This document shows, one piece after another, positions 1 through 45,354 of a stretch of 45,354 nt of DNA (positions are counted from its first letter, which is position 1; every line of letters begins with the position of its first letter). The notes beneath the pieces were generated by a model that worked only from the letters and a program-made list of their open reading frames with translations, had not been told where the DNA came from and did not search any database. The stretch is from a virus. A program made the translations under genes and the position numbers. The stretch is taken from IMG/VR virus record IMGVR_UViG_3300050024_000038, positions 1 through 45,354 of that record. The stretch is one strand, 5' to 3'.

Positions 1-759
1 CGTCATTGTGGTCATACATTCGGTGGTGTTGATGTTGCAGTAACTCAGCAAGCTATTGAATTGAAATCTGACCAGTATGGTGATGCAGCATTGAAATCAA
101 TTGATGCTGGTATCAAATTGGAAGTAACTGCAAATTTAACGGAAGCAACATTTGATAACTTAAAAATGTTGTTCTGTTCTGCCACTGATGTTAATTCAGG
201 TGATGCCGATGAATATCTTACTTTTGGTAAGCCTATTGGTGGTGAAATTGTTACTGGTGAGCTTGTTCTTGAGCCTACTGATGGTAGTTCAATGTTTCGT
301 GTTTATCGTGCTGCTGCTAATGTTGGCAATGCGATTAGTATCATGTTTGATGCAACGAAGCAGAGAGTATTTGCCTGTAAGTTCATTGGATTAATTGATA
401 ATACTCGCCAGAATGGAGATCAACTTTTCCGTATTGGTGGCGTTTACGCTCTTAATTCTTCTCTTACGCTTGAAGCAATTACTCCTTCACATGGCACCAA
501 GAATGGTGGAACTTCTGTAACAGTCAATTTTGATCCTGCATGGTGTATTGATCTTACCTCATTGACTATTACTGGAATTACTGCAAAATTTGGTGCTGCT
601 GGCACTCCTGTTGTTGCAAGTTCGGTAACTGCTAAGTCTGCAACATTTACAACTCCTGCACATGCTGTTGGTGCTGTTGATGTTATTATTTCTGCTGTTG
701 ATGGGGATGATACTTATTCCCTTACATTAACAAGTGGATTTACATTTGATGCATCCTAA
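1..759 (+). CDS. Major tail tube protein with C-terminal Ig-like (IPT/TIG) domain, 5' end cut by window
   Basis: Frame 1 is open from the first base, so the gene begins upstream of the window; 252 codons are visible before the stop at 757-759. The TTG at 61 is an internal codon, not a start. The visible N-terminal part (GGVDVAVTQQ, then a conserved DQYGDA stretch) resembles siphovirus tail tube subunits, which polymerise into the hollow tail. From about base 475 the protein changes to a separate beta domain of IPT/TIG type (ITPSHGTKNGGTSVTV), a common decoration on the surface of phage tail tubes. Position fits: it lies just upstream of the tail chaperones and tape measure, as gene V does in lambda. 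Tube identity is from pattern and gene order; the Ig-like domain is clear. Confidence 0.85.
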   Translation, partial: RHCGHTFGGVDVAVTQQAIELKSDQYGDAALKSIDAGIKLEVTANLTEATFDNLKMLFCSATDVNSGDADEYLTFGKPIGGEIVTGELVLEPTDGSSMFRVYRAAANVGNAISIMFDATKQRVFACKFIGLIDNTRQNGDQLFRIGGVYALNSSLTLEAITPSHGTKNGGTSVTVNFDPAWCIDLTSLTITGITAKFGAAGTPVVASSVTAKSATFTTPAHAVGAVDVIISAVDGDDTYSLTLTSGFTFDAS

Positions 760-771
760 GTGAATAAAGGA

Positions 772-794
772 GTGGGGGGATTTATTCCCCCCAC
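772..794 (+). terminator. Hairpin after the tail tube gene
   Basis: GTGGGGGG (772-779) pairs perfectly with CCCCCCAC (787-794) across a 7-base loop. It sits 13 bases after the stop of the tail tube gene and before the tail chaperone gene. There is no clean T-tract after it, so it may be a partial terminator or an mRNA 3'-end stabiliser. Either would let the tube protein, needed in many copies, be made in excess over the genes downstream. Confidence 0.7.
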
Positions 795-843
795 AACATA
801 AATGCTACTTTTGCTATTAATACAAACCTTATGGAGATTAACA

Positions 844-1302
844 ATGGCTGAATTCGATCCGACTAAAACACTTGATTTTTCTGATTTGGGACAACCTACA
901 AAGTTTAAGTTTAATGGTAAAGAATTTGAAATTCCATCAATTTCTACTAAGAAAGCAAAAGAATTGATGGCAATGGGACGAAAAGCTTCAAATGATTATC
1001 GAGAAGTATTAGAAAAGCGTAAGAAACTGGAAACAATGCAGAAAGCTCAAGAAGAGGGGGAAGAAATAGATCAAGAGATATATAATACTCTTGATGATGA
1101 AATTGCAGAAGCGAATTCTTCATTTGAAAATCAAATTGCATTCATTACGGCGGTAGTTCCTAATGTAAAACCGGAAGAGATTGAAGAATGGCCCGCTAAA
1201 ATGATTGGAAAAGTTATAAAACTCATTAATGATAAAATGAGTGGTGATGATATTCCTGAACCTGAAAAAAAAACTGATCAGACAAGTTCGAGAATACATT
1301 GA
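844..1302 (+). CDS. Tail assembly chaperone (lambda gpG-like), unshifted product
   Basis: A 152-residue acidic, mostly helical protein. The ATG at 844 follows GGAG with good spacing; an in-frame ATG at 802 would add a hydrophobic leader without a convincing ribosome site and is not preferred. The N-terminal pattern (KFKFNGKEFEIPSIST) resembles phage tail assembly chaperones, which coat the tape measure protein while the tube polymerises and are absent from the finished tail. It lies between the tail tube and tape measure genes and overlaps a second ORF in another frame, the arrangement of lambda G and T. Identity rests on gene order, the overlapping frame and overall character. Confidence 0.75.
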   Translation: MAEFDPTKTLDFSDLGQPTKFKFNGKEFEIPSISTKKAKELMAMGRKASNDYREVLEKRKKLETMQKAQEEGEEIDQEIYNTLDDEIAEANSSFENQIAFITAVVPNVKPEEIEEWPAKMIGKVIKLINDKMSGDDIPEPEKKTDQTSSRIH

Positions 1303-1618
1303 AATAATGCGTATTTCTAATGGGGGAATAAGTATTGAATATTTAGAAAGTATTCCTATAGACAAATATCTAATTCTGAGAAAAGCGGCGGAAATTGAAG
1401 AAATAGCTCACAGAAGAGTGGTTATTTCTGATCTTAATGCCGCTTTTTCTGGTAATAAAGAAGCAACTGATGCATTATTGAAAGCGTACCATGAATTAAC
1501 TGAAGGTGAAGAGATGTTACGGAATGATAAATCAGATCATGATTGGGAAAAGAAACTTGGTAAATTTGCTAAAGGAACTATAACGAAACAAGTTCGTAAG
1601 ACTCCATTTGCTCGTTAA
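844..1618 (+). CDS. Tail assembly chaperone frameshift fusion (gpGT-like)
   Basis: A second ORF (1241-1618) overlaps the 3' end of the chaperone gene in the +1 frame, which equals -2. It opens just after a TGA at 1238 and has no good ribosome site: its first possible start is GTG 1241. It is best read as the T half of a GT fusion made by ribosomal frameshifting. The shift must happen between 1241 and 1302, and the A9 run at 1265-1273 lies inside that interval. A -2 slip gives join(844..1272,1271..1618), 258 residues; a +1 slip gives 257. The T part ends 11 bases before the tape measure start. The T half would bind the tape measure or tube protein, by analogy with lambda. Confidence 0.7.
1265..1273 (+). 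promoter_or_regulatory. A9 slippery site for +1/-2 frameshift
   Basis: Nine A residues read as (g)AA-AAA-AAA-A in the chaperone frame. Two lysine tRNAs on AAA-AAA (1267-1272) can move back two bases to 1265-1270 and keep full pairing, or the last can move forward one base to 1271-1273. Either move enters the T frame. A -1 slip would enter the third frame, not the T frame. Confidence 0.65.
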
Positions 1619-1629
1619 AGGAAATTGAA

Positions 1630-4600
1630 ATGGCCGATTCTACTGAGGGTAAATTATCAGAGGTTTTTGAAATAGCTCTTGATTTGACCAGTTTTGAAAC
1701 TGGAATTAAGACTATTTCTGTACGATTTGATTCTTTGTTAAATTCTGCAAAACAGATGACACAAAGAATGAATAGTACTTTTATGAGTATGAATGACTCC
1801 TTGAGTAAAGGTGGCAACTTTACTCAAATGGAATCTTCATTTAATAAATTATTGGAAGTTGTTAATAAGTTAGATTCTGCTGGATCGGCACATGCTAATT
1901 ATTTATCTAATTACATGAAATCTATTCAATCGGAAACTACTGCCAGCACTTCTAAATTGAAAGATTTCATTAAGCAAATGGAGTTTGTTTTAAAAGCTGG
2001 TGGAAAAGCTATTCATCCTGATTTAAAGATGCAATATACAGCAGATTTAACTAAAGCTAAAGATTTGTTAGGTCAAGTCAATGCAAAACAGAAAGAATTA
2101 AACCAAACAATGACTTTAGCTAAAAATATGGATATTTCTCAATCAATTAATAAAGCTAATGAAGCTTCTGTAAAATTGAGAGAAAATTTTACTGCAACAA
2201 TGAATAAAATGAAGGAGAACATTGGTAACATAAAGTTTTCTGGTCAATCTGACATGATTTCTGTTGGGGATGCTCAAAAGAGATTAAATCAAGCAAAGGC
2301 ACAGTATCAGGAATTAGAGAAAATTACAAAACAATTTACTTCCCAAATTACAAAACTTGAAACTGAAAGGGATAATGTTGCTCTTGCTAAGACAAAAGAA
2401 ACTGATGAACAACGATTGAAAATGCTTAATAATTATTTCAATCAGTTGCAATCAAAAATAAAGGAAATGAAAAATTTAGAATCTACAATGAACGCTTCAA
2501 CTCCCAAAGTTGATTTTGGCGGTCATCAGACTTCTATTTCTAATCAATCTCAACAATTGGTTTCACAATTTAATTCATCAGGTGTTTCCAATATTGAACA
2601 ACAATTGAAACAAATGCAAGAAGTTTATAATAAAGTTAGAATGGCATCCAAAGACACTTCACTTGCAAATTATACTGATTTGCAAAATATGAAAGAGCAA
2701 TTTCAATTATATGCTGGATCATATCGAGCAAATATTGAAAAAATAATACAGGCTCAAAGAGATTTAAGGGCTGCTGGAAGAGAAAGATTAATTGATCCTG
2801 CAACTTATGAACAAGAACGAGCTAAATTGGCAAAACTTTTGGCTGAATACGATAAATTCGGTCCAAAAATTCGTTCAATGGGAACAGAAGTAAATAGTAC
2901 TATTCGTTTAATGGGTAACGAAGTTGATAAGGGGTTATTTCAAAAATTTAATGAATCAATGAGACAAATAAGATGGCAAACTGCCACAATGATATATTTA
3001 GTAAGTCGTGGATTTCAGGGATTCAAAAGTTTAGTTGCTGAAAATTTGGATATGGTTTCGGATTTTAGAAGAAAAGCTCTTATATTAACTACTGAACTTG
3101 GAATGTATGCAATAACTGGTTTAAAAGATAATTGGGATGAATTTTTTGCTTATTCTATGCAAGCAATGGCAAAATTGCAAGCCGTTTCAACGGAATCATT
3201 AGCTTCTTTTGAAGATTTAAATAGAATTATGAAAGTTTTAGGACAGAGGGGAATTTTTCCTAAAAACGATGAAGATATGAAAGCAATTGGTACTATTGGA
3301 ACTGCTATTAAATCTTTGACAGAAGGTGCAACTGCTTCTGGTTTTAAAATGGAAAAAGAAATAAGAGATGTGTTAATGGTTTTGGAAAAACCTACTGACA
3401 GATTAATTAATATGTTTAAAATGGTAGGTATTAATTTAAAAGAAGGATTAAAGGATGTAAAACCTGAAGATTTTTTACAGAAAATGCAATCCTTACTTCA
3501 ACCATATGCTACTTTAAATGAAAAACTTTCTCAAGAATATGGAACACAAGTAAAACGACTTGGGGAAATGTGGGATTACATTAAAAGAATTGCACTTACT
3601 CCAATTGTAAAAGAAGTTGCAGAAGGATTGAAATCTTTTACTGATTCATTAGGAACTGTAGGAGGATTATTATCAGCAAAAGGTCAAGCATTATCGGATA
3701 TGATGCATAATATTTATGAAATGATAAAAGAAGTTATTGTTGGAACAATGGTAATGATTTCTTCCATTTTAGGTTATATATTTGGTATTGGTAATCAAAT
3801 TGCAGATGTTTTTAAGGGCATACAGGATGGTATGGGAGCAGGAGCAACAAAGGCACAAACTTTTAAACAGACTTGTGAAGCAATAGGAGTTGTCGCTAAG
3901 AAAATTGGAGATGCATTTAGAGAAACATCAAAATTAGTAAGTCAATTTTTTGATGCTGAAGCAGGACATGGTTTTGTTGAAACAATTGCTCCTGTTGTAA
4001 AAGATATTGCAAAAATAATGGCAGAAGCATTTATTATTGCTGTTAAAGATATACCAAAAAATATAATGTCAAAAGATTGGAAAGAAATTAAACAAAAAAC
4101 TCCTGAAGATAGAGAGAAAGATTGGGGACCAATAGGTTGGGGTATCAATCTTCATCAAAAGTTATTTGGAGAATCCCCAAGTACTTCTATGGAGAATCCC
4201 TATTCTGTTCCTAATCCAAGTGCTAATTACAAAATGCCTGAAATTAAACCCAAAATGGAAACAGAAGAGGCAGAAAAAGAAACTAAAAAATTTATAAGTG
4301 AAACTGAGGAATCCTTTGAAAAATTAGCTCAGAATATAAAAGATAAAACTTTTAATGCAATAGAAACTGCTGATTGGGAAAAAATAGATCAAAAACTTAA
4401 AGATATTCAAGCAAAATCTATGACAGGATATGAACAAATTGCAAAAAAGAAAGAAAATTCTTTAGAAGTAACTAAACAAGAAGATACTCTTTTGAATGAA
4501 GGATTAGCAAAGGTTAATAAATTTATTGCAGAATTAAAATCTAAAAATCAATTATCTGATGAAGATAATGCAAAATTAATGAGAGCAGAAGGAACTTGGG

Positions 4601-7600
4601 GTACTATTGTTGATATAATGAAACGAGTAGTTGATTATAAAAAAGCTATTAATGATGAATCTGATAAAGAAAATGCAAAACATTATGCAAATCAGATAGC
4701 TCAAGCAGCATCTTTGGAAAAATTAACATATAGTATGAAGGGAAAAGATTCTGATCCTGCATTAAAAGCACAAGAGCAGTATCGAAATAGATTGGTTGAA
4801 ATTGCTGCATTAGAAGCAAAAGCAGCAGAAGCAGCCGATACTCGTTGGAAAGCAGGAGAAAAAGAAAATCTTGAGTTATTAGCACAACAGGAATTAGTTC
4901 GTACAACTACTGCTGGTAAAATGCAACAAGGAATTAAAGCAGAAGAATTTAAACAAGAAATGATGGCAGATGTTTATGGTTTAATTGAAAAAGATGCTCA
5001 ACATTACGCTTTATTGCGTATGAAAACATATGCTGACATTTATTCTGGTAAATTAACTCCTGAAGAGGGAAAAGCGGAATATGCCCAAAATGCAGCAAGA
5101 GCACAAAGACAACGCCAATTAGATTTAGTTGAAGTTCAGAAACAATTAAATGCAACGATGAATGAAACTTATTCAGAGTATGCAAAATTATTGGGTATGT
5201 CTGGTAATTGGTATGATAAACAGAATTCTCAATTAATTTCATTGGGGGTTGAATGGTCAAATTATCAGGAGAAGATTGCACTTGCAAAAGAACAAATTAC
5301 TAAAATTTATGGTGCTAATACTCAAGAAGCACTTATGGCAACACAAGCTTTACAAAATCAATTGTTAATGGAACAAAAGATAGTAAATGAAAAATATATA
5401 GATATTATGAATCCATTTTGGGCATCTATGAAACAGATGACTCAACAATGGGAAGATCAAGTATCCGATGCATTTGCAAAAGTAATAATGGGTGCAAAAG
5501 ATGCAAAGAAGATATTCCAAGATTTATTTCATACGATGATGACAGATATTGTAAAATCGTATGTTAAAAATGTTCTTGTCGGTCCATTAATGGGTGGATT
5601 AAATAAAAGTAATGATAATGGACAAACTCAAGGAATTCTTGGAAATCTATTTGGTGGTGATAAAAAGAATGGTCCTGCTGGAATTAAAGATTTGTCCAGT
5701 GTAACAATGAGTCATCCATTACCTGTTGTTGTAACAAATCAAGCTGGTGGAATGGGGGGAAGTTCTGCAAGTAATAGTGCTATGCCTGTTTCATTAGTAG
5801 ATACGAAGGGAAATACACCAGCAAATAATATTATGCCTGTTTCATTAGTAGATACGAAGGGAAATGCATTAGTAACTTCTGCTGCTTCATTAAATTCGGC
5901 AAGTAATAGTGCAAATACTCTTAATGCTAATAATATGACTGCATTTGGTGCTGGTGGTAATTCTACTGGTATTAATGCTATGCAATCTACATTAAATCAA
6001 TTATCCACAAATCAATTAACTGCACAAAATTGTGGTGATGCTGTGGCATTAGCTGTTAATAGTGGATTAAAAGCTCAAGGGGGAACTACATTTTTACCAA
6101 GGGGAGGTTTGGGACCAAATCAATTAACTGAAATGGGAAATGCATATAATACTCCTGTTCTTGGAACAAATGGAAATCCAGTAACCCTTGATTCACTTCA
6201 AAAATCGGGAGCAGGAACAATAGTCAGGATGACAAGACAACCGGGGGATTATAATTATCAATATGGTAATTCCCATGCTGAAACAATTGCTACAAATCCT
6301 TCAACTGGCGATCTTGGGGTTGCTTCTTATACAGCAGGAAAAGGTTTAAGATGGAAAGACCTTAATGAACAGTATGTTTCTCAATTGCCAAAACAAACAA
6401 CGGCTGTTAATCCTTTTAATACCTCTATAGGTGCTCCAAGTGCTGTGGATAAACAAGCATATTATAATAAACTTTATGGATTTAATGCAGATGGTTCAAT
6501 GAAGCAGCAACCCAATGTTCAAGTAGCAGGAGAAAGTGTTATACTAAAAAATGGAAAAGCTATACCGGAATCTTCTACTGGTACAGGTTCAGGTTATCCC
6601 GGCACTGGAACAATGTTTCCTACAGCTAGTCAATTTGATCCATATAAAACTTCTACTGGTGAACAGAATTTAATGGATTTGGGAAAAACTGATATTACAA
6701 AAACAAGTGGGGGAAGTCCTAATTTACTTGATTTAGGTAAAAATGATATGGGGGATACTCATGCATTAGCAATGTTGGGGATGCAAAATTATAGTGCTAA
6801 TACTGCTTTTTCACCAAATACAAATGCTTTAATTCCTTCTCCTATTGCAACACCAACTCCAAATACAACTGCAATAACTGGTTTAAGTGGACCGGGTGCA
6901 GGAGCAAATGCATTAGGAAATATGGGTGGTGCAACTCCTGTATTTGTTACAAATATGCCTTCAGGTGGATTTGGTGGTGGAACAGGATTTGGTGGTGGTG
7001 GAACAGGACCGGCGGGGAATTTGACAAATCTTGGACCCAATTCAACTGGTCCCGATGCAGCACAACAATATTGGAATAAGTATTATGGATTAAATGCAGA
7101 TGGTTCTACTCCAAATTCTTGTGGAACTGGTTCTGGTGGAAGTGGTTTATTTTCTGGAATTGGAAATGTATTTAGTTCAATTGGGAGTGGAATTAGTAAA
7201 GGTTGGAATTGGCTAACTGGAAGTGGAAGTTCTGGTTCCAATGGAGGTTTATTTGGAGGTTTATTTGGTTCTGGTGGGGGTAGTCAAGGAAGTTTATGGA
7301 ATGCAAATCAAGGACCGTGGAAAATAGGTGATCCTTGGTTAGATTCAAGTCAAGCTAATAGTGCAAATATAATGCAGTATAATAGTAATTATTGGGGCAA
7401 TAATAAAGGATTGAATGGTGGTCAAGATTTAAGTAATTTTTGGAGTAATCCATTTGAAAATATGTTTTCTTCTGGTGGTGGTGGATTTGATAGTGGTGGT
7501 TATGGTTTTGCAGAAGGTGGAACAATTGATGAACCTGTTATTGGACAAGGATTAAATAGTAAAAGGAAATATACATTTGGTGAAAAGGGAAAAGAACTTG

Positions 7601-7803
7601 TAACTCCCCATTCTAAATTGAATGAATTGGGTGGGGGAGATCATTCACAAACACATGTTCATTTTCAAGTTCATATGAATGCAATTGATACCCAAACCGG
7701 GGCAGAATTTTTAATGAAGCATATGCCTATTTTGGAAGGACAGATTCATAAGGCAATTACAAATAATCGTCAAGTTAGAAATGCTATTAAAGGAGTAAAA
7801 TAA
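1630..7803 (+). CDS. Tape measure protein
   Basis: A protein of 2057 residues, by far the longest in the window. It starts at an ATG behind AAGGAAATTGAA. The N-terminal third is long coiled coil rich in Lys, Glu, Gln and Asn; a hydrophobic stretch lies at about 698-725; another helical section covers about 900-1280. The last 700 residues are low-complexity Gly/Asn/Ser sequence, closing with a FGEKGKELVTP motif typical of tape measure ends. Such proteins set tail length and are injected with the DNA. At roughly 1.5 A per residue the helical model gives a tail of up to about 300 nm. Within the Gly-rich part a more ordered section around Cys1468 and His1549 looks like a papain-like fold (see findings). 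Internal repeats include MPVSLVDTKGN twice and a FNADGS/LNADGS unit twice. Confidence 0.95.
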   Translation: MADSTEGKLSEVFEIALDLTSFETGIKTISVRFDSLLNSAKQMTQRMNSTFMSMNDSLSKGGNFTQMESSFNKLLEVVNKLDSAGSAHANYLSNYMKSIQSETTASTSKLKDFIKQMEFVLKAGGKAIHPDLKMQYTADLTKAKDLLGQVNAKQKELNQTMTLAKNMDISQSINKANEASVKLRENFTATMNKMKENIGNIKFSGQSDMISVGDAQKRLNQAKAQYQELEKITKQFTSQITKLETERDNVALAKTKETDEQRLKMLNNYFNQLQSKIKEMKNLESTMNASTPKVDFGGHQTSISNQSQQLVSQFNSSGVSNIEQQLKQMQEVYNKVRMASKDTSLANYTDLQNMKEQFQLYAGSYRANIEKIIQAQRDLRAAGRERLIDPATYEQERAKLAKLLAEYDKFGPKIRSMGTEVNSTIRLMGNEVDKGLFQKFNESMRQIRWQTATMIYLVSRGFQGFKSLVAENLDMVSDFRRKALILTTELGMYAITGLKDNWDEFFAYSMQAMAKLQAVSTESLASFEDLNRIMKVLGQRGIFPKNDEDMKAIGTIGTAIKSLTEGATASGFKMEKEIRDVLMVLEKPTDRLINMFKMVGINLKEGLKDVKPEDFLQKMQSLLQPYATLNEKLSQEYGTQVKRLGEMWDYIKRIALTPIVKEVAEGLKSFTDSLGTVGGLLSAKGQALSDMMHNIYEMIKEVIVGTMVMISSILGYIFGIGNQIADVFKGIQDGMGAGATKAQTFKQTCEAIGVVAKKIGDAFRETSKLVSQFFDAEAGHGFVETIAPVVKDIAKIMAEAFIIAVKDIPKNIMSKDWKEIKQKTPEDREKDWGPIGWGINLHQKLFGESPSTSMENPYSVPNPSANYKMPEIKPKMETEEAEKETKKFISETEESFEKLAQNIKDKTFNAIETADWEKIDQKLKDIQAKSMTGYEQIAKKKENSLEVTKQEDTLLNEGLAKVNKFIAELKSKNQLSDEDNAKLMRAEGTWGTIVDIMKRVVDYKKAINDESDKENAKHYANQIAQAASLEKLTYSMKGKDSDPALKAQEQYRNRLVEIAALEAKAAEAADTRWKAGEKENLELLAQQELVRTTTAGKMQQGIKAEEFKQEMMADVYGLIEKDAQHYALLRMKTYADIYSGKLTPEEGKAEYAQNAARAQRQRQLDLVEVQKQLNATMNETYSEYAKLLGMSGNWYDKQNSQLISLGVEWSNYQEKIALAKEQITKIYGANTQEALMATQALQNQLLMEQKIVNEKYIDIMNPFWASMKQMTQQWEDQVSDAFAKVIMGAKDAKKIFQDLFHTMMTDIVKSYVKNVLVGPLMGGLNKSNDNGQTQGILGNLFGGDKKNGPAGIKDLSSVTMSHPLPVVVTNQAGGMGGSSASNSAMPVSLVDTKGNTPANNIMPVSLVDTKGNALVTSAASLNSASNSANTLNANNMTAFGAGGNSTGINAMQSTLNQLSTNQLTAQNCGDAVALAVNSGLKAQGGTTFLPRGGLGPNQLTEMGNAYNTPVLGTNGNPVTLDSLQKSGAGTIVRMTRQPGDYNYQYGNSHAETIATNPSTGDLGVASYTAGKGLRWKDLNEQYVSQLPKQTTAVNPFNTSIGAPSAVDKQAYYNKLYGFNADGSMKQQPNVQVAGESVILKNGKAIPESSTGTGSGYPGTGTMFPTASQFDPYKTSTGEQNLMDLGKTDITKTSGGSPNLLDLGKNDMGDTHALAMLGMQNYSANTAFSPNTNALIPSPIATPTPNTTAITGLSGPGAGANALGNMGGATPVFVTNMPSGGFGGGTGFGGGGTGPAGNLTNLGPNSTGPDAAQQYWNKYYGLNADGSTPNSCGTGSGGSGLFSGIGNVFSSIGSGISKGWNWLTGSGSSGSNGGLFGGLFGSGGGSQGSLWNANQGPWKIGDPWLDSSQANSANIMQYNSNYWGNNKGLNGGQDLSNFWSNPFENMFSSGGGGFDSGGYGFAEGGTIDEPVIGQGLNSKRKYTFGEKGKELVTPHSKLNELGGGDHSQTHVHFQVHMNAIDTQTGAEFLMKHMPILEGQIHKAITNNRQVRNAIKGVK
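5781..5865 (+). repeat. 34-bp direct repeat inside the tape measure gene
   Basis: Bases 5781-5814 and 5832-5865 are identical over 34 bp, offset by 51 bp (17 codons), and encode MPVSLVDTKGN twice. The in-frame spacing and identical third positions suggest a recent duplication, possibly by slippage, in the Gly-rich segment. Confidence 0.85.
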
Positions 7804-7804
7804 A

Positions 7805-8173
7805 ATGGCTGCTTCCGATTTTAATTGGTGGCCTCAAAGGGTTGAAGTAACTGCACCAAAATGGAATACCGTTGCAACTGAAATGGACGGTATGAAAAAG
7901 AAGGTTCGGTTGAAATCAACAAGACCATTAAGAACTTGGACTTTATATTTTAGAGTTCAAGACAATGATCAACAAAAGGCATTCTTAGCTCATTGGAATG
8001 CACAAATTGCGGATATGATACCCTTTAATTGGTATTCAATTCCTGATCATATTTTAGAAACTGATACTGCACCGTATTATGTTAGATATGCTACAAATAC
8101 GGCATTTAAGGAAACTCCAACTTTATTTGGAGTTTGGGAAATAGAAATAACTTTTGAGGAAGTTATTTGCTAA
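7805..8173 (+). CDS. Minor tail protein, lambda gpM-like position
   Basis: A protein of 122 residues whose ATG lies 1 base after the tape measure stop, behind GGAGTAAAATAA. It is rich in aromatic residues and beta-strand pattern (WTLYFRVQ, FGVWEIEITFEE). In lambda, gpM (about 109 residues) follows the tape measure and precedes gpL in the tail-tip complex; the size and place here match. A DUF2460-type distal tail protein, as in gene transfer agents, is an alternative. The assignment rests mainly on gene order and size. Confidence 0.6.
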   Translation: MAASDFNWWPQRVEVTAPKWNTVATEMDGMKKKVRLKSTRPLRTWTLYFRVQDNDQQKAFLAHWNAQIADMIPFNWYSIPDHILETDTAPYYVRYATNTAFKETPTLFGVWEIEITFEEVIC

Positions 8174-8189
8174 TAAGGAGTAATTAGAA

Positions 8190-9038
8190 ATGCCACTTAC
8201 AATACCTTCAGGATTACAACCTTGTTTTTATCAACTTTATTCAGAACCACTTCAGATTTATGAACTGTATTTGGATACTCCTTATTTAGTTCCAAGTCAT
8301 TATTTTGTTTGCAATATTGAACCAATTACTTTTGGTGGACATGTTTATACACCATTGGCTATTAAACGAAATCCAATTAAATCTGAAGATGGAACGGTAT
8401 TAAATGAAGTTGAAATTGGATTAGATAATGTTGATTTAGAATTTTCAACATTGGTGGCATCTGGAGCATTTAATTTAAGACGTTGTGTTATTAAATTAGT
8501 TTTTGCAAATGCTTTGGATAGTCAAGGATTGAATTACGTTACCATTTTGGATGGTCAATTAGATGAACCAAAAGGAGATAATCGTTGGGCAACAATGATG
8601 ATTAAACCTTTTCCATGTTTTTCCAGAGATTACCCAAGACGGTTATTTCAAGTGCAATGTAATTATACATTTGGAGATTCTGATTGTACAATGAATGCCT
8701 CCAATTTTGCATTTACTTATACTGTTGATGATACCGGAGCAGTAGATGCTTCAACTTGTTCTATTATTAATTTTGACGATGATACAAACGATGACGATTA
8801 TTTTGTACCGGGGTATGTTTTATTTCTTTCTGGTGCATTGGAAAATATTGTTCGTCCAATTGTTAATAGCACCAGTACAACTGTTAGTATGAGAGTATCA
8901 TTTCCATTTGCTCCTTCTCAGGGGGATACTTTTAAAATTGTTAGACTTTGTGCTAAAACTCCTTCAAGTTGTCAGGCTTTTGGAAATTATTTAAATTTTG
9001 GAGGATTTCCTCAAGTTCCGAAGCAACCAATCATATAG
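8190..9038 (+). CDS. Tail tip protein, gpL-like with four conserved cysteines
   Basis: A protein of 282 residues with an ATG behind AAGGAGTAATTAGAA. The C-terminal half carries Cys157 and Cys166 (C-x8-C, around NYTFGDSD), then Cys254 and Cys261, followed by FGNYLNFGGFP. Lambda gpL has the same layout (C-x8-C, then cysteines, then a GNFGGF motif) and binds an iron-sulfur cluster. Gene transfer agent hub proteins of the DUF2163 type are related. It would sit in the tail tip between the distal ring and the central fibre. The match of cysteine spacing and the C-terminal motif makes this one of the firmer tail-tip calls; actual Fe-S binding is inferred from the family. Confidence 0.8.
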   Translation: MPLTIPSGLQPCFYQLYSEPLQIYELYLDTPYLVPSHYFVCNIEPITFGGHVYTPLAIKRNPIKSEDGTVLNEVEIGLDNVDLEFSTLVASGAFNLRRCVIKLVFANALDSQGLNYVTILDGQLDEPKGDNRWATMMIKPFPCFSRDYPRRLFQVQCNYTFGDSDCTMNASNFAFTYTVDDTGAVDASTCSIINFDDDTNDDDYFVPGYVLFLSGALENIVRPIVNSTSTTVSMRVSFPFAPSQGDTFKIVRLCAKTPSSCQAFGNYLNFGGFPQVPKQPII

Positions 9039-9045
9039 GTGAATC

Positions 9046-9516
9046 ATGGATGAAATAATGTCTGCTGAAAAAGAACAGGAAGCTAGGGATTTAATTATTG
9101 CTGAAGCACATAAATTATATAAAACTCCTTTTAGACACAGAGGTAGAACAAGAAAAGGAGTTGATTGTGCTGGATTTATTTATTTAGCATATCACAGGGC
9201 GGGAATTGAAGTTCCAAGTAGTGATGGAAAAATGTATGAACCAAATTGGTTTTGGTTTATTAAAGAAGGGGATGAACGCTATTTGGATACAATGTTAAAA
9301 TATTTTAGATACATTGAATTCCCGGAACAACCTAAAATTGGAGATTTAGCAACTTTTAAAAGATATGGAAATATTGTTACCCATGCTGGAATAATTGACA
9401 AAAATGGACAATTCATACATGCTGAATCTGGAAGATATGTTACTTTTACTGAATTAGAACATAGATATTATAAATCTCGATTTCATCGTTTTTTAAGATA
9501 TAGGGGATTTAAATAA
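9046..9516 (+). CDS. NlpC/P60 family cysteine peptidase of the tail tip
   Basis: A protein of 156 residues. The start at 9046 follows AGGTGA, which overlaps the previous stop; the in-frame ATG at 9058 lacks a ribosome site. The NlpC/P60 catalytic residues are visible: Cys41 in VDCAGF, His113 in THAGII and His125 in FIHAES. These enzymes cleave gamma-D-glutamyl bonds in peptidoglycan peptides. In lambda (gpK) and gene transfer agents the homologue lies just before the hub/fibre gene and is thought to help the tail tip pass the cell wall or to assist tip assembly. A lambda gpK-like N-terminal JAB domain is absent, as in gene transfer agents. Confidence 0.92.
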   Translation: MDEIMSAEKEQEARDLIIAEAHKLYKTPFRHRGRTRKGVDCAGFIYLAYHRAGIEVPSSDGKMYEPNWFWFIKEGDERYLDTMLKYFRYIEFPEQPKIGDLATFKRYGNIVTHAGIIDKNGQFIHAESGRYVTFTELEHRYYKSRFHRFLRYRGFK

Positions 9517-9517
9517 A

Positions 9518-12445
9518 ATGTCTGCTGGTCAAATGATGGGTGGAGGAATAGGATTTCTCCTTGGTTGGATGATGGGGAATCCAATGATGGGTTTTTCTAT
9601 TGGTGGAATGTTGGGTCAATGGATTTGGCCTTATGTTCCTAGTACACCAGCATTGGGAGATTTGGGAATTAATTCATATGTTAGAGATATGCCTGTTCCT
9701 GTTTGTTTTGGAAAAGATAAGGTATATGGTGGTGTTATTTGGTTAGGCAAAAATTGGGTTGAGGAAGCAAATGATGGAAAAACAAAACAACCTATTTGGG
9801 TAACTGTTTATTATGCTGATTTTGCTATTGGTTTATGTGAGGGACCAATTGATAAATTTTTGAATTACTATTGTAATGATAAATTACTTCAGGATGTTGA
9901 AAATACAAATTTAAATCCAGATGATCATATTGAATTAACAATTCATCATCATTTTGGAACAACAGATCAAACTATTGAAAATGATGTTTTACATTATCAG
10001 GCACATAAATATCCAAAGGTAATTCATAAAGTAATTGATAATTATACAATTGGTGGGGATGGAAGTCATGGTGGTGCTACAAATACTGCTGATCATTGGT
10101 ATATGGACTTTGGGGGCATTCCAAATGAAACTTATCAGGAAGGTGTTGGATATATAACTCATGGTGGAAAAAAATATCAATTTGGAGTTCTCCATCAGTA
10201 TCAAGATCATATTGTAATCGGTGATCCTTGTTCTTGTTCTGCATGGCCTACAGGAGTTCCTAATGTTGGTGATCCCCTTTACATAGAAATTGATCCTGAT
10301 AATTTGGAACAGATTGATGCAAAAGCAGTTCCTTGGAGAAATACTGCATATATTCATTTAGCAGGGGCAATTGGAAAACAAAATTCACTTCCTTCATTTG
10401 CAACTGAATTATTGGGATTAGGAATTGAACAGGATGGTTATCAAGAATCCAATCCAATAGTTGCTTTGTATTTATTTTTAACTGATAACAGATGGGGATG
10501 TGGAATTGATTTAAGTTTAATTGATGGTGATCCTTGGACTGATGGTTGTTCATGGAAAATATGTAAAGATTATTGTGATGTATTAGTTGATAATGGAATG
10601 GGACTTGGAATTACAGAACCAAGATTCCGATTTAGTTATACATTTACAAATAATACAAAAGGTTATGATTGGGTAAAAGAAATTTTAAGTACCTGTCGTG
10701 GATTTATTTATTATTCCAAAGGAAAGTTAAAAGTTCAAATTGAGAATAATGATGAACCAACAGTTTTTTATTTTTCTGATAATTATGAATTGGCTAAGAC
10801 GGTAGGAGTAGGTTCAACCACAACTGTAATTTATGCAGATTTTTCAAGTGTTCCCATTAATTTCTTTGCTGGTGATAATGGAAGAATTACAATTAATGGA
10901 GCAAAATATGATTTAATAATTGTAGCTCAGGATGCAGTTTCAATTACTCTTGGAATTGAATTACCAATTGTTCCAAATGAAGGAGATTCTTTTTGGGTAA
11001 AGAAAGAAAATATTGCCAAAGATGGTTTTCAATATTCAAGAAAAGCAAGTTCTGAATTAAATAATAGAATTAGAGTTCAATTCATAAATTGTCTTGATGG
11101 ATACCGTAATGATTTTGTTGAAGTTGATAATCAATATGATATTGATACAACGGATCAATTAAGAATTCTTTCTGTTCAGATGGATGGAGTTAAAAGAAAA
11201 TCTCAAGCAGCAAGAATGGCAAATTTTCTTGATGATTTCAATACTTATGTACAATATACTTGTACAATTAATACTGATATTGTTGGTTATCTTTTAACTG
11301 TTGGAGATGTGATTGGAATTCATAGTAATATTACTGAATGGGGGATTAAAACATTTCGTATTACAGCAATGGAAGAAGCAGATGATTATTCCGTTAAATT
11401 AACTGCAATGGAATATTGTTCAGGAATTTATAATGATTCTGCTGCACCTTATCAAATAACTGATTCTTATGAATTACCAAATTATTATGCTATTCCTGAT
11501 GAAGTAATGCAATTAGCATGTTTTGAAGATACCAGCACTAATATGATTTATGTAACATTTCAAAGACCAGATTCAGATACTAATCCTTATTGGTCCGGTG
11601 CTGGTATTTATGTTTCTCAAGATATGGGAACATCTTTTCAGTATGAATGCTTAATTCCAAGAGATAATGCAAGTGTTGAACTTTTAAATGATATTGGATT
11701 AACTGATACAAATATTCAATTTGATTTGACCACATTGTATGAATCATTTCCTGCTAGTGGATCATTTTGGATTCAATCAAGTGCTGGTGTTGAAGAAGTT
11801 GCTTATGACGGAATTGATGATACAAATGGATATTTTCAAAACTGTACTAGAGGATATAACAATTCATCACAAATGGTCCATAATGGTGGCGATTTGTGTG
11901 TTTTAAGAGCAAAAACAACTCCCGGTTTCAGTTACAGTTTGAATTCTCAAATTGGAGCTACTTTAATTATTAAAGCAGTTTCAACAACATTATTTGGTAT
12001 TTATGCTGATCCTTCTAATGCTCCAACATCTACTCTTCAAATTCAAGGATATGCAGCAAGACCAAATCGTCCTTGTCTATTAGTTTTAAATGGAATTAAC
12101 GGAAATGATATTTTAACAGATAGTCAAGATGCTGTTCTTTCTTGGTTAGGTGTAACCAGTGGGGTAAACATAGGATTTGGTTATCAATATGGAACAGATA
12201 GTTTTGGAGATGGTGCTAATCAAGGAGCATATCAATATATTGTTGAAGTTCTTTCTCAAAGTAATAATGCACTTTTAAGAACAGAAATAATAACTGATTT
12301 AACAGTAACAACTTGGACATATACTTCTGCAATGAATGTAACAGATAATGATGGAATTTATAATTCAGATATTATTTTTAATGTTTATCAACAAGGAACC
12401 AATCAATTATTTTCTATGCCCCTTACTTTAACTACAAATCAATAA
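9518..12445 (+). CDS. Tail hub / central tip protein, intact paralog
   Basis: A protein of 975 residues starting 1 base after the peptidase stop, with GGGGATTTAAATAAA before the ATG. A Gly/Met-rich hydrophobic N-terminus (residues 1-45) is followed by GINSYVRDMPVPVCFGK, a pattern seen at the start of siphovirus tail hub proteins of the J/megatron kind. Landmarks: VPWRNTAYIHLAG near 271, KGYDWVKEILSTCRGF from 381, RKSQAARMANFLDDFN near 559, and a C-terminal fibronectin-like section from about 870. Residues 1-420 match the gene at 12455 and residues about 513-860 match the gene at 14958, so this is the whole form of a protein whose second copy is split. It should form the tail tip that contacts the cell surface. 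Confidence 0.8.
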   Translation: MSAGQMMGGGIGFLLGWMMGNPMMGFSIGGMLGQWIWPYVPSTPALGDLGINSYVRDMPVPVCFGKDKVYGGVIWLGKNWVEEANDGKTKQPIWVTVYYADFAIGLCEGPIDKFLNYYCNDKLLQDVENTNLNPDDHIELTIHHHFGTTDQTIENDVLHYQAHKYPKVIHKVIDNYTIGGDGSHGGATNTADHWYMDFGGIPNETYQEGVGYITHGGKKYQFGVLHQYQDHIVIGDPCSCSAWPTGVPNVGDPLYIEIDPDNLEQIDAKAVPWRNTAYIHLAGAIGKQNSLPSFATELLGLGIEQDGYQESNPIVALYLFLTDNRWGCGIDLSLIDGDPWTDGCSWKICKDYCDVLVDNGMGLGITEPRFRFSYTFTNNTKGYDWVKEILSTCRGFIYYSKGKLKVQIENNDEPTVFYFSDNYELAKTVGVGSTTTVIYADFSSVPINFFAGDNGRITINGAKYDLIIVAQDAVSITLGIELPIVPNEGDSFWVKKENIAKDGFQYSRKASSELNNRIRVQFINCLDGYRNDFVEVDNQYDIDTTDQLRILSVQMDGVKRKSQAARMANFLDDFNTYVQYTCTINTDIVGYLLTVGDVIGIHSNITEWGIKTFRITAMEEADDYSVKLTAMEYCSGIYNDSAAPYQITDSYELPNYYAIPDEVMQLACFEDTSTNMIYVTFQRPDSDTNPYWSGAGIYVSQDMGTSFQYECLIPRDNASVELLNDIGLTDTNIQFDLTTLYESFPASGSFWIQSSAGVEEVAYDGIDDTNGYFQNCTRGYNNSSQMVHNGGDLCVLRAKTTPGFSYSLNSQIGATLIIKAVSTTLFGIYADPSNAPTSTLQIQGYAARPNRPCLLVLNGINGNDILTDSQDAVLSWLGVTSGVNIGFGYQYGTDSFGDGANQGAYQYIVEVLSQSNNALLRTEIITDLTVTTWTYTSAMNVTDNDGIYNSDIIFNVYQQGTNQLFSMPLTLTTNQ

Positions 12446-12454
12446 AGGTTAAAA

Positions 12455-14950
12455 ATGAGTTCAGGATTGGGATTTGGTTCAGGTGGTGGAGTTCTTGGAA
12501 ATGTCGGTTCTATAATTGGCATTGCAGGAGTTATTTATGGACTATTCTTTGCTCCAAAAGCACAAACTCCTGTTCCACAGGATGTTCAATTAAATAATTA
12601 TGATCGTTCAAAACCTGTTCCTATTGTTTACGGAACAAATAGATTTGCTGGCACTACTTTCTTTTTAGGGAATACAGGATACCAATTAGTTGAACAGGGT
12701 GGAAAAGGCATGATTATGAGTATGGCTTTTTCCGGTGCTGGTGGTCAAGTTAATGAGCAATTGTACTATTATGCTCAATTTTGTGTTTCTTTTGGTGAAG
12801 GCAATATTGTTGCAATAACCAATATTTATATTAATAATGAACAAATCATTGATCAAGACAATAATATATACAATTTAAATTGGAAAATTTATTTGGGAAC
12901 TTCTGATCAAGATATTGATCCCCATGTAAATTCTTGGTTATCGAGAACATATCCAACTTCATGTAAGGGAGTTAGTGGAAGTCAACCTGATTGGTTTCAT
13001 GGTTCTCCTGATTATGATATTCTTTATTATGATTTTTCAAGATGGCCTATGGGATTTTGGAATGGGTGCATAGGTTCATTTGTTATAAATAAAAAGCAAC
13101 ATTTTTTTGAATGTGTTGATCAAGTAGATTCTCAAATGACAATCGGTACACCAATGTCATTTGATATTCAAAATCGTGATTTCTGGATTAATACTAAGTT
13201 ATTAAATGATCCGGTTAATTCCCCTCCTGTTCCTTGGAGAAATACATCTTATGTATATTTAAATGGCTTAATTGGGCCTTGTAATACTGTTCCAGTAATT
13301 AAAGCAGAGGTAGCAGGAAAATTTGCATGGGGGGCAAAAAATATATCTCAAGAATGGCAAACTCTTTTTGAAGTTACAAATTTAACAAAAAATCCCCCTT
13401 ATAATTGTGGTCATTCTTTTCAAGGAATGTGGGTTGGAACAGACCAAACAGATATGTTGACAACTCCCGCTCAACCCCCTGCCTGTTTTGGATTTAATGG
13501 TCCAAATGTAGAAGGATGGTTAGTTGATCCTGATAATGGAGTTACACAATTATTTTCATATTCAACGCCACCAGAAATGAGTAATGCTTTAACTCAATGG
13601 TGTGAAAATTTAGGAAATTTAATTCATTACGGTTGCACTTCTTTAGGTAAACCCTATTTGGTTACTTTTGATCCTAATAATGGATTTTATCAATTTGTTT
13701 ATTCACCAGATCCAAATTTATTAGCAAAATTAAGTGGTTGGTATGATGGAATAATTTCTGATGGAACACACCTTGTATATATTTATTTGGCTAGTAGTCC
13801 TCAAATTTGGCTAACTGATGAATTTCTTTCTGGATTTGAATTATGTTTTTGTGATTTTGATCTTAGTTCTTGGAGGGCTTATAATAAAACATGGGGAATG
13901 TGGATGACCATTCTTCCTACTGTTTATCCTTTGCGGGGAGTAGCAGGACCGGGACAGGAAGGAATTACAAATACACATCATTATTGTACACATAATTTAT
14001 GGGGATTAATGTTAGAAGATGGTTGTCATGTTGGACAAATGGTAGGGCATACTTTAATTGATAATTTTGGATTAATTCCAGATGGATATGTTGCATGTGA
14101 TGCAATGTGCATTTTAACAGATTGTTATCTTCTTTGTGTTGCTTCATTAGGTTGGGATGGATTTAATGGAACAGAAAGTTTTAGAATTTATAAAAATGAT
14201 CTTAAAACCAAAGTAGCAGAATGGATTAACCCTGTTACAAATACTTCAAATACCTTTTGTGGTGGTCATATGGTTTTTTGGTTAAATGCAATTTATGTAG
14301 AAATTACTGAAGCTGATCCAACTGGTGCAAGTCCTACAGCATATTCTCGATATGTTTTTGAAGTTCAATTAGAAGAAAAAAATCAAACAATTGTTACTAA
14401 AATGCCTAATCCACACGAGGGTTATTGGGGATGGGATAATCTTTGGGTTTATGAAAATTATATAATTAATCATTGGTGTAATAAAGACCCATTTCCTCCG
14501 TTTTCTGGCAGTACTTATAGTTTTGATGCAGTTGATTTTGGATTTCAATATCTCAGTGTATCAACAGGAACAGGTGGTGATGCAAATCCAATTGAGGTTT
14601 GTTATGATTTTATGATAAATAATAGATATGGAATGGGTATTGATCCATCTTCATTTGATGGTACTCCATATGATATTGGAAATAATATTGGGACTTGGGC
14701 AATAGAATATCAATATTGTAATGAATTAATAACTGTTTCTGATCAAAAGGTTAAAGAAGTAAGATTTGCTTTTTCAAATGTTTATGATAGTACTAAAAAA
14801 GGATTTGATTTGGTACGAGATATTTTGTCAACTTGTCGAGCTTTTCTTTATTATTGTGATGGAAAGATAAAAGTTAAAATTGAAAAAGCAAATGAAAAAG
14901 CCCAATTTTATTTTGGACTTGATGAAGAAACTTACATTTCATTAGAGTAG
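12455..14950 (+). CDS. Tail hub paralog, N-terminal half, with about 400-residue insertion
   Basis: A protein of 831 residues behind AGGTTAAAA. It starts like the preceding gene: a Gly-rich hydrophobic N-terminus, then NNYDRSKPVPIVYGTNRFAG. It shares VPWRNTSYVYLNG (near 259) and KGFDLVRDILSTCRAF (from 782). Between about 290 and 705 it holds a section absent from the paralog, where only some 20 residues lie between the same landmarks. That section is rich in Trp, Cys, His and Tyr and could be a beta-propeller or similar receptor-facing domain. The protein stops right after the FYF strand (FYFGLDEE), where the intact paralog continues, and the missing part is resumed by the next ORF. It probably assembles non-covalently with that product. 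Confidence 0.75.
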   Translation: MSSGLGFGSGGGVLGNVGSIIGIAGVIYGLFFAPKAQTPVPQDVQLNNYDRSKPVPIVYGTNRFAGTTFFLGNTGYQLVEQGGKGMIMSMAFSGAGGQVNEQLYYYAQFCVSFGEGNIVAITNIYINNEQIIDQDNNIYNLNWKIYLGTSDQDIDPHVNSWLSRTYPTSCKGVSGSQPDWFHGSPDYDILYYDFSRWPMGFWNGCIGSFVINKKQHFFECVDQVDSQMTIGTPMSFDIQNRDFWINTKLLNDPVNSPPVPWRNTSYVYLNGLIGPCNTVPVIKAEVAGKFAWGAKNISQEWQTLFEVTNLTKNPPYNCGHSFQGMWVGTDQTDMLTTPAQPPACFGFNGPNVEGWLVDPDNGVTQLFSYSTPPEMSNALTQWCENLGNLIHYGCTSLGKPYLVTFDPNNGFYQFVYSPDPNLLAKLSGWYDGIISDGTHLVYIYLASSPQIWLTDEFLSGFELCFCDFDLSSWRAYNKTWGMWMTILPTVYPLRGVAGPGQEGITNTHHYCTHNLWGLMLEDGCHVGQMVGHTLIDNFGLIPDGYVACDAMCILTDCYLLCVASLGWDGFNGTESFRIYKNDLKTKVAEWINPVTNTSNTFCGGHMVFWLNAIYVEITEADPTGASPTAYSRYVFEVQLEEKNQTIVTKMPNPHEGYWGWDNLWVYENYIINHWCNKDPFPPFSGSTYSFDAVDFGFQYLSVSTGTGGDANPIEVCYDFMINNRYGMGIDPSSFDGTPYDIGNNIGTWAIEYQYCNELITVSDQKVKEVRFAFSNVYDSTKKGFDLVRDILSTCRAFLYYCDGKIKVKIEKANEKAQFYFGLDEETYISLE

Positions 14951-14957
14951 GATTGAA

Positions 14958-16568
14958 ATGGCTGAAGGATATGATTTTTCATTAGTGGACGGGATTACAT
15001 TTTCGGATGTACTTCCTAATTCCAGTTCAGGGACTAGAAATGTATCTTTGACTTCTGGAATGAAATTACATTTGAATCAATTTTCTAATTGGAATTCACA
15101 TTTACATTTACAATCAGGAATGTGGATAGAGGATCATCTATATCAAGAAACAAAACCAAGTTCCTATTTTGAATCTTTATCTGATGGAATGAGGATGTTT
15201 GATGGTGATGGAAGCAGGGGGGAGTTTTGGCAAATAAGAAGTAAATCTCGTATTTGGTTTACAACAGAAAAACCAGATAATTATTGGGCAGGGGATACAG
15301 GAACAGTAACCTTTCCTGAAGGTTACGGGGCCGATCCTTATGGAGTTTTTGGATATGGGGAAGCAACTTTTTTAAAGTACGAAATTTTTGTACTTTCTAA
15401 TACTGATAAATATATTGATCTTGCTTTAGCTTTACTTTATGAAGCTCCAACAGATTCAATTGTTTATATTTACAAAGATAATATAAAGAAAGAGACTTTT
15501 TCATATACACAAATTCCACATCAAAATACCCATAATCGAATTGATGTTGTTTATAGACCAAGAATTTTAGGGTATATTAAGGATGTTATAACTATTTCTG
15601 ATGAATATGATATTGAAACTTATCAGGAATTAAGAAAACAAAGTATTGAGATGCTTGGGATTAAAAGAAGATCACAAGCTCAAAGAATGGCAGCATTTTT
15701 ACTTGATTATAATTGTTATATAAATTGGCAATGTTCATTTGAAACTGATATTTTGGGTGTAATGCTTTGTTTGGGAGATATTGTTGGAGTAACACATCCT
15801 GCTCCTAATTGGATTGCAAAATTATTTAGAGTTGTATCTAGTGAGGAAATGCAGGATTTTGAAGTTAAATTAGAACTTACTGAATATGTTCCTAGTGTTT
15901 ATCATGATAATGCAGTTCCTTATCCTGATACTGATGTTCAGTCAGAAAATAATACTCCAATTAATAGGGCAGAAGTTCCACAGGAAGTTGTTAATTTTGA
16001 AATAATTGAAGATTGTTTAAACCCTGTACTTCATATTGCTTTTTCTAATCCGGAAGATCAATCTAATTACTTTATGGGGGCAATGATTTATAGACAAAAT
16101 CCTGATACATTAGAATGGTCTAAAGTGGATATGGCTTGTCAATCAACAGCTTCCGCTCCTTTATGGGCTGCTGTTGGACTTGCAGATACAACAATTTATT
16201 ATGATCCTGTTAATGCATATGATTCATTTCCTGAATCTGGTACAATTTGGATTGATTCAGAAATGATTACTTATAATGGAATTGATGATGTTTTGGGGGC
16301 ATTTTATAATTGTGTTCGTGGTGTAAATAATACTCAAACTGCAAGTCATGTTGTTGGAGAAATTTGCGTTTTTTATCAAGATAGTTTATTAACTATGAAT
16401 TATGATGTAAAGAATGATGTTGGAAAAACATTCACTTATAAAGCAATTGCAATAACTTGTTTTGGAATATTTGCACAAGGAATAAATGCACCTACATGTA
16501 CTTTAAGTATTTATGGATATACGGCATATCCTTTTTCAGTTGGTGATTTAAATTGGCAAGAACAATAA
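14958..16568 (+). CDS. Tail hub paralog, C-terminal half, with DG-x-F-x-D module at its N-terminus
   Basis: A protein of 536 residues starting 7 bases after the previous stop with its own ribosome site (AGGATTGAA-ATG). Residues 1-190 include LVDGITFSDVLP and related short motifs that recur in the gene at 19079. From about 195 to the end it follows the C-terminal part of the 9518 protein closely: RRSQAQRMAAFLLDYN near 238 against RKSQAARMANFLDDFN, then NYFMGAMIY, GTIWIDSEMITYNGIDD and TFTYKAIAITCFGIFA. It lacks the last 130 or so residues of the intact paralog; a similar section appears at the end of the 19079 protein. A healthy start signal and added N-terminal domain argue for a working split gene, not decay. 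Confidence 0.75.
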   Translation: MAEGYDFSLVDGITFSDVLPNSSSGTRNVSLTSGMKLHLNQFSNWNSHLHLQSGMWIEDHLYQETKPSSYFESLSDGMRMFDGDGSRGEFWQIRSKSRIWFTTEKPDNYWAGDTGTVTFPEGYGADPYGVFGYGEATFLKYEIFVLSNTDKYIDLALALLYEAPTDSIVYIYKDNIKKETFSYTQIPHQNTHNRIDVVYRPRILGYIKDVITISDEYDIETYQELRKQSIEMLGIKRRSQAQRMAAFLLDYNCYINWQCSFETDILGVMLCLGDIVGVTHPAPNWIAKLFRVVSSEEMQDFEVKLELTEYVPSVYHDNAVPYPDTDVQSENNTPINRAEVPQEVVNFEIIEDCLNPVLHIAFSNPEDQSNYFMGAMIYRQNPDTLEWSKVDMACQSTASAPLWAAVGLADTTIYYDPVNAYDSFPESGTIWIDSEMITYNGIDDVLGAFYNCVRGVNNTQTASHVVGEICVFYQDSLLTMNYDVKNDVGKTFTYKAIAITCFGIFAQGINAPTCTLSIYGYTAYPFSVGDLNWQEQ

Positions 16569-16575
16569 AGGGTAC

Positions 16576-16606
16576 AAAGGAGAATTAAATGGCAGTTACA
16601 GTTTAT
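16576..16606 (+). repeat. Duplicated leader, copy 1
   Basis: This 31-bp segment holds the ribosome site AAAGGAGAATTAA, the ATG at 16589 and the codons for MAVTVY. It is identical to 17573-17603 before the next gene, so the translation start was copied with the gene. Confidence 0.9.
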
Positions 16607-17569
16607 CAATCAACAGATGCAGGAGCGGCAGCTTTAACTCTTTCTGGAACAGCAGGAGATTTAGTAAGGTTACTAGATGCAGTTTTAATTAATGGTTATT
16701 CAGGAAAAGCGGCTGCTGGATGGGCAATTGCATATACTGCGGCTAATAAAAGATCATATCGACCGGCAAGTGGAAATAGATATTATTTATATGTTGATGA
16801 TGCTGCTGGTGTTGTTACTGCTGCATATGCACTTATGCGTGGATATGAATCAATGGCTAGTGCTGCTGATGCTGGAACAAATCCATTTCCATCGGTAGCA
16901 CAAGTAACAAATGGTTGTCAGGTAACTAAATCAAGTGCTGCTTCGGCTGCTGTACGACCTTGGATTATTATAGCAAATGCAACTTTCTTTTATTTATTTA
17001 TAGATACGACTGAAACTGCATTTAGTTCTGGTAGTTTTTATTGTTCATTCTTTGGTGATTTTGTAAGTTATAAATCTCCATCTGAAACATATAATACTAT
17101 TATTTGTGCTCAAAATGGTGGTTGTATATCCCCAATTGGTGCAGTTGCAGCTAATAGTGCTTTAAATGCTGGATATATAGCTCGTAAATATGATGGAACT
17201 TCTATTTCTGGTGCAGCAGCAATTAGTCCTATAAGTGATTTGAATGGATTATTGAATGCTGCTGCAAATTCCGGAGCACTTATTTCATTAGTTTATCCTG
17301 AAACAATCTCAGGTAAACTGTATTCAACTCCTGTATATGTAATAGAATATATCGGTGCTTCTGGTGCAGGAGTAAGGGGATGGCTTCCCGGTTTATGGAT
17401 TCCATGTCACCAAAATCCATTAACTCATGCAGATACCTATTCTGGTGCAGCAGGTTCAGCAAATGGTAAATCATTTTTAGTTATTAAGATTATATCCGCT
17501 GTGTCTGCCACTGTTGGGCAACTTCATATGGAAACTTCTGATACATGGACAGGTGTTAGTTTTACTTAA
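16589..17569 (+). CDS. Virion protein, first of a paralogous pair
   Basis: A protein of 326 residues, rich in Ala, Gly, Ser and Thr, starting MAVTVYQSTDAGAAALTLSG. I recognise this start and the later SGNRYYLYVDD...RGYESM pattern from proteins in the tail-fibre region of several phages, but I know no established function. It is followed 16 bases on by a paralog of similar length; the two match almost throughout (GYSGKAAAGW, FFYLFI against FFYMFI, SFFGDF against TCFGDF, RGWLPGLWIP against RGWLPGLYIP). The pair sits between the two halves of the split hub region and the fibre genes, so a role at the tail tip or fibre base is likely. Confidence 0.7.
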   Translation: MAVTVYQSTDAGAAALTLSGTAGDLVRLLDAVLINGYSGKAAAGWAIAYTAANKRSYRPASGNRYYLYVDDAAGVVTAAYALMRGYESMASAADAGTNPFPSVAQVTNGCQVTKSSAASAAVRPWIIIANATFFYLFIDTTETAFSSGSFYCSFFGDFVSYKSPSETYNTIICAQNGGCISPIGAVAANSALNAGYIARKYDGTSISGAAAISPISDLNGLLNAAANSGALISLVYPETISGKLYSTPVYVIEYIGASGAGVRGWLPGLWIPCHQNPLTHADTYSGAAGSANGKSFLVIKIISAVSATVGQLHMETSDTWTGVSFT

Positions 17570-17572
17570 TTA

Positions 17573-17603
17573 AAAGGAGAATTAAATGGCAGTTACAGTT
17601 TAT
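17573..17603 (+). repeat. Duplicated leader, copy 2
   Basis: Identical over 31 bp to 16576-16606, covering the ribosome site, the ATG at 17586 and the first six codons of the second paralog. Confidence 0.9.
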
Positions 17604-18593
17604 ACTTCTGACGATGCAGGAGCAATTGCAGGAAATCTAACTCTTTCTGGAACAGCAGGAGATTTAGTAAAAATATTGGATGCTTGTCTCGTTGATGGTT
17701 ATTCAGGAAAAGCGGCTGCTGGATGGGCAAGACCAGCATTTACTCCGGTTACTAATAAAAGAGTTTATCGGGCAGCAAGTGGAAATAGATATTATCTCTT
17801 TGTCGATGATACAGGGACTATCACTGATGCCAAGTCTGCGTACATTCGTGGCTATGAATCAATGTCAGCTATTGGTGATTTAGGAACTGCTCCGTTTCCT
17901 ACAGTGGTACAAAAGGCTACTGGTTGGGTAGTAAGTAAATCTGATAGTGTATCTGCTACTTTAAGAAATTGGATCATAATTGCAACTCCTACATTCTTCT
18001 ATATGTTTATAAGTTACAGCACCACAGCTAAAGGTGGAGTATATTATTCTACTTGTTTTGGAGATTTTGCAAGTTACAAGGCAAACGATTTAAACAGCAC
18101 CATAATTGGTGGCTCTGCAATGGGTCTAATGACCATAACCAGTGGATCTTTACCTACCACTATAGTTGGTGGAACTCTTTCCACTATGAATTTAGCTAGG
18201 AAGTTTGATGGTATAGGCACTTCTCCTTTAGTCATGCCACTTCCGATGAATGGTTTAGCTTCTCTACCTATTGTAGCATATACCTATGCTACAATAGGAT
18301 CAGTTGGGCTTCCGTCATACCCTGATATGGCAAGTAGACGAGCTATTTTTACTCCATGTTACATTATAGAATGTATAACTGGTTTGCCATTAAGAGGTTG
18401 GTTACCGGGTTTATATATTCCTGTATTCCAATCCTCGTTTAATCATGGTGATCTTATTGTTGGCGAGGCTGGAACAAATCTAAGTGGTAAGACATTAATG
18501 CTATTGAATGTTATGAGTGCGTATAGTGGTCAGACTGGTGTAGCTCAGTGGGCAATGGAAATTTCTGACACGTGGCTTTCGGTTAATTATTAA
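17586..18593 (+). CDS. Virion protein, second of a paralogous pair
   Basis: A protein of 335 residues, colinear with the preceding gene and sharing its translation start sequence exactly. After the first 100 or so codons its codon use differs from the neighbours: more C-ending codons (gtc, atc, ctc, ggc, acc) than in the flanking tail genes. This suggests that part of it came by recombination from another phage lineage, or that it is free of some local constraint. A perfect 14-bp inverted repeat lies inside it at 18267-18298. Function unknown; likely a structural protein at the tail tip or fibre base. Confidence 0.7.
   Translation: MAVTVYTSDDAGAIAGNLTLSGTAGDLVKILDACLVDGYSGKAAAGWARPAFTPVTNKRVYRAASGNRYYLFVDDTGTITDAKSAYIRGYESMSAIGDLGTAPFPTVVQKATGWVVSKSDSVSATLRNWIIIATPTFFYMFISYSTTAKGGVYYSTCFGDFASYKANDLNSTIIGGSAMGLMTITSGSLPTTIVGGTLSTMNLARKFDGIGTSPLVMPLPMNGLASLPIVAYTYATIGSVGLPSYPDMASRRAIFTPCYIIECITGLPLRGWLPGLYIPVFQSSFNHGDLIVGEAGTNLSGKTLMLLNVMSAYSGQTGVAQWAMEISDTWLSVNY
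18267..18298. repeat. Perfect 14-bp inverted repeat inside a coding region
   Basis: CCTATTGTAGCATA (18267-18280) and TATGCTACAATAGG (18285-18298) are exact reverse complements around the 4-base loop TACC. The element encodes PIVAYTYATIG in the reading frame and has no counterpart in the paralogous gene upstream. No T-tract follows. Confidence 0.85.
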
Positions 18594-18605
18594 AGGATTA
18601 GGATT

Positions 18606-19079
18606 ATGGCTGACCGTGGAGCAATAGGAAAATTTAATAATTGGGATTTTGGGGCTAAATCATTAAAGACAGCAGAGACTCTTCATATTACTGGTTTATT
18701 TACAGATTGGGACTTTGGAGGTATTCAAATTAATGATCCAACTTTTAAACATACAACACAAAATTTTTTAGATTATAAAGTAATTGATCCTTCTATGGGA
18801 TTGGATTTGGCAACTGCTTCAACTATACCGTTAAATGGATATATTTGTGGGCATGTTTATACAGATTCAAGTGAAACAGTTCCAATTGTAGGACAAGTTG
18901 TATTACTTATACATAGATTAACATTTCAAGTAATTGCAACAGTAAAAACTGATTCCAATGGCTATTATGAATTTGATTTTTTACTTGCAGGAGTTTCTAA
19001 TTATTGTGTACTGGCCTTTGATCAAAATAATGTTTATAACGCAATGCGTTATGATATGCTTATGCCGGGAAATAAATAA
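18606..19079 (+). CDS. Tail protein with transthyretin-like (carboxypeptidase regulatory-like) domain
   Basis: A protein of 157 residues with ATG behind AAAGGATTAGGATT. The N-terminal 70 residues repeat a short motif (NWDFG, then DWDFG). The C-terminal half has the pattern of a small beta sandwich: ICGHVYTD, then VVLLIHRLTFQVIATVKTD, SNGYYEFDF and NYCVLAFDQN. This domain type is common in phage tail-tip proteins near hub and fibre genes, where it decorates or links other parts. The stop overlaps the ATG of the next gene by one base (TAATG), suggesting translational coupling. Confidence 0.65.
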   Translation: MADRGAIGKFNNWDFGAKSLKTAETLHITGLFTDWDFGGIQINDPTFKHTTQNFLDYKVIDPSMGLDLATASTIPLNGYICGHVYTDSSETVPIVGQVVLLIHRLTFQVIATVKTDSNGYYEFDFLLAGVSNYCVLAFDQNNVYNAMRYDMLMPGNK

Positions 19080-20266
19080 TGAGTTATACGCCACCTTCAG
19101 GAATTCTTGCAAATTTGGATAATGCAGCATTGCCATATACTACATTACCTGTAGGTACGGCAGTTAATATTGTATTTTCTTTAGATGGAACATATTATGT
19201 TTTATCCAAATCAGATGGAATGACTTTTACTTCCAATACTAATAATTTAAATGATTTAATTAATTTTGCATTACAATCATTGTCAGATGATTCTATATTT
19301 ACTGATGTTTTACCATTACCAATATTTAATTATTTTCCTGTTGATGGAATAAATTTTACTGATTTTTTAACCAATCAAGCTAATTTCCCAAATCAAGTAG
19401 GGGATGGAATAAGTTTTACTGATTTTTTAACTAATGTAGTTAGTTTTGTATTAACATCAATTCTTGATGGAATGACTTTTTCTGATTCAACTGATTGGCA
19501 GGAAGCAATCAGTAATTGCTATTCTTTAATTGAAGGAATGACCTTTGCTGATGCAATGTCACATTTGTGTTTAATTCCTCCATTTGTTTTAACAGAACTA
19601 ATGTGGTGTTATGCTAATGCAATTTGTCCAAAATATCATCCTCCATATGGAATGATTAATATTTGGGCAAATCCTGATATTTTGCGTTATACATATGTTC
19701 CTGATAGTGGAACGGATGTTGATATTTGGTGGGAAGATGATCCTCTAAGTAGTTTTATAAGGGCAGGAGATGGAATTTCTTTTAAAGATACAATATCTGC
19801 ATTTGTTAATCAACTTGGGCAATCTTTATTAAGCAGTTCAATTTTTTCAGACAATGTTGGATTTCCAACTCTTCGACAATTAATGCCTCTTTTTGATGGA
19901 ATGACATTTAACGAAGTATATTATTGGACAAATCAATGGGGGGAAATAATAGTATCATGGAGGGGAAGAACAAAAAATCCATTAATGGGATACGGAGGAA
20001 TGCCTTATGGTGACATAGGTTATGGTTCAGGGGTGGCAACAGATATTGCAGGATACAGATTGCAGATTTGGAATGGTAAAAAAATGATAAGGGAAGTTGA
20101 TTTTAGTATTCCTGATCCAACTGATCCTGATATTATGTATAGTTACCTTAAAGCTGCAAATCAATTAGATAATGGTGGAACATTTACCAGAATTTTGACT
20201 TTTTATATTTATGCTATAGACTCAAATGGAGTATTATCAGTACCGGAAAGTTTTACAACAAAATAA
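19079..20266 (+). CDS. Repeat-rich tail fibre/tip protein (DG-x-F-x-D repeats)
   Basis: A protein of 395 residues, coupled to the preceding gene by TAATG. It carries a degenerate repeat of the form DG(M/I)xFxD at about residues 46, 89, 109, 130, 153, 231 and 273, plus weaker units (SIFTDVLP, SIFSDNVG). The same motif occurs at the N-terminus of the 14958 protein. The C-terminal 110 residues (SWRGRTKNPLMGYGGMPYG, then YRLQIWNGKKMIREVDF) resemble the fibronectin-like end of the 9518 hub protein, so this gene may hold the third fragment of the second hub copy. Function inferred: part of the tail tip. Confidence 0.6.
   Translation: MSYTPPSGILANLDNAALPYTTLPVGTAVNIVFSLDGTYYVLSKSDGMTFTSNTNNLNDLINFALQSLSDDSIFTDVLPLPIFNYFPVDGINFTDFLTNQANFPNQVGDGISFTDFLTNVVSFVLTSILDGMTFSDSTDWQEAISNCYSLIEGMTFADAMSHLCLIPPFVLTELMWCYANAICPKYHPPYGMINIWANPDILRYTYVPDSGTDVDIWWEDDPLSSFIRAGDGISFKDTISAFVNQLGQSLLSSSIFSDNVGFPTLRQLMPLFDGMTFNEVYYWTNQWGEIIVSWRGRTKNPLMGYGGMPYGDIGYGSGVATDIAGYRLQIWNGKKMIREVDFSIPDPTDPDIMYSYLKAANQLDNGGTFTRILTFYIYAIDSNGVLSVPESFTTK
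19343..19434 (+). repeat. 60-bp-period tandem unit of the DG-x-F-x-D repeat
   Basis: Near-identical segments of about 32 bases begin at 19343 and 19403, exactly 60 bp (20 codons) apart. They encode DGINFTDFLTN and DGISFTDFLTN. They are the best-preserved pair in the repeat family of this gene. Confidence 0.75.
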
Positions 20267-20275
20267 GGAGAAATT

Positions 20276-20914
20276 ATGTCAAGTTTCACCACAACTTACC
20301 AATTTGAAAAACCGGATTATAAAACACTCCGGTATGACATTCCCTTGAATGCTAATTTGGATTTAATAGACATAGGATTAAAATGTTTTCCTGCTGCAAC
20401 TGCCCCCGGTACTGCTGGAAATCAACCAGCAATTGTGGTAACTGAAGGGGTTCTTTGGAGGGATTCTACAAATAATATATTAAAACAGTATAGTGGTACT
20501 GTTTGGGAAAAGATGCATTCAGATTCAATAGTTTGTCCAATGAATGCAAAAACTACTCCTACTGCTCCTTCATCGGGAATTCTTAATTATTATGCTTTGT
20601 CTGTTGGTGGTATTGCTTGCCCAACTTGGCAATTATCAAATGGAAAAATTATTACTTTGCAGCAATTGGCTCATATTGCAGCAATTAATAATTTAAGTTT
20701 ACCAACATTGATAGAATCCTATGGAACTGCTGATGGAACATTTGAAAATGTTACAGATACAACAGCATCCGATCAATCAACTGCTATTAATGATAATTTT
20801 CAAGAATCTGCAACGGCAATTAATAATGTAACTACCGTTGTGACTGATTTACAATCTAAGGTAACTACACTTATATCTAATTTACAAACTCTTGGTATTC
20901 TTGCTTCGAGTTAA
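20276..20914 (+). CDS. Tail fibre protein, short
   Basis: A protein of 212 residues behind AAGGAGAAATT. The N-terminus (TTTYQFEKPDYKTLRYDIPL, then NANLDLIDIG) matches the attachment pattern at the start of many phage tail fibres, in which a conserved PxN..L..ID stretch joins the fibre to the tail. The C-terminal 60 residues are a Thr/Asn/Gln-rich helix (STAINDNFQESATAINNVTT) likely to form a trimeric coiled coil. It is short for a fibre and has no recognisable receptor domain; it may act as an adaptor for the next protein. Confidence 0.65.
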   Translation: MSSFTTTYQFEKPDYKTLRYDIPLNANLDLIDIGLKCFPAATAPGTAGNQPAIVVTEGVLWRDSTNNILKQYSGTVWEKMHSDSIVCPMNAKTTPTAPSSGILNYYALSVGGIACPTWQLSNGKIITLQQLAHIAAINNLSLPTLIESYGTADGTFENVTDTTASDQSTAINDNFQESATAINNVTTVVTDLQSKVTTLISNLQTLGILASS

Positions 20915-20926
20915 AGGAGATTAAAA

Positions 20927-21484
20927 ATGAACGTATTTGATGCAGATGGAAACATTATGTCCATTAATGATTTACGAAGATTAGTTGCACATTCTATGGG
21001 ACTTACCGGCTTATTTACATTTGTGTGTAGGGATAAATTTGGTAATTTTAAATGGAAAGAACAATTCAAGAACATCGTTACAAATGAAGGATTGAACGAT
21101 GTATTAAGTGCTTATTTTGCTGCTGGATCACAAAGCACTCTTTGGTATCTTGGTATTTTTTCTACAAATTCAACCCCTCTTGCTACATGGAATGCTGCTG
21201 GTATTGGTAGTCAATTTACAGAATTTACAAGTTATACTTCTGCAACAAGACCAGCATGGACACAAGCCGGTGCATCAGCACAACAAATAACTAATGCTGC
21301 AAGTCCTGCTTCTTTTACAATGAATGGTGCTGGAACTCTTTATGGTGCATTCTTAATTAATAATAATGTAAAAGGTGGCGTTACTGGAAAGTTGTACTGT
21401 TCTGCTTTATTTGGAAATTCAAGAGCCGTATTGGGTGGTGATATTATTACTGTGACGTATCAGATAACCGTGGCATCAAATTAA
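20927..21484 (+). CDS. Virion/fibre-associated protein of a common phage family
   Basis: A protein of 185 residues behind AAAGGAGATTAAAA. The central pattern (KNIVTNEGLNDVLSAYF, LWYLGIFSTNSTPLATW, TSYTSATRPAWTQ, ASPASFTMNGAGTLYGAFL) is one I have seen in structural proteins encoded next to tail fibres in many phages, usually without a function. The beta-rich C-terminal part would suit a fibre tip or capping domain. It follows the short fibre gene by 12 bases and precedes the last gene of the + operon. Confidence 0.6.
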   Translation: MNVFDADGNIMSINDLRRLVAHSMGLTGLFTFVCRDKFGNFKWKEQFKNIVTNEGLNDVLSAYFAAGSQSTLWYLGIFSTNSTPLATWNAAGIGSQFTEFTSYTSATRPAWTQAGASAQQITNAASPASFTMNGAGTLYGAFLINNNVKGGVTGKLYCSALFGNSRAVLGGDIITVTYQITVASN

Positions 21485-21512
21485 GTTTTAGAGAAGTTGC
21501 GGGATTAATTAA

Positions 21513-22226
21513 ATGACTGATGAGTTTAAGAAAATACTTAAAGCCGGTGGAGATAAGGTATGCCCTTTACATGATCAAACTTTTCAATTGGTTGATGCAC
21601 AAATTAATCAAAAATTAACTGAAAAGGAGTTAAAAACGGTTGAAAGAATCAATGCATGTATTTTAGAAGCAGGGGAGAATTTGCAAAAATGTATTTCTTC
21701 AGCTAAATGTGATTTTAACATGGAAATTGAAAATGTAAGAAAAGAAGCAGAAAATTACATTGACAAGAATACAAAACCTGTTTGGGATAAGATTTACCAT
21801 TTTGAGGACAAACTTGATGAAGTGGAGAAGACGGTTGAGGGATATTCTGATAAGAATAGAAAAGCTAATGCAGAAAGGATTGACAAACTTGAAATAGATT
21901 GGGGAAGTGTAAAAAAGGACGTAGACGCTATGAAATTAAAAATGGCAAAATGGGCGGGAGCTTTTGTTGTTCTCATTTTCTTAGGTCAGATAATTGGTGG
22001 AGTAATCATTTCAGTTGTATTAAAAAGCACCATTGAACAGTTGCATACTCAATCTGTGGGGGCTGATATGACTCATGTTGTTCCATCATACAAGCGTCAA
22101 TCATTTACTATTCCTCCTTTGCATAATAATTTTAAATTTGAGGCAAAGCAGGACAAAGAAGTTGATTGCTGGACAGAATCAGGATTTGATGATAATATTG
22201 CACTGGCGGGGGTTTTGTGCAACTAA
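21513..22226 (+). CDS. Coiled-coil protein with one membrane helix; possible lysis or membrane-anchoring role
   Basis: A protein of 237 residues with a weak ribosome site (GCGGGATTAATTAA). Residues 30-140 form a long charged coiled coil. Residues 148-170 (AGAFVVLIFLGQIIGGVII) are a clear membrane helix, followed by a 65-residue tail. The shape recalls XhlA-type haemolysin/holin-associated proteins, which have a coiled coil and a single helix near the C-terminus, but the C-terminal tail is longer. As the last gene of the late operon, a place often used for lysis genes, a lysis role is plausible but not shown. Confidence 0.5.
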   Translation: MTDEFKKILKAGGDKVCPLHDQTFQLVDAQINQKLTEKELKTVERINACILEAGENLQKCISSAKCDFNMEIENVRKEAENYIDKNTKPVWDKIYHFEDKLDEVEKTVEGYSDKNRKANAERIDKLEIDWGSVKKDVDAMKLKMAKWAGAFVVLIFLGQIIGGVIISVVLKSTIEQLHTQSVGADMTHVVPSYKRQSFTIPPLHNNFKFEAKQDKEVDCWTESGFDDNIALAGVLCN

Positions 22227-22238
22227 AGGCGAAAGATT

Positions 22239-22258
22239 GGGGGGGTAATTATCCCCCC
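22239..22258. terminator. GC hairpin shared by the two converging operons
   Basis: A run of G (22239-22245) pairs with six C (22253-22258) across TAATTAT. Reading rightward it is followed by ATTTCTATTT, a fair T-rich tail, so it can end the + operon. It also overlaps the last codons of the - strand gene that ends at 22249, so it may serve both directions. Confidence 0.75.
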
Positions 22259-22470
22259 ATTTCTATTTGATGTTCCAATGAAATTGTCTTGAGTCTTTCT
22301 TTTTTTAATTCCTCTTGAGTATTTCTAAGACTAATAAATAATTTATGTGTAAAAGCAATCATTTCTTGTTTGTGAGCTTCTTCTTCAGCTTGTTTAATTA
22401 TGCTGGTAATATTTTTATCGTCAAGGTAAGTTAATTCCGATAGCCATAGTAGTTCTTTTTGTGTCCACAT
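22249..22470 (-). CDS. Small helical protein, unknown
   Basis: A protein of 73 residues, with the ATG at 22470 behind GGAGATAAATA. It is charged and helical, with a likely coiled coil at the end (KKERLKTISLEHQIE). I do not recognise it. It is the last gene of the - operon; its stop lies inside the terminator hairpin. It overlaps the upstream zinc-ribbon gene by 50 bases in another frame. Confidence 0.55.
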   Translation of the reverse strand: MWTQKELLWLSELTYLDDKNITSIIKQAEEEAHKQEMIAFTHKLFISLRNTQEELKKERLKTISLEHQIEMGG

Positions 22471-22633
22471 TATTTATCTCCAAATTTCTGGAAAATCTTT
22501 TACTACAATTAGTACATTCATACCAATAAGAAATAAAAGAAATTCCTAAAAAAGTATTTTTGAACTTCTTCCAAAATTCAGAATTTCTCTTTTTACATCG
22601 TGGGCAACAAGGATTTAATTCTAATTTAGACAT
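22421..22633 (-). CDS. Small zinc-ribbon protein
   Basis: A protein of 70 residues with two CxxC pairs: CPRC near residue 10 and CTNC near residue 40, the spacing of a zinc ribbon. The last 18 residues overlap the next gene, which may explain the unstructured tail. It overlaps the endolysin gene stop by 8 bases. Small zinc ribbons of this sort in phages may bind nucleic acid or host proteins; nothing more specific can be said. Confidence 0.6.
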   Translation of the reverse strand: MSKLELNPCCPRCKKRNSEFWKKFKNTFLGISFISYWYECTNCSKRFSRNLEINNVDTKRTTMAIGINLP

Positions 22634-23234
22634 TTCCTTTTAAACCTTTTTCAAGTTGATCTAACATTGCTCTTATTGTAGTAATATCTTTTTCCCAATC
22701 ATATTTTACTGCTACAGGAGTAGGAGTAGGTGTTATCACTATTGGATTTGCTAAAAAATGTTCATAATGTGCCATTCCATCATGAACATATGTTAATGGA
22801 ATAAACTTGTCTCTAAAACTTCCTGAGTTATATGCATCAAATATATCTTCCAATTTGGTGGGCATGTATTTTAAGATTCTATTATTTATATAATCTAGTA
22901 CCCATTCCATTGTTTTTGAATCATCATTTAAACTAACAGGATCACCATTATACCCCAATTCTCTGGCGGTTTCATACATTATCTGAAAAGAGGAATAAGA
23001 ACAAGAAGCTGGTTTTCCATATTTGGCAATTGCTGCTTGAAGTTCTTTTGAATGATTATACATTCTTCCGCCAACATAAAAAGCTGGTTCAAACCGTGGA
23101 GTTTTGTTTATTCCATAACTTGATTCATTTTGTGCAATAGCTCTTAATAGGGTAACGGAATCAAATTTGAAAGTAAGATAATTGGTTTTTAACTTTGGAG
23201 CATTTTCTATAATGAGTGTATCAATTTCTGACAT
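22626..23234 (-). CDS. Endolysin, lytic transglycosylase (SLT-like) fold
   Basis: A protein of 202 residues with a strong ribosome site (GGAGGAAATAAA). Residues 27-145 show the transglycosylase/goose-lysozyme pattern: LLRAIAQNESSYG with the likely catalytic Glu37, then SYSSFQIM (80-86), and AYNSGS near 134-139. These enzymes cut the MurNAc-GlcNAc bond of peptidoglycan. A Pro/Thr linker (ITPTPTPVAV) and a short helical tail follow. It has no signal peptide, so a holin would be needed. It lies at the end of the - operon, away from the tail genes, and could instead help DNA entry, but the small soluble form suits an endolysin. Confidence 0.8.
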   Translation of the reverse strand: MSEIDTLIIENAPKLKTNYLTFKFDSVTLLRAIAQNESSYGINKTPRFEPAFYVGGRMYNHSKELQAAIAKYGKPASCSYSSFQIMYETARELGYNGDPVSLNDDSKTMEWVLDYINNRILKYMPTKLEDIFDAYNSGSFRDKFIPLTYVHDGMAHYEHFLANPIVITPTPTPVAVKYDWEKDITTIRAMLDQLEKGLKGNV

Positions 23235-23662
23235 TTTATTTCCTCCATTTCGTCAGGTTCATCTTCTTTGAAATAATGTGAACAATCAATACAAGAGAAA
23301 TTCATCCAATTAAAAACTGTAGCATGGTCTAAACAGTTTTCATAAAAGATACAATTTATCTTCCGGTATTTTTCTACTTCTGCAATTGTAACTATTTCAA
23401 TATTTAACTTCTTAGGTTTTGGATACAACAATGGTTCAATTTTGTCAAGTTTTGCCTTCCTTGTTTTCTCTTTTTCTTTATCCTGACATTTATTACACAT
23501 CTTTATTTTAAGTTTTCGAAAATTAACTCCTGTAGCTATTTTAACTCTGCCACATTTACATTTACCTTTCCATAAAGAAGCACCAAACTTATCTCTGCCC
23601 ATAAATTTGATGATTTTATAGAAACCAAATCTTTGATTGAGTAAATCTTTAATATTAGCCAT
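23207..23662 (-). CDS. Two-cluster cysteine protein, probable zinc binder
   Basis: A protein of 151 residues. The first half has CKCG and MCNKC pairs within a WKGKCKCGRVKIATGVNFRK context, a pattern found in phage zinc domains that accompany HNH or AP2-type DNA-binding proteins. The second half has another cysteine group (CIFYENC, then CIDC). Its ATG lies 1 base after the primase stop and its 3' end overlaps the endolysin start by 28 bases. I see no catalytic motif; nucleic-acid binding is a guess from the zinc domain. Confidence 0.55.
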   Translation of the reverse strand: MANIKDLLNQRFGFYKIIKFMGRDKFGASLWKGKCKCGRVKIATGVNFRKLKIKMCNKCQDKEKEKTRKAKLDKIEPLLYPKPKKLNIEIVTIAEVEKYRKINCIFYENCLDHATVFNWMNFSCIDCSHYFKEDEPDEMEEIKCQKLIHSL

Positions 23663-23663
23663 T

Positions 23664-24641
23664 TTATAATCCGTGATTACTGAATAATTTTAATAGTTCA
23701 TGACCAGTCATTTTATTTGGGTCTTTATCTCTTGTGGGAATTAAAAATTTAGTAGGGCAAATGATTCTTTGGTTGTATTTATGATAATGAAACCAAGCAT
23801 CTCTATCAAAAAAGAATACCACCAATGAAGGATAGAGATTATTAAGTAAAGTAATTTGTTCATCGGTTAATAATTTAGAAAATGGAGTTGTGCAATAATA
23901 CCTTTTTGGATAATATTTGTAAACAAAATTCCTAACATTGGTGTAATCAAAAAATCCCTCAACAACAATGATATTAGAATTTTTTGGAATGTCCTCAAGA
24001 TCAAACAACAATTGTTTTATATCACCTTCATTGTGATATTGTTTCTTTGTTAGATCACGCTGTTGATATGCTCTTAATCTTCCATTATGATAAATAGGAA
24101 GAATCAATTTATTTGCTGCATATCCTTCTGTACCTAATTTTAGCCGATACATTTTGGCATCAACATGATTTAATTTCTTTTCTTCAAACAAATTAGCCAA
24201 AGCTTCATTTTCTTGTATGATACGTTTAACTACTCTAACATTTTTAGGTAGTTTAATTCTTCTTATATCTTCATGTACTTCATAAGATGATTTTTCACTT
24301 CTTTTAAATATATTTTTAACTTTCTGAACAACATCTATTTCAGAATCGTCAGAACTTCTATCACCTATTATAATTTCTCTAGCCATATGTAATGGTATTT
24401 CACACATGATTTTCATAAACCATGTTAAACTGCCAGTAGCAGAGCATACCCAACAATTGAAAGTTTTATTTTCTTTGCTTATTCCAAAGTGATAACTGGT
24501 ATCCCCACAGGAAGGACAAGGTTGAACACCGATCCAATCAGACCCTACGTTCTTACTGTCTAATGTATAATCAATTCCTTGATTTTCAAGAAAACTGATT
24601 ATATCAAATTCAAGTATTGCATCCTCCAAATTTATATTCAT
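23664..24641 (-). CDS. DnaG-like DNA primase (CHC2 zinc finger plus Toprim)
   Basis: A protein of 325 residues behind AAGGGGTTAAA. The N-terminal zinc finger reads Cys42-x2-Cys45, His51, Cys63-x2-Cys66, as in CHC2/TOPRIM primases. The Toprim domain follows: VVEGFFDY near 227-234 holds the catalytic Glu and FFFDRDAW near 276-283 the Asp-x-Asp-like acidic pair. It would make RNA primers for the DnaB-like helicase encoded two genes upstream. It is shorter than cellular DnaG (about 580) because no C-terminal helicase-binding domain is present, as in many phage primases. Confidence 0.88.
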   Translation of the reverse strand: MNINLEDAILEFDIISFLENQGIDYTLDSKNVGSDWIGVQPCPSCGDTSYHFGISKENKTFNCWVCSATGSLTWFMKIMCEIPLHMAREIIIGDRSSDDSEIDVVQKVKNIFKRSEKSSYEVHEDIRRIKLPKNVRVVKRIIQENEALANLFEEKKLNHVDAKMYRLKLGTEGYAANKLILPIYHNGRLRAYQQRDLTKKQYHNEGDIKQLLFDLEDIPKNSNIIVVEGFFDYTNVRNFVYKYYPKRYYCTTPFSKLLTDEQITLLNNLYPSLVVFFFDRDAWFHYHKYNQRIICPTKFLIPTRDKDPNKMTGHELLKLFSNHGL

Positions 24642-24642
24642 T

Positions 24643-26862
24643 TTAACCCCTTATCATTTCTTTCAACCAACCCATTCGTTTATAATACTTTTTCCTCTTA
24701 TCACTGTATTTCCAAAAGTACCTGTCTTCTTCCCCAAAGTCATCATAAATATCTAAAACCAATAATATTTCTTTATATTTTGTTTTCCTTCTTCCTCTAC
24801 CTATCTTTTGTATTAAATTAGATAAATTCTTCCTTCCTGAAGCAACTATAACGGCTTCAATATTTGGAATATCTGTTCCAACTCCAAATACAGGAGTGGA
24901 AATTAACACTGGAATTTGATATTTATTCATTCTTTTTATTATCTTTTCTAATATATCTCCACCTAATCCTGCATGGGCAATTACTGGTTGAGGCAATTTC
25001 TTATTTGCTTTCATTTTAGCAGCAATCGCCATTGCTTGTCTTGTTTCGTCTACCAGAATTAATACATTATCCTTTTTCTTTGTAATTAAAGCATATTCAA
25101 TCATATCAGTAATTAATTTATTTCTTGTAGGGTGTAATAAAAAATCTTGAACATAAATATCTTGATAATATTTATTATTTGTATGATTAACATTTTCAAA
25201 CATGTATGCTTCAACATCGGTGATTCTTTCTTCTGCTTCACTTTCACTTACTTGAGTTACAATTGGACCCAATTGAGATGTTATTCTAAACCAATCTGCT
25301 TTTTGTGCTCTTGGTATAGGAGTTGCGCTTAATCCAATTCTAACCCAAACATCCGGCAAGGATTTTAAAATATTGGCAATTGCTTCTTTAGCTAAGTGGC
25401 ATTCATCTACAATCACCAAGCCACCTTTAAAATATTCATTAAAATCAAATCCCTGTTTCATTAAATTTTGAACTGAATTCCATACAGCAACAATTATTGG
25501 TTTTGCCGATTGTTCTTTACCACAAATTAATCCCACATCGAAACCATAATTCTGTAATTCACTGGTTGTTTTTCTGGCTATATTTTCTCTTGGAGTTGTA
25601 ATTAAAGTTTTTGGATTTCCAAATTTTTTAATTAACCCAAGAGTGATAAAAGTTTTTCCCGAATTGTGAACTATTATTTGATTGGCTGAAAAATTATGAT
25701 ATGGTTCTTTGCAAATAATATCATATGTGGGTTTTTTTCCAACATATTCTATTGATACAGGAAAGGAAAATTGTGGAATTGTTCCTTTGAAATTTAAATC
25801 AGCATTAAATGCATGAGATTGAAGATGTTTTTCTTTTTTCTTATGTATAAGATTTTTAGGATCATTATCAAAATGATCTCCATTTTTATGATGAATATGA
25901 TATTCAGAAGGATTAATGAATTTTAAAGATTTACTTGCTATTTCATCTTTACGAAGAATCCAAATATATTCTGCTAAACTAATATGATTTAATTCTGCTT
26001 CATAAATTGCTCTATGAAGTTCAATTCGTTTAGTCCATCCTCTTGCCATTTTATTTGTTTCTACTTTTTGAGCATATGGATGGAACCATAAATTTGTAAT
26101 CATTTTATCCCACTGTTTTTTCTTTTTTGTATATGATTTGGAGGGATAAATGGGATCAATCATTACTGCATAATCTTTTGAAAATAAATGCAATAGAGGA
26201 ACAAATCCTTTATTGGTCATTATTGGATGATTTTTTGTTCCAATAATGTAATATCCATTTTCAAGAATTAATTTCCAAACGGGTTTAATACCACTAAAAA
26301 CTACATCTTCAATTTCATGTAAAATTATTTGAGAATCATTAAAGGATCGAACAAATGTTGGAATATTAGTATCCCACGATCTTCCATGTTTTTGAATCCC
26401 ATGAAATCTTTTATGCAAATTATACAAAGATATTGAAAATCCCTTTTTGGCTCTGTTAACAGGAATATTAGTATCTCCAATTAAACATCCTGTAGGAGCT
26501 TTAATTACCCCACTATAATTATTGTTAAAAAAATTTAATACTTTTTCCTGATAATCTTCAAACACAATTCCTTTTATTTTAACATCTTTAATCCTGTTAG
26601 GAATATTAGGAACCATTGGACAATCCAAATCATAATTTACACCATCCTGTTCCATTTTAGATATGACGTAGGGAAGCAATCCTAATCCAAATTTGCCACC
26701 TTGTCGGGAAAAGTAGGATTTGGTAGCAGTTACCAATTTTCCTTCGTAGGCTTCCAATTTGGTCTTATATGTGTGAGATAACATTTTATATATATAATCC
26801 CAATGATCTTCATTTCTCAATACTCTACATTGTGATGCATTTAATACTTGAATTTTAATCAT
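24643..26862 (-). CDS. UvsW-like SF2 helicase interrupted by an intein
   Basis: The ORF of 739 residues encodes a superfamily 2 helicase in two pieces (1-125 and 401-739) around an intein. Spliced, it is 464 residues. The Walker A loop is APTG joined to SGKT across the intein; then come DECH (486-489), SATP (512-515) and the motif VI IGRGRR near 693. The layout is close to T4 UvsW/RadD-type ATP-dependent helicases, which move branched DNA and support recombination-driven replication. The gene starts behind GAGGATAATCAGATC and lies between the DnaB-like helicase and primase genes. Without splicing the ATP-binding loop would be broken, so splicing should be needed for activity. Confidence 0.88.
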   Translation of the reverse strand: MIKIQVLNASQCRVLRNEDHWDYIYKMLSHTYKTKLEAYEGKLVTATKSYFSRQGGKFGLGLLPYVISKMEQDGVNYDLDCPMVPNIPNRIKDVKIKGIVFEDYQEKVLNFFNNNYSGVIKAPTGCLIGDTNIPVNRAKKGFSISLYNLHKRFHGIQKHGRSWDTNIPTFVRSFNDSQIILHEIEDVVFSGIKPVWKLILENGYYIIGTKNHPIMTNKGFVPLLHLFSKDYAVMIDPIYPSKSYTKKKKQWDKMITNLWFHPYAQKVETNKMARGWTKRIELHRAIYEAELNHISLAEYIWILRKDEIASKSLKFINPSEYHIHHKNGDHFDNDPKNLIHKKKEKHLQSHAFNADLNFKGTIPQFSFPVSIEYVGKKPTYDIICKEPYHNFSANQIIVHNSGKTFITLGLIKKFGNPKTLITTPRENIARKTTSELQNYGFDVGLICGKEQSAKPIIVAVWNSVQNLMKQGFDFNEYFKGGLVIVDECHLAKEAIANILKSLPDVWVRIGLSATPIPRAQKADWFRITSQLGPIVTQVSESEAEERITDVEAYMFENVNHTNNKYYQDIYVQDFLLHPTRNKLITDMIEYALITKKKDNVLILVDETRQAMAIAAKMKANKKLPQPVIAHAGLGGDILEKIIKRMNKYQIPVLISTPVFGVGTDIPNIEAVIVASGRKNLSNLIQKIGRGRRKTKYKEILLVLDIYDDFGEEDRYFWKYSDKRKKYYKRMGWLKEMIRG
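25663..26487 (-). mobile_element. Intein with HNH homing endonuclease domain
   Basis: Residues 126-400 of the helicase ORF (275 residues). It starts with Cys126 (CLIGDTNIPV, block A) and ends His399-Asn400 followed by Ser401 as the +1 residue (block G, QIIVHN-S). Block B is GTKNHPI with Thr209 and His212; block F is PTYDIICKEPYHNFSA. Between the splicing halves an HNH-type nuclease is visible: LHRAIYEAEL near 282 and YHIHHKNGDHFDNDPKNL from 321. It sits in the Walker A loop, the most conserved point of the host gene and a favoured intein site. Removing it leaves an intact GxxxxGKT loop, which supports the boundaries. Confidence 0.93.
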
Positions 26863-26875
26863 GATCTGATTATCC

Positions 26876-28345
26876 TCAATAACTGTCTGATTCTTCTTCT
26901 CGGTCAGATTTCTTTTCAGCTTTTTTCTCAGGAATTAAATTACTACTTGCTTCATCCAATGCAATTTGCCCACGTTCTAAATCTTTAACCAAAGAAACAC
27001 TTAAATGTTTGGGACCATGCCTATATTCAGCAGTAATAATTCTGTATATGCTATTTTTTTCTTCTGCATCTGTTTGACAAATTGCAAGAATTAAATCAGA
27101 TATTTGTGCTGGTTCAATTGCATCTCCCATTTGATCTGATCTTAATGTTGCTGATCTCATTGCATCTCTATTACCCTGCATTGCTGTGATACGCAACTGA
27201 TTTCTTTCTTTTGCTCCTGCTTTCATTAAAGAACAATTAGCAGCAATAATTTCTTTCTTTTTAGTAATTCTTTTATCAGGAGTTCCCATTTCACCAAGGT
27301 AATCAACAATTACAACATGAAATAATAATCCTGATTTTTGTTCTGCATCATCAATAGTAGATTCAAGATCAAGAGCATTGAATTTTCCACCACTTTTATC
27401 AACATTCCAAAGTTTACCACCATTCCTTCCTAAATTACGTCTTGCCTTTTTAACTGCTTTAAGATCATAAATTGTATTGGGTTGAGCTTGAACCTGTACC
27501 CATTCTTTATGATTTAATTCCATTGTTTTTACTGCTTCATTTGGTTTTGTTCCAAGAAATCCTGTTATTTGATCAAAACGATCATCAATTTGATCCTTAG
27601 TCATTTCCAATGATATAAAAATAACATTAAATCCTTGTAATACTGCTGCAATAGCCATTTCCATTAACCACCAAGTTTTTCCCGCTTTGGTAGCTCCAAG
27701 AAATGTCACAAGCCAAGTGAAATTCATGCCTCCAATTAATCTATCGAGACATTTAAGTTGAGTTCTAACATCGTAACTTTTACCTTGCTGCCTTCTTTCA
27801 ATGTATTCCTTATCTTCCAAGAAATCATAACAAGATTGTTTAACTTTATCTGGTTCTCTTAATGCTTTAGTAATGATAGCTCTTGCTTCATCATATTTTT
27901 TATTAGCTATCATTTGGGCAAATTCAACGCTTGCTTCCTCTAATCTAAAATGTTTTAAAGCATCATGTAATTTATTTAATATATATTTTGGATTAGAGTT
28001 TTCAATATGTCTTAATCTGCCAACTAATTCAATAGCTCTTTCTTTTATTTTGGTGGGAATTAGTTTTTCTCTTTCCTCAAATAAATCATAAAAATGATCT
28101 TTTGGGGATTCTTTATGCTGATCATAATAATCATATATAAATTGCATTACAAATTGTTTTTCTTTTGTCTTAAAAACAGATAGTTCTACAGCACTTCTTA
28201 TTTTGGTTAAGAAGTCATCATGAAAAATACAATTTATAATGATATGATCAAGGAAGTGATTAGTAAAATCTAATGCCTCTGGTATTTCTTCATCTCTTTT
28301 AAACTCTTTCCCATTATCTTTACTTTGAAGTTTTAGTTTCCCCAT
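26876..28345 (-). CDS. DnaB-like replicative helicase
   Basis: A protein of 489 residues from the ATG at 28345; an upstream TTG at 28366 is open in frame but less likely. Residues 1-185 are helical, as in DnaB N-terminal regions. The RecA-like motor follows: Walker A GATKAGKT (217-224), FISLEM (motif H1a), VVIVDYLGEM (Walker B region), a MQGNRDAM segment and an arginine-rich LEYRHGP-like stretch (ITAEYRHGPKH). These ring helicases unwind the fork 5' to 3'. The end is a charged tail. It overlaps the 5'-3' exonuclease gene by 26 bases and shares the operon with the primase. Confidence 0.85.
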   Translation of the reverse strand: MGKLKLQSKDNGKEFKRDEEIPEALDFTNHFLDHIIINCIFHDDFLTKIRSAVELSVFKTKEKQFVMQFIYDYYDQHKESPKDHFYDLFEEREKLIPTKIKERAIELVGRLRHIENSNPKYILNKLHDALKHFRLEEASVEFAQMIANKKYDEARAIITKALREPDKVKQSCYDFLEDKEYIERRQQGKSYDVRTQLKCLDRLIGGMNFTWLVTFLGATKAGKTWWLMEMAIAAVLQGFNVIFISLEMTKDQIDDRFDQITGFLGTKPNEAVKTMELNHKEWVQVQAQPNTIYDLKAVKKARRNLGRNGGKLWNVDKSGGKFNALDLESTIDDAEQKSGLLFHVVIVDYLGEMGTPDKRITKKKEIIAANCSLMKAGAKERNQLRITAMQGNRDAMRSATLRSDQMGDAIEPAQISDLILAICQTDAEEKNSIYRIITAEYRHGPKHLSVSLVKDLERGQIALDEASSNLIPEKKAEKKSDREEESDSY

Positions 28346-29186
28346 TAAACACCCCGAATTCCTCAATTTTATCTAAGAAGGAACGAAATCCCATCTTCTG
28401 AAAAAATGATATTAATTCGTCCATCTTTAGATATGTTTCTTTGTACAGGAGTTTATAATAACAAAATGGGAGTTTTACCAGCTTTTGAGCGAATTCAACT
28501 TTATCCCAATTATCAATGATGTATTTGTTCTTTTTAATTTTAATATTTCCACCACTATTAATAAAAGTTAAAGCAGAATCTTGAGCAATACCGGGAAGCA
28601 ATTTAACATTATCTGAAATACATCCTCCAATTCCCTTAATATCTGCCCACACTGAAGGTTTGATCTTATACTTGTTTGTAAACCATTTTTCAGTCTTAAT
28701 TATCTTTTCTTTTGGATCATATATCTCAACATGATCATTAGCAAGTAATTGATATAAATCTTCATCTTTAGTAGCGATAATGTTGTGCTGATCTGAATAC
28801 TGATTTACCCAATAGTAAAATAGATCATCTGCTTCTAACCCCCACTTCATATAAGAAGCAAAACCTACTTTATGCATCCAATTGACTAAATTTTCGTACT
28901 CTTCTCTAATTGTCTTTAATTGTTCTATGAGATTTTCATCTCTTTGTAAAGACTCATTACGTTTAGCCTTATATTCCGGGTAGATACTTCTTCTGAAAGA
29001 ATGATTACTATCCCACATGATAATTACATTGTCTGGTTTAAATTTCTTAGCCATTGATAAAGCAGCATTAATGAATCCAAAATACATTCCGGTTCTTGAT
29101 TCATTATGAGTTAAATGAAATTGTGTGGTAATAGTCCTGTAAGCAAAGAACTTACCATCAATTAGTAGATTCTTTTTTAGTTTCAT
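28320..29186 (-). CDS. 5'-3' exonuclease / RNase H (FEN-type)
   Basis: A protein of 288 residues with a good ribosome site (AAGGAAACTTT). Acidic metal-binding residues are in the expected places: Asp10 in LLIDGKFF, WDS at 58-60, Glu118/Asp120/Asp121 in LEADDL, and Asp141/Asp143 in TKDEDL. A helix-hairpin-helix follows (GIGGCISDNVKLLPGI, 185-200). T4 RNase H, T5 exonuclease and the 5' domain of DNA polymerase I share this plan; they remove RNA primers and flaps. Its stop region overlaps the helicase start and its own start overlaps the preceding gene by ATGA. Confidence 0.88.
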   Translation of the reverse strand: MKLKKNLLIDGKFFAYRTITTQFHLTHNESRTGMYFGFINAALSMAKKFKPDNVIIMWDSNHSFRRSIYPEYKAKRNESLQRDENLIEQLKTIREEYENLVNWMHKVGFASYMKWGLEADDLFYYWVNQYSDQHNIIATKDEDLYQLLANDHVEIYDPKEKIIKTEKWFTNKYKIKPSVWADIKGIGGCISDNVKLLPGIAQDSALTFINSGGNIKIKKNKYIIDNWDKVEFAQKLVKLPFCYYKLLYKETYLKMDELISFFQKMGFRSFLDKIEEFGVFNGETKTSK

Positions 29187-29659
29187 AAAGTTTCCTTGAG
29201 CATTTCATCTCTTTGAGCTAATGCATCTAATTCAGCCGAATTTTCTGCATCTAATTGTGCCGGAGTTTTACCAGTTACAGGATCAAGAAAGAATTTTACC
29301 CTTCTTTGGATTTCATTAAAACCCAATTGATATACTAACCAATCAACATTATTCTTTTTAGCCAGTTCTCTTTTAGTTTTTCTTGATAAATAAGTTAGAT
29401 CATAACCAAGGGGTTTAATAACTCTTTCCATATCAAATATTTTATTTTTCAAATTATCTTGTGCAAGTTGTATTTGTTCTGCTTTATTGATCATTTGTCT
29501 TCTTAACCTATAGTTGTTCTGAGCTTTTTTATCCTTTGTTCTTTCTTTAAAAGTAGGAACAGGAATTACTCCAATTGCTTCTTCGGTGGTATTTACTTTT
29601 TTTGCTTCTATATCCTTTATAACTTCCACCATTAAATCAATTTCACTTTGAGTCATCAT
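29183..29659 (-). CDS. Unknown helical protein
   Basis: A protein of 158 residues starting at ATG 29659, with a second ATG at 29656 directly after; GGTGACAAAAG lies upstream. It is charged and helical, with RLRRQMINKAEQIQLAQDNL in the middle and a C-terminal coil. I recognise no domain. It is held between the MazG-like gene and the exonuclease gene by 4-base overlaps on both sides, so it is translated with them and probably acts in DNA or nucleotide metabolism. Confidence 0.6.
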   Translation of the reverse strand: MMTQSEIDLMVEVIKDIEAKKVNTTEEAIGVIPVPTFKERTKDKKAQNNYRLRRQMINKAEQIQLAQDNLKNKIFDMERVIKPLGYDLTYLSRKTKRELAKKNNVDWLVYQLGFNEIQRRVKFFLDPVTGKTPAQLDAENSAELDALAQRDEMLKETL

Positions 29660-29985
29660 CTTTTGTCACCTTCCCCATGAAGTTTATTATTTTTTTCTCG
29701 TTCATTGAGTTTAAATAAATTATTAATTGCCACTTGATTTAAATCTTCATCTAATTCAGTAGCAATAGTAGCAGCATACCAAAGAACATCTCCTAATTCA
29801 TCAAGTAATTGTTTTCTTCTTTCTTCAGTAATTTTTCCTCCATCATCCCTCATTATTTTTTTAATTTTGTTACAAATTTCTCCTACTTCACCAGCAAGAC
29901 CCAAAGCAGGGTAGTAAATATTATATCCCTTACTTGGATATATTGCCGTTTTAAATGCTTTTTGTTGATAGAAATTTATATCCAT
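29656..29985 (-). CDS. MazG-like nucleoside triphosphate pyrophosphohydrolase
   Basis: A protein of 109 residues behind AGGAGAATAAA. The all-helical MazG pattern is clear: GLAGEVGEICNKIKK supplies the first Glu pair (ExxE) and LLDELGDVLWYAATIATEL the second acidic pair (ExxD). These enzymes hydrolyse NTPs or dNTPs to monophosphates; phage versions may adjust dNTP pools or reduce ppGpp signalling. It lies directly downstream of the ribonucleotide reductase gene, which fits a nucleotide role. The 73 bases before it (29986-30058) hold no gene I can support. Confidence 0.85.
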   Translation of the reverse strand: MDINFYQQKAFKTAIYPSKGYNIYYPALGLAGEVGEICNKIKKIMRDDGGKITEERRKQLLDELGDVLWYAATIATELDEDLNQVAINNLFKLNEREKNNKLHGEGDKR

Positions 29986-30058
29986 TTTATTCTCCTAGCC
30001 ACAATTACTGAATGTCCAATTTCCTGCTAATCTATTTCTATTCATAGTAAATCTTTCA

Positions 30059-32689
30059 TTAAGAACAGGAAGTATAACCACATTCAACACAAGTACCTCC
30101 ATTTCGACAACCTGTACCCATTTCCAATGTCCAGTTATTGCATTTGGGGCAGAGTTCCATAGATTTTCTTTTATATACTACTTTAGAAATTTTGTCAATT
30201 GCATCAGTAATGGCGTTTATTGGTTCAAGTTTTTCAATTGTTTCACCTATTGGTTTTTCTGTAATAAAATAAAGTTCCATTAAATGTCCAACTGCTGCTG
30301 CAATAGAATCAACTCCCATCGGGGGTTCAAAATAGTTTTTAATCCAGAATTTTTGTTCCTCAGTGTTAATTAATCTTCTGGCAATTTTTTTGATATTTTC
30401 AGGGGAATTATCTTTTTGAATATCAGAGGAAATTGATCGAGATATAACATCCCAAAGAAGATTAATATATGAACCTTGTTTTCCCATCCTTACAAATACT
30501 TCCAATGGTTTTCCATCTTGGGTTGTATTAAGAGTTAAATACATTCTACCATGTGGTGTATCAAATTCAAAAGTTTCTCCCGGTCTTCTAGGAGGTCTTT
30601 TAACATGTCCATTTAGTACCCTATGATTAATATATTCCATATTATATGCGGCTGCTTCTGCTGTTCCAGTAGGAGGTTCAAAATTAGGAACTATTCCTTT
30701 ACCTTCTTCAATATGAAATTCACCAATTAAATTTTCTTCTATTCCTTTTTCTTCACTAGGAATGTCTTTCCATCCACCCCAATGTAAAGCATTTTTAGGA
30801 TTATTTGCATCAGGTATATCTTTTTTACCAAAATTCATAGGTTGCCATTCTTTACAACCATCACGATAAACAGTAATTCCCTTTAATCCCAATTTCCAAG
30901 CAGCAATATAAATATCTTCAACATCTTGTTCAGTTGCTTCATTAGGCAAATTACAGGTAGAAGATATTGCCATACTTATCCATCTTTGTCCTGCTGCTTG
31001 AACTTTTAGTTTATCATGAGGATTAATATCATGAGCTACTTTAAATTTCTTTTTAATATAATCAGGTATCCATGAAAGACTTTGAACTGAACCATTATTT
31101 TCAATTATTTCATTGAGCAATTTTTGTTTATTATTAACCATATAAGGTTTATTACTATAATTAGAGTTTAACCATTTTTCAAATTGGGGATTAACAAATT
31201 TCATTATTTCATGATATTCAGCTAATTCTTTTTCCCATACAATAGCTGTCAAGGGTTCGAACGAATAAGAACAATCGGCACTAATTGATATTGAACCTGT
31301 GGGGGCAATACATGTCCAACTAGAATTACGAATCCCGTAAGTACGATACGATTTAATATCATCGCTGTTACACCCATAATTTTTAAGAAGTTTTTCAAAA
31401 TGTTTTTGATCTTCTACAGGAATTACACAGGGCAATTTACCTTTTTTCTTACATATTTCCAAAGAAGTTCTAATTGCTTCTAATGTTAATGTCTTACATA
31501 TTTCATGCATACGAACACAACATTCTTTACTTCCATATTCAATTCCTAAATAGACTAGCATATCAGCAAATCCCATTATGCCCAATCCAATTGGTCTTAA
31601 TTCTCTCATATTTTTTTCAAATCGTTCATGAATATAGGAAGTCTTATCAAGAATATTATCAAGAGCAATTGTTCCCCATTTAATTGCTTCTCTAAATTTT
31701 TCCCAATTAAAAAATAATCCATGCCCATGTTCAGTAAAAGTTGGATCAACTTCTTCCTCTAAACATTGAACCAAATTAATTGAACCAATTACACAAGCAG
31801 TATCAGGAAGTAATGGAACTTCACCACATGGATTTGTGGAAACTATTTTTCCTTTACTTGGAACAGGATTAAATTTATTAACAGTGTCAATGAAGATTAA
31901 ACCGGGATCACCCTTACTCCAAGCATTATGAATTAATTTTTTCCATAGTTTACTTCCATCAATTGTTTCTTTAATTTCAATTAAAGGATTTGGAGAACGT
32001 AATTCAATTAAAAATTCATCTACTGCTGGACTTCCAGTTAATTTACTGGCACATCCCATAAAAGCATCATCCATCAATATAGATAAATTAAAAGATGATA
32101 GATTTCCTGTTTCTTTTGCTTCAAGCATTTCTAATATGTCAGGATGCCAATAGTCAATAGCACCTAAATTTGCTGCCCTTCTATGTCTTCCACCTGATCG
32201 AACGGTTTCAGATACCGTATCACAGACTTTAAGATAGGCTAATGGACCGGATGCAAAACCCCCGGTGGATAATGGACTTCCTTTTTCTCTTAATGCTGTA
32301 ATTCTAAATCCTGCTCCTGCACCGGAAGCATAAATCAAACTGCAAATTTTCCATAATTCTATTATAGATTCCATTGAATCTTGAAGATCAATAACAAAGC
32401 AAGCACACAATTGATTATTGTGAGCATGTTTTTCTGTAATTCCAGCATGAATCATGCAAGGTGTATTGGGCCTGAATACTTTATTATGAATTAGATGAAA
32501 AAACATTTCAAATTCTTGCTGATCATTACTTATTCCTTCTGCAACTCTTAAATTAGTTTCAAAAATATTAAGTTCCCCATTATTTTTTGCTAAATATAAT
32601 GCATCATATATCTTTTTTGCATTATCAGAATATTTTATTTCCGGGGTATTATCTATTAAATGTTGTACTTGTTCAGGCCATTTGCTCAT
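30059..32689 (-). CDS. nrdJ: Class II (adenosylcobalamin-dependent) ribonucleotide reductase
   Basis: A protein of 876 residues with a strong ribosome site (GGAGGTTATAACCAA). Family signs: Cys95/Cys97 in QLCACFVI (one is the redox cysteine), NPCGE at 286-290 with the radical-site Cys288 and Glu290, a GSINL stretch, PTGSISISADCS, and a C-terminal CPKC...GTCVECGYTSCS cysteine-rich tail that carries electrons. The length and the extra region around LNTTQDGKPLEVFVRMGKQG fit the long B12-dependent class II enzymes. It reduces ribonucleotides to deoxyribonucleotides without an oxygen-dependent small subunit and relies on host cobalamin. No NrdA/NrdB pair is seen in the window. Confidence 0.93.
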   Translation of the reverse strand: MSKWPEQVQHLIDNTPEIKYSDNAKKIYDALYLAKNNGELNIFETNLRVAEGISNDQQEFEMFFHLIHNKVFRPNTPCMIHAGITEKHAHNNQLCACFVIDLQDSMESIIELWKICSLIYASGAGAGFRITALREKGSPLSTGGFASGPLAYLKVCDTVSETVRSGGRHRRAANLGAIDYWHPDILEMLEAKETGNLSSFNLSILMDDAFMGCASKLTGSPAVDEFLIELRSPNPLIEIKETIDGSKLWKKLIHNAWSKGDPGLIFIDTVNKFNPVPSKGKIVSTNPCGEVPLLPDTACVIGSINLVQCLEEEVDPTFTEHGHGLFFNWEKFREAIKWGTIALDNILDKTSYIHERFEKNMRELRPIGLGIMGFADMLVYLGIEYGSKECCVRMHEICKTLTLEAIRTSLEICKKKGKLPCVIPVEDQKHFEKLLKNYGCNSDDIKSYRTYGIRNSSWTCIAPTGSISISADCSYSFEPLTAIVWEKELAEYHEIMKFVNPQFEKWLNSNYSNKPYMVNNKQKLLNEIIENNGSVQSLSWIPDYIKKKFKVAHDINPHDKLKVQAAGQRWISMAISSTCNLPNEATEQDVEDIYIAAWKLGLKGITVYRDGCKEWQPMNFGKKDIPDANNPKNALHWGGWKDIPSEEKGIEENLIGEFHIEEGKGIVPNFEPPTGTAEAAAYNMEYINHRVLNGHVKRPPRRPGETFEFDTPHGRMYLTLNTTQDGKPLEVFVRMGKQGSYINLLWDVISRSISSDIQKDNSPENIKKIARRLINTEEQKFWIKNYFEPPMGVDSIAAAVGHLMELYFITEKPIGETIEKLEPINAITDAIDKISKVVYKRKSMELCPKCNNWTLEMGTGCRNGGTCVECGYTSCS

Positions 32690-32880
32690 TTGGTTATAAC
32701 CTCCTGACTTGCATAGACTAATTTATAATTAGCTCCACAACAATTACATTTGATTCCTACTATGTTTTTAATATATTTTTCAAGTATGGGTTGTTTAAAT
32801 CTTTTATTGTTATTATAACAACCTTCCATACACTTAACGGCTATTACTTTCACTTCCTGATCTTTATTGCTTGTCAACAT
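32686..32880 (-). CDS. Small cysteine-rich protein
   Basis: A protein of 64 residues behind GGAGGTTTGGGCGA. Cysteines occur as KCMEGC near 16-21 and CNCC near 45-48, so it probably binds a metal. It overlaps the RNR start by 4 bases and the 50-codon gene upstream by 7 bases. I know no function; tight coupling to the RNR suggests a link to nucleotide reduction, which is only inference. Confidence 0.6.
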   Translation of the reverse strand: MLTSNKDQEVKVIAVKCMEGCYNNNKRFKQPILEKYIKNIVGIKCNCCGANYKLVYASQEVITK

Positions 32881-33026
32881 TCGCCCAAACCTCCAATTTC
32901 CTTATTTACTTCAATATAGGTTAATGTTGCTTCAAGTTCTTGAGCACAATTTTGTAACCGTGTAGCCTCTTTTTCCCACCTTTCTTTTAATTGCCAAAGT
33001 CTTAACCAATCAACATAACTTATCAT
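32874..33026 (-). CDS. 50-residue helical protein
   Basis: A short gene of 50 codons reading MISYVDWLRLWQLKERW and continuing as a charged helix to a C-terminal GGLGEC. The ATG overlaps the ThyA-like stop as ATGA, AAAGGA lies upstream, and its TGA overlaps the next start by 7 bases. It fills exactly the gap between two coupled genes, which is the main evidence that it is real. Function unknown. Confidence 0.65.
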   Translation of the reverse strand: MISYVDWLRLWQLKERWEKEATRLQNCAQELEATLTYIEVNKEIGGLGEC

Positions 33027-33931
33027 TCGTTTAATCCTTTTCCCAATCGAAGTTTTAATACTTCTGTATGGTGTTCATAACAATGGAGTGATTTAGAAGT
33101 AAATGAAAGTGGTCCCGGTTCTACTCCAAGTTCATTTGCAATATATTCGTTAAGAAGAGTAAATCCCCCCATATTCTCAGGAAATCCTCCCCACAAATCC
33201 CATGATCTGTAAATGACTTTTGTTAGAAGATAATTTTTTTCTTGGTAATATGAATTTCCTTTACAAAAAGGACAAGGGTAATAATTAAAAGTACCCACAA
33301 AATTTCTATGCTCTTTACTACAATCTTCACATATAAAAAATTTATCTTCAATTATTCTAAAATCCAAACCTCTTAAACAGGGACTTGTCTTTCTTTCCAT
33401 TTCGTTTTCATAGGGAACATCATAAGCAAAATTGGATTCAGGATAGCCTACAGTTAGAAAACAATGTTCGTTTCCAAAACCTTTTTCCTTGAAATGTTTT
33501 ATAATCCATTCCACTTGATTAGGAACTATTATTGCTTGATTTACTTGTTCAGGAAAAACACCCCACATTTTAGCATTTCTTGCTTCAAATTCAAGTAAAG
33601 GAACATGATAAGAACCGCCCACAATAAAAGTTCCATATCTGTAATCTTCATGCTCTGCCAATTGATTATCCATTAGGTAATTAGCAAAGTATTGATCAAT
33701 TTTATCATCAGTTGTGGGAACAGGTACTCCTTCAGGAAGTATAGGGGCTAAAGGTATTGTATGTGGATAATGAATAAAACCACTTGCATCATCTAATGCT
33801 AAACGATGTTCACCAGCATGTGAACCATCAGTTATTAGATATTTCCTACCTTTTTCATAACAAGCTAGAAGTAATTTAAACCATGCATCATCGAGTGTGG
33901 TTGCATCAATATAAACCGGATTAAATTTCAT
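33023..33931 (-). CDS. Thymidylate synthase-like enzyme with inserted zinc ribbon
   Basis: A protein of 302 residues. The start at 33931 follows GGAGGAC and forms TAATG with the DnaJ-gene stop; the upstream ATG at 33946 has no ribosome site. The ThyA fold is visible: catalytic Cys185 in SPCLRGLDFRI, YRSWD with Arg242, Ser243 and Asp245, PENMGGF with Asn253, and LHCYEHH with His283 and Tyr285. The asparagine at 253 is the one that selects dUMP over dCMP in ThyA. A CxxC-x15-CxxC zinc ribbon (Cys201, 204, 220, 223) is inserted between the catalytic strand and YRSWD, which I do not know from standard ThyA. It could be a thymidylate synthase or a dUMP hydroxymethylase for base modification. Confidence 0.8.
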   Translation of the reverse strand: MKFNPVYIDATTLDDAWFKLLLACYEKGRKYLITDGSHAGEHRLALDDASGFIHYPHTIPLAPILPEGVPVPTTDDKIDQYFANYLMDNQLAEHEDYRYGTFIVGGSYHVPLLEFEARNAKMWGVFPEQVNQAIIVPNQVEWIIKHFKEKGFGNEHCFLTVGYPESNFAYDVPYENEMERKTSPCLRGLDFRIIEDKFFICEDCSKEHRNFVGTFNYYPCPFCKGNSYYQEKNYLLTKVIYRSWDLWGGFPENMGGFTLLNEYIANELGVEPGPLSFTSKSLHCYEHHTEVLKLRLGKGLNE

Positions 33932-34245
33932 TAAAAAGTCCTCCATACTGTTGCTGTTCCTGTTCCACTAAAAGAAAATGTCATTGAAAAAGTAGGTTGT
34001 GGTCTACTCATTCCCAATTTCAATTTCATTAATTGTTTATATGCATTATTTAATTCCAACATTCTTTCATGATCTCCACCCTTATCGGGATGATACTTTA
34101 ATGCTAATTCTCTATATTTTGCTTTGATATTTTGTTTTAGTTCCTTTAATGCTAAAGGAGGATTTGGACTACTTAAAACTATATCCAAATCCTCCGTACC
34201 CATCTCCAATATTGTCATTAATTCAGGGATTGAAGATGCTTTCAT
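33931..34245 (-). CDS. DnaJ-domain protein
   Basis: A protein of 104 residues. The J domain lies at about 35-75: KAKYRELALKYHPDKGGDHE with the diagnostic HPD, then LNNAYKQL. The protein ends soon after with a Ser/Thr/Phe-rich tail and has none of the zinc or peptide-binding parts of full DnaJ. J domains stimulate Hsp70 ATPase, so it could bring host DnaK to a phage process such as replication complex remodelling. The start is 1 base after the stop of the holin-like gene; its own ribosome site is weak, which suggests coupling. Confidence 0.85.
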   Translation of the reverse strand: MKASSIPELMTILEMGTEDLDIVLSSPNPPLALKELKQNIKAKYRELALKYHPDKGGDHERMLELNNAYKQLMKLKLGMSRPQPTFSMTFSFSGTGTATVWRTF

Positions 34246-34246
34246 T

Positions 34247-34786
34247 TTACGTTAAATTCCTTTTTAAATGTAAGTTATCAGTTACTTGTTGAAGACTATT
34301 AAGAGGAATACTATTAGCCAACAATGAACTTTTGGTATCTGATCCCTGAGAACTTCCAAAGAAGTAGGAAAGAATTGTTGTAAAACCAGTGGCAAGAGTT
34401 CCAAGCAAAACATAAGCAAGGTTATTTACACCGGGGGGAACTACATTTAATGCAAGCAACCCACAAATAGCAAGGAAGCCCGATACTACAATCCAAGCAA
34501 GAACATAAAGATTAAAATCTTTTTTTGTTACTGGTGTTTTCTCTTTTGGAGGTAGTACAACAGTATTATCAATACATGGAGGTTCTGGTGCTATTGGTTC
34601 TGGTTTTATTGGTTCAGTTGGTGCATCTACAATAACATCATCCAAATCAATTACTTGATCATCAGGTGGTACTTGTTCTGACATTTCTGTCTCCTTCTCT
34701 GATTCTTTTAATTCTTTCCTTATTTGTTCTAATTGTTCCTCTTTAATTCTTTGTCTCATTTGTTCTATTCTTTCTTTAGCATTCAT
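34247..34786 (-). CDS. Two-helix membrane protein, candidate holin
   Basis: A protein of 179 residues behind AAGGGGAAGGAT. Residues 1-35 are a charged coiled coil, 36-90 an acidic Pro-rich linker, then two membrane helices (94-115 and 122-143) joined by a short turn and followed by SYFFGSSQGSDTKSSLLAN. The two helices with a FFGSS-x-GS ending match a widespread phage membrane protein often annotated as a holin. Both helix ends are probably in the cytoplasm. A second start at 34684 (Met35) has a strong ribosome site, which would give a shorter form. It lies next to a lipoprotein gene but 11 kb from the endolysin gene. Confidence 0.6.
   Translation of the reverse strand: MNAKERIEQMRQRIKEEQLEQIRKELKESEKETEMSEQVPPDDQVIDLDDVIVDAPTEPIKPEPIAPEPPCIDNTVVLPPKEKTPVTKKDFNLYVLAWIVVSGFLAICGLLALNVVPPGVNNLAYVLLGTLATGFTTILSYFFGSSQGSDTKSSLLANSIPLNSLQQVTDNLHLKRNLT
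34682..34698 (-). promoter_or_regulatory. Internal ribosome site and second start of the holin-like gene
   Basis: Read on the - strand this is AGAAGGAGACAGAAATG: AAGGAG six bases before an in-frame ATG (34684, Met35). It would give a 145-residue product without the charged coiled coil. Lambda S uses two starts to make holin and antiholin; here the idea is inference, since the same bases also encode Lys-Glu. Confidence 0.4.
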
Positions 34787-34824
34787 ATCCTTCCCCTTAT
34801 TAAATTTATGGATCGGCCTGTTAA

Positions 34825-35364
34825 TTACTTTTTGTATGCTTTAAGTGCTTTTTCTTTTGCTTGTGCTATTTCAGTAGGGGTATCATTGAAACCAACACAG
34901 AATGCAGAAAGTATAGGACCGATATAGGCATTTGCTTTTGATATATCAGTTCCCGCATTTGCCAAACCAGTTTGAATATTATTCCAAACTGTATTTAGCA
35001 TTGTAACGGCAGTTGTTGCTAGAATGCTATCAACAGTATCAAGATTAGTAATTTTTGCATGGACAGTTGACCACAACTTTGCAAAATTATTCTTTAAGTC
35101 TGTTTTAATTTTTGCAAGAGCAGCAGGAGTTGCCGGACCTGTAACTGCACAAATATCTTTTGTAACACTATCAATTTGAGGTCCGACACTTGGAATAAGT
35201 GGAACTATTGAAGCTAAAATTTGTCCTGCTATTGTAGTAGTTGACAAAACAGCAATACTTGGAGTACTTGGAACATTAGTTGGTGAACTTGGAGTTGAAG
35301 CACAACCCATAATAAGAGTTAAACTTAAAATACCTGTTACTAACATTTTCTTAATTGGATTCAT
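34825..35364 (-). CDS. Lipoprotein
   Basis: A protein of 179 residues behind AAAAAGGAGTAATT. It has a lysine-containing N-terminus, a hydrophobic core (LVTGILSLTLIMG) and a lipobox ending at Cys21, followed by a Ser/Thr/Pro-rich linker typical of exported lipoproteins. The rest is Ala/Thr-rich and helical with two cysteines. It should be lipidated and anchored in a membrane. Possible roles are an outer-membrane spanin-like lysis protein or a superinfection-exclusion lipoprotein; the size is larger than usual o-spanins. It sits next to the holin-like gene. Confidence 0.75.
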   Translation of the reverse strand: MNPIKKMLVTGILSLTLIMGCASTPSSPTNVPSTPSIAVLSTTTIAGQILASIVPLIPSVGPQIDSVTKDICAVTGPATPAALAKIKTDLKNNFAKLWSTVHAKITNLDTVDSILATTAVTMLNTVWNNIQTGLANAGTDISKANAYIGPILSAFCVGFNDTPTEIAQAKEKALKAYKK

Positions 35365-35411
35365 AATTACTCCTTTTTAATTTAATTTTGGCCGACCCAT
35401 AAACTCAATAG

Positions 35412-35993
35412 TTATTCTCCAATTCTTATTACATTTTTTCCTGCTTCTATTAATTCATCTTCATGAGATATTATGATTAATTGAGTTTCTAATTGTTCAG
35501 AACTACCCTTTAACACATCACAAACCGCTTGTAAACGATTTCTTTTAGTGTTCGTAAGTGGCTCATCTAAAAGGAGAATTTGGATATTGTCCGATTCCAA
35601 CTTGAGACAGGCAAGCCTCAAAGTATATGAAATAACATCTAAAACACTTCCTCCACATGTATCTTCTTTTGGTTCTAATAAAACACCATTTTTATTGAGA
35701 AAGAAATGTGGTTCTTGTGCATCTCTCCTGTCTTCAATAGTTATAACAAAGGAATATTCTTCACCATGTACTGATTGTAATGCAGTAGTTACTATATCTT
35801 CGAAATATGCTTTTACTTTTTCTTGATGCCTTCGACTGAGTTCTCCTATTAATGTTTTATATTCTTCCAAAGTCTCAAGTTGATTAGAAAGATAAATACA
35901 TTCTTTCTTGGCTTTAGCCAATTGAGATTTTGCATATTTAATTTCAGCAACACCTTTAGATATAATTTCGTTTAATTTATCAATCTTCCTCAT
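35412..35993 (-). CDS. Rad50/SbcC-like ATPase, C-terminal lobe as a separate protein
   Basis: A protein of 193 residues. After a coiled-coil start (1-55) it carries the second half of an SMC/Rad50-type ATP-binding head: ABC signature CGGSVLDVIS (113-122), Walker B ILLLDEPL (139-146) and the H-loop ISHEDEL (175-181). It has no Walker A and no zinc hook. Both are in the separate gene at 37366-38451, so the two proteins should join to form one ATPase head. Together with the Mre11-like nuclease encoded between them they would process DNA ends for recombination, as gp46/gp47 do in T4. It overlaps the 86-residue coiled-coil gene by 14 bases. Confidence 0.85.
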   Translation of the reverse strand: MRKIDKLNEIISKGVAEIKYAKSQLAKAKKECIYLSNQLETLEEYKTLIGELSRRHQEKVKAYFEDIVTTALQSVHGEEYSFVITIEDRRDAQEPHFFLNKNGVLLEPKEDTCGGSVLDVISYTLRLACLKLESDNIQILLLDEPLTNTKRNRLQAVCDVLKGSSEQLETQLIIISHEDELIEAGKNVIRIGE

Positions 35994-36240
35994 TGAGAAT
36001 TCCCGCCTTAATCATGTCATTTTCGATAACATCAATTTCATCAGTCAATTCTTTTTCTTTTCTATTTATTTTATCAGTTATCTTTTTTCTCTCTGCTTTA
36101 GCTTCTTCAAGTGAATCACAATCAAACTCTTCAGCCAATTTTTTCTTATACAATTTTTCAGAAGCTATTCGCTGATCATTTTGTTCTTTGAATTCTTCAT
36201 ATGTTTCTCTTAGTTGTTTAAGCTTATCTTCTGGTTTCAT
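35980..36240 (-). CDS. Small coiled-coil protein next to the Rad50 C-lobe
   Basis: A protein of 86 residues, almost wholly charged helix (KAERKKITDKINRKEKEL), starting at an ATG that overlaps the previous small gene by 4 bases, with GAGG ten bases upstream. It overlaps the Rad50 C-lobe gene start. It could supply part of the returning coiled-coil arm that the short C-lobe lacks, or bridge it to the N-lobe arm. That is inferred from position and helix content; I see no catalytic motif. Confidence 0.65.
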   Translation of the reverse strand: MKPEDKLKQLRETYEEFKEQNDQRIASEKLYKKKLAEEFDCDSLEEAKAERKKITDKINRKEKELTDEIDVIENDMIKAGILNEED

Positions 36241-36392
36241 ATGATTGTAGCCTCTACAATATCTTTTGTCACATCTTCAAGAATTTCAACCTCTTCTTCT
36301 TTTTCTTTTTCAGTAGGCAAAAGATAGTAAATTGCAATTGCTCCGATAATAACCAATGCCCCTATACCAATCCATTTTAACCCTACCCACAT
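36237..36392 (-). CDS. 51-residue single-span membrane protein
   Basis: A gene of 51 codons with a strong ribosome site (AAAAAGGAGAGATTAA). It starts with MWVGLKWIGIGALVIIGAIA, a membrane helix, followed by an acidic tail (TEKEKEEEVEILEDV). The ATG directly follows the SbcD stop and its TGA overlaps the next ATG by 4 bases, so it fills the space between two coupled genes. Function unknown; its place inside the Rad50/Mre11 cluster is striking. Confidence 0.75.
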   Translation of the reverse strand: MWVGLKWIGIGALVIIGAIAIYYLLPTEKEKEEEVEILEDVTKDIVEATII

Positions 36393-37379
36393 TTAATCTC
36401 TCCTTTTTAATTTGAGTTTACTAACTTCTGCACCAAAGGATATTTTTTCTCCAATAACTCTTTTAAGTGAATCTCGTATTTCTTGCTTTAACTCTTCGTC
36501 AATGTTTTCGTCAAGTACTTGTATAAGCAAATTCAAAAATCCTGAAACATTTCCAACTACCTTACTTTTGTTGATTATATCAACAATATTGGACATACTA
36601 TTTCTAATTTCTCTGGTGGTTCTTGTTAATTCAAGGTGAGATTCACTGATTACTTCATCGTATTCTTTAGCACATTTGAGAAAATATTTTTCATATTCAA
36701 GTGTATCCAATTCAATTATAACTACATGGGGATTGTGTTCATTATCCTCATTTGCATCTCTTCTACAAAGACAACCGGGATTAATTAATAAACTTTCAAT
36801 TTGATCAAGATCATCTAATTTTTTATGAATATAAGGTTTATGCCAATCACCACATAAGATCAACTGATATTGTTTCATCATTTCCCATTGAAGGCAATGG
36901 TCCGGATTGGCTTTTATCCATGCTCTATGATTATTCTTCCTTGTTATAATTGGCCTATGAGATACAAGAAAGCATTCATCCTTATTTCCAATTAGTTCTC
37001 CCCAATCAAGATAGGCAAATCCATATTGAAAAGACTCAAATTCAGAAATATGTTTTACATTTAATAAGTTTTCATATAATGCACCAAGAGCAGTATGCCC
37101 AAAAGTTTCTAAGGTATGCCACCACAAATCATGCTGTCCGATGACAAAATAGAAATCATTATTTAGTCGTCTAAGTTCTTTTGATAGACGGTTATAAAGT
37201 GAATAAGCAAGATTGGGGATATTAGTTACATCCCCATTACAGATAATAGGAGCATTTAAGTCATTTGATAGATTGATTACTTCCCTTAACTTTACAAATT
37301 GGAGTTCGGTAAGATCATCTTTTCTGCAAATAGGATTTTTACCTGAGATATGAATATCACTTAAATTAATGATTTTCAT
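36393..37379 (-). CDS. Mre11/SbcD-like nuclease (metallophosphoesterase)
   Basis: A protein of 328 residues. The start at 37379 (MKIINLSDIHIS) has GAGGAATCCC upstream and overlaps the end of the Rad50 N-lobe gene; the longer frame to 37430 is not needed. Metallophosphoesterase motifs appear in order: SDIHI, NGDVTN, GQHDLW, SHRPI and CGDWHKP. These coordinate two metal ions, usually Mn, in Mre11, SbcD and T4 gp47. The C-terminal 80 residues are helical and could bind the Rad50 arms. The gene lies between the two parts of the Rad50-like ATPase. Confidence 0.88.
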   Translation of the reverse strand: MKIINLSDIHISGKNPICRKDDLTELQFVKLREVINLSNDLNAPIICNGDVTNIPNLAYSLYNRLSKELRRLNNDFYFVIGQHDLWWHTLETFGHTALGALYENLLNVKHISEFESFQYGFAYLDWGELIGNKDECFLVSHRPIITRKNNHRAWIKANPDHCLQWEMMKQYQLILCGDWHKPYIHKKLDDLDQIESLLINPGCLCRRDANEDNEHNPHVVIIELDTLEYEKYFLKCAKEYDEVISESHLELTRTTREIRNSMSNIVDIINKSKVVGNVSGFLNLLIQVLDENIDEELKQEIRDSLKRVIGEKISFGAEVSKLKLKRRD

Positions 37380-38451
37380 GGGATTCCTCATTAATAATTT
37401 TTCCACATACGGGACATATACCAATTTCATTTAAAAGTTTTTTGTAATCATCTTTTATCTTTTTCATTCTGGCAACTATTTCATTGTTACCATATTCAAT
37501 CATAAGTTCTACGGTTTCATTAAGAGTTTTGTAATAACTTTTTAAATTATTTAATGTTTCTTGGGTAAAAGTTGCATTTTCAATTCTACTTTTAATTTCT
37601 TTTATTATATCTTGATGTAGTGGTTTCATTTCTTCTAGCACATCAATTATTTTATCCAACTGATCGTGTTTTTTTGTTAATTGTCTTTGGTCAAAATTCA
37701 TTTTTTCAATCCTTTCCATTCTGCCTCTAAAACTTTCCATAGTTAGAGGATGAACATATTTGATTGATTCCAGTGCATCAATTAGAAATGAAATATCCTT
37801 TAGACGTTTATTCATACTTTCAATAGTTATTTGATACTTATGAATTACATTAAGCCTTTTTTCAAATTCAAGAATCGGTTCCAATTTCTCTATTGTTTCC
37901 TGAGCTTGTTTCTTGAGTGCTATTTGAAGTTTGAAAGCTGTCCTGCATTTATTAAGTTGTTCCTTATTATCATCCTGAATCTTCTTTTGATCTTCTAAAC
38001 CAAATGCTTTAACTAATTTAGCATTGGCAGTTCCACCAGTTTCAAATATAAGATAATGTACCTTGGGAACTTGTTTTTCCCAATTAATTTCTCTTAATGG
38101 AAGAATTTGTTGAACAGGTTCAGGAACATTTTGACCAAACTTGGTTAAATTGTGAATGAGTTTGTCTGATTCATATATTTTATATCTATTCCTTGTTCGT
38201 TCAATTCGATAGTTTGTTCCATCTTTTCTAGTCTCAACTGCAACAAAGAAATCCTTTTGCTTGTTATATGCAAATTTACGGTGAGCATTACTAGGCTTAT
38301 TATGAGCAACCAAATACAGACCCTTAAAGAACGTGGATTTCCCCGCATCATTATCACCTATGATTACATTTGATGTTGGAATGAATTCAACTCTGATCCA
38401 TTGCTTATGAATACCAAAGTTTTTTAATTCAATTGAAGTAAGAATTTGCAT
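37366..38451 (-). CDS. Rad50/SbcC-like ATPase, N-terminal lobe with zinc hook
   Basis: A protein of 361 residues from the ATG at 38451, behind GAGGGAGTATTGAAA; a TTG at 38457 is an alternative. Walker A is GDNDAGKS (32-39). After the N-lobe there is a coiled coil of about 190 residues, then the zinc-hook motif CPVC at 346-349, and the protein ends 12 residues later. A normal SbcC/Rad50 would turn back here and continue to the C-lobe; here that lobe is encoded separately at 35412-35993. Two hooks sharing one zinc would still join two arms. The gene is followed at once by the SbcD-like gene. Confidence 0.88.
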   Translation of the reverse strand: MQILTSIELKNFGIHKQWIRVEFIPTSNVIIGDNDAGKSTFFKGLYLVAHNKPSNAHRKFAYNKQKDFFVAVETRKDGTNYRIERTRNRYKIYESDKLIHNLTKFGQNVPEPVQQILPLREINWEKQVPKVHYLIFETGGTANAKLVKAFGLEDQKKIQDDNKEQLNKCRTAFKLQIALKKQAQETIEKLEPILEFEKRLNVIHKYQITIESMNKRLKDISFLIDALESIKYVHPLTMESFRGRMERIEKMNFDQRQLTKKHDQLDKIIDVLEEMKPLHQDIIKEIKSRIENATFTQETLNNLKSYYKTLNETVELMIEYGNNEIVARMKKIKDDYKKLLNEIGICPVCGKIINEESHENH

Positions 38452-38453
38452 TT

Positions 38454-38651
38454 TCAATACTCCCTCAAACCTTGAATTTTTCTTTCTTCATTCTCAAGTA
38501 TTTGATTTGCTATTTGATTTGCTCTTTTATTTAAATCCTGAAGTTCCTTATTTCTTTTTATCCATTCTCTATGATGAACATAAGAAACATACACAGAATA
38601 GGATATTCCTATAAGTATTACAATATTAAGAAATAACCAAAGGTATATCAT
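38454..38651 (-). CDS. Small membrane protein
   Basis: A protein of 65 residues with an N-terminal membrane helix (LWLFLNIVILIGISYSVYV) and a charged helical tail of about 40 residues. Its start overlaps the upstream zinc-ribbon gene by ATGA. It is directly upstream of the Rad50 N-lobe gene. The topology (helix first, then coil in one compartment) is like i-spanins, but I see no other support for a lysis role. Confidence 0.65.
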   Translation of the reverse strand: MIYLWLFLNIVILIGISYSVYVSYVHHREWIKRNKELQDLNKRANQIANQILENEERKIQGLREY

Positions 38652-38890
38652 TTTTTATTCCTTCTAAAATATCCACAAGTAGGTAAATGTTCCATCGGTT
38701 TTCCACATTCAAGACAATTAGTTCCGGGATATTCTACTTTTAATCTTTTATACAGTGCTTTCCTGCCTTCCCACAAATCAAAGGCATATCCACATGCTCT
38801 GCAAATGTACCAATTTGCTCCATCAATTCTCTTTAATTTAAGTTTTGGGAATTGCTCTCGTCTTTTTAATATTAGCTTCGTACCAATCAT
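38648..38890 (-). CDS. Small zinc-ribbon protein
   Basis: A protein of 80 residues behind GGGGAGTAAATAAAA. CRAC and CLEC pairs are separated by about 27 residues, the pattern of a zinc ribbon, and the ends are rich in Lys and Arg. It probably binds nucleic acid or a protein partner. The first 53 bases overlap the preceding gene in another frame, and its stop overlaps the next start by 4 bases. Confidence 0.65.
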   Translation of the reverse strand: MIGTKLILKRREQFPKLKLKRIDGANWYICRACGYAFDLWEGRKALYKRLKVEYPGTNCLECGKPMEHLPTCGYFRRNKK

Positions 38891-39362
38891 TTTTATTTAC
38901 TCCCCAAACCAAATCAAATAATGGAATAAATACTTCTCCCCTTTTTGTTGTTTCTTCAAATATTTGTTCCCTTGGAATCCATAATTCAAATTTAGTCATG
39001 ATATTTGGATTATCGGATTCTAAATAACAGTCGGGAAAAAGTTGCAATCTATATACGTTTTTTCGAAATAGGAAGTAAAACCAATTTGTTTTAAAAGTAT
39101 GACAGATTGGTAAGAAGGTAATAACCATATCGTCTTTTCTTGAATAAATGGCTTTAAATGGTTCTTCATTATTAGTTTCCCCATATATTAAACTTCTTGT
39201 ATTAGACTCCCTTCTGGCAAATGTAAAATTACCAGATTTAATTGTACTTATAATATCTTCTTTTGTAACATCCTGAGATATTCTTTCTGGTAATTGCATT
39301 CTTTGTTCAGCATGGGGAACTAAATTTGCTCTCCTTCCGTTATTTGCATAACTTGTTCTCAT
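38838..39362 (-). CDS. Unknown protein with DUF4258-like N-terminal part
   Basis: A protein of 174 residues behind TGGAGAAATTAA. The section HAEQRMQLPERISQDVTKED and the following strands, ending in DDMVITFLP, resemble DUF4258-type small domains related to the RelE/BrnT fold, in which a His and Arg-rich start precedes a beta sheet. The second half (FELWIPREQIFE) is unlike that family. A nuclease or toxin-like activity cannot be claimed from this. The upstream gene has the same leader bases before its ATG. Confidence 0.5.
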   Translation of the reverse strand: MRTSYANNGRRANLVPHAEQRMQLPERISQDVTKEDIISTIKSGNFTFARRESNTRSLIYGETNNEEPFKAIYSRKDDMVITFLPICHTFKTNWFYFLFRKNVYRLQLFPDCYLESDNPNIMTKFELWIPREQIFEETTKRGEVFIPLFDLVWGVNKNDWYEANIKKTRAIPKT

Positions 39363-39379
39363 TTAATTTCTCCATGTAA

Positions 39380-39634
39380 TCATATTTTAGCTAAACAATC
39401 TTGTAGCATTTGAAAAAGAAGTGGACGATCCAATCTAATTTGTTCACAAGTATGTTGAGCAAAATTCATGGGATCAATAAATGCAAAGAATAATTGAATT
39501 TCTTGAAATATTTTCCAATTGGAACTTCCAATACATTGTTCCACATATCCTTCTAAATCCTTTCTCCTATCAATATCTTGTATTTGACTTATCTTTTTTA
39601 TTTTATTAGTCATTCTTCTTATTTGTTCTTGCAT
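39380..39634 (-). CDS. Unknown small helical protein
   Basis: A protein of 84 residues behind TGGAGAAATTAA. It is helical with two cysteines (EQCIGSSNW, HTCEQIRL) and I see no known domain. It overlaps the end of the nuclease gene by 29 bases, so it is co-translated with it. Confidence 0.55.
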   Translation of the reverse strand: MQEQIRRMTNKIKKISQIQDIDRRKDLEGYVEQCIGSSNWKIFQEIQLFFAFIDPMNFAQHTCEQIRLDRPLLFQMLQDCLAKI

Positions 39635-40214
39635 TTAATTTCTCCACTAATATCGTTAATTTGCACCAATCAAGGAATTTATCAAGTGAATAAATCGTAT
39701 AGTTTCCGTCATCATCTGATAAATCAATAAAGTCGAATGGTGGTACACCAAATAAATCAATGCAAACGTGGAATATTGAAGTAGGAACGCCCATACAAGC
39801 CCTTTTATTGGGCCGTCTGAAAATAACAATTGGTTCCCGCCCCGTTTTCTCTGCATCAACTAAACTTTCTTGCCAAAATTCCTTAAATTGAACAGGATTC
39901 TTGGTGTTGGATGAATCGATACAATCAAGTAAGCACCAATTAGTTTTACTTACTATTCCACTTTTGTTTTTTCGTTTCTTACGATAGCCCGTTTTTAATT
40001 CAAAGTTGAATACATCAATTAATGGTTTGCCAATTTCATCTTTATATCCAAGATCACCGTGTTCATTGGCAGTTTGCTTTCCTCTTTTAAAACGTGATGT
40101 AGCTCTTGCTCCTGATCCACCAGTTCTCCAAAATATATCATCACGTTTACCATTAGTCCAATTAAGACTGATCAGAGTAGCAATTTCTCTTTCAAAATCT
40201 CCACCTTTAGCCAT
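39606..40214 (-). CDS. PD-(D/E)xK nuclease, possible Holliday junction resolvase-like
   Basis: A protein of 202 residues from the ATG at 40214; a TTG five codons upstream (40229) is the alternative. The N-terminal 75 residues show the restriction-endonuclease fold: a helix with acidic residues (GGDFEREIA), RTGGSGARAT, HGDLGY with Asp54, and FNFELKTG with Glu72-x-Lys74. This order is like phage nucleases and resolvases that cut branched or ssDNA/dsDNA junctions. Its place downstream of RecA supports a recombination role. The 138 bases before it (40215-40352) hold no gene I can support. Confidence 0.7.
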   Translation of the reverse strand: MAKGGDFEREIATLISLNWTNGKRDDIFWRTGGSGARATSRFKRGKQTANEHGDLGYKDEIGKPLIDVFNFELKTGYRKKRKNKSGIVSKTNWCLLDCIDSSNTKNPVQFKEFWQESLVDAEKTGREPIVIFRRPNKRACMGVPTSIFHVCIDLFGVPPFDFIDLSDDDGNYTIYSLDKFLDWCKLTILVEKLNARTNKKND

Positions 40215-40352
40215 TTTAATTACTTTCAATTGTCTTCATCTTCAGCCATGTATTTAGGTTTTAATCATTTTCAATGAAATTAAATTTCCAATCGGCTCAA
40301 CGAAAATAAAAAGAAGTAAAACAATCTCCATGTATTATTTCATATTTTCTCA

Positions 40353-41459
40353 TTAATCTTCACCATTACTGTACTTTGGACGAAGATCAACTTCAGCTTC
40401 TTTTTCCAATTCATTCCATGTCTCTTGTACTAATTCAAGAATTTCTTCCCAATCATTAGGATGTTTATCAAGAAATTGTCTAAATTCATCTCTGGTATAT
40501 TTTTTATCTTTCCACCATATTTTATTCTTTCCTTCAAGCATATCATGATCTTTAAGGAAATCAATACAACTTCCATAATTGTCAACACCATATGCAAATA
40601 GAATATCAAAACTTACAGTACGATATGGGGAGGCTACTTTATTTTTCTTGCATACGGAAACAATTCTTATTCCCTTAACAATCTTACTTTTATCTGTCTT
40701 GTATTTCTCTGCTTCATGTAACCAGAATACCTGTGAGGCGTAAAAATCTAATGCTTTACCACCACTTCTCTTTTGTTTTGCCCCAAACATAACTCCGATA
40801 TTATCTCTTGTCTGAGATATAATAAAAAGAATACAATTAGTATGATTCATTTCTTGAGCCATATTCCTGAAGAATTCACTCATACCTTTTGCTTTTCCTG
40901 CCCCCATTGTTCCTTTTATTTTTTCATCTTCTGAATTGTCATCGTCATCTTTTTCCATTTTCTTGATTGTTGCATTGAGCTTTTTATTCAATTTAACTTT
41001 TTCAGCTTCATCACTTAATGCATCAAGAGAATCAAGAATATAAATAATAAGATAAGCATCAGGATTATCCCGTATGCTTTTCCACAAATTTGCATGAAAT
41101 TGATCGACAGTTTTTGAATTAATCCAGATAATATCATCGACAGGAACTCCTAATTTAATTGCCCATTCCATGTCAAATGCTGCTTCAGGTTCATCATAAA
41201 AAATTATTACTTTCTTATCTAATTTTTTATGTGTCCAATACCATGCTACATTAACTAATTCTTCAGCCAATAAAGTTTTACCAGTTGAATTATCTCCAAC
41301 AACATTAACAAATCTACCTCTTACATATCCTTTGTCTATTTTGCCGGATAACATTAAGTTAAGCATAACAGAACCAGAATTAACCCATACTTTCTTTTGT
41401 CTTGGATTATTTAATTCATCTTTAAATACTTTCTTTGTTGCCATTTTAGTTTTTGCCAT
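40353..41459 (-). CDS. RecA/UvsX-like recombinase
   Basis: A protein of 368 residues behind AAGGAAACCAA. Walker A is GDNSTGKT (55-62), Walker B YIIYILDSLDAL (about 138-149), and the DNA-binding loop region reads FIISQTRDNIGVMF, then KRSGGKALDFYASQVFWL. RecA proteins coat ssDNA and carry out strand exchange; with the SSB upstream and the UvsW-like helicase downstream this gives a T4-like recombination set. An acidic insert (EKDDDDNSEDEK) lies near residue 170. The C-terminal 90 residues are charged and unlike E. coli RecA. Confidence 0.9.
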   Translation of the reverse strand: MAKTKMATKKVFKDELNNPRQKKVWVNSGSVMLNLMLSGKIDKGYVRGRFVNVVGDNSTGKTLLAEELVNVAWYWTHKKLDKKVIIFYDEPEAAFDMEWAIKLGVPVDDIIWINSKTVDQFHANLWKSIRDNPDAYLIIYILDSLDALSDEAEKVKLNKKLNATIKKMEKDDDDNSEDEKIKGTMGAGKAKGMSEFFRNMAQEMNHTNCILFIISQTRDNIGVMFGAKQKRSGGKALDFYASQVFWLHEAEKYKTDKSKIVKGIRIVSVCKKNKVASPYRTVSFDILFAYGVDNYGSCIDFLKDHDMLEGKNKIWWKDKKYTRDEFRQFLDKHPNDWEEILELVQETWNELEKEAEVDLRPKYSNGED

Positions 41460-41559
41460 TTGGTTTCCTTATTTTTTTATTAGGCATTGTTGGTTTACAC
41501 ATGGTTAGTACGCCAATACCTATACAAATCATAATACCTATACAAATCATAATAATCAT
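41446..41559 (-). CDS. 37-residue hydrophobic peptide with internal tandem repeat
   Basis: An ORF of 37 codons behind AGAGGATTAAC. It begins MIIMICIGIMICIGIGVLTM, a membrane-like stretch built from a repeated MICIGI unit, and ends with a basic tail (PNKKIRKPNGKN). The repeat corresponds to two exact 18-bp units at 41515-41550. Its last 14 bases overlap the start of the RecA gene. The ribosome site and overlap favour a real small gene, but the length leaves doubt. Confidence 0.45.
   Translation of the reverse strand: MIIMICIGIMICIGIGVLTMCKPTMPNKKIRKPNGKN
41515..41550. repeat. Two exact 18-bp tandem repeats
   Basis: AATACCTATACAAATCAT occurs at 41515-41532 and again at 41533-41550 with no gap. 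It is in frame with the small hydrophobic ORF on the - strand (MICIGI twice) and lies just upstream of the RecA gene. Confidence 0.9.
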
Positions 41560-41573
41560 GTTAATCCTCTTTT

Positions 41574-41598
41574 GTTGGGGAGAATTTCACCCCCCAAC
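41574..41598 (-). terminator. GC hairpin in the SSB-recA interval
   Basis: GTTGGGG (41574-41580) pairs with CCCCAAC (41592-41598) around an 11-base loop. On the - transcript it follows the stop at 41627 and precedes the 37-codon ORF and recA. No T-tract follows on that strand (AAAAGAGG comes next), so it may attenuate, stabilise the upstream mRNA or mark a processing site. Confidence 0.55.
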
Positions 41599-41626
41599 TT
41601 ATCTGTGATAGTTTTACCTTGTTATA

Positions 41627-41935
41627 TTATGCCTTATTAGGTTGAGATGAAAACTTAGGTTTATTTGCTGGTCCTGATTCTTTAACTCCCCTAATAAATT
41701 CAGGAGATTCCATTACGGGTTTTCCTTCAATAATTTCTAACCTATTGAAATCAAACCAATAACCGGGGGTTACTTTGCCTTTTTCGTCAGCAGCAGGAAC
41801 TAAAATAACTTGAATGCAACCATATAAATCAAAGGCAATAGAAGTAGCAACACCAGTGTATCCAGTAACACGATCATTACATTTATGACCAAGTAGATTT
41901 AAAGCATCATTTATTGTAATAGTTTTTCTAGTCAT
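41627..41935 (-). CDS. Conserved small phage protein, SH3-like
   Basis: A protein of 102 residues behind AGGAGGATAATTAAAA. The core GHKCNDRVTGYTGVATSI, then FDLYGCIQVILVP and YWFDFNRLEII, is a pattern I have seen in small phage proteins of unknown function; the strand pattern suggests an SH3-like barrel. The C-terminal 25 residues are Pro/Lys/Ser-rich and unstructured. It lies 2 bases after the ssDNA-binding protein gene and is probably co-expressed with it. Confidence 0.65.
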   Translation of the reverse strand: MTRKTITINDALNLLGHKCNDRVTGYTGVATSIAFDLYGCIQVILVPAADEKGKVTPGYWFDFNRLEIIEGKPVMESPEFIRGVKESGPANKPKFSSQPNKA

Positions 41936-41937
41936 TT

Positions 41938-43032
41938 TTAATTATCCTCCTGTATTTCAGCAACATGTTCCAGAATGGCATTTACCATTTCTCTTCTGGA
42001 CATATCATCATCGACAATATCATCAATTCCATGCTTTTTTGCCCAAGATATTAATTGACCTGATTTCATTTCATTTATTTCATCTTCAAGTTCATCAATA
42101 TCCATTTTCAAAAGTTTTTTATCCATTTTCTTACTTTTGGTTTCCTTTTCATCATCGTCATCATCATCGTCATCATCTTTACTCTTTGATTTCTTTTTAC
42201 CTCCACTTTTTATATTTTCAGTTTTCATTGACTCTTCAATTTCCTTTTGGGTAGGAATGTGAAATAACCATTCAAGTACATTCATACTATCTTCTTCAGC
42301 CATTTCAATTAGTGCATTGAGCTTTTTCAAAACCTTCTTTGGAATAGGAGCATCCCTATCTTCTAATGAAAAGGATTCATAATTAGGGAACTTCCTTTTT
42401 TTATCATCTTTAATAGAGACTTTAAAATAAACAGTTTGCCCTTCACCATCCTCTTCAATATCAGATATATCTCTGATCTTTCCAGACTTCTTATCTCTTA
42501 CCAAATCCTGAATCTGACCTTGGCAGGATTTCTTTGGTAATGTAACAACACCAATAATAGGTTCGGGTTCTTCTTTTTCAGTAAATTCTACTGTCCTATC
42601 ATAAATTAAATAGGCAACACGATCTTGAGGATAGAATTTGATAATAGCATCTTTATTATCATCATTTTCTTCCCTGAATAAGTCATTTTGTTTCTGGCAA
42701 CGATAACATTTGTCATCCTTATATCTCTTCATACAAATATAATTATCATTGTCAGAACCTACCCCACCATGAACCTGAACTTCTTCACAATAAGGAATTT
42801 TAGGATCAAATGAAATAGGCAGCAAATCCCAAGCATATTGCCCCTTCTTTTGGGAATTTATTTTAACCAATTTAATTTCATTTTCTTCTAATTTTTCCGT
42901 ATCCCAAATAGATTTACCACCACCCGCACTACCTTTAGATTGTTTATCTCTATCCTTGTAAGTATTTTCTAAGGTAGATTGATTACGTTTCTTAAATTTG
43001 CTTTTGAATTCATCGTCATCATGTTTTCCCAT
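41938..43032 (-). CDS. Single-stranded DNA-binding protein, T4 gp32-like
   Basis: A protein of 364 residues. A basic N-terminus (KSKFKKRNQSTLENTYKDRD) is followed by a core with a zinc-like cluster (ICMKRYKDDKCYRCQKQ), the gp32 signature region for DNA binding, then YPQDRVAYLIYDRTVEF strands. The C-terminal third is strongly acidic, with nine Asp in a row (codons at 42151-42177), which in SSBs mimics DNA and binds partner proteins. A final segment (GQLISWAKKHGIDDIVDDD) may be a small SAP-like domain. It should coat ssDNA and recruit RecA and helicase. Confidence 0.78.
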   Translation of the reverse strand: MGKHDDDEFKSKFKKRNQSTLENTYKDRDKQSKGSAGGGKSIWDTEKLEENEIKLVKINSQKKGQYAWDLLPISFDPKIPYCEEVQVHGGVGSDNDNYICMKRYKDDKCYRCQKQNDLFREENDDNKDAIIKFYPQDRVAYLIYDRTVEFTEKEEPEPIIGVVTLPKKSCQGQIQDLVRDKKSGKIRDISDIEEDGEGQTVYFKVSIKDDKKRKFPNYESFSLEDRDAPIPKKVLKKLNALIEMAEEDSMNVLEWLFHIPTQKEIEESMKTENIKSGGKKKSKSKDDDDDDDDDEKETKSKKMDKKLLKMDIDELEDEINEMKSGQLISWAKKHGIDDIVDDDMSRREMVNAILEHVAEIQEDN

Positions 43033-43056
43033 TTTGCATTTACCTTTCTTGTTAGA

Positions 43057-43365
43057 TTAAGTTACAGAAGATTTTTCTAATTCAATAACTAATTCATATA
43101 CTTCTTTAATAGCAGAAACAGTTACTTCTAAATTTTTATCATCGAGACTATCATAAATAATTTCAGATAATGATCCAATTTTATCCCAAGTTTCCTTTGA
43201 AATTGGGGAATGACATAATCTTGTATGCGTTTTAAAATTAAGTTCAATAATTTCAGGAGTAGCACCTAATATCTTTTGTTGACATGCACTACATTTATAA
43301 TGTGTAAGCACTTCTAATGTTGATATTGATTTTATCTTTGCTTTTACATGTTTAACATAAGCCAT
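43057..43365 (-). CDS. Small protein with zinc-finger-like motif
   Basis: A protein of 102 residues behind AAAGGAGTAATTGAA. CSAC near residue 25 and HTRLCH near 47-52 could form a zinc site. The rest is helical and acidic. I recognise no family. It lies between the SSB gene and the helical protein at 43367, with good ribosome sites on both sides, so a role in DNA metabolism is likely. Confidence 0.55.
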   Translation of the reverse strand: MAYVKHVKAKIKSISTLEVLTHYKCSACQQKILGATPEIIELNFKTHTRLCHSPISKETWDKIGSLSEIIYDSLDDKNLEVTVSAIKEVYELVIELEKSSVT

Positions 43366-43366
43366 T

Positions 43367-43837
43367 TCAATTACTCCTTTCTGCTCTGTCTTTTCTAGCT
43401 CTAATATTCAAATCATAATAGCCTTTAGCCCAAAGTTCATATGCAATTTGCATATCTTGTCCTTTTGCCCTCATTGCAGAGATATAATTGTTCCATTCAT
43501 CTTTCTCTGCTTCCGCCTTGTTTACTTCCATTTTCAAATCTTCTAATTCGTCAAATTGCCTCCTAATTGTACGATTAACAAGAGCATCTGTAAGCTTATG
43601 ATCTTTTTTAATTCCATAAGCTTCAGGATCATTTCTAACCCTTTTAGCACATTTGTCTTCTAGCTTATCAAATTCAAATGCTAATTCCTTCCATTTGATA
43701 AACTTCTTTTTGTATATCTTAATCATCTTACCCATATAGGTAGCATGATCTCGAACTTCTTTTTCAAGATTATTCAAATCAACTGACAATACATCCACTG
43801 GATCAAAACCATATTTATCTACATAAGAATTTCCCAT
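43367..43837 (-). CDS. Helical protein, UvsY-like recombination mediator candidate
   Basis: A protein of 156 residues behind AAAGGAGATTTA, helical throughout. It has VDLNNLEKEVRDHATYMGKM, an RNDPEAYGIKKDHKLTDALV segment and an end pattern of IAYELWAKGYYDLNIRARKD. Small helical proteins of this layout, encoded near ssDNA-binding proteins and RecA in large phages, are sometimes assigned as UvsY-like mediators that load RecA on SSB-coated ssDNA. The similarity is in layout, not in a diagnostic motif, so this is a candidate only. Confidence 0.45.
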   Translation of the reverse strand: MGNSYVDKYGFDPVDVLSVDLNNLEKEVRDHATYMGKMIKIYKKKFIKWKELAFEFDKLEDKCAKRVRNDPEAYGIKKDHKLTDALVNRTIRRQFDELEDLKMEVNKAEAEKDEWNNYISAMRAKGQDMQIAYELWAKGYYDLNIRARKDRAERSN

Positions 43838-43865
43838 TAAATCTCCTTTCTATTTAAATAAGGAT

Positions 43866-43892
43866 AGGGAATGGGGGAATCCCCCATTCCCT
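43866..43892 (-). terminator. Strong 12-bp hairpin between early genes
   Basis: AGGGAATGGGGG (43866-43877) and CCCCCATTCCCT (43881-43892) are exact reverse complements around the triloop AAT. On the - transcript it lies 7 bases after the stop at 43899 and is followed by ATCCTTATTTAAATAG. The short loop and perfect stem make it the most stable hairpin seen here; it may terminate in part or protect the upstream message. Confidence 0.75.
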
Positions 43893-43898
43893 GCAAGG

Positions 43899-44786
43899 TT
43901 AATCCAAGGATATTGAACGCTTAAATTTGGTAATGCTTTTTTCAATAGAGTTTTCGACTTTTTCCATATTTTTTGCAATTGCTTTTCTTAATGCCTCTGA
44001 AGTTCTCAAATCCTTGGCATTAATTCCAAACATGGTATCCTTAGCTTCCTTGATTATATTGTTTAGTTCTGTATCCTTGAATACATTCTTCGTTTGAAAT
44101 TCATGAAAGAATACATCCAATTTATCCAATTGATCCTGTCTTATTACTTGTTGCCCATCATCTCCGGTAAGCACTCCTGTAATATGTTCTACAATTTCAA
44201 GAAATGCTTCTCTAAGAAATATAACAGCTTCATCTCTTGTCTGTTTCATCAATTGCCTGTATTTCTCCATTTCTTCTTTATAGACATTTGGAGAAAACTT
44301 TTGCATTTCACCGGGAACTCTCATTTCAAGAAATCGAAATTTAACCCCAAATCTTTCCTTAATATTTTTGGGGTAATCTTTTCGATTAAATAGTCCCTTT
44401 TTATCCAATTTCTTTTTGGCAAATGCAATAAGACTATCAAACTTTTCATCCAGCTTTTCAGCCTTTACTTCAATTTCCCTTTTAATTTCTGTCAAGCATT
44501 TGCTCAAAGCTTCTACTTCATCCTTTGCAATGAATCTAAAAGCTTCAATTGGAAATGGTAAAGCAACACTATCAATTTCTGTTCGGAACTTACTAATAAG
44601 GGAATTAAGGTCTTTCAATTCTGTTTTGTCAATCAATTGCTTTGTACTTTTAATCCAATCCAAATCTTCTTCATCTTTGAAAAGCTCTTTAAAGGCATCA
44701 CCAGAAATCTTTTTAGTTGCTTGCCAATTGTGAGTTTCAAAAATACACAACGTACCCAATTCAAATACTTTTGCGGCATCTTCCAT
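43899..44786 (-). CDS. DUF3150-like phage protein
   Basis: A protein of 295 residues from ATG 44786 behind TGGAGAACAAA; an ATG four codons upstream (44798) is possible but would place the ribosome site inside the gene. It is largely helical and charged. The N-terminal IFETHNWQATKKISGDAFKE and a following FPIEAFRFI recall DUF3150 proteins, often found in phages near AAA ATPase and VWA-domain genes. Function is unknown; such partners would lie to the right of this window. The downstream hairpin suggests that it is expressed at a different level from the genes after it. Confidence 0.5.
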   Translation of the reverse strand: MEDAAKVFELGTLCIFETHNWQATKKISGDAFKELFKDEEDLDWIKSTKQLIDKTELKDLNSLISKFRTEIDSVALPFPIEAFRFIAKDEVEALSKCLTEIKREIEVKAEKLDEKFDSLIAFAKKKLDKKGLFNRKDYPKNIKERFGVKFRFLEMRVPGEMQKFSPNVYKEEMEKYRQLMKQTRDEAVIFLREAFLEIVEHITGVLTGDDGQQVIRQDQLDKLDVFFHEFQTKNVFKDTELNNIIKEAKDTMFGINAKDLRTSEALRKAIAKNMEKVENSIEKSITKFKRSISLD

Positions 44787-44814
44787 TTTGTTCTCCATTC
44801 TTTTAATTGAGGGT

Positions 44815-45354
44815 TTAAGTAATTAAATTACGTTTAAATGGTTTAATTGATTCTTTTGCTTTCTTTGGATATTTTATTTTATGAACAACTTTATTTCCTA
44901 TTGAGTTTTGAAGGTTACTCCATTCTTCTTGTGGTGTCAAGACATTTTTAATTGCATCTGGTGGCAAATGGTCAATATCTACTAAAATATTACCATTTAT
45001 TGCTAATGTTGCCCTTTGATATTGATCAGTATTAAGTTCATTTATTTTAAGTGCGGGATGATCTGGTGAATATAAACCTATCATTGTTATTTCTGAATAA
45101 TCTCTTCTAACTATTATTTCAATAAATCTTCCTTTTATTTCAAATAAATAACGTCTACCAATATCATACATAGCTAATACATTAAAATTAATTATATCTC
45201 CTGAACATCTTTGAATGCTCACAACTCCATCAAATTTTTTAAATCTAATTGTGATAGTTTGTCCTTGTGATGAAGGAAGATTATAATCTCTAAATGTGTT
45301 TATTATTTCAACAATATCTATTGTAAAATCAGCAATATTACCAATTGATTTATT
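44815..45354 (-). CDS. Unknown protein, 5' end beyond the window
   Basis: The frame stays open from the right window edge to the stop at 44815, giving at least 179 residues; the GTG at 45222 is an internal codon. The visible part is beta-rich in the middle (GRRYLFEIKGRFIEIIVR) with a Lys-rich end (YPKKAKESIKPFKRNLIT). I do not recognise a domain. It precedes the DUF3150-like gene and is probably part of the same operon. Confidence 0.7.
   Translation of the reverse strand, partial: NKSIGNIADFTIDIVEIINTFRDYNLPSSQGQTITIRFKKFDGVVSIQRCSGDIINFNVLAMYDIGRRYLFEIKGRFIEIIVRRDYSEITMIGLYSPDHPALKINELNTDQYQRATLAINGNILVDIDHLPPDAIKNVLTPQEEWSNLQNSIGNKVVHKIKYPKKAKESIKPFKRNLIT

What the first reader, a model, noticed from the sequence alone, without database searches (positions are those of the whole stretch)
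35412..38451. Rad50/SbcC split into two genes with the Mre11/SbcD gene between them
Walker A and the CPVC zinc hook are in one protein (37366-38451), which ends 12 residues after the hook. The ABC signature, Walker B and H-loop are in another (35412-35993). The SbcD-like nuclease, a 51-residue membrane protein and an 86-residue coiled coil lie in between. In T4 and bacteria the ATPase is one chain that folds back at the hook. Here the break is exactly at the hook, and each part has its own start signal, so the complex may be a natural two-chain Rad50 with the 86-residue coil as part of the return arm.
Basis: partly seen in the sequence, partly recalled or inferred. Interest (0 to 1): 0.82.

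Follow-up and report, generated by a model that had tools for sequence, protein, structure and literature searches.

The report
Phage Rad50 made from separate chains
Rad50, a DNA-break repair motor that is normally one long protein folded back on itself, is here encoded as two separate half-proteins cut just past its zinc hook, and the same cut recurs in dozens of distantly related phages and prophages, so it is a real, stable and apparently undescribed design and not a broken gene.

Summary
The window encodes an SbcC/Rad50 N-half (Walker A, Q-loop, arm, CPVC hook 12 residues from its end), an SbcD, a 51-aa membrane protein, an 86-aa coil and a separate 193-aa C-half (signature, Walker B, H-loop). 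It is not decay or an assembly error. The same cut was found in 42 loci (29 sequence clusters at 95% among the first 40), with the hook 3-16 residues from the end of the N-half. They include Bacillota (pro)phages, a Microcystis phage, jumbo-phage contigs, a Tunturiibacter phage and L083, which has the window's gene order. A 75-97 aa coil gene and an SbcD gene were found in every lineage. Profiles trained without the window separate split halves (45-122 bits) from eight single-chain SbcCs (at most 21 bits); a C-lobe tree separates them at 99/98. The C-half profile's best solved match is the C-terminal chain of the artificially divided P. furiosus Rad50; the N-half profile matches the other chain. 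Best explanation: a natural multi-chain Rad50-Mre11 (SbcCD) with a composite ATPase head. The coil as third subunit is likely; its place in the return arm is unproven. New variant of a known kind; no description found in the open-access library searched.

The parts
37366..38451 (-). SbcC/Rad50 N-half, 361 aa: N-lobe, outward arm, zinc hook at the C-terminus
38335..38358 (-). Walker A (GDNDAGKS, residues 32-39)
   Evidence: G32, G37 and K38 invariant in 21 N-halves
38071..38073 (-). Q-loop glutamine (Q127)
   Evidence: invariant in 21 N-halves
37405..37416 (-). zinc hook CPVC, 12 residues from the C-terminus
   Evidence: C346, P347 and C349 invariant; hook 3-16 residues from the end in 40 N-halves
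36393..37385 (-). SbcD/Mre11-like nuclease, 330 aa; variant metal motifs GQHD and GDWH
36237..36392 (-). 51-aa single-pass membrane protein; not kept in the other split loci, probably a bystander
   Evidence: absent from the layouts
35980..36240 (-). 86-aa coil protein, probable third subunit
   Evidence: coil gene of 75-97 aa in the other split loci examined
35412..35993 (-). SbcC/Rad50 C-half, 193 aa: one 75-residue helix, then C-lobe
35646..35657 (-). ABC signature (CGGS, residues 113-116)
   Evidence: G114 and G115 invariant in 20 C-halves
35559..35579 (-). Walker B (ILLLDEP, residues 139-145)
   Evidence: D143 and E144 invariant
35463..35465 (-). H-loop histidine (H177)
   Evidence: invariant
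39606..40229 (-). PDDEXK endonuclease next to the module; the L083 neighbour ORF looks alike
40353..41459 (-). RecA-like recombinase in the same gene cluster
   Evidence: a P-loop ATPase ORF lies at the corresponding place in L083

Best explanation
This is a phage SbcCD (Mre11-Rad50) whose Rad50 subunit is naturally encoded as separate chains. The N-half supplies lobe I (Walker A, Q-loop), the outward arm and the zinc hook; the C-half supplies the last part of the return helix and lobe II (signature, Walker B, H-loop). The two halves associate into one composite ABC head, two heads dimerise around ATP with an SbcD dimer, and hooks at the free ends of the N-halves pair through zinc. A small coil protein is probably a third subunit, either bridging hook and C-half as the missing part of the return arm or sitting on the arm. 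The complex would process DNA ends for recombination-dependent replication, next to the phage RecA. Shown: the split, its conservation, intact motifs, family membership, gene linkage. Inferred: assembly, stoichiometry, coil placement, activity.
For: Same split in 31 of 31 loci of the Bacillota type, six jumbo-type loci (L050 is cut off by its contig end before the C-half) plus L085, Mvi-JY20, Tunturi_5 and L083; 40 N-halves end 3-16 residues after CxxC, against 269-539 residues in eight single-chain SbcCs. Walker A, Q-loop and hook invariant in N-halves, signature glycines, Walker B and H-loop in C-halves. Profiles trained without the window: C-half 90.6 bits and N-half 56.8 bits for the window; best single-chain 20.6 and 20.5. 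Tree: split versus single-chain 99/98. Best PDB sequence matches of the C-half profile are chains B of divided P. furiosus Rad50 (3qkr, 1ii8, 1us8, 1f2t); the N-half profile matches the corresponding chains A and a Rad50 zinc-hook fragment 6zff. C-half model (pLDDT 83.6) matches Rad50 lobe II; N-lobe matches 1f2u_C over 101 columns at 29% identity. One Rad50-type N-lobe per genome in the records searched. In Tunturi_5 the halves are about 108 kb apart and both persist. Short zinc-hook peptides of 4-14 residues already form the zinc-bound dimer (PMC5093744), so a hook at a chain end is plausible.
Against: No complex was predicted or measured. The N-half model is weak (pLDDT 65.9; residues 95-153 below 50). 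The window coil is not detectably homologous to the other coils by profile, and its pairwise score is within shuffles. Outward and return arm lengths disagree in Bacillota phages (300 versus 151). Magritte keeps both halves but its N-half has no CxxC. The single-chain comparison set is only eight proteins, and the tree has long branches.
Confidence: 0.87

Rival explanations
1. The gene is a decayed or mis-assembled single-chain SbcC, cut by a deletion, insertion or frameshift.
For: The familiar SbcC/Rad50 proteins are one chain (T4 gp46, E. coli SbcC).
Against: The same cut with intact motifs in 42 loci; genes of constant length; separate gene starts; different gene orders with the halves still intact.
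Confidence: 0.02
2. The halves are joined after translation by a split intein, giving a normal single-chain Rad50.
For: Split inteins occur in phages (own knowledge); the window carries a probable intein in its helicase.
Against: No intein domain in either half; N-halves end 3-16 residues after the hook and the window C-half begins directly with a helix, leaving no room for intein halves.
Confidence: 0.02
3. N-half and C-half work as separate proteins with different partners and do not form a joint ATPase.
For: In Tunturi_5 and Magritte the genes are far apart; in jumbo phages a sliding-clamp-like gene lies beside the C-half.
Against: Neither half alone has the motifs of an ABC ATPase, yet each keeps its share invariant; both halves and SbcD occur together in every complete genome examined; divided P. 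furiosus Rad50 crystallised as a two-chain head (chains A and B of 1f2t).
Confidence: 0.07
4. The two-chain head is real but the coil is not part of the Rad50 arm: it is an accessory hairpin, for example a regulator of SbcD or a loader.
For: Bacillota coils have a fixed GVTPET turn in the middle, suggesting a hairpin; coil plus C-half helix is only half the outward arm there; in Tunturi_5 the coil stays beside the N-half, not the C-half.
Against: In the window (193 versus 160) the lengths roughly suit a return arm.
Confidence: 0.4

Closest known systems
SbcC/Rad50 (E. coli SbcC, phage T4 gp46) with SbcD/Mre11
   Same: ABC head motifs, CxxC hook at the arm tip, SbcD-like partner gene, recombination gene context
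   Different: One chain of 560-1048 aa with 269-539 residues after the hook in the known ones; two chains plus a coil gene here
Divided P. furiosus Rad50 catalytic domain (PDB 1f2t, 1ii8, 3qkr)
   Same: Lobe I and lobe II on separate polypeptides forming one head; best sequence match of the C-half profile
   Different: A laboratory construct without a hook; here the division is natural and lies just past the hook
PHROG families 16465 (exonuclease), 18563 (unknown), 15167 (ATPase)
   Same: These are the N-half, coil and C-half of the Bacillus phage 125 type; the window C-half hits 15167 at 3e-21
   Different: Listed as three separate families under different names
RloC, a Rad50-like anticodon nuclease with a zinc hook
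   Same: Rad50-like ATPase with a zinc hook (PMC2610378)
   Different: A tRNase, not an SbcD partner; not compared further

Membership tests
SbcC/Rad50 | Walker A and Q-loop in lobe I | tested here: met
SbcC/Rad50 | ABC signature, Walker B and H-loop in lobe II | tested here: met
   signature degenerate (CGGS)
SbcC/Rad50 | CxxC zinc hook at the tip of the arm | tested here: met
   zinc binding itself not tested
SbcC/Rad50 | Both lobes in a single chain that folds back at the hook | tested here: not met
   two separate genes, as in the relatives; so this is a variant and not an ordinary member
SbcC/Rad50 | Antiparallel coiled coil between head and hook | tested here: inconclusive
   long helices predicted in both halves; pairing not modelled; Bacillota arms are 47-residue repeats
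SbcC/Rad50 | ATP-driven dimerisation of heads with SbcD | not testable with these tools
   needs a complex model or biochemistry
SbcD/Mre11 | Metallophosphoesterase domain | tested here: met
   Pfam Metallophos above cut-off
SbcD/Mre11 | GNHD and GHxH metal motifs | tested here: not met
   GQHD and GDxH in window, Mvi-JY20 and L083; canonical in the other SbcDs aligned
Split C-half family (PHROG 15167) | Match to a profile of stand-alone C-halves well above single-chain SbcC | tested here: met
   90.6 bits against at most 20.6; tree 99/98

The most novel reading that the evidence does not exclude
A new architecture of Rad50: N-half, small coil and C-half as three subunits, in which the hook end is a free chain end and the return arm is a separate removable piece, so the rod can open or exchange arms. 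In many members the outward arm is a tandem array of 47-residue repeats whose number varies by whole units, instead of a plain coiled coil.
Probability: 0.4. Interest if true: 0.87.

Novelty: new variant of a known kind. Interest (0 to 1): 0.74.

Why it matters
Rad50 is among the most conserved repair ATPases, and its long fold-back arm and hook are thought to relay signals to the head. A natural version cut next to the hook suggests that covalent continuity through the tip is dispensable, and gives a ready system to test what the arm, the hook and each lobe do by mixing chains. It also gives a common function to three phage protein families now listed under separate names.

Tried and rejected
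Direct relatives of the window N-half, C-half and RecA in IMG/VR: none by peptide patterns. The alignment of six C-halves was too diverged for pattern search. No near-identical phage DNA. The coil profile does not find the window coil or the coils of other distant members; the window coil against L083 or Mvi is within shuffles, so homology of the window coil rests on size, position and helical make-up only. Heptad periodicity of the window coil is not better than shuffles (0.13), while the N-half arm helices are (0.006 and 0.012). Considered and rejected: decay, assembly error, frameshift fusion, split intein, and that the 51-aa membrane protein belongs to the module. Also considered: small ORFs between genes 47 and 46 in T4 and between SbcD and SbcC in S-SSM4 as coil equivalents; their sequences do not look like coils. 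Searching bacterial genomes by phylum was not possible without a genome handle. Literature searches found no naturally split SbcC or Rad50; a genome paper covering Bacillus phage 125 does not mention SbcC or Rad50.

Full report
What is there. On the minus strand the window holds five tightly packed genes: SbcC/Rad50 N-half (37366-38451, 361 aa), SbcD (36393-37385, 330 aa), a 51-aa membrane protein (36237-36392), an 86-aa coil (35980-36240) and an SbcC/Rad50 C-half (35412-35993, 193 aa). The N-half carries Walker A, the Q-loop and CPVC, 12 residues from its end; the C-half carries a degenerate signature (CGGS), Walker B and the H-loop. There is only one Rad50-type N-lobe in the record.

Is it an accident? 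No. A tblastn search with the C-half led to Bacillus phage vB_BboS-125 (N-half 471 aa ending GGICPLCEQTHKGGGC, 78-aa coil, 211-aa C-half, and an unannotated SbcD) and to Microcystis phage Mvi-JY20 (N-half 332 aa ending LTPCSQCNRLVLGGNPCQSSS, SbcD, 94-aa coil, 205-aa C-half). From the Bacillus phage C-half, 27 IMG/VR contigs and 4 Bacillota genomes were fetched (some are copies of each other); all 31 have an N-half of 449-520 aa ending shortly after CxxC, a 75-79 aa coil gene, a separate C-half and an SbcD. A second set, related to a 485-kb phage, gave six loci with the same N-half (one contig ends before the C-half) and a further one (L085). Tunturiibacter phage Tunturi_5 has an N-half ending LCGKCGDPISKSAA directly followed by a 97-aa coil gene, with SbcD downstream, and its C-half about 108 kb away. 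L083 has the order PDDEXK - N - SbcD - coil - C, as in the window, behind a P-loop ATPase ORF that sits where the window has its RecA. In 40 N-halves (29 clusters at 95% identity, 15 at 50%) the hook is 3-16 residues from the end, median 10; in eight single-chain SbcCs 269-539 residues follow it.

One family. Profiles made from Bacillota and jumbo-type halves, without the window, score the window C-half at 90.6 bits and N-half at 56.8; Magritte 122 and 118, Tunturi_5 79 and 93, Mvi 45 and 65. The best single-chain SbcC scores 20.6 and 20.5. In a C-lobe tree all 20 split sequences fall on one side of a 99/98 branch; long branches and a small outgroup make one origin likely but not proven.

How it works. 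The C-half profile finds, as its best solved matches, chains B of P. furiosus Rad50, which had been divided for crystallisation; the N-half profile finds the matching chains A and a Rad50 zinc-hook fragment. The C-half model (pLDDT 83.6) is one helix of 75 residues followed by lobe II and matches Rad50 and SMC heads. The N-half model is weaker (65.9), but its N-lobe aligns to 1f2u chain C. Together the halves hold the complete motif set of an ABC head and neither does alone. Rad50 is described as an ABC ATPase with N-terminal Walker A and C-terminal Walker B and signature, the coiled coil ending in a CXXC hook (PMC7260605; PMC5093744). Hook peptides of 4-14 residues already form zinc-bound dimers (PMC5093744), so a hook at a chain end should still pair. 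I therefore infer a composite head, two per complex, with an SbcD dimer. The neighbourhood (RecA, PDDEXK nuclease, 5'-3' exonuclease, ResIII-type helicase) fits end processing in recombination-dependent replication, as for T4 gp46/gp47 (own knowledge).

The coil. A coil gene of 75-97 aa was found in every lineage examined, although gene order differs, and the small ORFs beside T4 and S-SSM4 SbcC are not coils. That makes it a probable subunit. Its sequence is too diverged to link the window coil to the others. In Bacillota phages the outward arm is 300 or 346 residues against 151. There the arm is a tandem array of 47-residue repeats (autocorrelation z = 18 at lag 47 and 11.5 at 94), and arm lengths differ by about one unit (300/346, 242/289). 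So the return-arm role is open.

SbcD variant. The window, Mvi-JY20 and L083 share GQHD and GDxH where the other aligned SbcDs have GNHD and GHxH. From general knowledge of Mre11 these are metal ligands, so the metal chemistry may differ in this clade.

Exception. Microbacterium phage Magritte has both halves, a coil and SbcD, but its 350-aa N-half lacks CxxC and the genes are scattered.

Limits. No multi-chain prediction or experiment was possible. Literature was searched only in the open-access library, so an earlier description in a subscription journal cannot be excluded.

Noticed in passing
window 24643-26862 (-): ResIII-type helicase whose Walker A appears interrupted by an intein with an HNH-like motif (KAPTG|CLIGDTNI...IIVHN|SGKT); Pfam Intein_splicing 4.9e-6, below cut-off.
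   Followed up: partly
window 36393-37385 (-); L004:4579-5538; L083:7124-8128: SbcD metal motifs GQHD and GDxH instead of GNHD and GHxH, shared by three diverged phages.
   Followed up: partly
L021:5764-7179 and other Bacillota N-halves: The N-half arm is a tandem array of 47-residue repeats, with arm lengths differing by about one unit between phages.
   Followed up: partly
L002:6929-7909 (NC_048735.1 about 22423-23403): SbcD gene of Bacillus phage vB_BboS-125 is missing from the public annotation.
   Followed up: yes
L015:1492-2544; L006:284-934: Microbacterium phage Magritte: N-half without zinc hook, encoded far from its C-half.
   Followed up: partly
L002:5089-5661 and seven other Bacillota loci: An AP2-domain gene sits between N-half and coil in 8 of 31 loci, perhaps a mobile endonuclease.
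   Followed up: no
L048:14189-16636: In jumbo-type loci a PD-(D/E)XK nuclease of the Cas4-like kind and a sliding-clamp-like protein lie between SbcD and C-half.
   Followed up: no
window 33931-34245 (-): Small DnaJ-domain protein (Pfam DnaJ 2e-8).
   Followed up: no
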